From Streptococcaceae bacterium (lineage in GTDB: Bacteria; Bacillota; Bacilli; Lactobacillales; Streptococcaceae), in the NCBI GenBank assembly GCA_031254295.1, contig JAIRUS010000017.1:1-59068 (forward strand): 59,068 nucleotides of DNA, written 5' to 3'. Every line of letters begins with the position of its first letter. Position 1 is the stretch's first letter. The notes under the pieces were generated by a model that saw only the letters and a program-made list of their open reading frames with translations, had not been told where the DNA came from and did no database searches. Positions 1 to 59,068 of the stretch are shown here, in pieces. The position numbers and the translations under genes are program-made.

Positions 1-246
1 ATCCCCGTTGCGATTGTGCCACAGTTCCTATTCTCTGGGATTATCAACGTCTCGACAATGAGCCAGCCTCTCCAATGGATTGCCCATGCCATGCCCGTTT
101 ATTACGCGATTAACTCACTTCAAGAAGTCATCAAGCGTGGTGCAGGTTTTGTGACGATTGCGCCAAACCTTGGCATTTTACTCGGAATCTGCGTACTGCT
201 TTACCTGTTGAATGTCGTCGCGCTGAAGAATTTGAGATGGACATAA
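1..246 (+). CDS. ABC-2 type transporter permease, C-terminal end (partial)
   Basis: The reading frame is open from the first base, so this is the 3' end of a longer gene cut by the window edge. The last ~80 residues show a hydrophobic stretch, a periplasm-like loop with the phrase QPLQWIAHAMPVYYAIN, and a final membrane helix (LLGICVLLYLLNVVALK) ending in LRW. This is how membrane-spanning subunits of ABC-2 drug or polysaccharide exporters and YhgE/Pip-like proteins typically finish. The substrate cannot be inferred from this fragment. A hairpin with a T-rich tail follows about 50 bp later, suggesting that this is the last gene of its operon. Confidence 0.7.
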   Translation: MPVAIVPQFLFSGIINVSTMSQPLQWIAHAMPVYYAINSLQEVIKRGAGFVTIAPNLGILLGICVLLYLLNVVALKNLRWT

Positions 247-294
247 TTCAAAGAAATAAAAAACTGGAAATTAATATGCCATAAACTTAGACAG

Positions 295-328
295 ATGCTC
301 AAGTAAAATCATTGCTTGAGCATTTATT
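295..328 (+). terminator. Putative terminator after ABC permease
   Basis: A 9-bp perfect stem (ATGCTCAAG, 295-303, with CTTGAGCAT, 315-323) with an 11-nt loop is followed by a T-rich stretch. It lies about 50 bp after the permease stop and is probably its intrinsic terminator, though the T-tract is interrupted. Confidence 0.55.
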
Positions 329-374
329 CTGTTATTTGAAAAAACTTTGTTTTCTTATGAATAAAAGAGTTATG

Positions 375-412
375 GTTCCTGTAAACGTACTTTACACTAA
401 GTTTACAGGAAC
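375..412. repeat. 12-bp perfect inverted repeat upstream of toxin remnant
   Basis: GTTCCTGTAAAC (375-386) and GTTTACAGGAAC (401-412) are exact inverted copies separated by 14 nt. No T-tract follows, so a terminator is unlikely. The 26-bp centre-to-centre spacing and the position upstream of the secreted-protein remnant fit a dimeric regulator site or an RNA hairpin. No regulator could be assigned. Confidence 0.5.
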
Positions 413-523
413 TTTACAGCGGAGAAAATTGAAATTTCCTTACTAAATATTTGACGATTAGGACATAGAGTCGTAAGATGATGAAAGTGTTGGAAACAAT
501 TTAGTTTTTTGTCAGAGGAATTT

Positions 524-1472
524 GTGAAATATAGGAAAAAATTATTTAGAAAATGTATGGAAACGCTTGGTTTGATGGCTATAGCGTTATTTTTGACGGC
601 GCCTGTATCTGCGGCGACAAGCCCAGCCCCAAAAAGACTCGCGCTAATCACAAAACCTGCAACAATTTCTCCACTTCTCTACTTATCTATGTCTATGCGA
701 CAAATCAGCTTGGCCAAAGCGTCCTGACAACACCTGTCGTCAATACGGCTCAAAAGGCAGCGGACTTATCCCAAAGCATAGGTACCACAATTTCAACACC
801 TGCGACGGTCATAATTGATCCGAGTGTGATAAGCACAGGCACAGTCGTTGATGAAACAAAAGCAGCGACTTCAACTGTTTCTAGCACTATAAGTACAACC
901 TCCCCTGCAACAAACAATCTCCTCGCCTCAATCTCGCCGAATCAAGACCCCAAAATAATGGCACAACAGTTGTCCCAATAAAAGGAACAGCTCTCGGCAC
1001 GATTTCAAATGCGAACTTCGGCGTTGATGGTCCAACAATACCTGCGACAACCTACAGCTTCAATCCAGAAGATCCAGGGCGGATAGCAGGAGCTACAGCG
1101 GACGCAGCTCTGACAGCCGAGCTTGAAGATGCACTCGCGACGGAAACAGAGGAAGAGGTCGTAACTCAGACAACAGAAGATGATCTTCAAAATGCATTGG
1201 ATAACAAAACTCTAACAAATCAGAAAGTCAGAGTGGATAATTATGTGTCAGATAATAAGGGTTATAGCTCAGCTCTAGATGATTTTAATGGTCTAAACCC
1301 TGAAAACATAAAGACTTACACAACAAAAGACGGTGAAAGAATTGCAGGAGATCTCGAAAATGGGACAAAAGCAATTGTTAGAGATCATAGCAGTGTTAAG
1401 AGTGGAAATGCACCAACTCTTGAGATACAAAATCCAGATACAGTTATAAAAACAATAAAGATAAGGTATTGA
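524..1472 (+). pseudogene. Secreted polymorphic-toxin-like protein, frameshifted
   Basis: A GTG start at 524 follows an AGAGGA ribosome site (514-519) and opens a clear signal peptide (basic KYRKK start, hydrophobic core LGLMAIALFL, VSAA cleavage region). The coding sequence then moves through three frames: the signal-peptide frame, a Ser/Thr-rich frame to a stop at 979-981, and the frame that ends at 1470-1472. The second shift is most simply explained by loss of one A in the CCCCAAAA run near 948-955, since adding one base joins the two frames smoothly. The first shift lies roughly between 610 and 700. The last ~80 residues (DFNGLNPENIK, KAIVRDHSS, PTLEIQ, final IKIRY) resemble C-terminal nuclease-type modules of bacterial polymorphic toxins. 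That assignment is from memory of the family and is tentative. The next gene overlaps the usual immunity position. Sequencing error cannot be excluded. Confidence 0.6.
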
Positions 1473-1474
1473 GA

Positions 1475-1885
1475 ATGGGAAGTTTTAAAATAGTGCCTAA
1501 TATGCCAAAAGTAGAAGTTATTGAAGAAATAAAGAGTAGAGTAACTGAACTAGAATTATTTGTAGATACAAAGAAAGATCATATTATGTCAATCGCGGAC
1601 ACCAAAATTTATTTCAATAGAGTATTAGATTTTAGAGTATCTGGAGAAGAAGGCTTCTTTGGAAGAAGTTTTTCAAATCAAGAAATACTTGAAAATGGTA
1701 AATTTTACGAAATAGAAAATTCAGAATACATAAAGTATTATCTTTCAATGGATCCAGCAGCCGAGGCCATTTATACAAAATTAACACATTATTTATTACT
1801 TGACAAAATTGGCAATTATGGAATAGATATACTATTTGATAAAAATGAATTTAACAAGAATAATCCGAGTGTAAGTCAAATATAA
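1475..1885 (+). CDS. Putative immunity protein for the upstream toxin
   Basis: A 136-residue acidic, cytoplasmic-looking protein starts 2 nt after the stop of the toxin frame. ATG 1475 is chosen because AAGG (1463-1466) sits 8 nt upstream. It has no signal peptide and no membrane segment. A small ORF placed directly behind the toxin-module coding end is the classic position for a cognate immunity protein, and this is the only support for the function; the sequence itself is not one I recognise. The AT-rich composition differs from the adjacent ftsH gene and suggests an accessory origin. Confidence 0.45.
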   Translation: MGSFKIVPNMPKVEVIEEIKSRVTELELFVDTKKDHIMSIADTKIYFNRVLDFRVSGEEGFFGRSFSNQEILENGKFYEIENSEYIKYYLSMDPAAEAIYTKLTHYLLLDKIGNYGIDILFDKNEFNKNNPSVSQI

Positions 1886-1887
1886 GT

Positions 1888-2115
1888 ATGGAAAAATTAA
1901 TAAATTGCAATATATTTTTAGATATTCACATGATAGAAAATATTTCAGGAGGAAATCAGGAATTTGAAATATTGGTTACTTCAACGAATGGAAAAATTTT
2001 AATAGTGTTTGGGATATGCGCTATTCAATAGAGAAATGAGATGGGACATGAAAGCATGGAATTAGGAATAAACCTAGCTTATCACAAGATTACAGACGGC
2101 TATATCTTAGCGTAA
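1888..2115 (+). pseudogene. Decayed second immunity-like gene
   Basis: ATG 1888 opens a 47-codon frame that stops at 2029-2031. Shifting frame near 2008 restores the phrase WDMRYSIE, a pattern common in small bacterial immunity proteins. A third piece (2041-2115, with ELGINLAYHK) then runs back in the first frame to a TAA. The three pieces read as one roughly 75-residue gene broken by two indels. No ribosome site is visible before 1888. This fits an immunity-gene array left behind by a toxin locus, but it is an interpretation of short fragments. Confidence 0.35.
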
Positions 2116-2190
2116 GGCGAGTAAGCAAAATTGTATTTTGAATCTGAGTTTGTCAGAATTAAATAAGCTTAGAAAGATAATAGTGCATAT

Positions 2191-2220
2191 TTGGCTATTT
2201 TTATGTTTTTTTGATATAAT
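2191..2220 (+). promoter_or_regulatory. ftsH promoter
   Basis: TTGGCT (2191-2196), an 18-nt spacer and an extended -10 (TGaTATAAT, 2212-2220) lie 43 bp before the ftsH start, leaving a normal leader with a GGAAG ribosome site. Confidence 0.7.
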
Positions 2221-2263
2221 TACCGATATTACAAGATACAAATTATCACTAAGATAGGAAGTT

Positions 2264-4357
2264 ATGCAGAACCCAAAAAATAATAAAAAACCTAGTAATG
2301 GGAATGGATTCATTAGGAACGCTTTCCTATGGATTCTTGCTTTCATCGTAATTGTTGTGGGTATTAATATGTTCTTGGGTGGAAGTAATTCTACACAGAA
2401 AACAATTAATTATTCAAATATTGCGTCAACAATTAAAGACGGCGAAGTGAAGAAATTGACCTTCCAGCCTGTGAATGGTGTTATCAAAGTTACTGGAACA
2501 TACACTACGCCTCAGACAGATTCATCAGCTACAAGTGCTTTTCCCCTTTTATCTGGTACGACAAGCAAAGTTACAGGCTTTATAAGCTATGTGATTCCAA
2601 CAGATAAAAACATCACGGATTTGCAAGACTTGGCTGACAAAAAAGGTGTGACTGTCTCCGTTGATCAAACACCAACGGATAGCATCTGGATGACTTTGTT
2701 AGGCTCATGGTTACCAATTATCGCTATGATTGCTCTCTTCTATTTCATGATGTCAGGTGCGATGGGTGGCCGCGGTGGTGGTGCGAATAATCCAATGTCA
2801 TTTGGTAAGTCACGTGCGAAACAGGCTGACGGAAAAAGTTCTAAGATTCGTTTTGCAGATGTTGCGGGTGAGGAAGAAGAAAAAGAGGAACTTATTGAAG
2901 TTGTTGACTTCTTGAAAAATCCTAAAAAGTATAAGGAACTCGGTGCGCGTATTCCTGCAGGTGTCCTTCTAGAAGGCCCTCCGGGAACAGGTAAAACTTT
3001 ACTTGCCAAGGCAGTTGCTGGTGAGGCAGGTGTTCCATTCTTTAGTATTTCAGGTTCAGATTTCGTTGAGATGTTTGTCGGTGTCGGTGCAAGTCGTGTC
3101 CGTGACCTCTTTGAAAATGCTAAAAAGACTGGCCGTGCAATTGTCTTTATTGATGAAATCGACGCTGTTGGACGCCAACGTGGCGCAGGTATGGGTGGCG
3201 GAAATGATGAACGCGAACAGACCTTGAACCAACTCCTTGTCGAAATGGACGGTTTCCAAGACACAGATGAGTCTATTATTGTCATTGCGGCTACTAACCG
3301 CTCAGACGTACTAGATCCTGCCCTACTTCGCCCAGGCCGATTTGATCGTAAGGTATTGGTTGGCGCGCCAGATGTTAATGGACGTGAAGCAATCCTCAAA
3401 GTTCATTCGCGTAACAAAAAACTTGCATCAGACGTTGATTTGAAAGTTGTGGCGCAACAAACACCAGGTTACGTTGGTGCGGATCTTGAAAATCTCTTGA
3501 ACGAGGCGGCGCTTGTAGCCGCCCGCCAAGATAAAAAAGCAATTGATGCTTCGGACGTAGATGAAGGTATGGATCGTGCCATGGCAGGTCCGGCTAAGAA
3601 AGATCGTATTCAATCTCTTCGTGAACGCGAAATCGTGGCTTATCACGAAGCGGGACACGCGATTGTTGGTCTTGTTCTTGAAAATGGCTCAACTGTCCGA
3701 AAAGTTACGGTCGTTCCACGTGGGCGTATTGGAGGTTACATGCTCGCGCTTCCTGATGAGGAAATTATGCAGCCAACGAACTTCCATTTGAAAGATCAAT
3801 TGGCTTCACTGATGGGTGGCCGTCTAGGCGAAGAAATCGCCTTTGGTGTGGCAACACCAGGTGCTTCAAATGATATTGAAAAAGCCACACGTATTGCGCG
3901 TGCTATGGTAGCGGAGTATGGTATGTCTGAAAAACTTGGGATGGTATCATACGAAGGAGATCATCAAGTCTTTATCGGTCGTGACTATGGTCAGACAAAG
4001 AGCTATTCTGAAGCAACAGCTATTATGATTGATGACGAAGTACGTCGTATCATGAATGAGGCATACAGTCGTGCGAAAGAAGCTATCGAATCTCATCGCG
4101 AGCAACATAAATATATTGCGGAAGCTTTGATGAAGTATGAAACTTTAAATGCAGATCAAATCATGTCTCTCTTCAAAACAGGCAAAATGCCAGACGAAGA
4201 AGGTGGTTTGAAGCCAGAATCTGAAAGTACCAAGGCTGTTGAAGAAGTGAATGCTTCTGAAGTAGTAAGTATTGAAAATTCTGAAGTTTCGACTTCTGCA
4301 GAGATGCCTATGATTGATAGTACATCAGAAATTTTATCTGATTCTGAATTACATTAA
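2264..4357 (+). CDS. ftsH: ATP-dependent zinc metalloprotease FtsH
   Basis: FtsH is a membrane-anchored AAA+ protease that degrades misfolded membrane proteins and unstable cytosolic regulators. The 697-residue length is normal. Two N-terminal membrane helices (about residues 18-37 and 144-164) enclose an extracellular domain. The AAA module has Walker A GPPGTGKT near residue 240, Walker B VFIDEID near 296 and the second region of homology ([20 protein letters not shown]). The protease zinc site HEAGH is near residue 461. The C-terminus is Glu/Ser-rich, as in related lactococci. In several Lactococcus genomes ftsH follows tilS and hpt; here it follows a decayed toxin cassette and has its own promoter. 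It is monocistronic, with a strong terminator directly downstream. Confidence 0.97.
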
Positions 4358-4381
4358 TTAATTAATTAAATAGCTAAAATA

Positions 4382-4410
4382 AAAACCCTACTGAACTTCG
4401 GTAGGGTTTT
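4382..4410. terminator. ftsH terminator
   Basis: A 10-bp stem (AAAACCCTAC, 4382-4391; GTAGGGTTTT, 4401-4410) with a 9-nt loop lies 25 bp after ftsH. The A-run and T-run on either side could let it act in both directions. Confidence 0.85.
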
Positions 4411-4422
4411 GTGATGCAAATA

Positions 4423-4459
4423 AAATGACCTTCTTCTAGAATAAATAGAGAGGTCATTT
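4423..4459 (-). terminator. Candidate terminator for the small membrane protein gene
   Basis: AAATGACCT (4423-4431) pairs with AGGTCATTT (4451-4459). Read on the minus strand it lies just after the stop of the gene at 4483 and is followed by a T-rich tract. The 19-nt loop is rather long. Confidence 0.5.
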
Positions 4460-4482
4460 CAAATTTTATTAAGTGTTAGATT

Positions 4483-4716
4483 TTATCTCCAATATTTATC
4501 ATAGCCACGGTGACGACGTTGAGAAATTGCTCGACCGATCCAAATTCCGATTGCAAGAATTAAGGCAGGAATCAGGAATTGAGGACTAAACAACCAAAAG
4601 ATAGCGCCGATCACCATTCTCAATAGTAAGAGACCGAGTAAGATTGGGATAATGAGGCGGAAGATACCTTGAGTAAAGATAAGGGCCAAAATGATTAAGA
4701 TGATTAAAAAGAACAT
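4483..4716 (-). CDS. Small membrane protein of unknown function
   Basis: A 77-residue protein made almost entirely of hydrophobic helices: about residues 2-14, 18-46 and 50-65, then a basic tail (GRAISQRRHRGYDKYW). The Arg-rich C-terminus suggests a cytoplasmic tail by the positive-inside rule. An AGGAGA ribosome site lies just upstream on the minus strand. I do not recognise the family. It is convergent with ftsH and divergent from the CoA-binding gene, so the neighbours give no functional hint. Confidence 0.65.
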   Translation of the reverse strand: MFFLIILIILALIFTQGIFRLIIPILLGLLLLRMVIGAIFWLFSPQFLIPALILAIGIWIGRAISQRRHRGYDKYWR

Positions 4717-4859
4717 GTATTTTCTCCTTTTGAAGCTTTTTCAAAGCCTTGTTATTAGTTTGTAATGATATTTTATCAAGTAAAGCTGATAAATTACTAA
4801 GACTAATGACTGATTTTCTAAAAATGTCTGTTTGAGTATAAAAATCTTTAAGGTCGGAA

Positions 4860-4868
4860 TGTTATAAT
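4860..4868 (+). promoter_or_regulatory. Extended -10 promoter giving a leaderless transcript
   Basis: TGtTATAAT (4860-4868) is followed after exactly 6 nt by the ATG at 4875, so the predicted transcription start is at or next to the start codon. No Shine-Dalgarno sequence can fit. No good -35 is seen. Confidence 0.65.
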
Positions 4869-4874
4869 AAAATA

Positions 4875-5324
4875 ATGAACACAGAATATGAATTTCAAAA
4901 TTCTTCTCAGAAAATAATTTTTGACTATCTGAGAGCAGCTAAGGTAGTTGCGGTTGTGGGCTTGTCTGACCGTGAGGAAACATCGTCAAACATGATTGCC
5001 CAGGCGCTTCAAAATGTAGGTTATCGGATTATTCCAGTTAATCCGAAGTTAGCAGGAGCAGAACTCCTCGGGGAGAAAGTCTATGCCTCGCTTTTGGATA
5101 TTCCTTTTCATGTGGATATCGTAGATGTTTTTCGACGAAGTGAGTTCCTCGCAGATGTAGCAAGAGATTTTGTGCAGACAGATGCAGATGTATTCTGGGC
5201 GCAGCAAGGCTTACAATCCGAAGAAGCAGAGGAAATCTTGCGTGCGGCAGGACGAAATAAAATCGTCATGAACCGCTGTATCAAGGTAGAACATGCTTAT
5301 TCTAGAATAGGTAAGATACAGTAA
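4875..5324 (+). CDS. CoA-binding domain protein (YccU-like)
   Basis: A 149-residue single-domain Rossmann protein of the CoA_binding_2 family. The N-terminal VVAVVGLSDREETSSNMIA is the nucleotide/CoA-binding loop. It is followed by VGYRIIPVNPK, VDIVDVFRRSE, VFWAQQGLQSEEA and the C-terminal NRCIKVEH, all in the order typical of this family. The cellular role of these proteins is not firmly established. The gene stands alone and its start coincides with the predicted transcription start. A Thr/Ala-rich spacer is absent and the length is normal, so it appears intact. Confidence 0.85.
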   Translation: MNTEYEFQNSSQKIIFDYLRAAKVVAVVGLSDREETSSNMIAQALQNVGYRIIPVNPKLAGAELLGEKVYASLLDIPFHVDIVDVFRRSEFLADVARDFVQTDADVFWAQQGLQSEEAEEILRAAGRNKIVMNRCIKVEHAYSRIGKIQ

Positions 5325-5401
5325 GTTTTTTGTAAAAACTGTATTATTTGAAATAAAAGTACAAATAAAAATATAAATAAAAAAGGTCTGAGGTCTAATT
5401 A

Positions 5402-6556
5402 ATGAGTTATTTTATAAAGGCAGATAAGTTCTTCTATCCATATGAAACAAAACGTGGTGGTTATCTTGAAATTATTGAAGGAAAGTTTGGCAATTGGGCA
5501 AGTCAGGCGCCTGAGAATGCAGAAATTTTAGATTATTCGGGCTATAACATTGCGCCGGGTCTTGTGGATACCCATATTCATGGTTTCCACGATTTTGATG
5601 TTATGGACGATGACATTCGAGGGCTTTTGACGACCATGTCAGAGGGACTTTTGAGTGTGGGTGTCACGTCATTTTTCCCATCAACCTTGACAGGCGATCA
5701 TGAGACCTTACGACACATCTGCGAAGAAATCGGAAATCATTATCAAGAAGCTAAAGGGGCAAAAATTCAAGGAATTTTCTTTGAAGGTCCTTACTTTACA
5801 GAGAAGCATAAGGGAGCTCAAAACCCTAACTACATGACAGATCCAAGTGTTGCTGAATTTCATGAATGGAATGCTGCTGCTAAGGGAATGTTGAAAAAAA
5901 TTGGGCTTGCGCCTGAGCGTAAAGGCGTGGCGGAATTTATCCGTACAATCAGCTCGGAAGGTGTGGCTATTGCACTGGGGCATTCTAATGCAAGTTATGA
6001 ACAGGCCGTCCGAGGTGTAGAGGCTGGTGCGAATATCTGGGTTCATACTTATAATGGTATGTCGGCATTGAACCATAGAGAACCAGGTATGGTAGGTGCG
6101 GCATTTGATACGCCAAATACTTATACAGAATTAATCTGTGACGGACATCATGTTCACCCAGCAGCCTGCAAAGCTTTGATAAATGCTAAAGGTGCAGATC
6201 ATGTCGTGCTAGTTACAGATTCGATGCGCGCGGCAGGTATGCCAGAAGGCGGAAGTTATGTTCTTGGAGAATTTCCAGTTGTTGTAAAAGACGGGGCTGT
6301 GCGTTTGGTAAGCGATGGTAATCTTGCCGCATCACTCTTGACTCTAAATCAGGCAGTAAAAAATGTTGTGGATTGGGGGATCGTAACTCCAGAAGAAGCC
6401 GTTATGATGGCAACTCTGACAGCCGCCATCTCAGCTAAGGTAGACAATGTTTGCGGACAAATCAAATATAGTCATGCGGCTGATTTTATCGTGCTTAAGC
6501 CAGATATGACTTTGAGCGCCACCTATCTTGATGGCGAGAAACGCTTCGAGGCATGA
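5402..6556 (+). CDS. N-acetylhexosamine-6-phosphate deacetylase (NagA/AgaA family)
   Basis: An amidohydrolase of 384 residues that removes the acetyl group from GlcNAc-6-P or GalNAc-6-P. The metal-site motif DTHIHGFHDFD is near residues 56-66, FFEGPY near 128, GHSNASYEQA near 196, and the active-site region VTDSMRAAGMPEGG near 274. The surrounding genes (AgaS, LacD, mannose-family PTS, galactosamine-type deaminase) argue for GalNAc-6-P as the substrate, so agaA may be the better name. The specificity is inferred from context. The gene is the first of the locus and is 3 nt from the downstream regulator. No strong Shine-Dalgarno sequence is visible before the ATG. Confidence 0.9.
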   Translation: MSYFIKADKFFYPYETKRGGYLEIIEGKFGNWASQAPENAEILDYSGYNIAPGLVDTHIHGFHDFDVMDDDIRGLLTTMSEGLLSVGVTSFFPSTLTGDHETLRHICEEIGNHYQEAKGAKIQGIFFEGPYFTEKHKGAQNPNYMTDPSVAEFHEWNAAAKGMLKKIGLAPERKGVAEFIRTISSEGVAIALGHSNASYEQAVRGVEAGANIWVHTYNGMSALNHREPGMVGAAFDTPNTYTELICDGHHVHPAACKALINAKGADHVVLVTDSMRAAGMPEGGSYVLGEFPVVVKDGAVRLVSDGNLAASLLTLNQAVKNVVDWGIVTPEEAVMMATLTAAISAKVDNVCGQIKYSHAADFIVLKPDMTLSATYLDGEKRFEA

Positions 6557-6559
6557 TAA

Positions 6560-7321
6560 ATGGCGATCAAACGAAAACTGAGTGAGACAGAGCTCTTTTG
6601 TTGGAACTATGTTCAGGATAATCTAGCGAAAATCAGCCAGATGACCATTTCAAAAGTTGCACAGGAAGCTCATGTTTCCATCTCAACGGTCAACCGTACC
6701 TTGAATAAGGTAGGCTATGACGGCTATTCTGACTTTAAACATTCGATCAAAAATAGTAAAACTTATCCAATAAATGGTTTTTCAAGCGAAGTAAATGAAG
6801 CCTTTCGGAAAAATGAGACGGAAATCACACGCACAATCAATCAACTATCTGTTGAAGAAATTGAGTCAGCCATTCGTTTGATTAATCGCCATGAGAATAT
6901 CACATTGATTGCGATGGGATTAAGCAGCAATGTTTCGCGTGAAATGATGGCAAAACTCCAACTTTTTAATAAACGTTGTACAAGATATGATGATCCAGAA
7001 TATATGAAATATCATGCAGCTAAGATGAACAGTCATGATCTGATTATTGCCATTTCAATTTCTGGAGAGACGCCTGAACTGCTAGAAACAGTGGCGATTG
7101 CAAAGGCGCGAGGTGCAAAAATTTTATCGTTAACAGCCAATCCATCAAGTGCTTTGGCAAGTAATGCAGATGTAAGTATTTCAGCCTATAAGTCAAAAGT
7201 TCGAGAGCTTGATTTTGGCTTAGATGTTGCCAGTAGAATTCCCTTGCAAATTGTCAATCGGATTTTGATTGACGCTTATGCAATTTACAAACAAAATGCT
7301 ACGATTCGGGAAAATCAGTAA
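6560..7321 (+). CDS. RpiR/MurR-family transcriptional regulator
   Basis: A 253-residue protein with an N-terminal RpiR helix-turn-helix (MTISKVAQEAHVSISTVNR, about residues 26-46) and a C-terminal SIS sugar-phosphate-binding domain (about 100-235, with SISGETPELLETV near 170). Regulators of this family sense phosphosugars made by the pathway they control. It is co-transcribed with the deacetylase (3-nt gap) and followed by a terminator. Palindromes of the GAAAnnTTTC type upstream of agaS and of the PTS genes are good candidates for its operators. It is probably the GalNAc/GalN regulator of this locus; activator or repressor mode cannot be told from the sequence. Confidence 0.88.
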   Translation: MAIKRKLSETELFCWNYVQDNLAKISQMTISKVAQEAHVSISTVNRTLNKVGYDGYSDFKHSIKNSKTYPINGFSSEVNEAFRKNETEITRTINQLSVEEIESAIRLINRHENITLIAMGLSSNVSREMMAKLQLFNKRCTRYDDPEYMKYHAAKMNSHDLIIAISISGETPELLETVAIAKARGAKILSLTANPSSALASNADVSISAYKSKVRELDFGLDVASRIPLQIVNRILIDAYAIYKQNATIRENQ

Positions 7322-7341
7322 ATTTAAGATTTAAATTTTAT

Positions 7342-7394
7342 AAAAAGAGGAATAGAAGTTGAACTGTCCCCAGTTCAGGAATGTTTCTCTTTTT
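7342..7394 (+). terminator. Terminator after the RpiR regulator
   Basis: An inner stem TGAACTG (7360-7366) with CAGTTCA (7371-7377) is enclosed by AAAAAGAG (7342-7349) and CTCTTTTT (7387-7394), then a T-run. It separates the nagA-rpiR unit from agaS. Confidence 0.8.
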
Positions 7395-7398
7395 TTAT

Positions 7399-7446
7399 TT
7401 GGAAAAATTTCCAATAGACCTCTCTAGAATTTGAAAGACTTTTCAA
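7399..7446. promoter_or_regulatory. Palindromic operators upstream of agaS
   Basis: TTGGAAAAATTTCCAA (7399-7414) is a perfect 16-bp palindrome. TTGAAAGACTTTTCAA (7431-7446) is a second one (6 bp arms, 4-nt centre) whose left arm, TTGAAA, could also serve as a -35 element for agaS. The first motif recurs almost unchanged upstream of the PTS genes. I infer these are binding sites for the adjacent RpiR regulator. Confidence 0.6.
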
Positions 7447-7485
7447 GTTACTGCATGATAAGCTTGTTAATAAAGGGAGGAGACG

Positions 7486-8634
7486 ATGTTTCAATTAACA
7501 AAAGAAGAATTAAAAGCTAAAGGAGCTTACATCACGGTAAATGAGGTACAAAGGCAGCCGTCTCTTTGGCGCAGAGTCTTTAAAGAATACCTTAAAAATA
7601 AGACAAAAGTAGAGGACTTTTTACAGGAAATGTCTGCTGAATATTCCTATATTCGTGTCATATTTACAGGTGCTGGAAGCTCTCAATATGTTGGAGACAC
7701 AGTGGTCAAAAGTTTGACTGAGCTAGGGGATACGGAGCATTACCGCTTTGAGAGTATCAGCTCAACCGACATTGTGTCAGCTCCACAATCTGTTCTGGAA
7801 AAAGATACACCAACGCTTTTGGTTTCGTTTGCACGTTCAGGAAATTCACCAGAATCACTTGCTGCTGTGGAGATTGTAAAACACTATGTTACGAACTCTT
7901 ATCAGCTTTCAATTAGCTGTGCTGCTGATGGGGCACTTGCTAAAAGCCTTTCTACAAAAAGAAATGCTTTCAATTATGCATTGCCGCTTGAAACTTTGGA
8001 TCAAGGGTTCGCGATGACGGCTTCATTTTCAACGATGACTTTGGTAGCCACTTTGATATTTTCTCTCGAATCAGACGAAATAAAAGAGAAGGAAGTGGAG
8101 ATTGCAGCGGCCTTAGCTGAAGATATATTTAATCGCACTGAAGAAATTACAACTTATTTAACAGCCGATATCAATCGTGTGGTTTATCTAGGCTCAGGTC
8201 CATTGGCTGCCATAGCTAGAGAAGCTCAGCTCAAAATTTTGGAGTTGACGGCTGGAAGGATTGCAACACTTTTTGACTCCTCGATGGGCTTTCGCCATGG
8301 GCCAAAATCATTTGTCACGAACCGAACTTCTGTTTTTGTCTTTGCCTCAAATAACAAATATACGCGCCAATATGATATTGACCTCTATAAGGAAGTTAAA
8401 TCAGATCAAATTTCAGCGCATACTGTGCTAGTCGGGCAGGAGCTAGAAGGCTTTACCTACAAGCAAGCCGAAAAGCTTCAACCTGCTTATCAAGTTTTGC
8501 CAGCGATTGCTTTTTCACATGTGATTGCTTTGATTGCCTCGATAAATGTAGGAAATACCCCAGATACACCGTCTGTCACAGGTACGGTCAACCGTGTTGT
8601 TCAAGGTGTAACAATTTATCCATTTGGGAAATAA
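7486..8634 (+). CDS. agaS: AgaS-like galactosamine-6-phosphate deaminase/isomerase (SIS domain)
   Basis: A 382-residue protein with two SIS (sugar isomerase) domains, about residues 45-200 and 210-370. The phosphosugar loops are visible (TGAGSSQYVG near 60, SFARSGNSPES near 117). SMGFRHGPKSF near 259 is a strong AgaS marker. In E. coli AgaS converts GalN-6-P to tagatose-6-P plus ammonia. The start is supported by GGGAGGAG 6 nt upstream. It is followed 35 bp later by lacD, the aldolase that acts two steps downstream. A second deaminase-type gene at the end of the locus makes the isomerisation step apparently redundant. Confidence 0.9.
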   Translation: MFQLTKEELKAKGAYITVNEVQRQPSLWRRVFKEYLKNKTKVEDFLQEMSAEYSYIRVIFTGAGSSQYVGDTVVKSLTELGDTEHYRFESISSTDIVSAPQSVLEKDTPTLLVSFARSGNSPESLAAVEIVKHYVTNSYQLSISCAADGALAKSLSTKRNAFNYALPLETLDQGFAMTASFSTMTLVATLIFSLESDEIKEKEVEIAAALAEDIFNRTEEITTYLTADINRVVYLGSGPLAAIAREAQLKILELTAGRIATLFDSSMGFRHGPKSFVTNRTSVFVFASNNKYTRQYDIDLYKEVKSDQISAHTVLVGQELEGFTYKQAEKLQPAYQVLPAIAFSHVIALIASINVGNTPDTPSVTGTVNRVVQGVTIYPFGK

Positions 8635-8669
8635 ATGATGAAATAACTATGGAAGTATGGAGGTATAGT

Positions 8670-9638
8670 GTGAATAAAATAAATCATTTTCAAAAGTTGT
8701 TAAATCAAACTGGCATCATTTCAGCTTTAGCAATAGATCAACGTGGCGCTTTGCGTAAGATGATGCAGATCCACCAAGAAAATCCAGTCAGCGACGAGCA
8801 GATAAAGCTTTTTAAATCAATCATTTCATCAGAGCTAAGTCCTTATACTTCAGCTATCTTGCTTGATGCAGAGTATGGTATCGAAGCGAGCCAAGCACGT
8901 GCCGCTAGCTGTGGGTTTCTCATGTCCTATGAAAAGACAGGTTATGACAATACTGTAGCGGGACGTTATCCGGATATTTTGGATAAGTGGTCAGTGCGAC
9001 GGCTGAGGGAGGCTGGCGCAGATTCTTGTAAGTTTTTATTATATTACGATGTTGATGAACCAACGGGAATCAATGAACGTAAAAAGGCTATGATTGAGCG
9101 CATTGGTGCGGAGTGTTCTGCAGAGGAATTACCTTTCTTTCTTGAAGTTGTGACTTATGATGCAAGAATTAAAGATAGCAATTCGATTGAGTATGCCAAG
9201 CTGAAACCACACAAGGTAATTGAGGCGATGAAGCATTTTTCAGATTCACGTTATGGAATTGACTGCTTAAAGGTAGAAGTCCCAGTCAATATGGAATTTG
9301 TTGAAGGCTATGCTAGTTCTAAGGCAGATGTCATCTATACAAAGGCGGAAGCGCAGAGTGCATTTAAAGAACAGTCTACAGCTACAAAGTTACCATTTAT
9401 TTTTCTATCTGCTGGTGTCAGCTCTGAGCTTTTTAATGAGACTTTAAATTTTGCTAAAGAATCTGAAAGCCATTTTAACGGCGTACTTTGTGGGCGGGCG
9501 ACTTGGGCAAAAGCAGTTGAGGTCTATGTGAAAAAAGGTGAAGTAGCTACTCGTGGCTGGTGCCAAAAAGTCGGGCGCCAAAATATAGAAAAATTGAATG
9601 ATACTTTAGAAGAGACAGCAACTACAATATTATTTTGA
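8670..9638 (+). CDS. lacD: Tagatose-1,6-bisphosphate aldolase
   Basis: A class I (Schiff-base) aldolase of the LacD family that splits tagatose-1,6-bisphosphate into DHAP and glyceraldehyde-3-phosphate. GTG 8670 is chosen because TGGAGG (8658-8663) lies 6 nt upstream and the protein then begins MNKINHFQ, giving 322 residues, close to the usual length. Family landmarks are ALAIDQRGALRKMM near residue 20, CLKVEVPVN near 205 (the Lys is the probable Schiff-base residue) and PFIFLSAGVS near 250. The kinase that makes its substrate, LacC, is not in the window. Confidence 0.92.
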   Translation: MNKINHFQKLLNQTGIISALAIDQRGALRKMMQIHQENPVSDEQIKLFKSIISSELSPYTSAILLDAEYGIEASQARAASCGFLMSYEKTGYDNTVAGRYPDILDKWSVRRLREAGADSCKFLLYYDVDEPTGINERKKAMIERIGAECSAEELPFFLEVVTYDARIKDSNSIEYAKLKPHKVIEAMKHFSDSRYGIDCLKVEVPVNMEFVEGYASSKADVIYTKAEAQSAFKEQSTATKLPFIFLSAGVSSELFNETLNFAKESESHFNGVLCGRATWAKAVEVYVKKGEVATRGWCQKVGRQNIEKLNDTLEETATTILF

Positions 9639-9734
9639 GAATAATTTAATATAAATTTTATTTGTTTATAAGGATTTATTAAGGAAGTTAAGATATTCTT
9701 TTGGCTAGAGGAGGTAGAGCTAGGTGTTGTAAGG

Positions 9735-9780
9735 TGAAAAAATTTTCATCTTAATCTTAGAAATATCGAAAAATTTCCAA
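9735..9780. promoter_or_regulatory. Palindromic operators upstream of the PTS genes
   Basis: TGAAAAAATTTTCA (9735-9748) is a 14-bp palindrome. ATCGAAAAATTTCCAA (9765-9780) matches the agaS-upstream palindrome at 14 of 16 positions. Both precede a TATAAT at about 9792 and lie within a 225-bp gap before the PTS EIIB gene. A role as RpiR operators is inferred. Confidence 0.58.
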
Positions 9781-9863
9781 AAATGAAAAACTATAATGAG
9801 TATAACTAGAGAAATGGTCTATACTATACAGATTATAGGATTTATTGATTAGGAGGGTATAGG

Positions 9864-10346
9864 ATGTCAGATCCAAATATTTTATTAACGCGTATTGATA
9901 ACCGTCTCATTCACGGTCAGGTGGGGATTACGTGGACCAAAACTCTTGGAGCGAACTTAATCATTGTGGCAGACGATGCAGCTTCAACAGATACATTGGC
10001 ACAGGAGCTGATGGCAATGACGGCAGAAAGCTCTGGTGCGGGTGTGCGTTTCTTTACATTGCAGCGCACAATTGACATCATCGGAAAAGCGGCGCCGCAT
10101 CAAAAAATTTTTATTGTCGTGCAAACTCCAGCGTCGGCTCGGGTACTTGTTGAAGCAGGTGTGCCAATAAAACAAATCAATGTCGGAAATATGCATTTTT
10201 CAGAAGGTAAACATGCACTGAGTAAGAAAGTCTATGTTGATGCTCAAGACGTTGAGGATTTAAATGCACTCATCAAATCGGGTGTAGAGGTTTATATTCA
10301 AGATGTTCCAGGAGATTCAAAAGAAGTTTTGAAGGAAGTGAAATAA
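9864..10346 (+). CDS. PTS EIIB component, mannose family (GalNAc/GalN type)
   Basis: A 160-residue cytoplasmic EIIB of the mannose/fructose/sorbose family. The phosphorylated histidine is in RIDNRLIHGQV at about residue 17, the hallmark of this class. It takes phosphate from EIIA and passes it to the sugar entering through EIIC/EIID. An AGGAGG site lies 8 nt upstream. It heads the transporter part of the locus, with palindromic candidate operators upstream. Substrate assignment to GalNAc or galactosamine follows from neighbouring agaS, lacD and deacetylase genes. Confidence 0.92.
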   Translation: MSDPNILLTRIDNRLIHGQVGITWTKTLGANLIIVADDAASTDTLAQELMAMTAESSGAGVRFFTLQRTIDIIGKAAPHQKIFIVVQTPASARVLVEAGVPIKQINVGNMHFSEGKHALSKKVYVDAQDVEDLNALIKSGVEVYIQDVPGDSKEVLKEVK

Positions 10347-10450
10347 AATCTAAGTCAGATAAAGAGCTATTCAGAAGTTAGTAGGAGTTATGATCTCTAA
10401 CTTTTGATTTCTTAATTTTAATTTGAAAAATTTATTTTGGAGGTATCATC

Positions 10451-11257
10451 ATGCAGATTACATTGGCACAAGGGTTGCTCCTTGCGATTGCAGCGGTAAT
10501 ACAAGGGGGTGACTTTTGGTTAGAGGGCTTGTATATTTTCCGTCCAATTATTGTCTCGACGATTGCAGGGATTATTCTTGGCGATTTGCAGACGGGTTTG
10601 GTCGTCGGAGGTGTGACAGAGCTGGCTTTTGCAGGCCTAACGCCTGCAGGAGGTACGCAACCACCGAATCCTATACTGGCAGGTGTCATGGGTGTCGTCA
10701 TTGCACATACGACAGGCGCAAAGCCTGAGGCAGCGATGGCCTTAGCTTTGCCTTTCTCACTTTTAATGCAGTACGTGATTTTGTTCTTCTACTCAACCTT
10801 TGCCTTCTTTATGCGTCAGATTGATTCAGCAGCTCACGAAGCAGATACCAAGAAGGTCGGGCGAATCAATATGACAACGACAGGAATTGTTGCTGTAACC
10901 TATGGGGTGGTTGTTTTTCTGACAGGTTATTTAGCTCAAAGTCCAATGAAAAGTTTTGTCGCGGCACTTCCAAGCTGGTTGACACATGGATTTGAAGTCA
11001 TCGGCGGTATCTTACCAGCCATTGGTTTTGCGATGCTATTGAATACCATGCTGAAGATGGAATTCATGCCTTTCTTGCTGATTGGATTTGTGCTAGCAAG
11101 TTTCTTGAACTTCTCAAATCTATTGCCTGTCGCAATTGTCGGGCTGGCTTTGGCTCTATTTACTTATACCATTGAGCAAAAGATCCGAAATAATAAGCCA
11201 ACTTTAATGGCGAACAATACGAACCAAGATGAGGAGGATTTCTCAGATGGAATCTAA
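10451..11257 (+). CDS. PTS EIIC component, mannose family
   Basis: A 268-residue polytopic membrane protein with about eight hydrophobic segments. GGVTELAFAG and the Pro-rich TPAGGTQPPNP near residues 57-77 are typical of sorbose/mannose-family EIIC. It forms the sugar channel together with EIID. TTTTGGAGG precedes the ATG. The 104-bp gap to EIIB contains an inverted repeat (AAGTTAG/CTAACTT, around 10375-10403) that may be an RNA-processing or stability hairpin. The C-terminus is acidic (NQDEEDFSDGI) and its coding end overlaps the EIID start by 11 nt. Confidence 0.92.
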   Translation: MQITLAQGLLLAIAAVIQGGDFWLEGLYIFRPIIVSTIAGIILGDLQTGLVVGGVTELAFAGLTPAGGTQPPNPILAGVMGVVIAHTTGAKPEAAMALALPFSLLMQYVILFFYSTFAFFMRQIDSAAHEADTKKVGRINMTTTGIVAVTYGVVVFLTGYLAQSPMKSFVAALPSWLTHGFEVIGGILPAIGFAMLLNTMLKMEFMPFLLIGFVLASFLNFSNLLPVAIVGLALALFTYTIEQKIRNNKPTLMANNTNQDEEDFSDGI

Positions 11258-12065
11258 GGAAATCAAACAATTACCAGAACGTGTGCTCACAAAACAAGAT
11301 ATTAATAAGTTGGCCGTGAGATCTGTTTTACTACAAGCTTCATTTAATTACGAACGTATGCAGGCCGGAGGCTTCATGCTAGCTCAGCTTCCTTTCCTAA
11401 AAAAGATTTATAAGGACGATAAAGCTGGCTTACAGGCTGCGATGGTAGACAATCTAGAATTTATCAATACTAGCCCGCACTTAGTCGGCTTCCTGATGGG
11501 GCTTTTGCTCTCTATGGAGGAAGGACACGAGAAGCGCCCGACAATACGGGCTCTGAAAACAGCCCTATTTGGTCCGATTGCGGGAATTGGCGATGCCATT
11601 TTCTGGTTTACAGTGCTGCCAATCCTTGCAGGTATCGCGTCCTCTATGGCAATTGGTGGCTCTATCGTTGGCCCAATATTGTTCTTCCTCGCCTATGTCT
11701 TAATCTTTGCGTCGCGTTTTTTCACCACTCGTTTAGGTTATAACCTTGGTGTCAAAGCTATTCCAATGATTAAGCAACAATCTGAGACCATTGGTCGTGC
11801 TGCGACAGTTCTTGGTGTGACAGTGATTGGAGGATTGATTGCCTCCTATGTGCATATCAATGTTCTGACACACTTTGTGATTAATAAGTCGAGTAAGCTT
11901 GAACTTCAGGCTGGCTTCTTTGATCGCATTTTGCCAAATATCTTGCCTTTTGGTTTTGTATTTTTACTCTACTATTTGATTCGTAAAAAGAAGATCAATC
12001 CAGTTATCTTGATTGCCGGTACATTTGTGGTCGTATTGGTCTTCTCATTCTTTAAAATTCTTTAA
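11247..12065 (+). CDS. PTS EIID component, mannose family
   Basis: A 272-residue membrane subunit of the mannose-family PTS. ATG 11247 is preferred because AGGAGG lies about 9 nt upstream, inside the EIIC gene. Characteristic stretches are FNYERMQAGGF near residue 36, FLMGLLLSMEE near 84, and FGPIAGIGDAIFW near 108, the most conserved EIID signature. The last ~60 residues contain two further helices. The overlap with EIIC implies translational coupling of the two channel subunits. Confidence 0.93.
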   Translation: MESKEIKQLPERVLTKQDINKLAVRSVLLQASFNYERMQAGGFMLAQLPFLKKIYKDDKAGLQAAMVDNLEFINTSPHLVGFLMGLLLSMEEGHEKRPTIRALKTALFGPIAGIGDAIFWFTVLPILAGIASSMAIGGSIVGPILFFLAYVLIFASRFFTTRLGYNLGVKAIPMIKQQSETIGRAATVLGVTVIGGLIASYVHINVLTHFVINKSSKLELQAGFFDRILPNILPFGFVFLLYYLIRKKKINPVILIAGTFVVVLVFSFFKIL

Positions 12066-12099
12066 TTGGTTGAAATTTATTGGGAAAAAGGAATAAAAA

Positions 12100-12562
12100 A
12101 TGGTAGATATCATTGTTACAGGTCACGGACGGTTTTCAGAAGGGCTACTTTCAGCCCTTCAACTGATTGTGGGAGAGCAGAGAAATGTTCAGAATGTGAA
12201 TTTTTTGGAGACAGATAGCGTAGAGAATTTGAGTTTTCATTTAGAAAAAGCTTTGGAAAAAACAGGGAAAGAGGTCATTTTTCTGACAGATTTGTTAGGA
12301 GGTTCCCCTTTTAAAGAGTCTGTCATGCTAAAAAAGCAGTATCCCGATAAAAATATAGAAGTTATTTCAGGAACAAATTTTCCCCTTCTTTTAAGTGCAG
12401 TAATGCAATCATCCGAGGATGCCCTAGAACTTGCCCAAACGATTGTTACAGAGGGACAGGCTGCAATGGTACGTTATAGGCCTGCTTCAAAAAGGCAACG
12501 AGGATTCAAAAAAATCTCAAGTAGAAATTCAAAGAGGATTAGAAAAAGAAGAAGGAATTTGA
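12100..12562 (+). pseudogene. PTS EIIA component, mannose family, with 3' frameshift
   Basis: The first ~125 residues are a normal EIIA of the mannose family: active-site His in VTGHGRFSEG (residue 9) and LTDLLGGSPF near 65. After AMVRY (about 12476) the reading frame continues as an unnaturally basic string (KRQRG, KRIRKRRR) straight into the next gene. The neighbouring frame instead reads GLLQKGNEDS and ends EKEEGI at a TGA (12560-12562), which is how EIIA proteins of this family usually end. One base inserted or lost between about 12428 and 12490 therefore removed the stop and joined EIIA to the deaminase in one 397-codon frame. The phosphorylation domain is intact, so the product might still work as a fusion. 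A sequencing error is possible. Confidence 0.7.
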
Positions 12563-13293
12563 TGAAGATTCAGAAGTTTGAGAATATCCTAGATTTAACG
12601 GACGAGGTTGTAGCTCTTGTAGAAAAGATAGTTGAAAACAGGGCTGATTCAGTACTTTGTTTTGCCTGTGGCGAAACGCCTCGCCCTGTTATGAATAGAT
12701 TAGTCGAGATGAAAAAGTCAGGAGAAATTGACTTTTCGCGTGTGCGCATAATTGGACTTGATGAATGGATCGGAGTTGGGCGCGATACCGTCGGCTCGTG
12801 CCAACAGATGTTATACGATGACTTCTTTATTCCTCTGAATCTTCGAGAAGACCAGATTATGTTATTTGACGGTCTCACAGAGGATCTGGATAAAGAAATC
12901 GAGAAAATGAACCATGTCATAGAAGATTTAGGAATTGATTTTATCCTGCTTGGTATTGGAATGAACGGCCATATTGGTCTAAATGAACCTGGTTGTGAGG
13001 TTGATGTCAAGGCGCATCTGATTGATTTGTCAGAAATGACGCAGACAGTAATGAAAAAATATTTTGCTGAACAGGCTGAAACAAGTCTGACTCAGGGACT
13101 TAGCCTAGGCTTTCAGCAAATCCTATCAGCGGAGCATATCGTACTTATGGCGACAGGGGAACGTAAAGCAGAAATTGTTGAAAAAGTTGTTCAGCATGAG
13201 CCGACAAATGAAATTCCAGCGACCTTGCTGAAAAATTCTACTAAAGAAACATTATTCTTTGTAGATGCAGAGGCAGGACGATTGATTACATAA
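12562..13293 (+). CDS. Galactosamine/glucosamine-6-phosphate deaminase-isomerase (AgaI/NagB family)
   Basis: ATG 12562 follows AAGAAGGA by 5-6 nt and would overlap the natural EIIA stop (TGATG). The 243-residue product has NagB-family features: RIIGLDEWIGVG near residue 68, LLGIGMNGHIGLNEPG near 130 (the phosphosugar loop), and a C-terminal VLMATGERKA. Context favours galactosamine-6-phosphate (AgaI) over glucosamine-6-phosphate. As the sequence stands it is also read in frame as the C-terminal half of a 397-residue protein starting at 12100. It may overlap functionally with agaS. Confidence 0.85.
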   Translation: MKIQKFENILDLTDEVVALVEKIVENRADSVLCFACGETPRPVMNRLVEMKKSGEIDFSRVRIIGLDEWIGVGRDTVGSCQQMLYDDFFIPLNLREDQIMLFDGLTEDLDKEIEKMNHVIEDLGIDFILLGIGMNGHIGLNEPGCEVDVKAHLIDLSEMTQTVMKKYFAEQAETSLTQGLSLGFQQILSAEHIVLMATGERKAEIVEKVVQHEPTNEIPATLLKNSTKETLFFVDAEAGRLIT

Positions 13294-13300
13294 CTCATAA

Positions 13301-14512
<1,212 letters not shown>

Positions 14513-14540
14513 ATTTGCTATTTTATTTAAGGAGAAATTT

Positions 14541-14549
14541 TGATATAAT
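14541..14549 (+). promoter_or_regulatory. Promoter upstream of tRNA-Thr region
   Basis: An extended -10 (TGaTATAAT, 14541-14549) lies about 180 bp before tRNA-Thr. The transcript would start with a CCTAGG-containing hairpin and run through the tRNA-like palindrome. Confidence 0.6.
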
Positions 14550-14616
14550 GAGGTGTTGCCTAGGTAAACGCCTAGGTAGTTGAAATAGTTGATTCATATC
14601 AAACTAAAACATATTG

Positions 14617-14720
14617 GCCGACATAGCTCATCGGTAGAGCTCGAAGCACTGCTTCGAGGTAATGGATAAAGGAAACGTAGTTTCCCCCGTTATGTGCTCA
14701 TCGACTGAGCTAAGTTGGCA
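14617..14720 (+). repeat. tRNA-Thr-derived palindromic element
   Basis: GCCGACATAGCTCATCGG (from 14617), continuing TAGAGC to 14640, is a near copy of the 5' half of the true tRNA-Thr that follows. GCTCA...TGAGCTAAGTTGGC (14696-14719) is the same half in inverted orientation, so the two ends of the element can pair. Between them lie two hairpins: CTCGAAG/CTTCGAG (14640-14658) and GGAAAC/GTTTCC (14671-14685). No T arm or acceptor 3' strand is present, so this is not a working tRNA. Confidence 0.6.
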
Positions 14721-14728
14721 AAAACTGA

Positions 14729-14801
14729 GCCGACTTAGCTCAGTCGGTAGAGCACTTCACTCGTAACGAAGGGGTCGTAGGTTCGATTCCTATAGTCGGC
14801 A
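14729..14801 (+). tRNA. tRNA-Thr (anticodon CGT)
   Basis: The full cloverleaf can be drawn. The acceptor stem is GCCGACT/AGTCGGC, the D stem GCTC/GAGC, the anticodon loop CTCGTAA with CGT at 14762-14764, a 5-nt variable loop, and the T arm GTAGG-TTCGATT-CCTAT with discriminator A (14801). CCA is not encoded. The base pair closing the anticodon loop is an A-C mismatch (14759/14767), and the first T-stem pair is G-T. It reads ACG codons. Confidence 0.92.
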
Positions 14802-14858
14802 TCTATTTCAACTTACCAAGGTGATTTAAGGATTAAGAAAGAATAAAGGAAAAATAAA

Positions 14859-15194
14859 ATGGGTTCATTAGTAACATTTTTACCAATTATCGTTATCATG
14901 GTTGCCATGATGTGGTTCATGCAACGTTCACAAAAAAAACAGGCTCAGAAACGTCAAGAGCAACTCAACACAATGGCTGTTGGTGATTCTGTAGTTACAA
15001 TCGGTGGATTGCACGGTATAATCGGTGCCATCGATGAGACTTTGAAAACAGTTGAAATTAACTGCGAAGGTGTTATTTTGACTTTCGATAAGGCAGCGAT
15101 TCGTACGTTTAATAAGACTGTTTCAACTACTACTGACTCAGTTACTGAAAAAGTAGAAGATAAAGTTGAAAGCCCAATCGAAGAAACAAAATAA
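14859..15194 (+). CDS. yajC: Preprotein translocase subunit YajC
   Basis: YajC is a small single-pass membrane protein associated with the Sec translocase. The 111-residue product has one N-terminal helix (VTFLPIIVIMVAMMWFM, about residues 4-20) followed by QRSQKKQAQKRQEQLNTM and VGDSVVTIGGLHGIIG, the conserved cytoplasmic motif. The C-terminal ~25 residues are acidic and variable. AAGGAAAAA lies before the ATG. A terminator follows, so it may be transcribed with the tRNA upstream. Confidence 0.92.
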   Translation: MGSLVTFLPIIVIMVAMMWFMQRSQKKQAQKRQEQLNTMAVGDSVVTIGGLHGIIGAIDETLKTVEINCEGVILTFDKAAIRTFNKTVSTTTDSVTEKVEDKVESPIEETK

Positions 15195-15221
15195 TCAAGA
15201 TAGTCTTGTAAAAAGCTAATA

Positions 15222-15247
15222 AAAGTCCTCTAGACAGGGCTTTTTTT
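15222..15247 (+). terminator. yajC terminator
   Basis: AAAGTCCT (15222-15229) pairs with AGGGCTTT (15236-15243, one G-T pair), followed by a run of T to 15247. Confidence 0.75.
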
Positions 15248-15296
15248 GCTGGCGATATTTTAAAAAAGCTCTGGAATATGATAAAATGGAGGTCAC

Positions 15297-16013
15297 ATGA
15301 CAAATGAATTGAAAATTCCAGCACATATTGGTATTATCATGGATGGTAATGGTCGCTGGGCGAAAAAGCAGGGAAAACCTCGCATTTTTGGACATAAGGC
15401 AGGAATGGATGCCATAGAGCGGACAGCTATTTATGCGCAGAAACTTGGTGTAAAAGTTCTTACAGTCTATGCTTTTTCTACAGAAAACTGGACACGACCG
15501 CTAGATGAGGTCAAATTTATTATGAGTTTGCCAATTGATTTTTATAGCAAATTTGTTCCAGTTTTGAACCGTGAAAATATTCAAATTCGTATGATTGGCG
15601 ATAGAAATGGTGTTCCAGCAGCTACTCTAAAAGCTATTGATCGTGCAGCTGAGGATACAAAAAACAATACAGGAATGATTCTCACCTTTGCGATGAATTA
15701 TGGCGGGCGTGCAGAACTTTTACAGGCAGTCAAAAATATCGTGAAAAGTGGCGTTGAAATAGACGAAATAACAGAGCAATTGATTTCGGACAATTTGACA
15801 ACCTCAATATTCCCAGAAAATTGGCGGGATCCAGAGCTGATTATTCGGACTTCTGGAGAGTTGCGTTTATCAAATTTTCTAACATGGCAATCAGCTTATA
15901 GCGAGCTTTTATTTACAGATACTTTATGGCCGGATTTTAACGAGGCGTCGTTAGATATGGCAATAGCTGAGTTCTCTGGGCGTGATCGTCGTTTTGGCGG
16001 AGTTAAGGGATAG
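15297..16013 (+). CDS. uppS: Isoprenyl transferase (undecaprenyl diphosphate synthase)
   Basis: A cis-prenyltransferase making undecaprenyl diphosphate, the lipid carrier for peptidoglycan precursors. The 238-residue length is normal. HIGIIMDGNGRWAKKQGK near residue 9 carries the catalytic Asp, and AFSTENWTRP near 61, RIIGD-like RMIGDRNG near 100 and IIRTSGELRLSNFL near 185 are family signatures. GGAGG precedes the ATG. It begins a run of envelope genes, uppS-cdsA-rseP, that is conserved in Firmicutes; cdsA begins 9 nt after its stop. Confidence 0.96.
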   Translation: MTNELKIPAHIGIIMDGNGRWAKKQGKPRIFGHKAGMDAIERTAIYAQKLGVKVLTVYAFSTENWTRPLDEVKFIMSLPIDFYSKFVPVLNRENIQIRMIGDRNGVPAATLKAIDRAAEDTKNNTGMILTFAMNYGGRAELLQAVKNIVKSGVEIDEITEQLISDNLTTSIFPENWRDPELIIRTSGELRLSNFLTWQSAYSELLFTDTLWPDFNEASLDMAIAEFSGRDRRFGGVKG

Positions 16014-16022
16014 GGGGGACTA

Positions 16023-16817
16023 ATGAAGCAACGTATAATTACTGGTGTTGTTGCAGGAGCTGTTTTCATTGTTTTCTTGCTACTTGGTGGCTATTTCTTT
16101 CAGATTTTTGTTGGGCTGTTAACTTTTATTGCCCTATCAGAGCTTTTTAAGATGAAAGGTATCAAGTTTTTAACTCTAGAAGGGATTTTAGCCACACTCG
16201 CTGCGTTGGTACTTGCAATGCCTTTTGTAGCAAATCTATTAAATATGGGAGCAAATGGTCCGTTTATACTATTTGCCTTCTTCATCTTTGCGATGCTAGT
16301 AGGAACAGTATTTTCAAAAGACGGCTATAACTTTGAAAATGTAGCCTATCCATTCTTCTCGGCTTTTTATATTGGAGTTGGCTTTCAAGCGCTGAATTTT
16401 GCGCGTTTGGCAGGTATCGCAACAGTCTTTTATGCAATTTTGATTGTCTGGGCGACAGACTCAGGTGCTTATTTTATCGGACGTCAGTTCGGAAAACACA
16501 AGCTCATTCCGTCTGTTTCGCCAAATAAGACGGTTGAAGGATCTATTGGTGGTGTAGTTTCTGCAGTTGTAGTTAGTGCAATTATGATTGCTCTTTTTAA
16601 GAGTAGTTTACCCGATTTGCCAATGTGGTTACTCTTGATTTTATCTGCTGTCTTCTCGTGTGTTGCACAGCTTGGTGACTTGGTAGAGTCGGGTATCAAG
16701 CGACATTTTGAGGTTAAAGATTCAGGTACAGTCTTGCCAGGTCACGGTGGTATTCTTGATCGTTTTGATTCGATGATTTTCTTGCTTCCGTTGATGCACT
16801 TACTTGGACTATTCTAA
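16023..16817 (+). CDS. cdsA: Phosphatidate cytidylyltransferase
   Basis: CdsA makes CDP-diacylglycerol from phosphatidic acid and CTP at the membrane, the branch point of phospholipid synthesis. The 264-residue protein has about seven or eight hydrophobic helices. ATDSGAYFIGRQFGKHKL near residue 145 and the C-terminal signature VKDSGTVLPGHGGILDRFDS (about 233-252) are diagnostic. GGGGG lies just upstream of the ATG, within the gap after uppS. Confidence 0.95.
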   Translation: MKQRIITGVVAGAVFIVFLLLGGYFFQIFVGLLTFIALSELFKMKGIKFLTLEGILATLAALVLAMPFVANLLNMGANGPFILFAFFIFAMLVGTVFSKDGYNFENVAYPFFSAFYIGVGFQALNFARLAGIATVFYAILIVWATDSGAYFIGRQFGKHKLIPSVSPNKTVEGSIGGVVSAVVVSAIMIALFKSSLPDLPMWLLLILSAVFSCVAQLGDLVESGIKRHFEVKDSGTVLPGHGGILDRFDSMIFLLPLMHLLGLF

Positions 16818-16873
16818 CTTGAGATGAGTTAGAATTTAGTTTTGTAAATTTTGAAGGATAAAAAAGGGGGCTT

Positions 16874-18217
16874 ATGCAACTAATTATTAATATTCTTGTT
16901 TTTATCATTGTTTTTGGAATCATTGTGGCCATTCATGAATATGGGCATCTTTTCTTTGCCAAGCGCTCAGGTATTCTTGTACGTGAATACGCTATTGGTA
17001 TGGGACCAAAAATCTTTACTCACCGTGGAAAAGACGGAACGCTTTATACGATTCGAATTTTGCCAGTTGGTGGCTATGTTCGTATGGCGGGTTGGGGAGA
17101 TGATACAACTGAGATCAAAAAAGGACAATCTGCGACATTATCGGTAGAGGCACTTCCAGATATGGCTGCACAAAGTGGCTCAGAAAAAAATAAAAGCTCA
17201 AAATTGATAACTCTGCAGGGAGATACGCTTCCTATGGAAAAAGAATTCATCCGGCGTATCAATCTTTCGGAACATGTGACGCTTGAAAATGCCATACCGA
17301 TTCAAGTGACGGATTATGATTTTGAAAAAGATCTATATATTGAAGGTGAAGTATTTGGTGAGAAAAAACGTTTTGTAGTTGATCATAATGCTACGATTAT
17401 TGAAGAAGATGGTACAGAGCTAAGAATTGCACCGCTTGATGTTCAATATCAGTCTGCAAGCATTCTTGGAAAAATCATTACGAACTTCGGTGGACCACTG
17501 AATAACTTTATCTTAGGTCTTGTTGCCTTTATCGTACTTGTGTTTATTCAAGGTGGTGTCCCGTCAAATACAACTGTAGTAGGCACGACACCAAAAGATA
17601 TGCCAGCTTATCAAGCAGGACTTCGCTCAGGTGATGAAATCCTTAAAATTAATAATATAAAAGTTTCAAACTGGACTGAGCTCGTGACAGAAATGTCAAA
17701 GGTCAAGTCAAATGAAGTCAATGTTCAATTTTCAAGAGGAAATCAAACAAAAGAGTTAGCAATTGTCCCGAAGAAGTCAAACGGATTAGTAGTAATTGGA
17801 ATTACGCAGCAGCTTAAAACAGGCTTTGTAGACAAAATTGTAGGTGGCTTTAGTCAGACTTGGAGTGCAATGACCTTGATTTCTCGTGCGCTTGGTGACT
17901 TGTTTGCTCACCCGAATTTAAATAAACTAGGTGGACCTGTTGCTATTTTCCAAGAAACTGGTCAAGCAGCTAGGACAGGTATTGCAGGAATTATTAGCTT
18001 CCTCGCTCTACTGTCTATCAACCTTGGAATTGTCAATCTGATTCCAATTCCAGCTCTTGATGGTGGAAAAATTTTGCTTAATCTCCTTGAAGCAATTCGG
18101 CGTAAACCACTTAAGCCCGAACATGAACAAATTGTGACCTTTGTCGGTGTTGTTTTTATGATTGCGCTGATGCTTGCCGTTACTTGGAATGATATCATGC
18201 GCTTTATTGGCCATTGA
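16874..18217 (+). CDS. rseP: Site-2 membrane metalloprotease RseP/Eep
   Basis: An intramembrane zinc protease of 447 residues. The zinc motif HEYGH is near residue 20, preceded by the first membrane helix. A PDZ domain occupies about residues 245-320 (AGLRSGDEILKINN). The second active-site motif NLIPIPALDGGKI is near 388. In streptococci and enterococci the homologue Eep processes leftover signal peptides, including peptide pheromone precursors, which may matter for the short peptide gene at 40.9 kb; that link is only inferred. An AAGGGGG site precedes the ATG. Confidence 0.95.
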   Translation: MQLIINILVFIIVFGIIVAIHEYGHLFFAKRSGILVREYAIGMGPKIFTHRGKDGTLYTIRILPVGGYVRMAGWGDDTTEIKKGQSATLSVEALPDMAAQSGSEKNKSSKLITLQGDTLPMEKEFIRRINLSEHVTLENAIPIQVTDYDFEKDLYIEGEVFGEKKRFVVDHNATIIEEDGTELRIAPLDVQYQSASILGKIITNFGGPLNNFILGLVAFIVLVFIQGGVPSNTTVVGTTPKDMPAYQAGLRSGDEILKINNIKVSNWTELVTEMSKVKSNEVNVQFSRGNQTKELAIVPKKSNGLVVIGITQQLKTGFVDKIVGGFSQTWSAMTLISRALGDLFAHPNLNKLGGPVAIFQETGQAARTGIAGIISFLALLSINLGIVNLIPIPALDGGKILLNLLEAIRRKPLKPEHEQIVTFVGVVFMIALMLAVTWNDIMRFIGH

Positions 18218-18309
18218 TTATCTTATTGATAAAATTTTAGAAAGTATAAGATGTGAAGGAGACGCGTTCGAAATTGTTCGCTTCCTGCCTCCCGAATTTA
18301 ATTAGGTGA

Positions 18310-20164
<1,855 letters not shown>

Positions 20165-20166
<2 letters not shown>

Positions 20167-20194
20167 AAAGTTAATCCGTATGGATTAACTTTTT
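20165..20194. terminator. Bidirectional terminator between proS and the TetR-like gene
   Basis: AAAAAGTTAATCC (20165-20177) and GGATTAACTTTTT (20182-20194) form a 13-bp stem with a 4-nt loop. It is flanked by A and T runs and serves convergent genes. Confidence 0.9.
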
Positions 20195-20205
20195 ATTATA
20201 AACAA

Positions 20206-20769
20206 TTATCCTGATATCATATCAGTTATTGAAAGATTTGTTAGTTCTGTAAATTGGTTACAAAATTCTTCAGGAGTTTTAGAAATATCTTGTTGTAGCC
20301 ATCGTGCAAGAATTGCGAGAATATACCGGATAACTATTTTTGCTGCAAATTCTTTTTCAAAACCAAAAAGATTTATAAAGCCTTGAAGATACGGATAAAG
20401 TATAGGTGAATATCTCTTTTCAATATAACTTAACCAGCTAGGGTCAGCTACACTACCATAGAGAGTTTTTAGGTAACGTCGTTTTTTATAAAGCAAAGGT
20501 ATGATTTCATGAGCAAAGAAATTAACAGGTTGTTCCCCTTTATTTTCTGAGTAGGTAGCTAATTTTTTCCAACAGTCCTGATCAATATATATATGCAAAG
20601 GGCTCAATATATCATCAAGCTTATGATAACCTACCTTATTAAGTGCCTGTCGGGATATTCCCATAATATCCGCAATTTTTTGCATGGACATTTCTCTAGG
20701 AGAAGAACATGAGTCTGCCATCTCACAAAAAGCATCGAAGACTCGAATATCATAGGAACTGAATTTCAT
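20206..20769 (-). CDS. TetR/AcrR-like transcriptional regulator
   Basis: A 187-residue protein whose N-terminal ~50 residues fit a TetR-type helix-turn-helix (MQKIADIMGISRQALNKVGYHKLDDIL). The rest is a helical ligand-binding domain without a recognisable ligand signature. It is divergent from the bacteriocin operon across a 448-bp gap, so control of that operon is a reasonable guess. Its own extended -10 lies at 20800-20808 on the minus strand, with AGAGGT before the ATG. The helix-turn-helix is shorter and less canonical than usual (a YHK-type end replaces the more common YYHF), so the family call is moderately sure. Confidence 0.65.
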   Translation of the reverse strand: MKFSSYDIRVFDAFCEMADSCSSPREMSMQKIADIMGISRQALNKVGYHKLDDILSPLHIYIDQDCWKKLATYSENKGEQPVNFFAHEIIPLLYKKRRYLKTLYGSVADPSWLSYIEKRYSPILYPYLQGFINLFGFEKEFAAKIVIRYILAILARWLQQDISKTPEEFCNQFTELTNLSITDMISG

Positions 20770-21217
20770 AACGTACCTCTACTTTCTTACCCTTAATTTA
20801 TTATATCATGTAAGAGATTAAAGGGAAGAAAATTAATCTTTGTATTATAGGTTTCCATCTAGCAACTCTTAGTATAAGAATGGAGGATAAATATTTAAAA
20901 TAGGAACGGATAAAGAGGTAATAGGTGAAAAGCAAAAGGTTGCATTTTGGAAACCCTTATATTATTGATATATAAGTAAAAAAGTAATATATTAAACTTG
21001 TAATAATCAATAAGATATTAAGTTAAAAAAATCTTGAAAAGGAGGTAGGGATTGCGCATTCTTTCGGACTAGATATCTTGTAAAATTATTGTCAAAATTT
21101 ACGTAGTTGCAAATGCGTAAATAAAAAATCTCAACTAACTAAAGTAAGAGTAATTGAGGTTTATTACACACAACTGTGTCACTTGATGATGGCACAAAAT
21201 AAAAATTGAGGATTATT
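20770..21217. other. 448-bp intergenic region before the bacteriocin operon
   Basis: No gene is visible. On the minus strand an extended -10 (TGaTATAAT, 20800-20808) serves the TetR-like gene. On the plus strand, AAATCTCAA (21126-21134) can pair with TTGAGGTTT (21154-21162), forming an attenuator-like hairpin about 55 bp before the bacteriocin start. ACACA-AC-TGTGT (21168-21179) is a small palindrome next to it. A clear plus-strand promoter could not be fixed. The region is very AT-rich. Confidence 0.5.
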
Positions 21218-21544
21218 ATGTCATTTAAGAAAAAGATTGCCGTTACGGCAATTGTGTTGACTAGCCTTGGTTTAGCTGCTAGTTTACCAGCAAAAGTTAA
21301 TGCAACAACACTCAATCCTGCGCCTTATCCTATTATTGATGTCTGGAACTTCGGATATAGTGGCTCGGGATGGACACATTACTATTCACAATATACTGTT
21401 CAAAATGCTCACATTGGCTCAAAAGCTTATGTTTCAAGTTGGGCACCAGGAGGCGGATGGGTAAGTAGAAATTATGGTGCAGCAGAGTCAGATGTGCTTT
21501 CTTTTGGAACAGCTACTTATGGTTACGATTATTATAATTTCTGA
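21218..21544 (+). CDS. Lactococcin 972 family bacteriocin precursor
   Basis: A 108-residue secreted peptide. ATG 21218 follows GAGGA and opens a Sec signal peptide (FKKKIAVTAIVLTSLGLAAS, cleavage expected after KVNA). The mature part of about 80 residues is rich in Tyr, Gly, Ser and Trp, with WNFGYSGSGWTHYYSQY and KAYVSSWAPGGGWVSRNYG, the pattern of the lactococcin 972 family. Lactococcin 972 itself blocks septum formation by binding lipid II. No cysteines or lanthionine features are present. It is followed by a terminator and then by the large membrane protein and ABC ATPase that usually accompany this family. Confidence 0.88.
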   Translation: MSFKKKIAVTAIVLTSLGLAASLPAKVNATTLNPAPYPIIDVWNFGYSGSGWTHYYSQYTVQNAHIGSKAYVSSWAPGGGWVSRNYGAAESDVLSFGTATYGYDYYNF

Positions 21545-21559
21545 CTATAGTTTTATGCG

Positions 21560-21604
21560 ATACTACTTATTTAGGTGATGGCTATATAAATGAGTAGTAT
21601 TTTT
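21560..21604 (+). terminator. Terminator after the bacteriocin gene
   Basis: ATACTACT (21560-21567) pairs with AGTAGTAT (21593-21600), followed by TTTT. It likely limits expression of the immunity/export genes relative to the bacteriocin. A TATAAT at 21608-21613 immediately after could restart transcription. Confidence 0.7.
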
Positions 21605-21633
21605 GAATATAATATTAATGAGAGTTGAGTGAT

Positions 21634-23655
21634 ATGAAATTACGAGGAATTGTATCATTAGTGATGGCAGTACTTCTAAGCCTCATTATCGTTGGGAGTA
21701 TGAGTGAGGTTGGGCAGATTATTCGATACCCAGCTTCTACAAAAATGACGATTACTGAATTTTTAGGGAAAAATAAAGTAGAAACGTTCAATGAGATAAA
21801 TAAGCTTGCAAAAGAGTCAGGGATAATCATCTATAAACCTTTAGTAACAGATGATGGTAGTCCCGTCACAGGAAAATTGGGCGTGGAGCAAGCTCGTATT
21901 TCAGAAATAAAAAATCGTACACTGACAGGTGACTACTACCTGAGTCATGATAGCGATCAATTTCGTCAAGGAATTGCAACTATGTCAGTTTTAAAAGTAA
22001 ATTATCTACGTCTTAGCCCCTTTGTTTTTCCTCTCTTTTTATTCTCTCAAAGCGCTAATGCTCCAAGTGTCTGGATATTATTAGCTGTCTTTTTTGTCTC
22101 TGTCTATGCTGTTGAGATGGCCTATGTCAAGAAAGGAATGATTTATCGTAGTCTAGGAAGATTGAGCAATTATTTATTAAGAAATATTCTGGTTTATTCT
22201 ACTTTTTTATTCGTCATTGGAGGAGTTATAATAGGGATTTTTGCATTGTCTCAGGCCTCAGTTGATAGTGTCTACGTCATAGGTTTTGCTATATCATTTG
22301 GGATCTCAATCTTTCTTTTGATGTTGCTTTCATTCTTTGCGAATATATTGTTTGCTTTCGTCTTAAAAACGCATCCTGTTGTCTCAATCTTAAAAAATCG
22401 CTATGTGAATCGTTTTGGGGGAGCTGTTTATATGATAAGTATCCTTTTGTCTATGATAATATTCACTCTGAGTATAAATGCAAGTATTAAAACGGCAATC
22501 CATCTCAGAGATTATAATCAGTCAATATCAAAATGGAAAAGCATAAAAAATTATGTACTTCCCAGTTTTGATGATGGAGAGGGTTTAAATGTTGATGCTA
22601 ATCATATGCTTAATCAAGAATATTTAGTGAATCAGATAAAAAGTGAGCTTAATTTTAATCAATCATTTTCAGATGGAGATTTTATTTTTGCAAGAGCATC
22701 AGCGTTTGATAAAAACATGGAAAAGTATTATCTTGAAGCAGCGGCGAATCCAGAATCTCGAATTGCTCAGGTTAAAACAGACAGTAGTCTTTCTTCACAA
22801 ATAATGTATGTTTCCAGAGGATTTATCCTTATGAATGAAAAACTATTTCCTAAAAATAGTTTTGGAGAAACAAATTCATCAAAACTTATTACCATTTATA
22901 TCCCAAAATCATTAAAAAAATATACTCAAAGTATTGAGAATAATGTCATAGCTGAAACTTTCCCAGTTGTAACGTCAGGAGTCAGTTCTGGAGATTTTAA
23001 CCTTAGTATCATTCCAGATAATCAGGAAGTTTTTCTGTTTGATTTTAATCCTGGTCGAACGCCTTTTATGGCTGGTAATCTGCCAAAACAAACAGCAAGA
23101 AATAAAATTTTGGTTCAAGTGAATTATAAAAAACTTTCTTCACTGACTGATAATGTAGCAGGGTTAATGGGGGGGAATACAACGCCATACGGTACGGCAC
23201 TGATATATAAAAAGGAGCTCTTAAAAAAACTTAATGAGAATAATCTTCAAAATCAACTAGTAAGTGTTGATAACATAAGTGCTGATGTGGAGCAATTATC
23301 AAAGACGGTAACAACTGAGCTTCAAGGAACAATTATCGTCATGATTTCTGTTATATTATCATCGTTATTCATTCTTTGGAAATATTTAGGGAATCTCTAT
23401 CTTCGTTTTTCTAAGGTTCTAGTTATTCATTCTCTCTTTGGAGGAAATGAAATTTGGCAAGAAATTAAAATTTTGAGTCCCATTTTGTTTGGAAGTTTTA
23501 TCTCTGCAGGAATAAGTGGGTATCTAACTGGTAATTGGTTCTTATGTGCAATTATATTTGCATTATATGTAGTTGAAATTCTTGTTGTTGTGTTGATGAA
23601 TAAGTGGCATATAAGAGAAAAGCGGGTACAAATTGTTAAAGATTCACTAGAATGA
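21634..23655 (+). CDS. Bacteriocin-associated integral membrane protein (DUF1430 type)
   Basis: A 673-residue membrane protein: one N-terminal helix, an extracellular segment, about five helices between residues 120 and 285, a large extracellular domain (about 290-560) and three C-terminal helices. This FtsX/MacB-like layout is that of the large proteins found next to lactococcin 972-type bacteriocins. It is thought to work with the ABC ATPase encoded next in immunity or export. ATG 21634 is preferred over the in-frame TTG nine bases upstream because the latter has no ribosome site and adds no recognisable sequence. The stop is 7 nt from the ATPase gene. Confidence 0.82.
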   Translation: MKLRGIVSLVMAVLLSLIIVGSMSEVGQIIRYPASTKMTITEFLGKNKVETFNEINKLAKESGIIIYKPLVTDDGSPVTGKLGVEQARISEIKNRTLTGDYYLSHDSDQFRQGIATMSVLKVNYLRLSPFVFPLFLFSQSANAPSVWILLAVFFVSVYAVEMAYVKKGMIYRSLGRLSNYLLRNILVYSTFLFVIGGVIIGIFALSQASVDSVYVIGFAISFGISIFLLMLLSFFANILFAFVLKTHPVVSILKNRYVNRFGGAVYMISILLSMIIFTLSINASIKTAIHLRDYNQSISKWKSIKNYVLPSFDDGEGLNVDANHMLNQEYLVNQIKSELNFNQSFSDGDFIFARASAFDKNMEKYYLEAAANPESRIAQVKTDSSLSSQIMYVSRGFILMNEKLFPKNSFGETNSSKLITIYIPKSLKKYTQSIENNVIAETFPVVTSGVSSGDFNLSIIPDNQEVFLFDFNPGRTPFMAGNLPKQTARNKILVQVNYKKLSSLTDNVAGLMGGNTTPYGTALIYKKELLKKLNENNLQNQLVSVDNISADVEQLSKTVTTELQGTIIVMISVILSSLFILWKYLGNLYLRFSKVLVIHSLFGGNEIWQEIKILSPILFGSFISAGISGYLTGNWFLCAIIFALYVVEILVVVLMNKWHIREKRVQIVKDSLE

Positions 23656-23662
23656 GGGGAAA

Positions 23663-24298
23663 ATGATAGAAATTATTAATGTGACAAAGAAATTTGGCAA
23701 GAAAGTAATTTATAGTCATGTAAATCTATTTTTTGAAACTGGTAAATCATATGCATTGACAGGCAAATCAGGATCTGGAAAGACAACGTTACTTAATTGT
23801 TTAGCACGCCTTGATCGCCCCACAGAAGGAGAGGTTTTGGTAGATAGTAAAAATATATGGAAAATGACAGAAAAAGATTTTTTCAAGAATAAACTAGGCT
23901 ATATATTCCAAAATTATGCTCTGATTGACGATGCCACAGTGTCAAAAAATTTATCTGTGATTGAAAAAAATCACCAGAAGCAAGTCGAAGCATTAGAAAG
24001 AGTAGGGTTAGATGAAACTTTTCTCTCACAAAAAATTTATGAATTATCGGGTGGACAAGCTCAAAGAGTCGCAATTGCTAGAATTTTACTAAAGAAAGCC
24101 ACGGTTATTCTTGCAGATGAACCAACAGGTGCTTTGGATAAAGAAACCAGTAAGGAAGTACGTGAGGTTTTATTGAGCCTTGTAACGCCAGAGGTAGTCT
24201 TGATTTTTGCGACACATGATTCAGAGATTTATGATTATGTAGATGAGATAATTGATATTTCAAAATTTAGTGAGGCTGATAATGAAAAAGAAAATTAG
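23663..24298 (+). CDS. ABC transporter ATP-binding protein (bacteriocin immunity/export)
   Basis: A 211-residue ABC ATPase of the MacB/LolD type. Walker A is GKSGSGKTT (about residues 36-44), the Q-loop is in FQNYALI near 85, the signature is LSGGQAQRVAIAR near 131, Walker B is VILADEPTGALD near 152 and the switch His is ATHD near 189. A GAGGGG site precedes the ATG. With the preceding membrane protein it should form an exporter or a detoxifying complex for the lactococcin 972-like peptide. The last 17 nt overlap the next gene, indicating coupled translation. Confidence 0.92.
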   Translation: MIEIINVTKKFGKKVIYSHVNLFFETGKSYALTGKSGSGKTTLLNCLARLDRPTEGEVLVDSKNIWKMTEKDFFKNKLGYIFQNYALIDDATVSKNLSVIEKNHQKQVEALERVGLDETFLSQKIYELSGGQAQRVAIARILLKKATVILADEPTGALDKETSKEVREVLLSLVTPEVVLIFATHDSEIYDYVDEIIDISKFSEADNEKEN

Positions 24299-24908
24299 TA
24301 TTTTGGCGGTTCTTGGATTTTTAATTCTTTTAGGGCTTGCTTTCTATTTATTTCAAAGTGCTTCTGTAAATCCTCAAAAAAATCTTGGAGTGGAGAAAAT
24401 AGTTGATAATAAAAGTGGGCAAATGTCGATAACTATTCCGAAATCAGGATATTATGATGTAACAGTATCTACAGCAGATGCTAACCTAGTGGGAACTAAT
24501 ATTCCTGAGAATGGGCATACACTAGTTGGAACATATTATCAAAAAGAGCAGGAAATTCAAATATTTACGAATGCTCAGATTAAATTTTTTCCTGCAAAAT
24601 TTGAGAGGTTAGAGGCACCTATATCTTTAAAAACGAATGGGAATTATTTAGTTGGTGCACAGTTTCCTGCAGGAGACTATCAGTTGACATTATACGGAAA
24701 CTCAGGAACAATTTCGACAAAGATGGGGACTGTAAGTGCTCTGTCTGATATTTATGTTTTCACTCCAAAGTCTAACGGGGGTGAAACAGGGGTTAAAACT
24801 TATGAATTAACGAATGATAAAAGAGAGGTAAATATTTCTCTAAAAACAGGTGAAATGTTAAATGTGAAAATGCCTTACACCGTAACGATTGGTTTGAAAA
24901 AACTATAA
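24282..24908 (+). CDS. Membrane-anchored extracellular protein of the bacteriocin operon
   Basis: A 208-residue protein beginning MKKKISILAVLGFLILLGLA, a signal anchor, followed by an extracellular domain rich in beta-type sequence. Two similar segments are visible (KSGYYDVTVSTADANLVGT near residue 57, FPAGDYQLTLYGNSGTIST near 128), so the exported part may be a tandem of two related beta domains. ATG 24282 lies inside the 3' end of the ATPase gene. I do not recognise the family. Co-transcription with the bacteriocin ABC genes suggests an accessory immunity or binding role. There is no lipobox Cys, so it is probably not a lipoprotein. Confidence 0.65.
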   Translation: MKKKISILAVLGFLILLGLAFYLFQSASVNPQKNLGVEKIVDNKSGQMSITIPKSGYYDVTVSTADANLVGTNIPENGHTLVGTYYQKEQEIQIFTNAQIKFFPAKFERLEAPISLKTNGNYLVGAQFPAGDYQLTLYGNSGTISTKMGTVSALSDIYVFTPKSNGGETGVKTYELTNDKREVNISLKTGEMLNVKMPYTVTIGLKKL

Positions 24909-24966
24909 TTATTTGTAAAAGAAGCATGGGATTTGAGGATATATTTTTAGAGGCTTTATCCAGCCT

Positions 24967-24996
24967 TTTACACTTAATCTGACTTTCTGTTATAAT
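24967..24996 (+). promoter_or_regulatory. polC promoter, leaderless
   Basis: TTTACA (24967-24972), an 18-nt spacer and an extended -10 (TGtTATAAT, 24988-24996). The ATG of polC follows 6 nt later, so the transcript should begin at the start codon. Confidence 0.7.
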
Positions 24997-25002
24997 TTTA
25001 TT

Positions 25003-28000
25003 ATGGAAAATCTATTTGAGAAATTGGCGGAGCAAATTCATTTACCTGCGACGGTATTGACTTCGCAGGCTTTTGAAAGTGCAGAAATTGATAAGGTCGA
25101 GGTACATACGGAATCTCGGCTTTGGCATTTTTTTCTGGCTTTCGATAAATTGCTGAGCGTACAAGATTTTAAGCTTTTATCAGACTTGACAAAAGCGGCT
25201 TTCTCAGAGATTGCAGAAATACATTTGACAGTTTGTCCACGTAAAATTAATCTTGATGAAGCTCAACTTAATGATTATTATCAATTAATTTTTGACTATC
25301 CAGAATGCTCAAGCCCGTCTTTTACGACAATTTTTAAGAAGTTTAAACTCAAATTGAATGCTGAAAATCAAGTTAAGCTGATGGTGACAGATTTACCTCA
25401 AATTGATCGTTTGGCGAACGAGCATCTACCAATTATTAACGCCCTTTTTGAAGACTTTGGCTATTCAGAATTAGAAATTACAGCTGAGATTGATAAAGCT
25501 CAGACTGAGGAAGTCATTGCAGCTTATGAAGAGGGCGTGCAAAAGCAGCTGGATGAGGCTGCACTTGCGTCATTAACAGCGACTGAACCGAATGAATTCT
25601 TGGATAGCTCACCAGAACCTGCCGCTCCAAGTAAGAAAATAGCGACTAAAAAAGCTACGCTAGTGGTAGAAGGCGTCCAGCTTGGACGTGAAATCAAGGA
25701 TTCGGAACGGACGACACCGATGATGGACGCTGAGAATCCAGAGCGTGGAATTGTCTTTGAAGGTTATGTTTTCAAAGTTGAGAAAAAAGAGTTTACCAAT
25801 CGAACAACTAAAAAGACCTCACAAATGTTAGAGCTCTATTTTTCTGACTATACGACAAGTTTTATTGCCCAAAAATGGGCCCGAGCTGGCGAGTCTGAAA
25901 TCTTCGATAATATTGTGGAGGCAGCGAAAAAAGGTCTTTGGGTAAAGGTCAAGGGAAATCTTGAAATGGATAATTTCAAGCATGAACTTGTCTTGCAGAT
26001 ACAATCACTGCAAGAAATCGCAGCTAAAAATGTCCGTAAAGATCTTGCACCAGATGATGAGAAACGTGTTGAGTTTCATACGCATACCATCATGTCAGCG
26101 ATGGATGCCACGGTGACAGCCTCTCAACTTGTTGCACAAGCAGCCAAATGGGGACATAAAGCTATTGCCATTACCGACCATGGGAATGCACAGTCCTATC
26201 CAGAAGCTCACCAAGCTGGCAAGAAAAATGGCATACAAATCATCTACGGAGTTGAAGCCAACCTAGTCGAAGACAAGATTCCGATTGTTTTTAACGAAGA
26301 GGATCGCGATCTTTTCGAAGAAACATATGTTATCTTCGATGTTGAAACAACAGGATTATCAGCCGTACATAATGATTTGATTCAGATAGCCGCAACTAAG
26401 ATGCATAAGGGAAATCCGATTGATAGCTTTAATGAGTTTATTGATCCAGGTTACCCACTGAGTGCCTTTACGACGGAATTGACGCGTATAACAGACTTAG
26501 ATGTTCAAGGTTCAAAGCCTTTGAAGCAAGTGCTTGAAGAATTTCAGGCTTTCTGCGAAGGCGCAATATTAGTTGCACACAATGCAACATTTGACTACGG
26601 CTTCATGAATCTTAACTATGAGAAGAATGGCTTGCCAAGAATTAGCCAGCCTGTTGTAGATACACTTGAATTTGCTCGAAACCTTTTGCCTGATTTGAAG
26701 CGTTACGGACTTGGACAACTCACTAAAAAGTTTAATATTGGCTTAGGGGCAGCTCATCACCGCGCAGACTCTGATGCGGAAGCAACGGGGCGTTTATATT
26801 TTGCTTTCTTGGAGGAACTGAGGCTTCATTTTCCTGATATTAGAAATCTCCTCGAGCTTAATGCTGTACTTGTCTCGGAAGATTCTTATAAAAAAGTTCG
26901 CCCAAAACATATGACGCTCTATGCTCAAACACAAGAAGGGCTGAAAAATATTTTCAAGCTGATTTCCTATTCAAATGTTAACCATTTTGCTGATATTCCG
27001 CGTATCCCACGCTCGGTCTTGCAGGCCAACCGTAATGGTGTATTAGTCGGATCGGCCTGTTCTACGGGCGAAGTTTTTGATGTGGCCATGAATAAAAGCC
27101 ATCAAGAAGTTCTAGAAATTGCCAAATTTTATGACTTTATTGAGATTCTACCACCTGCCTTATATGAGCCATTATTAGTCGGAGGATCATTTAAGAATCG
27201 CGAAGAAGTTGAAGAAACGATTAAGGAGTTGATTCAGGTAGCAGATGAGTTGAATATTCCAGCTATAGCAACAGGTGATGTGCATTATTTGGCCCCTGAA
27301 GATGAACTCTATCGCGAAATTATTGTACGTTCACTAGTTGGTGCAGAAATTAACTGGACGCAAGGGCATGGAGCTGATGCTAAGCCTTTACCTTTGCCCA
27401 AAGCACATTTCCGGACGACTGATGAGATGTTGGAAGACTTTGCCTTTCTCGGGCAAGACTTAGCTAAGAAAATTGTTGTCACAAATACGCAGGCCTTGAC
27501 AGAGAAATTTGAAGTTTTATCGCCTGTACGTGATGATTTGTATACACCTGTTATGACTTTTGAAGGCGGAGAAGGCTCTGAGGAGCGTATCACGCGTCTG
27601 TCCTATGAGAAGGCACATGAAATTTACGGCAATCCCTTGCCTGATGTTGTCGATGAACGCCTAGAAAAAGAGCTTCGCTCAATTATTGGTAATGGCTTTT
27701 CTGTGATTTATATCATTGCTCAGGAGCTCGTACATCGGTCAAATGCGCGTGGCTATCTTGTTGGATCTCGAGGATCTGTCGGAAGCTCACTTGTTGCGAC
27801 AATGATTGGAATTACAGAAGTAAACCCATTGCCACCTCATTATATCTGTCCCAATCAAGCTTGTCGCCATTTTGAAGTTTTCGATGATGGATCCTTTGGT
27901 TCAGGCTTTGATATGGAGGATAAAACTTGTCCAGACTGTGGTGAGAAGCTTATCAAGAATGGACAAGATATTCCCTTTGAAACCTTTCTTGGCTTTAAAG

Positions 28001-29475
28001 GAGATAAGGTTCCTGATATTGATTTGAACTTCTCTGGTGATGATCAACCATTTGCCCATCTTGATGTCCGTGATATCTTCGGTGAAGAATATGCCTTCCG
28101 TGCAGGAACAATTGGTACGGTGGCAGATAAAACGGCCTTTGGATTTGTCAAAGGATATGAGCGAGATTATACAAATCAGACTTTCCGAAATGCAGAAGTA
28201 GATCGCTTAGCAACGGGTATTACAGGAGTGAAACGTACGACGGGTCAACACGCGGGCGGTATCATCGTAATCCCAAGCTATATGGATGTTTATGATTTCA
28301 CTCCGATTCAATTTCCAGCTGATGATGTCAACGCGACTTGGAAGACGACCCATTTTGATTTCCATGCGATTCACGACAATATCTTGAAGTTAGATATACT
28401 GGGACATGATGATCCCACGATGATTCGGATGCTTCAAAATCTATCAGGAATAGATCCGATGACGATTCCTTTTGATGACAAAAAAGTGCTCGGCCTGTTT
28501 TCAAGCCCAGAGCCACTTGGTCTGACAAAAGAGCAGGCGATGGCAGATCTTGGGACCTTTGGTATTCCTGAAATGGGAACTTTTACCTCTATGAACATGA
28601 TTGCAGAAGCTAAACCAAAGACATTTGCTGACTTGCTCCAGATTTCGGGACTTTCACATGGTACCGATGTCTGGAAAGGCAATGCTCAAGATTTGATAAA
28701 ATCCAAGGTTGCCACTCTTTCGACTGTTATAGGTTGTCGTGATGACATCATGACCTATCTTATCCATAAAGGACTTGATGAAGGCATGAGCTTCCAGATT
28801 ATGGAGAAAGTCCGTAAAGGTCTATGGATGAAGCTTTCTGATGAAGAGAGAGAAACATATACCGAAGAGATGAAGGCGCACGGGGTACCAAATTGGTACA
28901 TTGAGTCATGTTCAAAGATAAAATACATGTTCCCCAAAGCTCATGCCACCGCCTATATTATGATGGCCTTGCGCGTGGCTTGGTTTAAGGTGCATGAACC
29001 GATGTATTATTACGCTGCTTGGTTTTCGATTCGTGCGAAGAATTTCGATTTAGGTCTCATGTCAGGACCGCTGAGCACAGTCAAGGATAAGATCAAAGAC
29101 ATTCGGAGTCGTGGAAATAATCGGGAAAATCCAGTCACTAACTTAGAAAGTGCCCTCTTGCCAGCACTTGAAATCTGTAATGAAATGCGTGAACGCGGTT
29201 TTGAGTTTGGTAAGCTTGATCTTTATCGCAGTCAAGCTAAGGATTTCGTGATTGACGGCAATACTTTGATTCCACCGTTTATTGTCATGGACGCACTGGG
29301 TGAAGCTGCTGCCGAATCAGTCGTGGAAGCACGACAAACTGGTGAATTCTTAAGTAAACATGAACTCAAACAAAAAACTAGACTAACTCAGACAAATATT
29401 GATGCGCTGGATGCTTTAGGAACATTAGCAGGACTACCAGAGGATAATCAGCTTGATTTGTTTGCGATGATTTAA
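25003..29475 (+). CDS. polC: DNA polymerase III alpha subunit, PolC type
   Basis: The main replicative polymerase of low-GC Gram-positive bacteria, 1490 residues. Order of domains: N-terminal and linker region (the segment near 180-225 is Ala/Lys/Glu-rich and low complexity), OB fold (about 235-345), PHP domain first part (EFHTHTIMSAMDAT near 358), inserted DEDD proofreading exonuclease (YVIFDVETTGLS near 447), PHP second part, zinc motif (CPNQAC...CPDCGEK, about 950-985), polymerase palm with PDIDLNFSGDD near 1004, fingers (GTIGTVADKTAFG near 1036) and the C-terminal clamp-binding end QLDLF. No Shine-Dalgarno is present. A terminator follows the gene. Confidence 0.97.
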   Translation: MENLFEKLAEQIHLPATVLTSQAFESAEIDKVEVHTESRLWHFFLAFDKLLSVQDFKLLSDLTKAAFSEIAEIHLTVCPRKINLDEAQLNDYYQLIFDYPECSSPSFTTIFKKFKLKLNAENQVKLMVTDLPQIDRLANEHLPIINALFEDFGYSELEITAEIDKAQTEEVIAAYEEGVQKQLDEAALASLTATEPNEFLDSSPEPAAPSKKIATKKATLVVEGVQLGREIKDSERTTPMMDAENPERGIVFEGYVFKVEKKEFTNRTTKKTSQMLELYFSDYTTSFIAQKWARAGESEIFDNIVEAAKKGLWVKVKGNLEMDNFKHELVLQIQSLQEIAAKNVRKDLAPDDEKRVEFHTHTIMSAMDATVTASQLVAQAAKWGHKAIAITDHGNAQSYPEAHQAGKKNGIQIIYGVEANLVEDKIPIVFNEEDRDLFEETYVIFDVETTGLSAVHNDLIQIAATKMHKGNPIDSFNEFIDPGYPLSAFTTELTRITDLDVQGSKPLKQVLEEFQAFCEGAILVAHNATFDYGFMNLNYEKNGLPRISQPVVDTLEFARNLLPDLKRYGLGQLTKKFNIGLGAAHHRADSDAEATGRLYFAFLEELRLHFPDIRNLLELNAVLVSEDSYKKVRPKHMTLYAQTQEGLKNIFKLISYSNVNHFADIPRIPRSVLQANRNGVLVGSACSTGEVFDVAMNKSHQEVLEIAKFYDFIEILPPALYEPLLVGGSFKNREEVEETIKELIQVADELNIPAIATGDVHYLAPEDELYREIIVRSLVGAEINWTQGHGADAKPLPLPKAHFRTTDEMLEDFAFLGQDLAKKIVVTNTQALTEKFEVLSPVRDDLYTPVMTFEGGEGSEERITRLSYEKAHEIYGNPLPDVVDERLEKELRSIIGNGFSVIYIIAQELVHRSNARGYLVGSRGSVGSSLVATMIGITEVNPLPPHYICPNQACRHFEVFDDGSFGSGFDMEDKTCPDCGEKLIKNGQDIPFETFLGFKGDKVPDIDLNFSGDDQPFAHLDVRDIFGEEYAFRAGTIGTVADKTAFGFVKGYERDYTNQTFRNAEVDRLATGITGVKRTTGQHAGGIIVIPSYMDVYDFTPIQFPADDVNATWKTTHFDFHAIHDNILKLDILGHDDPTMIRMLQNLSGIDPMTIPFDDKKVLGLFSSPEPLGLTKEQAMADLGTFGIPEMGTFTSMNMIAEAKPKTFADLLQISGLSHGTDVWKGNAQDLIKSKVATLSTVIGCRDDIMTYLIHKGLDEGMSFQIMEKVRKGLWMKLSDEERETYTEEMKAHGVPNWYIESCSKIKYMFPKAHATAYIMMALRVAWFKVHEPMYYYAAWFSIRAKNFDLGLMSGPLSTVKDKIKDIRSRGNNRENPVTNLESALLPALEICNEMRERGFEFGKLDLYRSQAKDFVIDGNTLIPPFIVMDALGEAAAESVVEARQTGEFLSKHELKQKTRLTQTNIDALDALGTLAGLPEDNQLDLFAMI

Positions 29476-29540
29476 TAGCCTTTCTGTGAAGGCACATTAG
29501 AGCTTTAGACTTGTTTGCTGTATGACGATGCTGTTTGAAA

Positions 29541-29571
29541 AAATCTCGAAAATTTTTCGGGATTTTTATTT
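29541..29571 (+). terminator. polC terminator
   Basis: AAATCTCGAAAA (29541-29552) pairs with TTTTCGGGATTT (29554-29565), followed by a T-rich tail. One internal mismatch is present. Confidence 0.7.
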
Positions 29572-29588
29572 TGTCTAAAAAATATAAA

Positions 29589-29624
29589 AAAACTCAAATT
29601 TTTTGAAACATTTTGAGCTTTTTT
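29589..29624 (+). terminator. Second terminator-like hairpin before comGA
   Basis: CTCAAA (29593-29598) and TTTGAG (29612-29617) form a stem flanked by an A-run and a T-run (to 29624). The T-run runs into the candidate ComX box. Confidence 0.6.
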
Positions 29625-29631
29625 ACGTATA
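29624..29631 (+). promoter_or_regulatory. ComX (cin-box) type promoter of comG
   Basis: TACGTATA (29624-29631) preceded by a T-run matches the streptococcal competence box TACGAATA at 7 of 8 positions. It lies 27 bp before the comGA start. No sigma-A -10 is placed better. It is expected to be read by the alternative sigma factor ComX. Confidence 0.75.
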
Positions 29632-29657
29632 GATAGATAAGGAGGAAATAATAAAAA

Positions 29658-30599
29658 GTGAAAGATGAAGCAGGTAAAATTTTACAAAATGCGATTGACT
29701 TTGGCGCAAACGATGTATACTTTCTGCCTGAAAATGACGGCTATCAAGTATACCTCAGAAATTCACTAGAGAGAAAATTTCTGACAAGGCTAAAAAAAGA
29801 CCGAGCGCAGGCCTTGATTTCGCATTTTAAGTTTTTAGCAGGTATGAATGTTGGAGAGAAAAGGAGAACTCAACTTGGTGCAGTTCTATATGATATCGCC
29901 AAAAGTCATCATCGTCTGCGTCTGTCAACGGTGGGAGATTTTCAAGGTCGGGAAAGTTTGGTTATTCGCTTCCTGCATGATTTTACAAATCGCTTAGAGT
30001 TTTGGTTTGAAGATGATTATTCAGAAGCTATGAAATTGATTCAAAATCGCGGGCTTTATCTATTTTCAGGACCAGTTGGTTCGGGAAAGACCTCCTTGAT
30101 GTATGCAATTGCAGCAGAAAAGTTTGAAACGAGACAAGTGATTACGATTGAAGATCCAGTTGAAATTGTGAATAGCCAGTTCTTACAACTAGTGCGTAAT
30201 GACACGATTGGAAATTCTTATGACGAGTTGATTAAATTGTCTCTGCGACATATGCCTGATTTAGTCATTGTCGGTGAGATACGAGATGAGAAAACAGCTC
30301 GGGCTGTGATTCGCGCAAGCTTAACAGGCTATACGGTTTTCTCGACGATTCATGCCAAGTCAATTAATGGCGTCTATTCCAGACTTCTTGAATTGGGAGT
30401 ATCAACCCAAGAAATTGCCAATTCTTTAAATGGAGTAATTTATCAACGATTGCTAAAGGGAAAGGGGGTGATAGATTATGAAGAAAAAAGCTTTGAAAAA
30501 CACTCAGCTAAAATCTGGAACTGGAAGATTGATGATTTGCTGGCGCAAGGTGTTGTTGATATTGACGAAGCAGCGCGGGAGAAAATTAAGCTTGACTAA
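29658..30599 (+). CDS. comGA: Competence pilus ATPase ComGA
   Basis: A secretion-type (GspE/PilB-like) ATPase that powers assembly of the DNA-uptake pilus. The 313-residue product has Walker A GPVGSGKTS near residue 141, the Asp box EDPVEI near 167, Walker B DLVIVGEIRD near 203 and the His box STIHAKS near 232. The start is GTG 29658, with GGAGG 12 nt upstream. The zinc tetracysteine found in larger PilB homologues is absent, as is usual for ComGA. comGB begins inside it. Confidence 0.94.
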   Translation: MKDEAGKILQNAIDFGANDVYFLPENDGYQVYLRNSLERKFLTRLKKDRAQALISHFKFLAGMNVGEKRRTQLGAVLYDIAKSHHRLRLSTVGDFQGRESLVIRFLHDFTNRLEFWFEDDYSEAMKLIQNRGLYLFSGPVGSGKTSLMYAIAAEKFETRQVITIEDPVEIVNSQFLQLVRNDTIGNSYDELIKLSLRHMPDLVIVGEIRDEKTARAVIRASLTGYTVFSTIHAKSINGVYSRLLELGVSTQEIANSLNGVIYQRLLKGKGVIDYEEKSFEKHSAKIWNWKIDDLLAQGVVDIDEAAREKIKLD

Positions 30600-31575
30600 G
30601 CAAATCAAACTTATTCAGCTGATGAACAACCTTTTTGCAAGTGGATTTCAATTTTCAGAGATTATTGATTTTTTGGAGCGCTCAAAACTTGCAAAAGTAG
30701 AATTTACATCACTTATGCGACAAGGAATGGTTGAAGGGCTTGGACTTTCGGAGATATTTTTAAGGCTCCAATTTTCTCCAGCAGTTGTGACACAAATTGC
30801 TTTAGCAGAAAGCCATGGAAATCTTGTTGAGACAATGAAGTTGGTTGAAACAAATTTAAGAAAAATTGAGTCAGTGAAAAAGAAATTAATTTCCATAGCG
30901 ACTTATCCAGTTATTTTACTTAGCTTTTTGATTTTAATTATGGTTGGCATGAAAAATTATTTAATTCCAGAGCTTGCATCAGATACTGCTAGTCATAATA
31001 TCGCAGTGAACATTGTTTCAAATTTGCCAACAATTTTTAGCTGTTTAAGCATAAGCACTTTAATCTTAGTACTCTTGCTAATCTGGAAGATAAAGAGAAC
31101 AAGTCCATTGAAGAATTATCAATTTGCAAGTCGTATACCTCTCATCAAGGGTTATACGAAACTCTATGTAACAGCATATTTTACTCGTGAATGGGGTGTG
31201 CTAATTTCTCAAGGCTTGGAATTAAAAGAAATATTTCAAATCTCAAGTAACGCCAGATCAAAACTTTTTGCCGAGGTAGGACAGGAACTTGATAAAAAGT
31301 TAGTGCTCGGAGAAGAATTTCATAAGTCGAGTCAATCGTTAAAAATTTTCACCCCAGAGCTTTCGCTTATGATTGAATATGGCGAGATGAAAGGAAAATT
31401 AGGCCAAGAATTACTGATCTTTTCAGAAGAATCATGGGAGAAATTCTTTCAGAAAATTAATCAGATTATGCAACTTATACAACCCTTGATTTTCCTGTTT
31501 GTTGCACTAGCTATCGTACTTATCTACGCAGCGATGCTCTTGCCGATTTATCAAAATATTAATATGGCAGTTTAG
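30478..31575 (+). CDS. comGB: Competence pilus membrane platform protein ComGB
   Basis: A GspF/PilC-like integral membrane protein, 365 residues. ATG 30478 is chosen because AAGGGGGTGAT lies 3-4 nt upstream, nearly a perfect match to the anti-Shine-Dalgarno; it overlaps comGA by 122 bp. Residues 1-40 are then very basic and unlike other ComGB proteins. The usual homology begins at LTKQIKLIQLMNNLFASGF, where TTG 30592 is a possible alternative start. Two cytoplasmic halves flank membrane helices near 140-165 and 180-205, with a last helix near the C-terminus. Confidence 0.88.
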   Translation: MKKKALKNTQLKSGTGRLMICWRKVLLILTKQRGRKLSLTKQIKLIQLMNNLFASGFQFSEIIDFLERSKLAKVEFTSLMRQGMVEGLGLSEIFLRLQFSPAVVTQIALAESHGNLVETMKLVETNLRKIESVKKKLISIATYPVILLSFLILIMVGMKNYLIPELASDTASHNIAVNIVSNLPTIFSCLSISTLILVLLLIWKIKRTSPLKNYQFASRIPLIKGYTKLYVTAYFTREWGVLISQGLELKEIFQISSNARSKLFAEVGQELDKKLVLGEEFHKSSQSLKIFTPELSLMIEYGEMKGKLGQELLIFSEESWEKFFQKINQIMQLIQPLIFLFVALAIVLIYAAMLLPIYQNINMAV

Positions 31576-31628
31576 CTTTAAGACCACATGAACAACTAGT
31601 TAAATAAAATAAATTTTAAGGAGAAATT

Positions 31629-31958
31629 ATGATGAAAAACATAATCCAGAAGTATATAAAAAAACCAAAGGTAAGAGCTTTTACCTTGATTGAAATGTTG
31701 GTGGTTCTACTAATTATTTCAATATTAATTCTGCTTTTTGTACCAAACTTGGCTAAGCAAAAAGATCAGGTAAAAAAGACTGGGAATGCTGCAGTTGTAA
31801 AAGTTGTCGAAAGTCAAGTGGAATTGTATGAGCTAAATCATACAGATATTCCGAGCTTAGGTAGTTTGGTATCAAATGGCAATATTACCCAAAAGCAGGC
31901 TGATGCCTATAAACAATATTATGCAGAGAATCCAAATGAAAATCCTCAAGTCAAATAA
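31629..31958 (+). CDS. comGC: Major pseudopilin ComGC
   Basis: The main subunit of the competence pseudopilus, 109 residues. The prepilin signal reads KVRAFTLIEMLVVLLIISIL, with cleavage expected before Phe by the prepilin peptidase ComC. The Glu at position 5 of the mature protein is present. The C-terminal part (ESQVELYELNH, LVSNGNITQKQADAYK) matches ComGC. AAGGAG precedes two adjacent ATG codons (31629 and 31632). The coding end overlaps comGD. Confidence 0.94.
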   Translation: MMKNIIQKYIKKPKVRAFTLIEMLVVLLIISILILLFVPNLAKQKDQVKKTGNAAVVKVVESQVELYELNHTDIPSLGSLVSNGNITQKQADAYKQYYAENPNENPQVK

Positions 31959-32430
31959 AGCTTTTACCTTGATTGAAATACTAATTACTAAAAATAACAG
32001 CTTTTTTAACTTGAAAAAATTGAAGAAAAAGAGCTGCTCCGGATTCACTTTATTAGAAACCTTGTTGGTGTTATCAATCACTTTATTTCTTGTCACAATG
32101 TTTTCATTCACCATGACTAAAAGCGTGCATATAGTTCGTGGTGAGCTTTTTGTGGCAGAGTTTGAAGAGCAATATAAAAATACGCAACTTCGGGCTAGCG
32201 CTTTTAGAAAAGAGTTAGAGTTTTCGGCCTCTGGAAACAAATTGATTGCAGGAGGGCAAGTGATTAAAATACCAGAGGAAGTTAAAGTGGATAATTTTAA
32301 GATAAAATTTGACAAATATGGCAATAATTCGAGTTTAGCAAAACTCAGATTGCATTTGCCTTGCGAAACGAAAACTATAAGCTATCAGTTGGAGATGGGA
32401 AGTGGAAAATATAAAAAAACGTTCCAATAG
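31936..32430 (+). CDS. comGD: Minor pseudopilin ComGD, with duplicated prepilin signal
   Basis: A 164-residue minor pseudopilin. ATG 31936 lies within the comGC end and gives MKILKSNKAFTLIEI, a complete prepilin-like motif. After about 24 residues of linker a second motif appears: KKKSCSGFTLLETLLVLS, which is the expected ComGD start. A TTG at 32011 would give only the second motif but has no ribosome site. The 21 bp at 31958-31978 match the comGC signal region (31677-31697) exactly, suggesting local duplication. The remainder is a typical pseudopilin body with no cysteine pair. Confidence 0.8.
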   Translation: MKILKSNKAFTLIEILITKNNSFFNLKKLKKKSCSGFTLLETLLVLSITLFLVTMFSFTMTKSVHIVRGELFVAEFEEQYKNTQLRASAFRKELEFSASGNKLIAGGQVIKIPEEVKVDNFKIKFDKYGNNSSLAKLRLHLPCETKTISYQLEMGSGKYKKTFQ

Positions 32431-32710
32431 AGCCTATGTGCTTTTGGAGAGTTTAATTGCGCTAGGTTTGCTGGCAATGTTAACAACCTTTACGTTGACC
32501 GACATCAATTCAGCACAAAAGCAAAGTCAAGCTCTAATTAAACAGAATGAAGCACTGAATATTGCAAAAATGGCGATGGATTCGAATCAACCAAAACTTA
32601 CAGCAAATGGTGTCTCTATTAGCCTCTTAGAAGAAAGTAAAAATGTGATTGTCCGGGATTTACATGGAAAGGAGTTATTGCATCTTGAGATTCTTGAAAT
32701 TCAAAAATAA
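32402..32710 (+). CDS. comGE: Minor pseudopilin ComGE
   Basis: A 102-residue protein starting at GTG 32402 inside the comGD end. The N-terminal NRAYVLLESLIALGLLAML is a pseudopilin signal with the mature Glu present. The rest has little sequence identity to anything, as is normal for ComGE. It overlaps comGF. Confidence 0.82.
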   Translation: MENIKKRSNRAYVLLESLIALGLLAMLTTFTLTDINSAQKQSQALIKQNEALNIAKMAMDSNQPKLTANGVSISLLEESKNVIVRDLHGKELLHLEILEIQK

Positions 32711-33116
32711 GGCTTTTACACTATTGGAATGCCTTGTGGCATTGTTTGTAATCGCTGGCTCAGTTGAGCTAATATCAGCTTTGACAAAACTTGTCAGACA
32801 AGAGATTGTGAAAGGACGGGACTCAATTGACTTGGACTGGCAAATATTTTGCAACCAACTTAGAAATGAACTTGACGGATCAGAGTTTGTAAAAATTGAA
32901 GGGAATTTTTTATATGTAAATAAAGGTTCAAGCCAATGGCGTTTTGGGAAAGTTGGGCTCGCCTCAGATTTTCGAAAGACAAATGCTGATGGTCGCGGTT
33001 ATCAACCCATGCTCTTTGGTATTTCAGCCTTACAAATTTCAGAGAATGAAAAACTGATAAAAATTAATTTCGAGATGGAGGGTGGAGGCAAAAAATTATT
33101 TTATTACAAATTTTAA
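32685..33116 (+). CDS. comGF: Minor pseudopilin ComGF
   Basis: A pseudopilin with the signal NKAFTLLECLVALFVIAGS and the ComGF-type core (DWQIFCNQLRNEL, YVNKGSSQWRFGKVG, GRGYQPMLFGI). TTG 32685 is chosen because AAAGGAG (32668-32674) is 10 nt upstream, giving 143 residues. ATG 32664 is in frame but has no ribosome site. It is translated from within comGE. Confidence 0.85.
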   Translation: MRFLKFKNKAFTLLECLVALFVIAGSVELISALTKLVRQEIVKGRDSIDLDWQIFCNQLRNELDGSEFVKIEGNFLYVNKGSSQWRFGKVGLASDFRKTNADGRGYQPMLFGISALQISENEKLIKINFEMEGGGKKLFYYKF

Positions 33117-33388
33117 AAAAGAAGAATCATGCAGGTGTTCTTTTGTACACAATGATAATAGCTGTGATTTTTAGTGTGATTCTAAAGTTCTTTTTAGGCA
33201 TGCAGTTGGAACAAGCTAAAAACTTGAAAGCAGAGCGGCAATATATGACAGCCCAAATAATGTATACAGTCACTAAAAAGCAAGATGCAAAGTCAATTCG
33301 TTTTAATACTGGAATGGTTGTCACAAAGGATAGAAAATCATATATTGTAACTCTTTTGGACGGTAGCAAGTATTCTTTCGGAATTTAA
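33095..33388 (+). CDS. comGG: ComGG pseudopilin, probably with an ATT start
   Basis: The C-terminal gene of the comG set. The frame is open from 33068. Its hydrophobic pilin-type helix (NHAGVLLYTMIIAVIFSVIL) begins before the first standard start (TTG 33143), so starting there would remove the basic leader and processing region. TGGAGG (33083-33088) lies 6-9 nt before ATT 33095 and ATT 33098, which makes an ATT start the simplest reading. The product is then about 97 residues, with lysines before the helix. As in other ComGG proteins the mature Glu5 is absent. Confidence 0.7.
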   Translation: MILLQILKKKNHAGVLLYTMIIAVIFSVILKFFLGMQLEQAKNLKAERQYMTAQIMYTVTKKQDAKSIRFNTGMVVTKDRKSYIVTLLDGSKYSFGI

Positions 33389-33391
33389 GTT

Positions 33392-33443
33392 TTGACAAGA
33401 GCATTTATATTTGATATCCTTAACTGGTTAATTAACCAGTTAA
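33392..33443 (+). promoter_or_regulatory. Zinc-responsive promoter with two ZitR/AdcR boxes
   Basis: TTGACA (33392-33397), a 17-nt spacer and extended -10 TGaTATCCT (33412-33420). Directly after lie TTAACTGGTTAA (33420-33431) and TTAACCAGTTAA (33432-33443), two abutting copies of the TTAACYRGTTAA box of ZitR/AdcR. The second box touches the ribosome site of zitR. Autoregulation by Zn-bound ZitR is expected. Confidence 0.9.
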
Positions 33444-33452
33444 GGAATTGTT

Positions 33453-33878
33453 ATGGAACTAGAAAATAAAATTAGTTTATTTATAAATAGAGTTAGCCAA
33501 CGCGATTTATTGCTTGGCAAATGTGAAAGTGAAGATTCATTGACGAGTACGCAGGAGCATATTTTGATGCTGCTCTCGAAAAATCAAAGCGTAACGAGCA
33601 GTTATCTTGCAGAAGAATTAGGAATTTCAGCTGCAGCTATCAGCAAGGCGATAAAGGTCCTTCAAGATCATAATTTCATAAAGGCAGAGCGTCGTCAAAA
33701 TGATGAGCGGGTTGTTGCATTGTATTTAACAGAAAAAGGTATGCCTATCGCGAGCGAGCATGCAGAACATCATGACAAGACTCTTGCAGCTTATAAGCAG
33801 ATTCTTTCGAGTTTTAACTCTATGGACCAAAAAGTTATTGCAGAATTTATTAGTAAGTTAGAAGAGGTGTTTTCTTGA
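33453..33878 (+). CDS. zitR: Zinc-dependent MarR-family repressor ZitR
   Basis: A 141-residue MarR-type winged-helix protein of the ZitR/AdcR group, which represses zinc uptake genes when zinc is sufficient. The N-terminal LLLGKCESEDSLTSTQEHILMLL region contains Cys and Glu residues of the zinc site (about residues 24-42). The recognition helix region is GISAAAISKAIKVL near 63-76. The His-rich SEHAEHHDK near 107 supplies further ligands. AAGGA precedes the ATG. Two consensus boxes lie in its promoter. It overlaps the next gene by 4 nt. Confidence 0.92.
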   Translation: MELENKISLFINRVSQRDLLLGKCESEDSLTSTQEHILMLLSKNQSVTSSYLAEELGISAAAISKAIKVLQDHNFIKAERRQNDERVVALYLTEKGMPIASEHAEHHDKTLAAYKQILSSFNSMDQKVIAEFISKLEEVFS

Positions 33879-34636
33879 TTTTTTTGATTTTTGCGAGTTT
33901 GATTGGTGACATCATCGCCATTGCTTTTGGAGCTTCGATGCTTTTTTGGAAACGAGGAGTGGAAGCTTTTGCAAGTTATGCAACTCCTTTTGCGGCTGGT
34001 GCTTTGCTTGGTGCAGCTTTTACAGATTTGTTGCCTGATGCGGCAGAGTCTGGAAAATATGAAAATGGCTTGTTAGGTGCCATGGTTGGTATTCTGGTTT
34101 TTTTCCTCTTAGAACGTTTTGTTCACTGGGTTCATCATCATCGTGATGAAAATAATAGTCAGCAAGATCATGATGCGACAATCCCATTGATTATTTTTGG
34201 CAATATTATACATCGTGCTATTGATGGCGTCTCAATTGCTGCTGGCTTTCTAACAAACTCAAGATTAGGTTTAATTGTGACTTTAGCGATTGTTCTGCAT
34301 GAAATTCCGCATACAGTAGGCGATTTTGGTCTCTTAATTTATAAGGGGTTAAAACGTAAAAATGTCTTAATTATAAATGTAACTGTGGCTTTATTCACAA
34401 CTTTGATAGCAATAGTAGTGTATATGGCAGGTCATGTCATAAATTTACCGCTTGATATGTTGATCGGGACAACTGCTGGATTCTTTATTTATATAGCGGT
34501 GAGCGACATCATTCCTGATATTCACGTGCATGAAGATAGGCGATTTATAGGGCTACAATCACTTTTGTTGATAGTGGGAGCTGTTGGCTTTGCGTTTTTG
34601 ATGAGTTTGCTTCATCATTATTTTGGAGCTATTTAA
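33875..34636 (+). CDS. ZIP-family divalent metal transporter
   Basis: A 253-residue polytopic membrane protein of the ZIP family (zinc/iron permeases). The metal-binding transmembrane motifs are HRAIDGVSIAAGF (about residues 112-124) and HEIPHTVGDFG (about 143-153). A His-rich loop (HWVHHHRDENN) lies near 87. TTG 33875 overlaps the zitR stop (TTGA), with GAGGTG upstream, so translation is coupled. In L. lactis zitR is followed by the ABC zinc-uptake genes zitSQP; here a ZIP permease takes that place. The 3' end overlaps the convergent rlu gene by 78 bp. Confidence 0.88.
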   Translation: MIFLIFASLIGDIIAIAFGASMLFWKRGVEAFASYATPFAAGALLGAAFTDLLPDAAESGKYENGLLGAMVGILVFFLLERFVHWVHHHRDENNSQQDHDATIPLIIFGNIIHRAIDGVSIAAGFLTNSRLGLIVTLAIVLHEIPHTVGDFGLLIYKGLKRKNVLIINVTVALFTTLIAIVVYMAGHVINLPLDMLIGTTAGFFIYIAVSDIIPDIHVHEDRRFIGLQSLLLIVGAVGFAFLMSLLHHYFGAI

Positions 34637-35476
34637 GGCATTATCAAAACTAGGGCTAGGTGCAGAGATTTCAATTTTTTCAAAACTAAAAGGTAGGGTT
34701 AGAATCATCTTTTGGGCATGTAAGAGCATGCGTTCAGCTGATTTCCCGCCATATAAAACGTCGCCAAGAATAGGGTGGTTCAGGCTAGACAAATGTATCC
34801 GAATCTGGTGAGTTCTACCCGTAGATAAAATACAATGAATCAAAGAGAATTGTTTAAAGATTTTTAAAACTTCAACCTGAGTGTTAGCGATTTGACCTTG
34901 TTTGCTGACAATTCTCTTTTTTGAATCGTGACGATCTCGCCCGATATTCTTATTGATTGAAAATCTTTCTTCTGAAAAAGTTCCATGAACAATGGCATCG
35001 TATTCGCGATGAATTGCTCGCTTTTCAAGCAAACTGCTAAGAATGGGAAGGACAAATTGATTTTTCGCAAAAAGAACAGCCCCCGAAGTTTCAAAATCTA
35101 GTCGATGCACAACGTATATATCATGCCCACAGTAGGCGGAGACATGATTCTGGAGTGCAATTTCGTTCTCAAAATTTGCATGTGTTTTCATATTTTCAGG
35201 CTTATTTACAACAATAACGTCTTCATTCTCATAAAGGACATCGCAAAGGTTAGGATTTCCATTTTTCAAGTTTGCAGAGGATTCTTTGAAATTGACTTTA
35301 ATAATATCATTGGCTTTCACAAAAGAGAGGTAGTTTGGAATAGTTCCATTTACTGTCAGCCTTTTTTCCATACGGATTAAATGACGCTCTGCTTTAGGGA
35401 CTAACCAGAGCTTTAGCAATTCTTCAACAGTTAGTCCGTCAAATTGCTCAGAAACCTTAATTTCACGTGTTTTCAT
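34559..35476 (-). CDS. RluA-family 23S rRNA/tRNA pseudouridine synthase
   Basis: A 305-residue pseudouridine synthase. An N-terminal S4-like segment (GLTVEELLKLWLVPKAERHLI) precedes the catalytic domain, where HRLDFETSGAVLFAKN (about residues 124-139) holds the catalytic Asp, and STGRTHQIRIHLSSL lies near 225. ATG 35476 is selected because an extended -10 (TGtTACAAT) ends 7 nt before it. The in-frame ATG at 35500 lies upstream of that promoter. The exact RNA target is not predictable. The last 78 bp overlap the ZIP gene tail to tail. Confidence 0.88.
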   Translation of the reverse strand: MKTREIKVSEQFDGLTVEELLKLWLVPKAERHLIRMEKRLTVNGTIPNYLSFVKANDIIKVNFKESSANLKNGNPNLCDVLYENEDVIVVNKPENMKTHANFENEIALQNHVSAYCGHDIYVVHRLDFETSGAVLFAKNQFVLPILSSLLEKRAIHREYDAIVHGTFSEERFSINKNIGRDRHDSKKRIVSKQGQIANTQVEVLKIFKQFSLIHCILSTGRTHQIRIHLSSLNHPILGDVLYGGKSAERMLLHAQKMILTLPFSFEKIEISAPSPSFDNALNSSKIMMKQTHQKRKANSSHYQQK

Positions 35477-35483
35477 CGTTTTT

Positions 35484-35513
35484 ATTGTAACACAGTTCAA
35501 ATTTTAGTAAAAT
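35484..35513. promoter_or_regulatory. Overlapping divergent leaderless promoters (rlu / PBP)
   Basis: Plus strand: TTGTAA (35485-35490), 17-nt spacer, TAAAAT (35508-35513), then 7 nt to the PBP ATG. Minus strand: extended -10 TGtTACAAT (complement of 35484-35492), then 7 nt to the rlu ATG. The plus -35 and the minus -10 occupy the same bases, so the two promoters should compete for polymerase. Confidence 0.7.
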
Positions 35514-35520
35514 ATCAGTA

Positions 35521-37656
35521 ATGGAAAACGGAAATTTTAGAAGAAGTCAGGCAGAAACGCCAATAAAATCTACGAAAACAAGGTACAAATTTATTCCAAG
35601 GCCGATTAAGCGGATATGGAAAAAGTACAATTTAACGAGGGTTCTTTTACTTGTTATCACGCTTTTTCTGATTTTCGTTACAGGCTATCTCTACTTTCTT
35701 TCAAAAGTCGCAAATGTAGCGGTTCTTAAAGCATCCCTATATCAACAAACGCAAATTATGGACAATAAAGGACAACTGGCGGACCAGCTATCTGGCGACA
35801 AAGGAACGACACTGACTTTTGCGCAGATTCCAGACAATGTAAAGAATGCTGTGGTCGCAACAGAGGACCGAACCTTCTATAGCAATCAAGGTGTGAACTA
35901 TCAACGTACAATCTTGGCTATGCTAACCGCAGGGCATTTTGGTGGTGGATCGACTATAACTCAACAACTAGCCAAAAATTCTTATCTAAGCCAAGCTCAG
36001 ACAATTGACCGTAAGGCGCGTGAAATCTTCTTGGCTCTGCAAATCACAAAGAAATACAGCAAAGATGATATTTTAACAATGTATTTGAATTCCAATGGCT
36101 ACGGTAATGGTATAGTCGGGATACAAGATGCAAGTCATAAATATTTTGGGGTAGATGCAGGAAATTTGACTTTGGGGGAGGCTGCCACCTTAGTTGGTTT
36201 GCTTAAAGGCCCAGCCATTTATAATCCTATTTACAGCGTGGAATATGCTAGCAATCGCCGTAACACTGTGCTACAGAATATGGTAGCGGCAGGATACATT
36301 ACTCAGGCTGCGGCTGATGGGGCTAAGGCTGAGGATATGGCATCAGAAGTAAAAGATGACTATGCTGCTCAAACTTTGAATCAACAGTATCCAAGCTATG
36401 ACAATGCTGTAATAGCCGAAGCAGAAAAGACTTATGGCCTTTCATACAGTGAAATCAAAAATGGTGGTTATAAGATTTATACTGGGTTGGATCAAAATAT
36501 GCAGACAGGTCTGCAGAAATCTTATTCAGATACAGACCTATTTCCAGTAGCGAATGACGGCACAATGGCACAATCAGGAACTGTGGCTTTGGATCCCAAA
36601 ACTGGTCAAGCACTGGCAGTGGTAGGGAATGCCCCACTTTCTGGCTATTCGCCATTAACAGATTATAACTATGCCATGAATGCCAAGCGAAGTCCAGGAT
36701 CTGTTATCAAGCCGTTGATTGTGTATGGGCCAGCCGTTGAAGCGGGCTGGCTCATAGATAAAACTCTTCATGATGCTCAAACAACTTATTCTGGTAATTG
36801 GACACCGCAAAATGCGGACGGAACTTTTCATGGAGATATGCCGATGTATCAGGCTTTAGCAAATTCTTATAACATTCCAGCTATTAATACCTATCAGGAA
36901 ATTGGACCAGCCGTTGGCAATGCTTTAGGTAAAAAATTTGGCTTGAATCTAAGCGCACAAAACAATGTTCTATCGACTGCGCTTGGTGCAGGCGTTGAGA
37001 CAAATCCTTGGCAAATTGCGCAGGCTTACCAAGCCTTTGCAAATGGAGGGGTCATGAAATCGGCTCATCTTATCACAAAAATTGAAGATGCTTCGGGTAA
37101 GACAATCAAAACGGCTAATGTAACTTCCATACAAGTAGTCAGTCAAGATACAGCTGACAAGATGACACAGATGATGTTGGGAACATATTCAAATGGAACA
37201 GGTGCATGGGCAGAGCCAAAAGATTATACATTAGCAGGTAAAACAGGGACGAATGAAGATATTGATCAATGGGTAGTAGGATATACACCAGACATTGTGA
37301 TGGCAGAATGGTTAGGCTTTGCAGATCCTCAGCCAACAAATCATAGGTTGGACGGCACGTCTGAAATTCAAGCTTCGTATATTTATCGTACATCAGCCAG
37401 TTATATTATGCCTTATACGGCAGGTACAAAGTTCAGTATTCAGAATCCATATGTGTTGAACGGAATTTCCCCAATTACTCCAGCTTGGACTTATCTAAGA
37501 CAAAGTCAGGATAATATTGTGACATCGGAAGAAAGTAGTACAGGCAGTGCTGACAATCAAACAACAACTTCGAGTTCCGCCGTTTCGTCGACGAATAGTT
37601 CCATTTCAGATTCAATAAAAGGACTTTGGAATAAGTTCACTAATTTGTTCAAATAG
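35521..37656 (+). CDS. Class A penicillin-binding protein (PBP2A-type)
   Basis: A bifunctional peptidoglycan synthase of 711 residues. A cytoplasmic basic N-terminus is followed by one membrane helix (about 41-62). The GT51 glycosyltransferase domain has ATEDRTFYSNQGVN near residue 116 and GGSTITQQLAKNSYL near 142. The transpeptidase domain has SPGSVIKPL (SxxK Ser near 391), the SYN motif in NSYNIPAI near 450, and KTGTNED near 572. The C-terminal tail is Ser/Thr-rich. Position upstream of rpmG-secE-nusG is the streptococcal pbp2a arrangement. No Shine-Dalgarno sequence is present. Confidence 0.95.
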   Translation: MENGNFRRSQAETPIKSTKTRYKFIPRPIKRIWKKYNLTRVLLLVITLFLIFVTGYLYFLSKVANVAVLKASLYQQTQIMDNKGQLADQLSGDKGTTLTFAQIPDNVKNAVVATEDRTFYSNQGVNYQRTILAMLTAGHFGGGSTITQQLAKNSYLSQAQTIDRKAREIFLALQITKKYSKDDILTMYLNSNGYGNGIVGIQDASHKYFGVDAGNLTLGEAATLVGLLKGPAIYNPIYSVEYASNRRNTVLQNMVAAGYITQAAADGAKAEDMASEVKDDYAAQTLNQQYPSYDNAVIAEAEKTYGLSYSEIKNGGYKIYTGLDQNMQTGLQKSYSDTDLFPVANDGTMAQSGTVALDPKTGQALAVVGNAPLSGYSPLTDYNYAMNAKRSPGSVIKPLIVYGPAVEAGWLIDKTLHDAQTTYSGNWTPQNADGTFHGDMPMYQALANSYNIPAINTYQEIGPAVGNALGKKFGLNLSAQNNVLSTALGAGVETNPWQIAQAYQAFANGGVMKSAHLITKIEDASGKTIKTANVTSIQVVSQDTADKMTQMMLGTYSNGTGAWAEPKDYTLAGKTGTNEDIDQWVVGYTPDIVMAEWLGFADPQPTNHRLDGTSEIQASYIYRTSASYIMPYTAGTKFSIQNPYVLNGISPITPAWTYLRQSQDNIVTSEESSTGSADNQTTTSSSAVSSTNSSISDSIKGLWNKFTNLFK

Positions 37657-37661
37657 CGATA

Positions 37662-37670
37662 TGTTATAAT
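37662..37670 (+). promoter_or_regulatory. Extended -10 promoter, near-leaderless
   Basis: TGtTATAAT (37662-37670) lies 10 nt before ATG 37681. An in-frame ATG at 37669 falls inside the -10 hexamer and cannot be used from this promoter. Confidence 0.6.
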
Positions 37671-37680
37671 GTATGAACAG

Positions 37681-38427
37681 ATGAAAACAAGTTTGAAAAA
37701 ATTTGCGAAATATTATTTGGTGGTTTTATTGTTGTCCCTTGGGATGAGTCAAGTTAAAGCAGAATCTACATTAGATTTGTTAAGCCAGCAGCAAGAATTA
37801 TCAACTAAAATTAATGAAAATCGTTCAACTATTTTAGATACACAGGCAGAAATTGACGATCTCAGTCAAAAAATCGCAAGCAACCAAAAAGCAGTAGATG
37901 AGTTGGCAAGACAAGTTCAAACTTCGAATCCGCCTCAGAGAATGTTGACGATTATGCTTTCGTCTTCCTCACTATCAAGATTTATTGAGCAAATTGTTGC
38001 TGAAAATATTATAACCGAATCAATGAATAAGCAACTAAAGATTTTAAAAGGCGAGAAAATTCAAAAAGACAAGGCTCTTTCGTTTTTGAATACCACTCAA
38101 GTCAAACTAGATCAGCAAAGTGAAGAGTTAAAAGCAAGCCTTGAAAAAGCAACACCAGTTGCGAGCTTTGTCCCACAATCTACGGCTGCGGCTAATCTTG
38201 ACATTAGCGAAGATCAGGCACGTGCGAATATTGTTGCACGCGAGTCCAATGGAAACTATCAAGCAACGAATGGTCGATTTTATGGGGCCTATCAGCTTGA
38301 TATATCATATCTAAATGGAGATACCAGTCCAGCTAATCAAGATGCAACAGCGAACAGCTATGTTTTGGGACGTTATGGCTCATGGGTAAATGCTTGGGCC
38401 TTTTGGATGTCACACGGTTGGTATTAA
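37681..38427 (+). CDS. Secreted lysozyme-like protein with coiled coil (Apf-type)
   Basis: A 248-residue exported protein. The signal peptide is KKFAKYYLVVLLLSLGMSQV with cleavage after VKA. A coiled-coil region (about 30-150, many Gln/Lys/Leu heptads) resembles the N-terminal part of PcsB-like or CwlO-like proteins. The C-terminal ~65 residues (IVARESNGNYQATNGRFYGA, then AFWMSHGWY at the end) are the lysozyme-fold domain of aggregation-promoting factors, with a likely catalytic Glu in ARESNG. It follows a PBP gene by about 25 bp, so a role in cell-wall remodelling is plausible. The start is set by the promoter position. Confidence 0.85.
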   Translation: MKTSLKKFAKYYLVVLLLSLGMSQVKAESTLDLLSQQQELSTKINENRSTILDTQAEIDDLSQKIASNQKAVDELARQVQTSNPPQRMLTIMLSSSSLSRFIEQIVAENIITESMNKQLKILKGEKIQKDKALSFLNTTQVKLDQQSEELKASLEKATPVASFVPQSTAAANLDISEDQARANIVARESNGNYQATNGRFYGAYQLDISYLNGDTSPANQDATANSYVLGRYGSWVNAWAFWMSHGWY

Positions 38428-38470
38428 TTAGTTTAGTTTTCCTAGGCTTTGATTGGGTAAGGGGGCTGAC

Positions 38471-38499
38471 TTGAAAAGCACTGTAAATTCTGCTAGAAT
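38471..38499 (+). promoter_or_regulatory. rpmG-secE promoter, leaderless
   Basis: TTGAAA (38471-38476), 17-nt spacer, extended -10 TGcTAGAAT (38491-38499), then 6 nt to ATG 38506. Confidence 0.7.
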
Positions 38500-38505
38500 G
38501 TAGCA

Positions 38506-38655
38506 ATGTTAAAAAAAGGAAGTTTAGCTTGCACAATTTGTGGCTCTAGGAATTACTCAATTAGTTTAGGTGCGAACGGCCGTGAAGCACGTTTAGAAGT
38601 GAAGAAGTTCTGTCGTCATTGCAATAAGCACACTTTACATAAGGAAACGAGATAA
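38506..38655 (+). CDS. rpmG: 50S ribosomal protein L33
   Basis: A 49-residue L33 that starts [17 protein letters not shown] and contains the zinc-type cysteine pairs CTIC and CRHC (C+ form). It ends HKETR, as usual. It sits before secE, its conserved position in Firmicutes, with one base between its stop and the secE ATG. No ribosome site fits between the -10 and the start. Confidence 0.94.
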
Positions 38656-38656
38656 A

Positions 38657-38857
38657 ATGTTTAAATTTATTAGAAGTATTGGGCATGAAATGAGGCTGAC
38701 GAGTTGGCCAGATCGTAAGCAGTCATGGCATGATTTTTGGATGGTCGTCGAATATACAATTTTCTTCATGGCTTTTATTATGTTGTTTGACTGGGCTATT
38801 TCTGTTGGACTTAATAAGTTAATTGCGTTATTGCTTCCAATTGTTAAAAAAATGTGA
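38657..38857 (+). CDS. secE: Preprotein translocase subunit SecE
   Basis: A 66-residue single-helix SecE of the short Gram-positive type. The amphipathic part MRLTSWPDRKQSWHDFW (containing the conserved SWP) precedes one membrane helix (about 36-62). It clamps SecY in the translocon. AAGGAA is 9 nt upstream inside rpmG. nusG follows after a promoter and a short attenuator-like hairpin. Confidence 0.93.
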   Translation: MFKFIRSIGHEMRLTSWPDRKQSWHDFWMVVEYTIFFMAFIMLFDWAISVGLNKLIALLLPIVKKM

Positions 38858-38892
38858 TATGATAATAGAAAATCAGGCGAGAGCCTTTTTTT
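38855..38892 (+). promoter_or_regulatory. nusG promoter with early hairpin
   Basis: Extended -10 TGaTATGAT (38855-38863) overlaps the secE stop. AGGC (38875-38878) and GCCT (38883-38886) flank a GAGA tetraloop, followed by seven T, so a mini-terminator sits just after the expected transcription start. It could attenuate nusG. Confidence 0.55.
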
Positions 38893-38948
38893 CTTTACCT
38901 TAGACAGGAAAAGATAAAAGAAAAGTTGCCCTAAAGGAGAGAATAAAA

Positions 38949-39506
38949 ATGGATGAAACAATTAATCTAGACCAAGGCTGGTTCGTAGTACAGACCTACT
39001 CTGGCTATGAAAAGAAAGTTAAAGAAGACTTACTTGAACGCGCGGATACATATAACATGGTGGATAAAATTCTTCGTGTTGAGATTCCGATGGAGACAGT
39101 TCGTAAAGAAGTAAATGGTAAGATGAAAGATGTCGAGGAAAATCTTTTTCCGGGTTATGTACTTGTCGAAATGAATATGACAGATGAGGCCTGGTTTGTT
39201 GTCCGTAATACACCAAATGTTACGGGATTTGTCGGTTCCCATGGTAATCGTTCAAAACCAACTCCACTTTTTGAAGAAGAAATTCAAGAAATCTTACGTG
39301 GCATGGGAGCTGCAGGTGCTGAGCCACGTGAAATTAGCTTTAATGTCTTTGTTGGTAAGAAAATCCGTATTATTGATGGAGCCTTTGCAGGACTCGAAAC
39401 AGCCATTACAGAAATTCATGGTGATCAAATAAAAGTTGAAGTTGACATGTTTGGACGTAAGACACCAGTTGAGCTTAGTCTTCAAGAAATTGAAGAAGTA
39501 GAATAA
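38949..39506 (+). CDS. nusG: Transcription termination/antitermination protein NusG
   Basis: A 185-residue two-domain protein. The NGN domain (about 10-115) has WFVVQTYSGYEKKVKEDL and FPGYVLVEM. The C-terminal KOW domain (about 130-183) has VGKKIRIIDGAFAGLE and VDMFGRKTPVEL. It binds RNA polymerase and links it to pausing or to ribosomes. AAAGGAGA precedes the ATG. A very strong terminator follows. Confidence 0.97.
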   Translation: MDETINLDQGWFVVQTYSGYEKKVKEDLLERADTYNMVDKILRVEIPMETVRKEVNGKMKDVEENLFPGYVLVEMNMTDEAWFVVRNTPNVTGFVGSHGNRSKPTPLFEEEIQEILRGMGAAGAEPREISFNVFVGKKIRIIDGAFAGLETAITEIHGDQIKVEVDMFGRKTPVELSLQEIEEVE

Positions 39507-39516
39507 GTTGAATAAC

Positions 39517-39557
39517 AAAAAATCCCTAAGAATTTTACGGATTCTTAGGGATTTTTT
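39517..39557. terminator. Bidirectional terminator nusG / mscL
   Basis: A 17-bp stem (39517-39533 with 39541-39557, core AATCCCTAAGAAT) with a 7-nt loop and A/T runs at both sides, between convergent nusG and mscL. Confidence 0.95.
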
Positions 39558-39563
39558 GTTTGA

Positions 39564-39935
39564 CTAAATTTTGCTATTTTCCTTAAGGAGATTGCGGATT
39601 TCTTTTAGCGTCTCCAGTGTTTCATCAACACTTTCTTCTTTTGGTTTTACAGGGAAAGTTTTCCGAATGAATTTGATAATGAGGAAAACGATAAAAGCCG
39701 TAATGAGAAAATTTAAAGCATCGTTTAGAAAATTACCGTAATAGAAATTAGCCGAAGCGACCCTGAAGTGTAAGCTTTGCAAAGCATGACCGCTTACGAC
39801 TAAGCCAATCAATGGATTGAAAAGGTTGTCAACGATGGATTTTATGACTGTTGTGATTGCACCACCAATGATAACGCCGACTGCAAGATCAAGCATGTTT
39901 CTTTGGGCTAAAAATTCTTTAAATTCTTTAATCAA
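39564..39935 (-). CDS. mscL: Large-conductance mechanosensitive channel MscL
   Basis: A 123-residue homopentameric channel that opens under membrane tension on hypo-osmotic shock. The N-terminus IKEFKEFLAQRNMLDLAVGV leads into helix 1 (about 14-45, with GVIIGGAITTVIKS), and helix 2 is near 68-92, followed by the charged cytoplasmic helix. Its ATG overlaps the stop of the Rgg gene by 4 nt (ATGA), so the two are transcribed and translated together. Confidence 0.95.
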   Translation of the reverse strand: MIKEFKEFLAQRNMLDLAVGVIIGGAITTVIKSIVDNLFNPLIGLVVSGHALQSLHFRVASANFYYGNFLNDALNFLITAFIVFLIIKFIRKTFPVKPKEESVDETLETLKEIRNLLKENSKI

Positions 39936-40837
39936 TAGGCCTCCTTTAGTCCTTGGAGTTTTTTCTCCATTTGAGTAATTTCGTCACTGATTTGAACTGC
40001 AATCTGAAAGCAACCACAATGCTTAAATATTTCAAGATTTTTCTTTAAAGTCTCAAGTGCCGAAGCATCACCAAGTAGAAAATCAAGACGAGCTTTGTGG
40101 CAGAGTAATGTCAGTTTCTCGTTCATATAGTATTCACCAATTCCTCGGTCTTCAAGAAATAAAATATATTTTTGGGCTAAGGTAGGTTGGTTTGCCTCTA
40201 TGAATTGATTGATGATATTTAACGTAGCCTGAGTTTGATAAAGTTCGTGGAAATAAGTTCTTTTTTCAATTTGTACAGGGGCGAGCATAATATTTGTAAG
40301 TCTTGAAAGGGTAAACGGATCAAAGGCATTGGCTGTCCATTGTATCAATCTCAACTCATAAATTCCCCAAATTTGTATTCCCTCAAGATAGTTTTGAACA
40401 AATACTAAGTCTTCGTCGGAAATTTTCTTTTGTAAATGAATCATGCTGATTGCGGCTATTACGATAATTCGATCAAGCTTTGCTTTTAATTGACTTGCTT
40501 TTTTCTTGAGATTATCCTCAGCGAGCTCAAGCAAATATTCAAGTTTATGGATATTTTTTTGCAAATATGCATCTTGAACTTGATGATAACTAAGAAAAAT
40601 ATCCTTAGTTTGATTGTGAGTGTTCCAAACAGTTTGAAACTCATCTACTTCAACATTTATATTATTTAAAACTTGAAAAAACGAATCTGTTGATAGACGT
40701 GAATTTCCACACTCAAATCTAGCAAGCTGAGAGGGGGAAATAACTCTGCTTGCAGCTTCAGCTAATGTAAAGTTTTTTGATTTTCTTAGTAAACGAAAAA
40801 CTTTACCATATTCGGTATTTATTGCACTTTGTCTCAT
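39932..40837 (-). CDS. Rgg-family peptide-responsive transcriptional regulator
   Basis: A 301-residue protein with an N-terminal XRE helix-turn-helix (FRLLRKSKNFTLAEAASRVI, then SPSQLARFECGNSRLS, about residues 10-48) and a long helical C-terminal repeat domain as in Rgg/MutR/GadR regulators. ATG 40837 is chosen because GGAGAT lies 5-6 nt upstream. A divergent 24-codon hydrophobic peptide gene starts 105 bp away, the layout of streptococcal rgg-shp pairs. Downstream it is coupled to mscL. Confidence 0.9.
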   Translation of the reverse strand: MRQSAINTEYGKVFRLLRKSKNFTLAEAASRVISPSQLARFECGNSRLSTDSFFQVLNNINVEVDEFQTVWNTHNQTKDIFLSYHQVQDAYLQKNIHKLEYLLELAEDNLKKKASQLKAKLDRIIVIAAISMIHLQKKISDEDLVFVQNYLEGIQIWGIYELRLIQWTANAFDPFTLSRLTNIMLAPVQIEKRTYFHELYQTQATLNIINQFIEANQPTLAQKYILFLEDRGIGEYYMNEKLTLLCHKARLDFLLGDASALETLKKNLEIFKHCGCFQIAVQISDEITQMEKKLQGLKEAY

Positions 40838-40882
40838 AGTAATCTCCAGTGTATATATGCAAAAAAATCGCTTGTTAAATGT

Positions 40883-40911
40883 TTGTTTTGAATCTACATA
40901 CATTATACAAT
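40883..40911 (+). promoter_or_regulatory. Promoter of the short hydrophobic peptide gene
   Basis: TTGTTT (40883-40888), 17-nt spacer, TACAAT (40906-40911), 30 bp before the peptide ATG. The weak -35 suggests dependence on an activator such as the adjacent Rgg. Confidence 0.6.
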
Positions 40912-40941
40912 AAATCTATTAAATAAAGAAGGAGAGATAAT

Positions 40942-41016
40942 ATGCAGAAAAAACGATTCATGCTGTTGTTGACAGTTGTAGTTGTAACTCTAGCGCATGT
41001 GATAGGAGGAAACTAA
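40942..41016 (+). CDS. Putative SHP-type pheromone precursor (24 aa)
   Basis: MQKKRFMLLLTVVVVTLAHV followed by IGGN. This is a basic N-terminus, a strongly hydrophobic middle and a Gly-Gly-containing end, which is the layout of streptococcal SHP peptides sensed by Rgg proteins. GAAGGAG (40928-40934) is an excellent ribosome site 7 nt upstream. It is divergent from the rgg gene and followed by its own terminator. The mature pheromone would be the last 7-9 residues. SHPs are usually matured by Eep, whose gene (rseP) is at 16.9 kb. The lack of an acidic residue in the C-terminal part differs from the best-known SHPs. Confidence 0.75.
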   Translation: MQKKRFMLLLTVVVVTLAHVIGGN

Positions 41017-41025
41017 TTAAAGCTT

Positions 41026-41056
41026 AAGAAGGGAAGACGGAGTTCTTCTTTTTTTA
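41026..41056 (+). terminator. Terminator of the short peptide gene
   Basis: AAGAAG (41026-41031) pairs with CTTCTT (41045-41050) followed by T residues to 41055. The 13-nt loop is long but the T-tract is good. Confidence 0.6.
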
Positions 41057-41067
41057 ATGTCTCTGAG

Positions 41068-41096
41068 TTGACATTGAGTATTATCTTTGATATGAT
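41068..41096 (+). promoter_or_regulatory. S10 operon promoter
   Basis: TTGACA (41068-41073), 17-nt spacer and extended -10 TGaTATGAT (41088-41096). This is a near-consensus strong promoter. Confidence 0.88.
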
Positions 41097-41103
41097 TTTA
41101 AAG

Positions 41104-41227
41104 TACTGCAAATTTCAGTATGTAGCGATGATGCGTGAGGTTGCGACACACCCGAACCTATAGCCATGAGCGAGTCGGTATTCATGCGGAGCTAGCCTAT
41201 ATCCAATATAGACGAAAAGGAGAAAAA
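41104..41227 (+). other. S10 operon leader RNA
   Basis: A leader of about 120 nt separates the promoter from rpsJ, long for this genome. It can form several short stems. In other bacteria L4 controls the S10 operon through such a leader; here a regulatory role is only inferred. The motif ACACCCGAACCTATA (41147-41161) recurs with one change just upstream of the rpsH promoter. Confidence 0.4.
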
Positions 41228-41536
41228 ATGGCAACTAAAAAAATTCGTATCCGCCTTAAGGCATACGAGCATCGTATCTTGGACGCAGCCGCTGAAAAGA
41301 TTGTAGAAACTGCTAAGCGTACAAACGCAGAGGTAAGTGGTCCAATTCCACTTCCAACTAACCGTTCGGTCTTCACTGTTATTCGTGCAACGCACAAATA
41401 TAAAGACAGCCGTGAACAGTTTGAAATGCGTACACACAAGCGTTTGATTGATATCATCGAACCAACTCAAAAAACAGTTGATTCATTGATGAAATTGGAT
41501 TTGCCAAGTGGTGTAAACATTGAAATCAAACTCTAA
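41228..41536 (+). CDS. rpsJ: 30S ribosomal protein S10
   Basis: A 102-residue S10, first gene of the S10 operon. It starts [19 protein letters not shown] after AAAAGGAG, and contains [17 protein letters not shown] and [12 protein letters not shown]. The in-frame open sequence upstream has no ribosome site and belongs to the leader. It is followed by a 207-bp repeat-containing spacer instead of the usual short gap to rplC. Confidence 0.97.
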
Positions 41537-41550
41537 AAGAGTTACGATGA

Positions 41551-41661
41551 TTTGAGCAAAAAGGCCCTAACGGTGTCCGTTTTGCTGGCAAATTAAAATT
41601 TGAGCAAAAAGGCCCTAACGGTGTCCGTTTTGCTGACAAATTAAAATTTGAGCAAAAAGGC
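41551..41661 (+). repeat. 48-bp tandem hairpin repeats between rpsJ and rplC
   Basis: A 48-bp unit begins at 41551 and is repeated at 41599 with one base changed. A third, 15-bp partial copy begins at 41647. Each full unit contains AGCAAAAAGG and CCGTTTTGCT, which pair as a stem-loop. There are two full hairpins in series within an operon transcript. Confidence 0.85.
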
Positions 41662-41743
41662 TCATTAAAAAGTATTTAGTTAGTTCTGTAAACTAAGCAT
41701 TTGCAAAATTACAGAGAAAAATTTGAAAGGTATTTTCACTAAA

Positions 41744-42367
41744 ATGTCAAAAGGAATCTTAGGGAAAAAAGTGGGAATGACTCAAATTTTCACAGAAAAC
41801 GGTGAGTTAATCCCCGTTACTGTTATCGAAGCTGCACCAAACGTAGTGCTTCAAGTGAAGACTGTTGAAACAGACGGTTATGAAGCAGTACAAGTTGGTT
41901 TTGATGACAAACGTGAAATCTTGAGCAACAAACCCGCAAAAGGTCATGTCGCAAAAGCTGGCACGGCTCCTAAGCGCTTCGTTCGTGAATTTAAAGGACT
42001 TGAAGGCTTAGAAGTTGGTGCTGAAATTTCAGTAGATACATTTGCTGCAGGAGATGTCGTAGATGTTACGGGAACTTCTAAAGGTAAAGGTTATCAAGGG
42101 CCAATCAAGCGTTGGGGTCAATCACGTGGACCTATGGCCCACGGATCTCGTTACCACCGTCGTCCAGGTTCTATGGGGCCTGTTGCGGCTAACCGTGTAC
42201 CTAAAGGCAAACGTCTTGCAGGTCGCATGGGTGGACAACGTATCACTGTTCAGAACTTGCCAATCGTTCAAGTACTTCCAGAAAAGAATGTTATCCTTGT
42301 CAAAGGTAATGTTCCTGGATCAAAAAAATCTCTGATTATTATCAAATCAGCAGTGAAAAGTAAATAA
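41744..42367 (+). CDS. rplC: 50S ribosomal protein L3
   Basis: A 207-residue L3. ATG 41744 gives [20 protein letters not shown], the standard start. [15 protein letters not shown] and [13 protein letters not shown] are the conserved central region contacting the peptidyl transferase area. GAAAGG is 13 nt upstream, a weak arrangement. Confidence 0.97.
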
Positions 42368-42388
42368 GAAAGGAGATAGAAATTAATA

Positions 42389-43015
42389 ATGGCTAAAGTA
42401 TCATTATTTAAGCAAGACGGTAAAGTAGCTGGCGAAATCGAAGTGAATGACTCAATATTCGCTATTGAAGTAAATGAAAAAGTTCTTTTCGATGTTATCA
42501 TCAGCCAACGTGCTAGTCTTCGTCGAGGCACAGCAGCTCACAAAAATCGCTCAGCAGTTTCTGGCGGTGGTAAGAAACCTTATCGTCAAAAAGGAACTGG
42601 TCGTGCACGTCAAGGTTCAACTCGTGCACCTCAATTCCGTGGCGGTGGTACAGTCTTCGGACCAACTCCACGTAGCTATGCCTACAAATTGCCACAAAAA
42701 GTTCGTCAACTTGCCCTTAAGTCAGCTTGGTCTGATAAAGTTGCAAATTCAGCACTTGTTGCGATTGATGAACTTAAGTTTGACGCACCAAAGACTTCTG
42801 AATTTGCAAAACTTATGAGCACACTCAAGTTTGATCGTAACGTTCTTATTGTTCTTGAAGATGAAGGAAATGATTTCGCTGAACTTTCAGCTCGTAACCT
42901 TCCATTTGTTCAAGTAACAACAGCGAACACAGCATCAGTCCTTGATTTGACATCAGCTTATACAGTTATTGCAACTAAGAAGGCTCTATCTCAAGTAGAG
43001 GAGGTTCTTGCATAA
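42389..43015 (+). CDS. rplD: 50S ribosomal protein L4
   Basis: A 208-residue L4. The tunnel loop [19 protein letters not shown] and the following [13 protein letters not shown] (about residues 55-90) are diagnostic. In some bacteria L4 also represses the S10 operon. AAAGGAG lies upstream. The stop is one base from the rplW ATG. Confidence 0.97.
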
Positions 43016-43016
43016 G

Positions 43017-43316
43017 ATGGCTAATTTATATGATGTAATCCGCAAGCCAATCATCACTGAAAAGTCAATGATGGCAATGGACCAAAAGAAATATACCTTT
43101 GAAGTAGCTCCAAAATCTACTAAAGGTTTGATTAAACAGGCAGTTGAAGCAGTATTTGACGGTGTAAAAGTTGAATCTGTAAAAACTATCTCTGTAAAAC
43201 AAAAAGCTAAACGTGTTGGCCGTTACTCAGGTTTCAAATCTGGTTATAAGAAGGCTATCGTAACATTGAGCGCAGATTCAAAGACAATTAATGTCTTTGG
43301 TGAAGACGCAGAATAA
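43017..43316 (+). CDS. rplW: 50S ribosomal protein L23
   Basis: A 99-residue L23 at the tunnel exit, where it binds trigger factor and SRP. It begins [18 protein letters not shown], with AGAGGAGG within the end of rplD. The tail ([17 protein letters not shown]) is normal. Confidence 0.97.
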
Positions 43317-43330
43317 GAAAGGAGTAACTC

Positions 43331-44164
43331 GTGGGTATTAAATTTTACAAACCAACCTCAAACGGTCGTCGTAATATGACATCGAGTGATTTCGCTGAAA
43401 TCACAACGAGCACTCCTGAAAAGAGTCTGCTCGTCTCATTGAACAGCAAGGCTGGTCGTAACAACCAAGGTAAGATCACAGTTCGTCACCAAGGTGGCGG
43501 TGTGAAACGTAAATATCGTCTCGTTGATTTCAAACGTCAACATGATGATGTTATCGCTAAGGTTTCTACAATTGAATACGATCCAAACCGTACTGCTAAC
43601 ATCGCTTTGATTACTTATTCAGACGGTGTGAAAGCTTACATCTTGGCTCCAAAAGGCCTTGAAGTGGGTATGCAAGTTGTTTCAGGTACAAACTCTGATA
43701 TCAAAATCGGTAATGCTTTGCCACTTGCAAACATCCCTGCAGGTACTCAAATTCATAACATCGAATTGAACCCTGGACATGGCGGTCAACTTGTTCGTTC
43801 AGCTGGAACTTCAGCAACAGTCCTTGGTCAAGAAGGCAAGTACACACTTGTACGTCTTCAATCAGGTGAAACGCGTTACATCTTGTCAGTTTGTCGCGCT
43901 ACCATTGGTGTAGTCGGAAACGAGCAACATGGACTTATCAACTGGGGTAAAGCTGGACGTAACCGTTATAAAGGTATCCGTCCAACAGTTCGTGGATCAG
44001 TAATGAACCCTAACGATCATCCACACGGTGGTGGTGAAGGTAAACAACCAGTTGGTCGCAAGTCACCAATGACTCCTTGGGGCAAACCAGCTCAAGGTCT
44101 CAAGACTCGTGATAAGAACGCACGTTCTAATAAGCTTATCGTTAAGCGTATCAACGGGAAATAA
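43331..44164 (+). CDS. rplB: 50S ribosomal protein L2
   Basis: A 277-residue L2 starting at GTG 43331 after [25 protein letters not shown] and [17 protein letters not shown] (around residue 232, containing the conserved His) are diagnostic. Its stop codon lies in the left arm of a long foldback hairpin (44161-44260). Confidence 0.97.
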
Positions 44165-44260
44165 TTTTTCTGCGTCGCGATTGCTTCGTCAGCTCAAACC
44201 TTGCGTACTTTAGTACGCGGTGGCTTGAGCTTCCTCGCACTCACTTAGCAGAATAATTAT
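44161..44260 (+). repeat. Long hairpin in the rplB-rpsS spacer
   Basis: ATAATTTTTCTGC (44161-44173) pairs with GCAGAATAATTAT (44248-44260). Inside, GCTCAA (44192-44197) pairs with TTGAGC (44225-44230) and GCGTAC with GTACGC (44203-44208/44213-44218). No T-run follows, so it is more likely a processing or stability element than a terminator. Confidence 0.7.
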
Positions 44261-44375
44261 TCCGTTACTAAACAATTAAATCCGCCAGCTCCGCCTTGGT
44301 AGCGGCAGTGGTTCAGTCAGGGATAAGGCGCTATGAGCCTTGAACCCGACTAAAATTTAAAGGAGAAAAACTCAA

Positions 44376-44654
44376 ATGGGACGTAGTCTTAAAAAAGGCC
44401 CTTTTGTTGATGAGCATTTGATGAAAAAAGTTGAAGCTCAAGCAAACAACGAAAAGAAAACCGTAATTAAAACTTGGTCACGTCGATCTACAATTTTCCC
44501 TAGCTTTATCGGCTATACAATTGCAGTATATGACGGCCGCAAGCATGTACCAGTTTATGTTCAAGAAGACATGGTTGGTCACAAACTTGGTGAATTTGCA
44601 CCAACACGTACATTCCGTGGTCACTCAGGTGACGATAAGAAGACAAAGAGATAA
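44376..44654 (+). CDS. rpsS: 30S ribosomal protein S19
   Basis: A 92-residue S19: [18 protein letters not shown] at the start and [19 protein letters not shown] at the end. AAAGGAG precedes the ATG. It follows a 211-bp structured spacer rather than the usual few bases. Confidence 0.97.
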
Positions 44655-44668
44655 GAAGGAGATAGAAA

Positions 44669-45016
44669 ATGGCAGAAATTACTTCAGCTAAAGCAACTGC
44701 ACGTACAGTTCGCGTTTCTCCTCGTAAGACTCGTCTTGTACTTGATCTTATCCGTGGAAAACGTGTATCTGATGCAATCGCAACACTTAAATTCACACCA
44801 ACTTCTGCAGCACACGAAATTGAGAAAGTTTTGAACTCAGCTATCGCCAATGCAGAAAACAACTTTGGTTTGGAAAAATCAAACTTGGTAATATCTGAAA
44901 CATTCGCAAACGAAGGACCAACGATGAAACGTTTCCGTCCACGTGCGAAAGGTTCAGCTTCACCAATTAACAAACGTACAACTCACATCACTGTAGTTGT
45001 TGCAGAGAAAGAATAA
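44669..45016 (+). CDS. rplV: 50S ribosomal protein L22
   Basis: A 115-residue L22. [20 protein letters not shown] is at the N-terminus, and the extended tunnel loop ([20 protein letters not shown]) is near residues 82-101. AAGGAG lies upstream. Macrolide-resistance changes in other species fall in this loop; none is obvious here. Confidence 0.97.
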
Positions 45017-45028
45017 GGAAGGGAAATC

Positions 45029-45688
45029 ATGGGACAAAAAATTCATCCAATAGGTATGCGTGTTGGCATCATCCGTGATTGGGATGCCAAATGGTATGCT
45101 GAAAAAGAATACGCTGATTACCTTCACGAAGACTTGGCAATCCGTAAAGTGATTGCTGAAAAGATGGCAGACGGCGCAGTTTCAACTATTGAAATTGAAC
45201 GTGCGATTAATAAAGTTATCGTAACTCTTCATACTGCAAAACCAGGTATGGTAATTGGTAAATCTGGCGCAAATGTTGATGCCGTTCGTGCTCAGCTCAA
45301 TAAAATGACTGGCAAGCAAGTTCATATTAACATCGTTGAAATCAAGAAGCCTGATCTTGACGCTCACCTTATCGGTAGCGGTATTGCACAACAATTGGAA
45401 GCACGTGTGGCTTTCCGCCGTGCACAAAAACAGGCCATCCAACGTGCAATGCGCGCTGGTGCTAAAGGTATCAAAACACAAGTTTCTGGTCGTTTGAATG
45501 GTGCGGATATCGCACGTTCAGAAGGCTACTCAGAGGGTACAGTTCCTCTTCATACACTTCGTGCGGATATCGACTATGCATGGGAAGAAGCTCTTACAAC
45601 TTATGGAAAACTCGGCGTTAAAGTTTGGGTTTACCGTGGTGAAATTCTTCCAACTAAAGGTGCTAAATCACAAGGGAAGGGAGAATAA
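45029..45688 (+). CDS. rpsC: 30S ribosomal protein S3
   Basis: A 219-residue S3. It starts [20 protein letters not shown]. The KH domain carries [14 protein letters not shown] near residue 74, and the C-terminal [20 protein letters not shown] is conserved. Part of the mRNA entry channel. Confidence 0.97.
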
Positions 45689-45690
45689 GA

Positions 45691-46101
45691 ATGCTCGTAC
45701 CAAAACGTGTTAAACACCGTCGTGAATTCCGTGGTAAAATGCGCGGAGAAGCTAAAGGCGGTAAAGAAGTAGCATTTGGCGAATTTGGTCTCCAAGCTCA
45801 AACTTCTCACTGGATTACAAACCGTCAAATCGAGGCTGCCCGTATTGCGATGACACGTTACATGAAACGTAACGGTCAAGTATGGATCAAGATCTTCCCA
45901 CACAAGTCATACACTACTAAAGGTATCGGTGTGCGTCAAGGATCTGGTAAAGGTGCACCTGCAGGTTGGGTTGCTCCAGTAAAACGTGGTAAAGTCATGT
46001 TTGAAATCGGTGGCGTTTCTGAAGAAATCGCACGCGAAGCATTGCGTCTGGCTTCACACAAGTTGCCAGTCAAGACAAAATTCATAAAGAAGGGAGCTTA
46101 A
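45691..46101 (+). CDS. rplP: 50S ribosomal protein L16
   Basis: A 136-residue L16: [19 protein letters not shown] start and the conserved [18 protein letters not shown] near residue 87. It helps position the A-site tRNA. The ATG is 2 nt after rpsC, with AAGGGAG within the rpsC end. Confidence 0.97.
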
Positions 46102-46102
46102 C

Positions 46103-46312
46103 ATGAAATTAAAAGAAACTAAATCTCAATTGAGCGAACTTCGTACTTTGTCAGTTGAAGCACTTGCAACTCGCGAATCTGAATTGAGAAAAGAATTATT
46201 TGATCTTCGTTTCCAAGCTGCTGCAGGAAAACTTGAAAATACTGCAAAAGTTAACGAAGTTAAAAAATCTATCGCTCGCGTAAAAACAGTTCAAGCTGAA
46301 CTAGCTAAATAA
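46103..46312 (+). CDS. rpmC: 50S ribosomal protein L29
   Basis: A 69-residue two-helix L29 ([19 protein letters not shown] near residue 29). It starts 1 nt after rplP, with AAGGGAG 4-5 nt upstream. Confidence 0.95.
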
Positions 46313-46326
46313 TAAGGGAGGAAAAA

Positions 46327-46587
46327 ATGGAACGTAATCAACGTAAAGTTTTGCAAGGCCGCGTGGTTTCTGACAAGATGGATAAAACTATCACTGTCGT
46401 TGTAGAAACAAAGCGTAACCACCCTGTCTATGGCAAACGCGTAAACTACTCAAAGAAATATAAAGCTCACGACGAAGAAAACAAGGCAAAAGAAGGCGAT
46501 ATCGTGCAAATCATGGAAACTCGTCCTCTTTCAAAGGATAAACATTTCCGTCTTGTTAAGATCGTTGAAGAAGCTGTAATTTTATAA
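46327..46587 (+). CDS. rpsQ: 30S ribosomal protein S17
   Basis: An 86-residue S17: [38 protein letters not shown] and [14 protein letters not shown] are the conserved blocks. AAGGGAGG lies just upstream of the ATG. Confidence 0.97.
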
Positions 46588-46607
46588 TCTACTAGGAGGA
46601 GAAAGCA

Positions 46608-46976
46608 ATGATTCAAAACGAAAGTCGCTTGAAAGTTGCCGATAACTCTGGTGCTAAAGAATTGCTTGTTATCCGTGTACTCGGTGGCTCAAAGCATAAA
46701 TTCGCTGGCATTGGTGATGTTGTCGTAGCATCTGTTAAGCAAGCTGCTCCTGGTGGAGCTGTAAAGAAGAGCGATGTTGTGAAAGCAGTTATCGTTCGTA
46801 CTAAAAAAGGTGCTAAGCGTGCTGATGGTTCATACATCAAGTTTGATGAGAACGCAGCCGTTCTCATTAAAGATGATAAAACACCTCGTGGCACACGTAT
46901 CTTTGGCCCAGTTGCCCGCGAACTTCGCGAAGGTGGCTACATGAAGATCGTGTCACTTGCACCTGAGGTTCTTTAA
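46608..46976 (+). CDS. rplN: 50S ribosomal protein L14
   Basis: A 122-residue L14. It starts [20 protein letters not shown] and contains the signature [26 protein letters not shown] lies upstream. It is followed by a 245-bp spacer with a long foldback structure. Confidence 0.97.
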
Positions 46977-46998
46977 TTAGAAAATCAAATTGAATCTG

Positions 46999-47189
46999 TT
47001 TCATAAGCCTGCTTTTTCGTCTAACCAAGTAGGAAAGCGAGCCGTACGACGCTGAAGCGCCAACGGTCTGCTTACCACGATTTAGCGCTCGGCGCAAGAC
47101 GCCGAGTAAATAAACGCAAAGCGAGTTTAGCCCTCAAAAGCAAAATGGCTTATGAAATAAGTTTATTAGTCCCCTGAGGTCACTCAGGG
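46999..47189 (+). repeat. Foldback structure in the rplN-rplX spacer
   Basis: TTTCATAAGCC (46999-47009) pairs with GGCTTATGAAA (47147-47157), and the stem extends inward through TGCTTTT/AAAAGCA (47010-47016/47136-47142). Inside is a hairpin CTCGGCG/CGCCGAG (47088-47106). Outside, CCCTGAG/CTCAGGG (47172-47189) stands just before the rplX ribosome site. Confidence 0.7.
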
Positions 47190-47221
47190 TGTCCAAATGG
47201 GCGTAAGAAAGGAACATGAAA

Positions 47222-47527
47222 ATGTTTGTAAAAACTGGTGATACAGTTAAAGTCATCACAGGTAAAGACCGTGGTGTAACTGGTAAAGTTGTTAAAGCTT
47301 TGCCAAAAGTAAACAAAGTTGTTGTTGAAGGTGTTGCGATTGCTAAAAAGCATCAAAAACCTAATTCAGCTAACCCATCAGGCGCGATCATTGAAATCGC
47401 AATGCCTATCCACGTTTCTAACGTACAAGTTCTTGATAAGAACGGCGTTGCAGGACGTGTAGGTTACAAAGAAGTTGATGGCAAGAAAGTACGCTACAAC
47501 AAAAAATCTGGTGAAGTACTAGACTAA
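47222..47527 (+). CDS. rplX: 50S ribosomal protein L24
   Basis: A 101-residue L24 with the KOW motif ([20 protein letters not shown], about residues 8-27). ATG 47222 is preferred over the in-frame ATG 47216 because AAAGGA (47208-47213) is 8 nt upstream of the former and only 2 nt from the latter, and [11 protein letters not shown] is the standard start. One of the first proteins to bind 23S rRNA. Confidence 0.95.
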
Positions 47528-47545
47528 TAGAAAGGGTAAAGTAAA

Positions 47546-48088
47546 ATGACAAATCGTTTGAAAGAAAAATATAACAATGAAGTCGTGGCTGCCCTTACTG
47601 AAAAGTTTGGCTACACTACGATTATGGCTGTTCCCAAAGTGGACAAAATCGTTCTTAACATGGGTGTTGGTGATGCTGTATCTAACAGCAAGAACCTTGA
47701 CAAAGCCGTAGAAGAATTAGCACTTATCTCAGGTCAAAAACCTTTGATTACTAAGGCTAAGAAATCTATCGCTGCTTTCCGTCTCCGTGAAGGACAAGCT
47801 ATTGGTGCGAAGGTTACACTTCGTGGCGAGCGTATGTATGAATTCTTGGATAAATTGGTATCCGTTTCACTTCCACGTGTCCGTGACTTCCACGGTGTTT
47901 CTAACAAGGCCTTTGATGGTCGTGGAAACTACACATTGGGTGTAAAAGAGCAATTGATTTTCCCAGAAATCAACTTTGATAATGTCGATAAAGTACGTGG
48001 TATGGATGTTGTTATCGTAACAACAGCTAAATCAGATGCTGAAGCACACGAGTTGCTTGCTCAAATGGGCATGCCGTTCGCAAAATAA
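47546..48088 (+). CDS. rplE: 50S ribosomal protein L5
   Basis: A 180-residue L5: [20 protein letters not shown] start, [16 protein letters not shown] near residue 30, and [20 protein letters not shown] near 108. It contacts 5S rRNA and P-site tRNA. GAAAGGG lies upstream. Confidence 0.97.
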
Positions 48089-48099
48089 GGAGAATATAA

Positions 48100-48285
48100 A
48101 TGGCTAAAACTTCAATGGTTAATAAGAACAAACGCCCTGCAAAATTCTCAACGCAAGAATACACACGTTGCGAACGTTGCGGACGTCCACACTCTGTATA
48201 CCGCAAATTCAAACTTTGCCGTATCTGCCTTCGCGAATTGGCCTACAAAGGTCAATTGCCAGGCGTTAAAAAAGCAAGCTGGTAA
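48100..48285 (+). CDS. rpsN: 30S ribosomal protein S14 type Z
   Basis: A 61-residue zinc-binding S14 with [20 protein letters not shown] (two Cys pairs) and the tail [17 protein letters not shown]. In most Firmicutes rpsH follows within about 30 bp. Here a structured spacer, a terminator and two unrelated genes intervene. Confidence 0.97.
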
Positions 48286-48352
48286 GATAACTCTTGCCGC
48301 TTTAGCGGCTTAGAGATATCTTTCACCTGAAGCGTAAGCGAAAGGTGTTATC
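48281..48352 (+). repeat. Structured spacer element, copy 1 (after rpsN)
   Basis: It starts at the rpsN stop (TGGTAAGATAACTC), forms a GCCGC/GCGGC hairpin, and ends in a TTTCACCT/AGGTG-type hairpin (48321-48347). A 23-nt block (48309-48331, beginning CTTAGAGATATC) is identical to 50943-50965 after rpsH. GATAAC (48286-48291) and GTTATC (48347-48352) close the element. Confidence 0.75.
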
Positions 48353-48360
48353 AACGTATA

Positions 48361-48384
48361 AAAAACCACTGATAGTGGTTTTTT
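48361..48384 (+). terminator. Terminator splitting the spc operon
   Basis: AAAAACCACT (48361-48370) and AGTGGTTTTT (48374-48383) form a 10-bp stem with a 3-nt loop and a T-run. It should stop S10-spc transcription after rpsN. Confidence 0.85.
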
Positions 48385-48427
48385 ATTTTATATTTTGTTC
48401 TATATAGTCCAATTGTTTTGTCTCAAA

Positions 48428-48436
48428 TGGTAAAAT
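48428..48436 (+). promoter_or_regulatory. Extended -10 of the Nudix gene, leaderless
   Basis: TGgTAAAAT (48428-48436) is followed after 6 nt by ATG 48443. No ribosome site is possible. Confidence 0.6.
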
Positions 48437-48442
48437 ATAAGC

Positions 48443-48952
48443 ATGACAAATCAAGTTGAAGCTTTCGATGTGCATCGTAAAAAACATCTTTTAAATATTG
48501 GTGAATTAAGTCTAAGCATACATGTTTATGGAGTAGTTACTAAAAAAGATAAAGTTTTGATTTTACCAGAATATGGTGGCTATGGATTTCCAGGTGGAAC
48601 ATTGGAAATCGGAGAGACACACTATGAAACACTAATCCGTGAGTTTCATGAGGAAACAGGGCTTGATATTAACCCGATTAAATTATTAAGAATCTATGAC
48701 AGCTTTTTTTGCGACGAAGCCTATAAGATAAAAGATCAATCTCTTTTAATCTTTTACTTGGTCGAAATTATTGGAGGAAAGATTTCTACAAAAGGCTTTG
48801 ATGAGGCCGAGAAAATCTATGCTAAAAGGCCTGAGTGGAAATCTTTATCAGAGCTCCGTAAGATGCATCATGCTTGTAATATTGACATTGCAAAAGAATT
48901 GCTCTCATTTGTTGAAACTGAAATTGAAAGCCAAAACGACTATAATAAATGA
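48443..48952 (+). CDS. Nudix hydrolase
   Basis: A 169-residue Nudix-fold protein. The catalytic Nudix box is complete: GGTLEIGETHYETLIREFHE then ETGL (about residues 53-76). The N-terminal ~25 residues (RKKHLLNIGELSLSIHVYGV) form the first strands. The substrate (a nucleoside diphosphate linked to another group) cannot be predicted. It lies in an insertion between rpsN and rpsH, and neither neighbour is functionally linked to it. Confidence 0.85.
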   Translation: MTNQVEAFDVHRKKHLLNIGELSLSIHVYGVVTKKDKVLILPEYGGYGFPGGTLEIGETHYETLIREFHEETGLDINPIKLLRIYDSFFCDEAYKIKDQSLLIFYLVEIIGGKISTKGFDEAEKIYAKRPEWKSLSELRKMHHACNIDIAKELLSFVETEIESQNDYNK

Positions 48953-49033
48953 ATTTATTGATGGAGAAATAAACCTGCCAAAGCTTACAGAAAGTTGGTA
49001 AAAATAAAGCATTATCCATTCAAATATTTTAAA

Positions 49034-49110
49034 GTCTTCAATTGATGTCTGAAGACAAAAGGATTAGAATAGAGATGTCGATTGAATAGCAAATGTGACT
49101 AAAATCACAT
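49034..49110 (+). promoter_or_regulatory. Promoter and operators of the butanediol dehydrogenase gene
   Basis: TTGATG (49042-49047), 17-nt spacer, TAGAAT (49065-49070). GTCTTCA (49034-49040) and TGAAGAC (49050-49056) flank the -35. ATGTGACTAAAATCACAT (49093-49110) is a perfect TGTGA-N6-TCACA palindrome downstream of the expected transcription start. This matches Rex (redox) and CRP/FNR half sites. Rex is the better fit for an NADH-linked dehydrogenase gene. Confidence 0.65.
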
Positions 49111-49131
49111 CTTTAAAAGAAAGGATATAAA

Positions 49132-50202
49132 ATGCGAGCAGCACGTTTTTATGACCGCGGAGACATCCGCATTGACGAAGTTGAGGAGCCCGTTGTTAAA
49201 TCAGGGCAGGTAGGTATTGAAGTTGCTTGGTGTGGTATCTGTGGGACAGATTTGCATGAGTTTCTTGATGGACCTATTTTCTGTCCATCAGCTAGTCATC
49301 CGAATCCTATTACAGGAGAAATACCCCCAGTTACTCTCGGGCATGAAATGTCAGGAACTGTAATAGCACTTGGCGAGGGAGTTACAGATTTGAAAGTAGG
49401 TCAACACATTGTTGTGGAACCCTACATTGTTCCACAAGGAGAACCTACAGGTCCAAATGATCATTATAATCTAGCTGAAGGTTCAAATTTTATCGGGCTT
49501 GGCGGAAATGGTGGCGGATTAGGAGAAAAAATTTCTGTTGATCGCCGCTGGGTACATCCGATTCCTGATAATATCCCACTTGATGAAGCAGCTTTAATCG
49601 AGCCACTCTCTGTCGGTTATCATGCTGTTGAAAAAGCTGAACTCTCTCCACACAGTTCTATTTTAGTTGTAGGAGCGGGACCCATTGGTCTTTTGACCGC
49701 TGCTGTTGCCAAGGCTCAAGGACACACGGTAATTATTAGCGAGCCCAGCTCTCTGCGACGCCAAAAAGCTTCTGAAACAGGAGTGGCACACTATCTTATC
49801 AATCCTATTGAAGAAGATGTTGTCGGTCGAGTTCGTGAAATTACAGGGCATGGAGTCGATGCGGCTTTTGAATGCAGCTCAGTACAAACTGGGCTGAACG
49901 CTTGTATGGATGCAATTCGTATGGGCGGAACTATTGTAGTGGTTGCAATTTGGGGGAAAATAGCTCAAATGGATATGGCGAAACTTGTCATAAAAGAGGC
50001 GAAGCTAGTTGGCACTATCGCCTATAATAACACGCATCCGAAAACAATTGATTTGGTTGCAAGTGGAAAAATTAAACTTGATAAATTCATTACAAGTAAA
50101 ATCGGCCTTGAGGATCTGATTGATAAAGGATTTGATACACTTATTCATCATAATGAAACAGCTGTTAAAATTCTTGTTTCGCCTTCTGGAAAAGGGCTTT
50201 AA
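49132..50202 (+). CDS. 2,3-butanediol dehydrogenase (zinc-type MDR family)
   Basis: A 356-residue medium-chain dehydrogenase of the ButB/BdhA type, which interconverts acetoin and 2,3-butanediol with NADH. The catalytic zinc region is WCGICGTDLHEF (about 33-44) and LGHEMSGTV (about 69-77, with the conserved Glu). The Rossmann motif VVGAGPIGLL is near 180, and CSSVQTGLNACMDAI near 258. The four structural-zinc cysteines of classical members are replaced by EPYIVPQGEPTGPNDHYNL, as in other lactic acid bacterial homologues. AAAGGA precedes the ATG. A Rex-like operator is upstream and a terminator downstream. Confidence 0.88.
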   Translation: MRAARFYDRGDIRIDEVEEPVVKSGQVGIEVAWCGICGTDLHEFLDGPIFCPSASHPNPITGEIPPVTLGHEMSGTVIALGEGVTDLKVGQHIVVEPYIVPQGEPTGPNDHYNLAEGSNFIGLGGNGGGLGEKISVDRRWVHPIPDNIPLDEAALIEPLSVGYHAVEKAELSPHSSILVVGAGPIGLLTAAVAKAQGHTVIISEPSSLRRQKASETGVAHYLINPIEEDVVGRVREITGHGVDAAFECSSVQTGLNACMDAIRMGGTIVVVAIWGKIAQMDMAKLVIKEAKLVGTIAYNNTHPKTIDLVASGKIKLDKFITSKIGLEDLIDKGFDTLIHHNETAVKILVSPSGKGL

Positions 50203-50240
50203 TATAACATTGTAACCTGAAAATATACATTAAGTATCAA

Positions 50241-50268
50241 AAAAAATCGGCAATTGCGGATTTTTTTT
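50241..50268 (+). terminator. Terminator after the dehydrogenase gene
   Basis: AAAAAATC (50241-50248) pairs with GATTTTTT (50259-50266), with GC/GC closing the inner part around AATT, then more T. Confidence 0.75.
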
Positions 50269-50315
50269 GCTTGTTTCACGAGAAAAAGTTATCATGATAC
50301 ACCCGAATCTATATC

Positions 50316-50344
50316 TTGACAAGGTATAGGGACTCTGCTATAAT
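50316..50344 (+). promoter_or_regulatory. Perfect-consensus promoter for rpsH and the rest of the spc operon
   Basis: TTGACA (50316-50321), 17-nt spacer and TATAAT (50339-50344) with an extended TG at 50336-50337. It lies 138 bp before rpsH. The leader contains a TTGCA.../...TGCAA foldback (about 50398-50462). Confidence 0.92.
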
Positions 50345-50481
50345 AACTAAGTTCGGTCTTTTTGCATACTTTTATGCCAAAATATGAATAAATTAATTTG
50401 CAAGCAGCTTATGGAACCAGCTCTCTAGACCCAGATTTCTAGGCCTCTGCTGAACTGCAAGTAAAAAAGGAGAACCTATAA

Positions 50482-50880
50482 ATGGTTATGACAGATCCAA
50501 TTGCAGACTTTTTGACACGTATTCGTAACGCTAACATGCGTAAATTTGACGTGGTAGAAGCACCTGCATCAAAAATTAAGCGTGAAATCGCTGAAATCCT
50601 CAAAGCAGAAGGCTATGTAAAAGACGTAGAGTATGCTGAAGACAACAAACAAGGCATCATCCGTGTATTCTTGAAATACGGAAAAAATGGTGAAAAAGTT
50701 ATCACTAACTTGAAGCGTATTTCTAAGCCAGGTTTGCGTGTATATGCTAAATCTACAGATGTTCCTAAAGTTTTGAATGGTCTAGGAACAGCAATCATCT
50801 CAACATCTGAAGGCGTTGTAACAGATAAAACTGCTCGTGCCAAGAAAATTGGTGGAGAAGTCCTCGCTTACATTTGGTAA
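50482..50880 (+). CDS. rpsH: 30S ribosomal protein S8
   Basis: A 132-residue S8: [19 protein letters not shown] near the start and [20 protein letters not shown] near the C-terminus. In E. coli S8 represses the spc operon. Here it is the first gene after a strong new promoter. AAAAGGAG precedes the ATG. The encoded N-terminus is MVMTDP, one or two residues longer than usual. Confidence 0.97.
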
Positions 50881-51201
50881 GATAGCTCTCGTCGCAGTCC
50901 ATTTGTTCTATGGCACTAAAGTGCCGAGACAAATCGCAGCGACTTAGAGATATCTTTCACCTGAAACGCAGTGAAAGGTGTTTCCAGGATTGACGAACTT
51001 TAGTCATTTATGACTAAGGTTTGCTCGGGGAGTTAACCCGTCATTTCATTGCTTACTTAGATTGCACGAAACTCAAGATAAATTGCAATGATTCAGGTGA
51101 AAAAATATAGGTGTCACGGCACTTATCCATTCAGAGATTTAAAATTCTCTCCCGTGAAAACGCCCTTGGGCGAAAATTTAACAGGTAAAGGAAAATACAA
51201 A
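50881..51201 (+). other. 321-bp structured spacer rpsH-rplF, including repeat copy 2
   Basis: No gene is credible here. The first ~100 bp are copy 2 of the element seen after rpsN; the 23-nt block at 50943-50965 is identical to 48309-48331 and is followed by the same TTTCACCT/AAAGGTG hairpin. Then come TTTAGTCA/TGACTAAG (about 51010-51027) and GCCC/GGGC hairpins (about 51162-51172). A ribosome site AAAGGAA precedes rplF. In-frame open sequence before rplF from 51088 has no ribosome site. Confidence 0.65.
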
Positions 51202-51738
51202 ATGTCACGTATTGGTAACAAAGTCGTTGTCATTCCTGCTGGCGTAGAAGTTAAGCAAGATGGTAACGTAGTAACAGTCAAAGGTCCTAAAGGCGAATTG
51301 ACACGTACGTTCGTAGAACAAATCAAAATTAATATCGAAGGCGTAGAAGCAACAGTAACACGTCCAGATGATACTAAAGAAAGCAAGGCGCTTCACGGAA
51401 CTACTCGTGCCCTCTTCCACAATATGGTTGTAGGTGTATCAGAAGGTTTCGAAAAGAAGCTTGAAATGATTGGTGTCGGATACCGTGCTCAATTGCAAGG
51501 TACTAAGCTTGTTCTTTCAGTTGGTAAGTCTCATCCAGATGATGTTGAAGCACCAGAAGGCATCAAGTTTGAAGTCACAGACCCAACACATATCACAGTT
51601 TCGGGCGCAAGCAAAGAAGCTGTAGGACAAATGGCAGCATACATTCGTAGCCGTCGTTCACCAGAACCATATAAAGGTAAAGGTATCCGCTATGTCGGTG
51701 AATTTGTTCGCCGTAAAGAAGGTAAAACTGGTAAATAA
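51202..51738 (+). CDS. rplF: 50S ribosomal protein L6
   Basis: A 178-residue L6: [19 protein letters not shown] start, [20 protein letters not shown] in the middle and [20 protein letters not shown] at the C-terminus. ATG 51202 is the conserved start. Its stop codon lies inside a perfect 12-bp inverted repeat. Confidence 0.97.
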
Positions 51739-51905
51739 TTTCGCGCGCATTTGCTTAGCAAAATTATTTACCGAATACTATCTTTTAATCCAGATAGTAT
51801 TTGGTTGGTGGACAGGCTTTCCGGTCTGTTTGCCAAATTCTTTGTGAATACAAAGAGCTTCCATCGTGTCTCTATGACACGCTTATCGATGGCTAAAACT
51901 ATCGA
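51730..51905 (+). repeat. Series of hairpins in the rplF-rplR spacer
   Basis: GGTAAATAATTT (51730-51741) with AAATTATTTACC (51761-51772) is a perfect 12-bp inverted repeat spanning the rplF stop. It is followed by AATACTATCT/AGATAGTATT (about 51775-51803), TCTTTGT/ACAAAGA (about 51839-51856) and CCATCG/CGATGG (about 51862-51892). No T-run suitable for termination follows. Confidence 0.7.
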
Positions 51906-51928
51906 AATAAATTAAATGAGGAAAAATT

Positions 51929-52276
51929 GTGATTTCTAAAATCGATAAAAACAAAAATCGCCAGAAACGTCACACACGTGTTCGTGGTAAAATTTCTGGT
52001 ACTGCTGAGCGTCCACGTTTGAATGTGTTCCGTTCTAATACTAATATCTATGCTCAGCTCATCGATGACGTAGCAGGCGTAACACTTGCATCTGCATCAT
52101 CAATGAAAGAGACAGGTACGAAAACAGAACAAGCTGCAAAAGTTGGTGCTGCAATCGCTAAAGCTGCCAAGGCTGTCAAGGTTGAAGAAGTTGTCTTCGA
52201 TCGTGGTGGTTATCTCTATCATGGACGTGTACAGGCTCTTGCAGAGGCTGCTCGCGAAAATGGCTTGAAATTCTAA
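51929..52276 (+). CDS. rplR: 50S ribosomal protein L18
   Basis: A 115-residue L18, GTG start at 51929: [20 protein letters not shown], then [15 protein letters not shown] and [20 protein letters not shown]. It binds 5S rRNA. GAGGAAAAA lies before the start. Confidence 0.96.
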
Positions 52277-52295
52277 AGGAAGGAGATAATCAAAA

Positions 52296-52805
52296 ATGGC
52301 AGAAAATAGAAAAAATGACCGCAACGAAGTTAAAGAGTTTGAAGAACGCGTTGTTGGAATTAACCGTGTAACAAAAGTTGTTAAAGGTGGACGTCGTCTT
52401 CGCTTTGCAGCACTCGTTGTTGTTGGTGACCGCAAAGGTCGTGTAGGATTCGGTACAGGTAAGGCTCAAGAAGTTCCAGAAGCTATCCGCAAAGCTATCG
52501 AAGCAGCTAAAAAGAACTTGATCGAAGTGCCAATGGTTGGCACAACAATTCCTCACGAGGTACATGGTGTATTTGGTGGTGGTAAGATTATGCTTAAGCC
52601 AGCTGTAGAAGGTGCCGGAGTAGCAGCAGGTGGTGCTGTTCGTGCCGTAATCGAGCTTGCAGGTGTTGCAGATATCACATCTAAATCACTTGGCTCAAAC
52701 ACTCCTATCAATGTTGTTCGCGCAACTGTTGATGGATTGAAACAACTTAAAAAAGCTGAAGATGTTGCAGCACTTCGTAACAAATCAGTTTCTGATTTTG
52801 ACTAA
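52296..52805 (+). CDS. rpsE: 30S ribosomal protein S5
   Basis: A 169-residue S5: [19 protein letters not shown] and [20 protein letters not shown] are typical, and [13 protein letters not shown] is near the C-terminus. AAGGAGA precedes the ATG. Confidence 0.97.
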
Positions 52806-52822
52806 GAAAGGAGAATTAGAAA

Positions 52823-53179
52823 ATGGCTCAAATTAAAATTACATTGACAAAGTCTCCTATTAGCCGTATTCCTGCACAACGTAAAACTGTTGTAGCGCTC
52901 GGTCTCGGAAAAATGGGTTCAAGCACAATCAAAGAAGATACAGCAGCAGTACGTGCGATGGCAGCATCTGTTTCTCACCTTGTAACAGTTACTGAAGTTG
53001 AAGCAGGTTCTGAAACAGTTAAGAAAGCTCCAACTAAAAAAGTAGCAACTCCTAAGACTGCATCAGTTACAAAGCCAACTTCAGCAAGTAAAATAGCAGA
53101 AATTAAGGCTTATCTTGATGCTGAAGGAATCAAATACAATTCAGCAGCAAAGAAAGCTGATTTGCTTACTCTTATCTAA
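52823..53179 (+). CDS. rpmD: 50S ribosomal protein L30 with C-terminal HeH/SAP-like extension
   Basis: Residues 1-60 are a complete L30 ([38 protein letters not shown], ending VTEVEA). The frame then continues for 58 residues, whereas L30 normally ends near residue 60. Residues 61-87 are a Lys/Thr/Ala/Ser/Pro linker. Residues 88-118 ([19 protein letters not shown], then [10 protein letters not shown]) fit the helix-extended-helix (HeH, SAP/LEM-like) fold, a small nucleic acid-binding domain. No stop, frameshift or ribosome site separates the two parts. AAAGGAG precedes the ATG. The origin of the extension is unknown to me. Confidence 0.93.
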
Positions 53180-53318
53180 AACAATCATAAGCGCAAATTT
53201 TTCCGCTTAGACTTATAGCTTGGTATAAAGCAAGCGTGAATTTATTGTCGGCGAGCTCAAAATTTTCACCTTTCGAGAATTTTGAGCGTTAGTCAGACAG
53301 CGAAAGGAAATTAAATAA
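53180..53318 (+). other. rpmD-rplO spacer with hairpin
   Basis: A 139-bp spacer. GCTCAAAATT (about 53254-53263) pairs with AATTTTGAGC (about 53277-53286), and AGCTTG/CAAGC form a smaller stem upstream. AAAGGAAAT precedes rplO. Confidence 0.55.
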
Positions 53319-53774
53319 ATGAAACTTCATGAATTAACAGCCCCAGAAGGCTCTCGTAAGGCTCGTAACCGTGTAGGACGTGGTACATCATCAGGTAATG
53401 GTAAAACATCAGGTCGTGGTCAAAAGGGCCAAAAGGCACGTTCAGGTGGCGGTGTACGTCTTGGTTTTGAAGGCGGACAAACTCCATTGTTCCGTCGTAT
53501 GCCAAAACGTGGATTCTTAAATGTAAATCACAAAGAATATGCGATCATTAATCTTGATAGCTTGAACAAACTTGCTGAAGGTGCAGAAGTGAATGCGCAG
53601 GCATTGCTTGACGCTAAAATCATCAAGGCTGTAAAAGATGGCGTTAAGATTCTTGGTAACGGTCAACTTAAAGTGAAAAATCTTAAAGTTTCTGTTGAAA
53701 AAGCCTCGGCCTCAGCAAAAGCTGCGATTGAGAAGAACGGTGGTTCTGTAACAGTTCTTTCAAACAAAGACTAA
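53319..53774 (+). CDS. rplO: 50S ribosomal protein L15
   Basis: A 151-residue L15: [20 protein letters not shown], the Gly-rich [20 protein letters not shown] and [19 protein letters not shown] palindromic hairpin follows, and secY has its own promoter. Confidence 0.97.
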
Positions 53775-53781
53775 TTTATTG

Positions 53782-53806
53782 GCGGTTGAAATTTCAACCG
53801 CTTCTT
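53782..53806 (+). terminator. Hairpin/terminator after rplO
   Basis: GCGGTTGAAATTTCAACCGC (53782-53801) is a 20-bp palindrome followed by TTCTTT. A partial terminator is likely. Confidence 0.6.
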
Positions 53807-53835
53807 TGTAATTTTAGGCTCAAATAAATAAGTCT

Positions 53836-53947
53836 TGGTATAATAAACTCCGAATCACTTGTGAATCAAAAAAGATAAATGAGAAGGAATTTTATAACAG
53901 ACTAAATTAAACTTTGCATTCATATTGCCAAACTTCCTTCCTCATTT
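53836..53947 (+). promoter_or_regulatory. secY promoter and structured leader
   Basis: Extended -10 TGgTATAAT (53836-53844). The leader holds AAATGAG (53878-53884) pairing with CTCATTT (53941-53947), with GGAA/TTCC inside, so secY is expressed from a roughly 145-nt leader. Confidence 0.6.
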
Positions 53948-53997
53948 ATTTGATATAAAAAGGGTAGGTTAAGAGCTAATGGATGTTTTGGAGGACT

Positions 53998-55311
53998 ATG
54001 TTTTTTAAACTTTTATTTGATGGCTTTAAGTTGAAAGAAGTTAGAAATCGTGTTATTTTTACGATTTTCATTCTCTTTGTCTTTCGCTTAGGAGCCCATA
54101 TCACAGTTCCGGGTGTCAATGCGGTTGCGCTCAAAAATCTGAACGTACCTTTTTTACAGATGTTCAATCTAGTTTCGGGTAATGCTTTGCAAACTTATTC
54201 ACTTTTTGCGATGGGTGTATCGCCATATATTACGGCATCTATCATTGTGCAGCTCTTGCAGATGGATATATTGCCTAAATTTGTTGAGTGGTCTAAACAA
54301 GGTGAAATTGGACGTAGAAAGCTAAATCAAACCACACGTTACATTACATTAGCGCTTGCGATGGGACAATCTATAGGTATCACAGCAGCTTTTCAGGCAC
54401 TTGCGCAGACAAAAGTAGTACCTAATCCAACATGGCAAACTTATGTCATGATTGGTATTCTACTTACAGCAGGTTCAATGGTTGTAACATGGATGGGTGA
54501 ACAAATCAACGATAAAGGATTTGGTTCAGGTGTTTCACTGATTATCTTCGCGGGTATTGTGTCAGCGATTCCAGCAACTGTAACTGAAGTGCGGGTAGCT
54601 TGGTTTGAAAATGTTCGTCCAAGCCAAATTCAAACAGGCTGGATAAACACAGGTATCTTGATTGCTGCAGCTATCTTTATTATCTTTATCTCAACTTGGG
54701 TACAACAGGCGGAGCGTAAAGTGCCAATTCAATACACAAAATTGGTTCAAGGAGCTGCATCAAGCTCTTACTTGCCACTGCGTGTCAATCCTGCAGGTGT
54801 TATTCCAGTTATCTTTGCCTCAACAATCACATCTGCACCACAGACAATTTTGCAATTTTTCAAAGTTGCAAATGTAGATGCACCATGGCTGTTGACAGTT
54901 CAACAACTATTTGATTACACAACTTGGCAGGGAATGCTGGTATATGCTACTCTTATCATACTTTTCACTTTCTTCTACTCATTTGTACAGATCAATCCTG
55001 AAAAGATGGCTGAACAACTCACACAATCTGGTGCTTATATTCCATCGGTGCGTCCAGGTAAAGGAACAGAGAAATATATCTCAGGACTTTTGATACGACT
55101 TTCAACAGTTGGTTCATTGTTCTTAGGAATTATTTCAATCGTGCCAATTATCGCCTCAAATATTTGGGGGCTCCCAAAAATCGTTGCTTTGGGGGGGACA
55201 TCATTATTGATTATCATCATGACAGCTATTCAGGGTGTTCAACAGCTTGAAGGCTATATGCTGAAAAAGAAATATGTTGGTTTTATGGATGCTCCAATTA
55301 CTGACTATTAA
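53998..55311 (+). CDS. secY: Preprotein translocase subunit SecY
   Basis: The 437-residue channel of the Sec translocon with ten membrane helices. LKEVRNRVIFTIFILFVFRLG is shown in part at the N-terminus; GSGVSLIIFAGIV near residue 180, and AEQLTQSGAYIPSVRPGKGT near 340 lies in the cytoplasmic loop. ATG 53998 is chosen because GGAGG is 4-5 nt upstream. A terminator follows. Confidence 0.97.
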   Translation: MFFKLLFDGFKLKEVRNRVIFTIFILFVFRLGAHITVPGVNAVALKNLNVPFLQMFNLVSGNALQTYSLFAMGVSPYITASIIVQLLQMDILPKFVEWSKQGEIGRRKLNQTTRYITLALAMGQSIGITAAFQALAQTKVVPNPTWQTYVMIGILLTAGSMVVTWMGEQINDKGFGSGVSLIIFAGIVSAIPATVTEVRVAWFENVRPSQIQTGWINTGILIAAAIFIIFISTWVQQAERKVPIQYTKLVQGAASSSYLPLRVNPAGVIPVIFASTITSAPQTILQFFKVANVDAPWLLTVQQLFDYTTWQGMLVYATLIILFTFFYSFVQINPEKMAEQLTQSGAYIPSVRPGKGTEKYISGLLIRLSTVGSLFLGIISIVPIIASNIWGLPKIVALGGTSLLIIIMTAIQGVQQLEGYMLKKKYVGFMDAPITDY

Positions 55312-55317
55312 AGCGTG

Positions 55318-55343
55318 AAAACCTTGCTATTTGCAAGGTTTTT
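55318..55343 (+). terminator. secY terminator
   Basis: AAAACCTTGC (55318-55327) pairs with GCAAGGTTTT (55333-55342) around a TATTT loop, followed by T. Confidence 0.85.
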
Positions 55344-55415
55344 CTTTATAATTAAAAGTCGTAATGGCATGGACCATCAGAGTTCATGAAAAATGAAAAT
55401 TTCAAGGAGAATTTA

Positions 55416-56069
55416 ATGAATTTACTCATAATGGGTCTTCCTGGCGCAGGCAAAGGCACTCAAGCAGAGATGATTGTCTCAGAATATGGGGTGATGCATG
55501 TTTCAACAGGTGATATGTTCCGTGAAGCTATGAAAGATGAAACTGAAATGGGCAAACAAGCTAAAGCTTTCATTGACAAAGGTGAGCTTGTTCCAGATGA
55601 AGTGACAAACGGTATTGTGAAAGAGCGTTTAGCGAAGGCAGATATCCGTGAAAAAGGTGTTTTGCTTGATGGCTACCCACGTACAATAGAACAAGCTGCA
55701 GCACTTGATGAAATGATGGCAGACTTGGGTTTGAAGCTTGACGTCGTGCTAAACATAGATGTCGATCCGTCAATTCTTGTAGAACGTATCTCAGGACGCT
55801 TTATTTGTCGCAACTGTGGAGCAACTTATCATAAGCTAAATAAGCTTCCAAAAGTGGAAGGTGTTTGTGATGTCTGTGGTAGCCGCGATTTCTATCAACG
55901 TGCAGATGATAATCCAGAAACAGTCGCAACTCGTATTGACATCAATGAAAAACAATCTGCCCCAATTCTTACGCATTATCGTGAACTAGGTCTTGTAAAA
56001 GATGTAAGTGGAATGGGTAAGATTGATGAGATAAAAACTTCCGTGAAAGAAATTCTCAGCGCAATTTAA
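55416..56069 (+). CDS. adk: Adenylate kinase
   Basis: A 217-residue adenylate kinase (ATP + AMP = 2 ADP). ATG 55416 is selected because AAGGAG is 6 nt upstream and the protein begins [18 protein letters not shown] with the P-loop. The LID domain has the Gram-positive zinc site, CRNC...CDVC (about residues 130-153). [16 protein letters not shown] is near 85. The in-frame ATG at 55386 lacks a ribosome site. Confidence 0.97.
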
Positions 56070-56253
56070 TAAACTAACCAATGAAATGATATTTTGTCAG
56101 TACATTAGACGGTCAAAAAGCAAAATATTTTCATGATAAGAGAAGTCTGAGCTTTTCGTATTGCCAAAACTGATAAAGTATGATAAAATACTCAAGTCCG
56201 ACTTTTAGGCGCTTTTTTGGCGTCTTTCGGGAAATTTGAGGAGGTGCCAGTCT

Positions 56254-56475
56254 TTGGCAAAAGATGATGTAATAGAAATCGAAGGCCGCGTAGTAGATAC
56301 GATGCCTAACGCGATGTTCACGGTTCAATTGGAAAATGGTCATCAAATCTTGGCTACGATCTCTGGGAAAATGCGCAAGAACTACATACGTATTTTAACG
56401 GGTGATCGAGTACAAGTAGAGATGAGTCCTTACGATTTGACGCGCGGACGCATCACATACCGCTTCGTCAAATAA
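56254..56475 (+). CDS. infA: Translation initiation factor IF-1
   Basis: A 73-residue OB-fold factor starting at TTG 56254 ([19 protein letters not shown]). GAGGAGGTG (56239-56247) is a strong ribosome site. The C-terminal [16 protein letters not shown] is standard. A long leader follows adk. Confidence 0.95.
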
Positions 56476-56503
56476 CCCATCAAATATCGCAAGGAGGGAA
56501 ACA

Positions 56504-56620
56504 ATGAAAGTTAGACCATCTGTAAAGCCGATGTGCGATGACTGCAAAGTTATTCGTCGTAATGGACGTGTTATGGTAATCTGCCCTGTAAATCCAAAAC
56601 ACAAACAACGTCAGGGATAG
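56504..56620 (+). CDS. rpmJ: 50S ribosomal protein L36
   Basis: A 38-residue L36: [20 protein letters not shown], then [13 protein letters not shown]. The zinc ligands CDDC, C and H are all present. AAGGAGG precedes the ATG. Too short for many automatic calls. Confidence 0.95.
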
Positions 56621-56640
56621 AATCAAGAAAGGAGAACTAA

Positions 56641-57006
56641 ATGGCTCGTTTTGCTGGAGTTGATGTTCCAAACGAAAAACGTATCGTTATTTCACTAACA
56701 TATGTATTTGGTGTTGGTCCTACAACTGCTAAAAAAGTACTTGCTGCTGCTGGTATATCAGAAGATGTACGTACTAAAGATTTGACATCTGATCAAGAAG
56801 ACGCAATTCGTCGTGAACTTGATGCTTTGAAGCTTGAGGGCGATCTTCGTCGTGAAATCAACCTTAACATCAAACGTTTGATGGAAATTGGTAGCTACCG
56901 TGGTATGCGTCACCGTCGTGGACTTCCTGTTCGCGGACAAAACACGAAGAACAACGCGCGTACACGCAAAGGACCTGCTAAAGCAATTGCAGGCAAGAAG
57001 AAATAA
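56641..57006 (+). CDS. rpsM: 30S ribosomal protein S13
   Basis: A 121-residue S13: [36 protein letters not shown] and [13 protein letters not shown] at the basic tail. AAAGGAG precedes the ATG. Confidence 0.97.
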
Positions 57007-57023
57007 GGAAGGAGTGAATAAAA

Positions 57024-57407
57024 ATGGCTAAAACGACTCGTAAACGCCGCGTGAAAAAGAACATCGAAACTGGTGTTGCACACATTCACTCGACTTTCAA
57101 CAACACAATCGTTATGATTACAGACCCTCAAGGCAACGCTTTGGCATGGTCATCAGCGGGTGCTTTAGGCTTTAAAGGCTCGCGTAAATCGACACCATTT
57201 GCTGCGCAAGCAGCATCAGAAGCTGCAGCCAATGCAGCCAAAGACCAAGGTGTGAAGACAGTTTCTGTCAGCGTCAAAGGCCCTGGCCCAGGACGTGAAT
57301 CAGCAATCCGCGCACTTGCGGCTGCAGGTCTTAATGTGACAGCAATTTCTGACGTGACACCTGTGCCGCATAACGGCGCTCGCCCACCAAAACGTCGTCG
57401 CGTCTAA
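57024..57407 (+). CDS. rpsK: 30S ribosomal protein S11
   Basis: A 127-residue S11: [36 protein letters not shown] and the tail [20 protein letters not shown] lies upstream. Confidence 0.97.
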
Positions 57408-57465
57408 TTTTTCGCCTTTTAGAAGTTACATTTAACGCATAAAATCTAAATATAAAGGGGAAAAA

Positions 57466-58401
57466 ATGATAACGTTTGAAATGCCAAAAATTCAAAAAAT
57501 TGACGAAGACGGCATAAACAGCAAGTTCGTCATCACGCCACTTGAGCGCGGCTACGGCACAACGCTCGGAAATTCATTACGTCGTGTACTTCTGTCATCT
57601 CTGACAGGAGCTGCGGTTACGTCAATCAACATTGACGGTGTTCAGCATGAATTTGCGACGGTTCCTGGCGTTCGTGAGGACGTGGTGCAAATTATCTTGG
57701 CGATTAAAGGTCTCGCTATCAAGTCATATTCAGATGAAGACAAGATCATTGAGCTTGATATGACAGGGCCTGCAACGGTCACAGCTGGTGATATTTTGAC
57801 GGATAGTGATATCGAAATCGTCAACAAAGATCACTATCTCTTCACACTTGCAAAAGATCACGAATTTCATGCCCGCATGACGGTCAATAAAGGTCGCGGT
57901 TATACGCTTGCCAACGACAACAAGAGCGAGAGCCAGCCGATTGGAACGATTGCGATTGATTCACTCTACTCGCCTGTCACAAAAGTCAATTATCAAGTTG
58001 AGCCAGCGCGCGTGGGCGATCGTGACAATTATGACAAGTTGACACTTGAAATTTCGACCAATGGAACCATTGAATCAGAAGAGGCTTTGTCGCACGCAGC
58101 CAAGATTCTCATGGATCATTTGTCGCTTCTAGTTGACTTGTCGGAAACCGCGCAACAAATCACAACGATTTCAGCGACGCCGACTATTGAAAAGCCAGAA
58201 CGTGTATTGGATCGTACAATTGAAGAACTTGACTTATCCGTTCGTGCTTACAATAGCTTGAAGCGCAATGGGATGAATATCGTTGCTGATATCGCCGATA
58301 TGACAGATGTTGAACTTGCCAAAATCAAAAACTTAGGCAAAAAATCGTATGACGAGGTCAAAGACAAAATGGCTGAACTCGGCATTAAAATCAAGAAATA
58401 A
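57466..58401 (+). CDS. rpoA: RNA polymerase alpha subunit
   Basis: A 311-residue alpha subunit. N-terminal assembly domain: [20 protein letters not shown] near residue 27. C-terminal domain (about 240-311) has [17 protein letters not shown] and the [11 protein letters not shown] helix that contacts UP elements and activators. Start ATG after AAAGGGG. Confidence 0.98.
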
Positions 58402-58415
58402 CGAAAGGAATTGAG

Positions 58416-58796
58416 ATGACACAACGTAAATTGGGTCGTAAAGCGGATCAGCGTAAAGCGCTGCTGCGTGACTTAACGACAGATTTGATTATCAATGAAT
58501 ACATTGTGACGACAGAGGCGCGCGCCAAAGAAGTGCGTCGCACAGTTGAGAAAATGATTACACTTGGCAAGAAAGGAGACCTCCACGCACGCCGTCAGGC
58601 CGCTGCGTTTGTCCGCAACGAAGTCGCATTGAATGACTTTGACGAGGAAAAGGAAGTCTTCCCAACAGCTCTTCAAAAACTTTTCAATGATATTGCAAAA
58701 CGCTACGAAGGCCGCAACGGCGGTTATACGCGTGTTCTTAAAACAGAACCACGCCGTGGTGATGCCGCGCCGATGGCAATCATTGAACTTGTTTAA
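58416..58796 (+). CDS. rplQ: 50S ribosomal protein L17
   Basis: A 126-residue L17, last gene of the alpha operon: [20 protein letters not shown], then [18 protein letters not shown] and [27 protein letters not shown] precedes the ATG, and a strong terminator follows. Confidence 0.97.
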
Positions 58797-58830
58797 ACGA
58801 TGAAAAATAAACAAAGTTTCAAGACTTTGG

Positions 58831-58865
58831 AAAAAGCCGAACAAATCAGGTTTGTTCGGCTTTTT
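58831..58865 (+). terminator. Alpha operon terminator
   Basis: AAAAAGCCGAACAAA (58831-58845) and TTTGTTCGGCTTTTT (58851-58865) form a 15-bp stem with a TCAGG loop. Confidence 0.95.
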
Positions 58866-58974
58866 ATATTGAAATTCTAACAAGGAGAAAGCTTATCATA
58901 CAGAAACTATCTGGGTAACTCATACTCACAAACAGTATTTTATTTACAAAAGATGAGAAAAAGATAAAAGATTC

Positions 58975-59003
58975 TTGACAAACAAAAATAAAAGGGGTAT
59001 ACT
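58975..59003 (+). promoter_or_regulatory. Strong promoter at window end
   Basis: TTGACA (58975-58980), 17-nt spacer, TATACT (58998-59003). The ~65 nt after it contain a GCGGG/CCCGC hairpin (about 59029-59046) and no start codon with a ribosome site, so the window ends within the leader of an unseen gene. I could not match it to a known riboswitch. Confidence 0.75.
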
Positions 59004-59068
59004 AACTGGTATATCTCGCAAAGAAAGTCGCGGGGTTGATGCCCGCTATTTTCTAACCTCAGCGTCAG

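What the first reader, a model, noticed from the sequence alone, without database searches (positions are those of the whole stretch)
39564..41056. Rgg/SHP-type quorum-sensing pair coupled to mscL
A 24-codon gene (40942-41016) with an excellent ribosome site, its own promoter and terminator lies divergent from an Rgg regulator. The peptide ends in AHVIGGN after a hydrophobic stretch, as in short hydrophobic pheromones. The rgg stop overlaps the mscL start (ATGA), so a mechanosensitive channel is co-translated with the pheromone receptor. MscL is not a usual member of rgg-shp loci. It could be a target of the circuit or simply share the promoter.
Basis: partly seen in the sequence, partly recalled or inferred. 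Interest (0 to 1): 0.82.

Follow-up and report, generated by a model that had tools for sequence, protein, structure and literature searches.

The report
Rgg–pheromone pair inserted beside mscL
A probable bacterial cell-to-cell signalling pair (a small hydrophobic peptide gene and the Rgg regulator facing it) sits between a ribosomal-protein operon and a pressure-valve gene (mscL); the pair is of a known type, and the valve gene looks like a bystander that was there before the regulator arrived.

Summary
The sequence is as described, with one error: the rgg stop overlaps mscL at TTGA, so mscL starts with TTG, not ATG. The regulator is a genuine Rgg; the nearest solved structures are SHP-pheromone receptors. 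The 24-codon frame is very probably its propeptide gene: strong ribosome site, basic N-terminus, hydrophobic core, GG near the C-terminus, divergent from rgg. Among 23 Rgg loci from this and related genomes, such frames are 33 times denser in the divergent upstream slot than elsewhere. The peptide has no Asp/Glu, which defines SHP groups I and II, so it is SHP-like rather than canonical. The frame itself is not conserved: a sister species has the same nusG–mscL–rgg order but a secreted CHAP-domain gene in the pheromone's place. mscL facing rpsJ is found without rgg in two other lactococcal-lineage genera, so rgg was inserted between them in this genus and mscL was not recruited as a target. 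A third species keeps an rgg pseudogene and an mscL without its 5' end. mscL is probably co-transcribed with rgg, but nothing found suggests it responds to the pheromone. Verdict: new member of a known kind, fairly low interest.

The parts
40942..41016 (+). candidate propeptide gene (SHP-like), 24 aa MQKKRFMLLLTVVVVTLAHVIGGN; mature form probably the last 7-10 residues (inferred)
   Evidence: only frame in the window that passes the strict SHP filter; class-level enrichment
40929..40934 (+). ribosome-binding site AAGGAG, 7 nt before ATG
   Evidence: sequence
40883..40911 (+). likely propeptide promoter: weak -35 TTGTTT (40883-40888), 17 nt, -10 TACAAT (40906-40911)
   Evidence: -10 block conserved in sister species G004
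40878..40904 (.). imperfect inverted repeat AATGTTTGT-N9-ACATACATT over -35/spacer; possible operator, not better than chance and with no second copy in the genome
41024..41057 (+). weak hairpin plus U-run after the propeptide frame (possible terminator)
   Evidence: -12 kcal/mol, z -2.3
39932..40837 (-). rgg: HTH plus TPR-like pheromone-receptor regulator, 301 aa
39564..39935 (-). mscL, TTG start overlapping the rgg stop (TTGA)
39940..39947 (-). mscL ribosome site AAAGGAGG inside the rgg 3' end
   Evidence: sequence
39515..39560 (.). strong bidirectional terminator between convergent nusG and mscL
   Evidence: -28.5 and -25.3 kcal/mol, z -7.6 and -9.1
41068..41096 (+). promoter of the S10 (rpsJ) operon, TTGACA-17-TATGAT; start of the flank conserved with congeners

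Best explanation
This is an Rgg-type pheromone circuit in a Streptococcaceae genus of the lactococcal lineage. The 24-aa precursor is made from a weak, probably Rgg-dependent promoter, exported (by PptAB/Ecs in the streptococcal precedent), trimmed to a C-terminal peptide near (TL)AHVIGGN, re-imported by Opp, and bound in the TPR groove of Rgg, which then activates its own pheromone promoter and unknown distant genes. The rgg unit was inserted into the older mscL|rpsJ intergenic region; mscL lost its own upstream region and now follows rgg in an overlapping gene pair, as a passenger rather than a pheromone target. Shown: gene anatomy, homology, synteny, an enrichment test for the class, presence of Eep, Opp-type and EcsB homologues. 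Inferred: export, processing, binding, autoinduction and co-transcription.
For: Rgg identity: TIGR01716 and Rgg_C well over cut-off. Best sequence and fold matches are the SHP receptors Rgg2, Rgg3 and Rgg144 (model pLDDT 84.7). Propeptide: strict filter finds only this frame in the window; 10 hits in about 10 kb of divergent upstream slot against 5 in about 168 kb elsewhere over 23 Rgg loci, 33-fold, e.g. MKKKRLLHDLAVIATVLITAVPLYALIMG in this genome and MRKIKNYKFLMVLTFLLALVPYYLISGLGM, MKKYKFIYFLTVITVAILSYPIIIW, MKKSKFTSLLVALVSLVVVFVEVLPWG in relatives. Machinery: RseP/Eep homologue at window 16883-18205, SBP_bac_5 proteins, EcsB/PptB-type protein. mscL as bystander: mscL faces rpsJ with nothing between in two genera (L058-L061), and its upstream partner is yebC in two congeners (L025, L026); rgg stands between in G000 and G004; G001 holds an rgg remnant (NELNLAQKYITFIKSNGI; frame read).
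Against: The propeptide frame has no orthologue: G004 has a CHAP-DUF5648 gene in that slot and 335 family genomes hold no second copy. No acidic residue marks a cleavage site. No operator above chance and no second site in the genome. SHP presence is not clustered on the Rgg tree beyond chance (6 changes, 94 of 500 shuffles as low). Export and processing genes are common and do not prove a circuit.
Confidence: 0.7

Rival explanations
1. mscL is a functional output of the circuit: pheromone-bound Rgg raises rgg-mscL transcription, linking channel level to cell density.
For: Stop/start overlap and strong ribosome site; rgg-mscL order kept in two species whose Rgg proteins are only about 50% identical; mscL shares a transcript end at the bidirectional terminator.
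Against: mscL sits at this place without rgg in other genera and follows yebC in others; no operator evidence; no paper in the library joins mscL, Rgg and SHP.
Confidence: 0.1
2. Orphan Rgg: the regulator controls whatever gene faces it (a CHAP-domain secreted protein in G004), and the 24-codon frame in this genome is a chance or decaying frame, or an unrelated tiny membrane peptide.
For: The slot is not conserved between the two species; about one SHP-like frame per shuffled 59 kb arises by chance; the -10 block is conserved although the downstream genes differ.
Against: Exact position, orientation, ribosome site and basic-hydrophobic layout, plus the 33-fold class enrichment.
Confidence: 0.17
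3. The short frame is a leader or attenuator of the S10 operon rather than an independent gene.
For: It ends about 50 nt upstream of the rpsJ promoter.
Against: rpsJ has its own conserved promoter and an S10-type leader downstream of it; other genera have the leader without this frame.
Confidence: 0.03

Closest known systems
Streptococcal Rgg/SHP groups I and II (Rgg2-SHP2, Rgg3-SHP3, Rgg1509)
   Same: Rgg with HTH plus TPR; propeptide divergently transcribed; 20-26 aa with N-terminal Lys, hydrophobic stretch and Gly near the end (PMC12445099, PMC5167397)
   Different: No Asp/Glu, the residue that defines groups I/II (PMC13361665); extra C-terminal Asn; outside Streptococcus; no adjacent target operon; sits between mscL and rpsJ
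Divergent 'relaxed/loose' Rgg propeptides of RRNPP_detector (PMC10075063)
   Same: Basic N-terminus then hydrophobic region, next to an Rgg, different from reference SHPs
   Different: Those shown were from Streptococcus; this one is from a lactococcal-lineage genus (the SHP profile itself was not available here)
RopB-LCP (leaderless peptide) systems
   Same: Rgg-family receptor with a divergent short peptide gene
   Different: Here 24 aa with a leader-like N-terminus; LCPs are 8-10 aa without leader (PMC13361665, PMC10518010)
mscL|rpsJ gene pair of the lactococcal lineage
   Same: mscL divergent from the S10 operon
   Different: Here rgg and the propeptide gene lie between them

Membership tests
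Rgg / RRNPP transcriptional regulators | N-terminal HTH plus C-terminal TPR-like domain of the Rgg type | tested here: met
   TIGR01716 and PF21259 over cut-off, HTH_3 just under its cut-off; model best matches Rgg2/Rgg3/Rgg144
Rgg/SHP group I or II | shp divergent from rgg, promoters in the shared intergenic region | tested here: met
Rgg/SHP group I or II | conserved Asp (I) or Glu (II) at the N-terminus of the mature SHP | tested here: not met
   no D or E in the 24 residues (definition PMC13361665)
Rgg/SHP group III | shp convergent with and overlapping the rgg 3' end | tested here: not met
   frame is divergent from rgg; mscL overlaps the rgg 3' end
SHP propeptides, loose description | 20-26 aa, N-terminal Lys, hydrophobic stretch, often C-terminal Gly and/or central acidic residue | tested here: met
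   24 aa, K3 K4 R5, hydrophobic 6-17, G22 G23; acidic residue absent (PMC12445099)
Rgg/SHP circuit | export (PptAB), processing (Eep) and import (Opp) genes in the genome | tested here: met
   homologues only, function not shown
Rgg/SHP circuit | secreted peptide activates its promoter through Rgg | not testable with these tools
   needs a reporter assay
RopB-LCP | 8-10 aa leaderless peptide | tested here: not met
   24 aa with basic-hydrophobic N-terminus

The most novel reading that the evidence does not exclude
A pheromone circuit that sets the level of the mechanosensitive channel MscL with cell density, with mscL translationally coupled to the pheromone receptor.
Probability: 0.08. Interest if true: 0.7.

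Novelty: new member of a known kind. Interest (0 to 1): 0.3.

Why it matters
It extends Rgg-propeptide signalling, described mainly in streptococci, to an unnamed genus of the lactococcal lineage, and shows divergent propeptides facing Rgg in several lactococcal-lineage genomes. It also shows one Rgg locus whose facing gene differs between sister species (a pheromone in one, a secreted CHAP protein in the other). If mscL did respond to the pheromone it would link channel supply to population density, but the synteny argues against that.

Tried and rejected
Operator search: the best inverted repeat between rgg and shp is matched by 64 of 200 shuffles and has no second genomic copy within 2 mismatches. 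Peptide search in 335 family genomes: only the window itself; small-frame hits at L042, L044, L045 and L047 have no rgg nearby. Mobile-element origin: no plasmid and no viral relative of the Rgg. LCP or SHP in the G004 slot: none convincing; only MFQKKLIIHETVTQNRIFAVSKEK on the rgg strand has a ribosome site. CHAP homologue as a shared target in this genome (L051): upstream region not similar to the shp promoter. G001 as a 'never had rgg' control: rejected, because it holds an rgg remnant running into mscL. Tree: SHP-bearing Rggs do not form one clade and are not clustered beyond chance.

Full report
What is in the sequence. The frame 40942-41016(+) encodes MQKKRFMLLLTVVVVTLAHVIGGN and has AAGGAG 7 nt before its ATG. 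On the other strand, 105 bp from its start, rgg begins at 40837 and ends at 39932 (301 aa). A strong bidirectional hairpin lies between the convergent nusG and mscL, so an rgg-mscL transcript probably ends there. The propeptide promoter has a weak -35 and TACAAT as -10, which would suit an activator-dependent promoter (inference). The hairpin after the frame is weak (-12 kcal/mol, z -2.3).

Identity of the proteins. The regulator exceeds the NCBIfam and Pfam cut-offs for Rgg C-terminal domains. Sequence search of the PDB gives the SHP receptors first, and the predicted model (pLDDT 84.7) matches Rgg2, Rgg3 and Rgg144 best by Foldseek, with PrgX and ComR further down. MscL is ordinary.

Is the small frame more than chance? 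A strict filter (ribosome site, 18-32 aa, two basic residues near the start, no acid early, hydrophobic core) finds exactly this frame in 59 kb; shuffled windows give 1.1 on average. So the frame type alone is not rare; its place and orientation are what count. Over 23 Rgg loci from this genome and relatives, a slightly looser filter gives 10 hits in about 10 kb of divergent upstream sequence and 5 in about 168 kb elsewhere, 33-fold. Near-identical loci are counted apart in that figure (L013/L014, L015/L020, L017/L019), so there are 7 independent propeptides, one of them weak (L003). The propeptides share an MKK-type start and a hydrophobic core but have different C-termini, as expected for receptor-specific pheromones.

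Conservation of the locus. In congener G004 (deposited as Streptococcaceae bacterium TD116_bin48) the order nusG-mscL-rgg is the same, with rgg about 50% and mscL 78% identical and a start/stop overlap, but a secreted CHAP-DUF5648 protein faces rgg, and the contig then reaches the rpsJ leader. No propeptide frame was found there. The -10 block of the window promoter is nevertheless 90% conserved. In congener G001 mscL faces rpsJ with no intact rgg, but an in-frame remnant of the rgg 3' part (NELNLAQKYITFIKSNGI) precedes an mscL that has lost its own start. In two further congeners mscL follows yebC. In four genomes of two other genera mscL and rpsJ are direct divergent neighbours with roughly 230-360 bp between. 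The simplest history is an old mscL|rpsJ pair into which rgg was inserted in this genus, upstream of and overlapping mscL, with a facing gene that then differed between species. This explains the mscL coupling without a functional link, though it does not exclude one.

Mechanism. By the streptococcal precedent (PMC5167397, PMC13361665) the precursor is exported by PptAB, processed with the help of Eep, imported by Opp, and binds Rgg, which activates the shp promoter. Homologues of all three kinds are in this genome: RseP/Eep in the window itself, SBP_bac_5 proteins, EcsB. None of these steps is shown here. No regulon could be inferred.

Membership. The regulator is an Rgg. The peptide fits the loose SHP description (PMC12445099) but lacks the acidic residue that defines groups I/II (PMC13361665), is not convergent as in group III, and is too long for an LCP. 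Divergent, non-canonical propeptides next to Rgg have been predicted in Streptococcus before (PMC10075063). I therefore file it as a new member of the Rgg-propeptide kind with a non-canonical peptide.

Limits. Only one genome carries this frame; no strain series was available; the class test uses a filter of my own; peptide function is untested.

Noticed in passing
41120-41221 (+): Conserved structured leader before rpsJ in this and related genera; matches Rfam S10-Clostridia (RF03136) at 31.3 bits, just under the gathering score of 35.1. Suggests that this r-protein leader extends to the lactococcal lineage.
   Followed up: partly
41550-41661: 2.3 copies of a 48-bp tandem repeat between rpsJ and the L3 gene, each full copy able to form a hairpin.
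   Followed up: partly
L085 (G000:C97:6500-12387): A second Rgg of the same genome faces a 29-aa SHP-like frame (MKKKRLLHDLAVIATVLITAVPLYALIMG) followed by a 123-aa protein and a radical SAM enzyme; resembles pheromone-controlled radical-SAM peptide operons of streptococci.
   Followed up: partly
L009 115-1188 (-): In the sister species G004 a secreted CHAP-DUF5648 protein faces rgg; stretches like its DUF5648 part are greatly multiplied in that genome (37 matches).
   Followed up: partly
L024 1297-1530: Congener G001 holds an rgg pseudogene running into an mscL without its start; a second mscL copy is at L027.
   Followed up: partly
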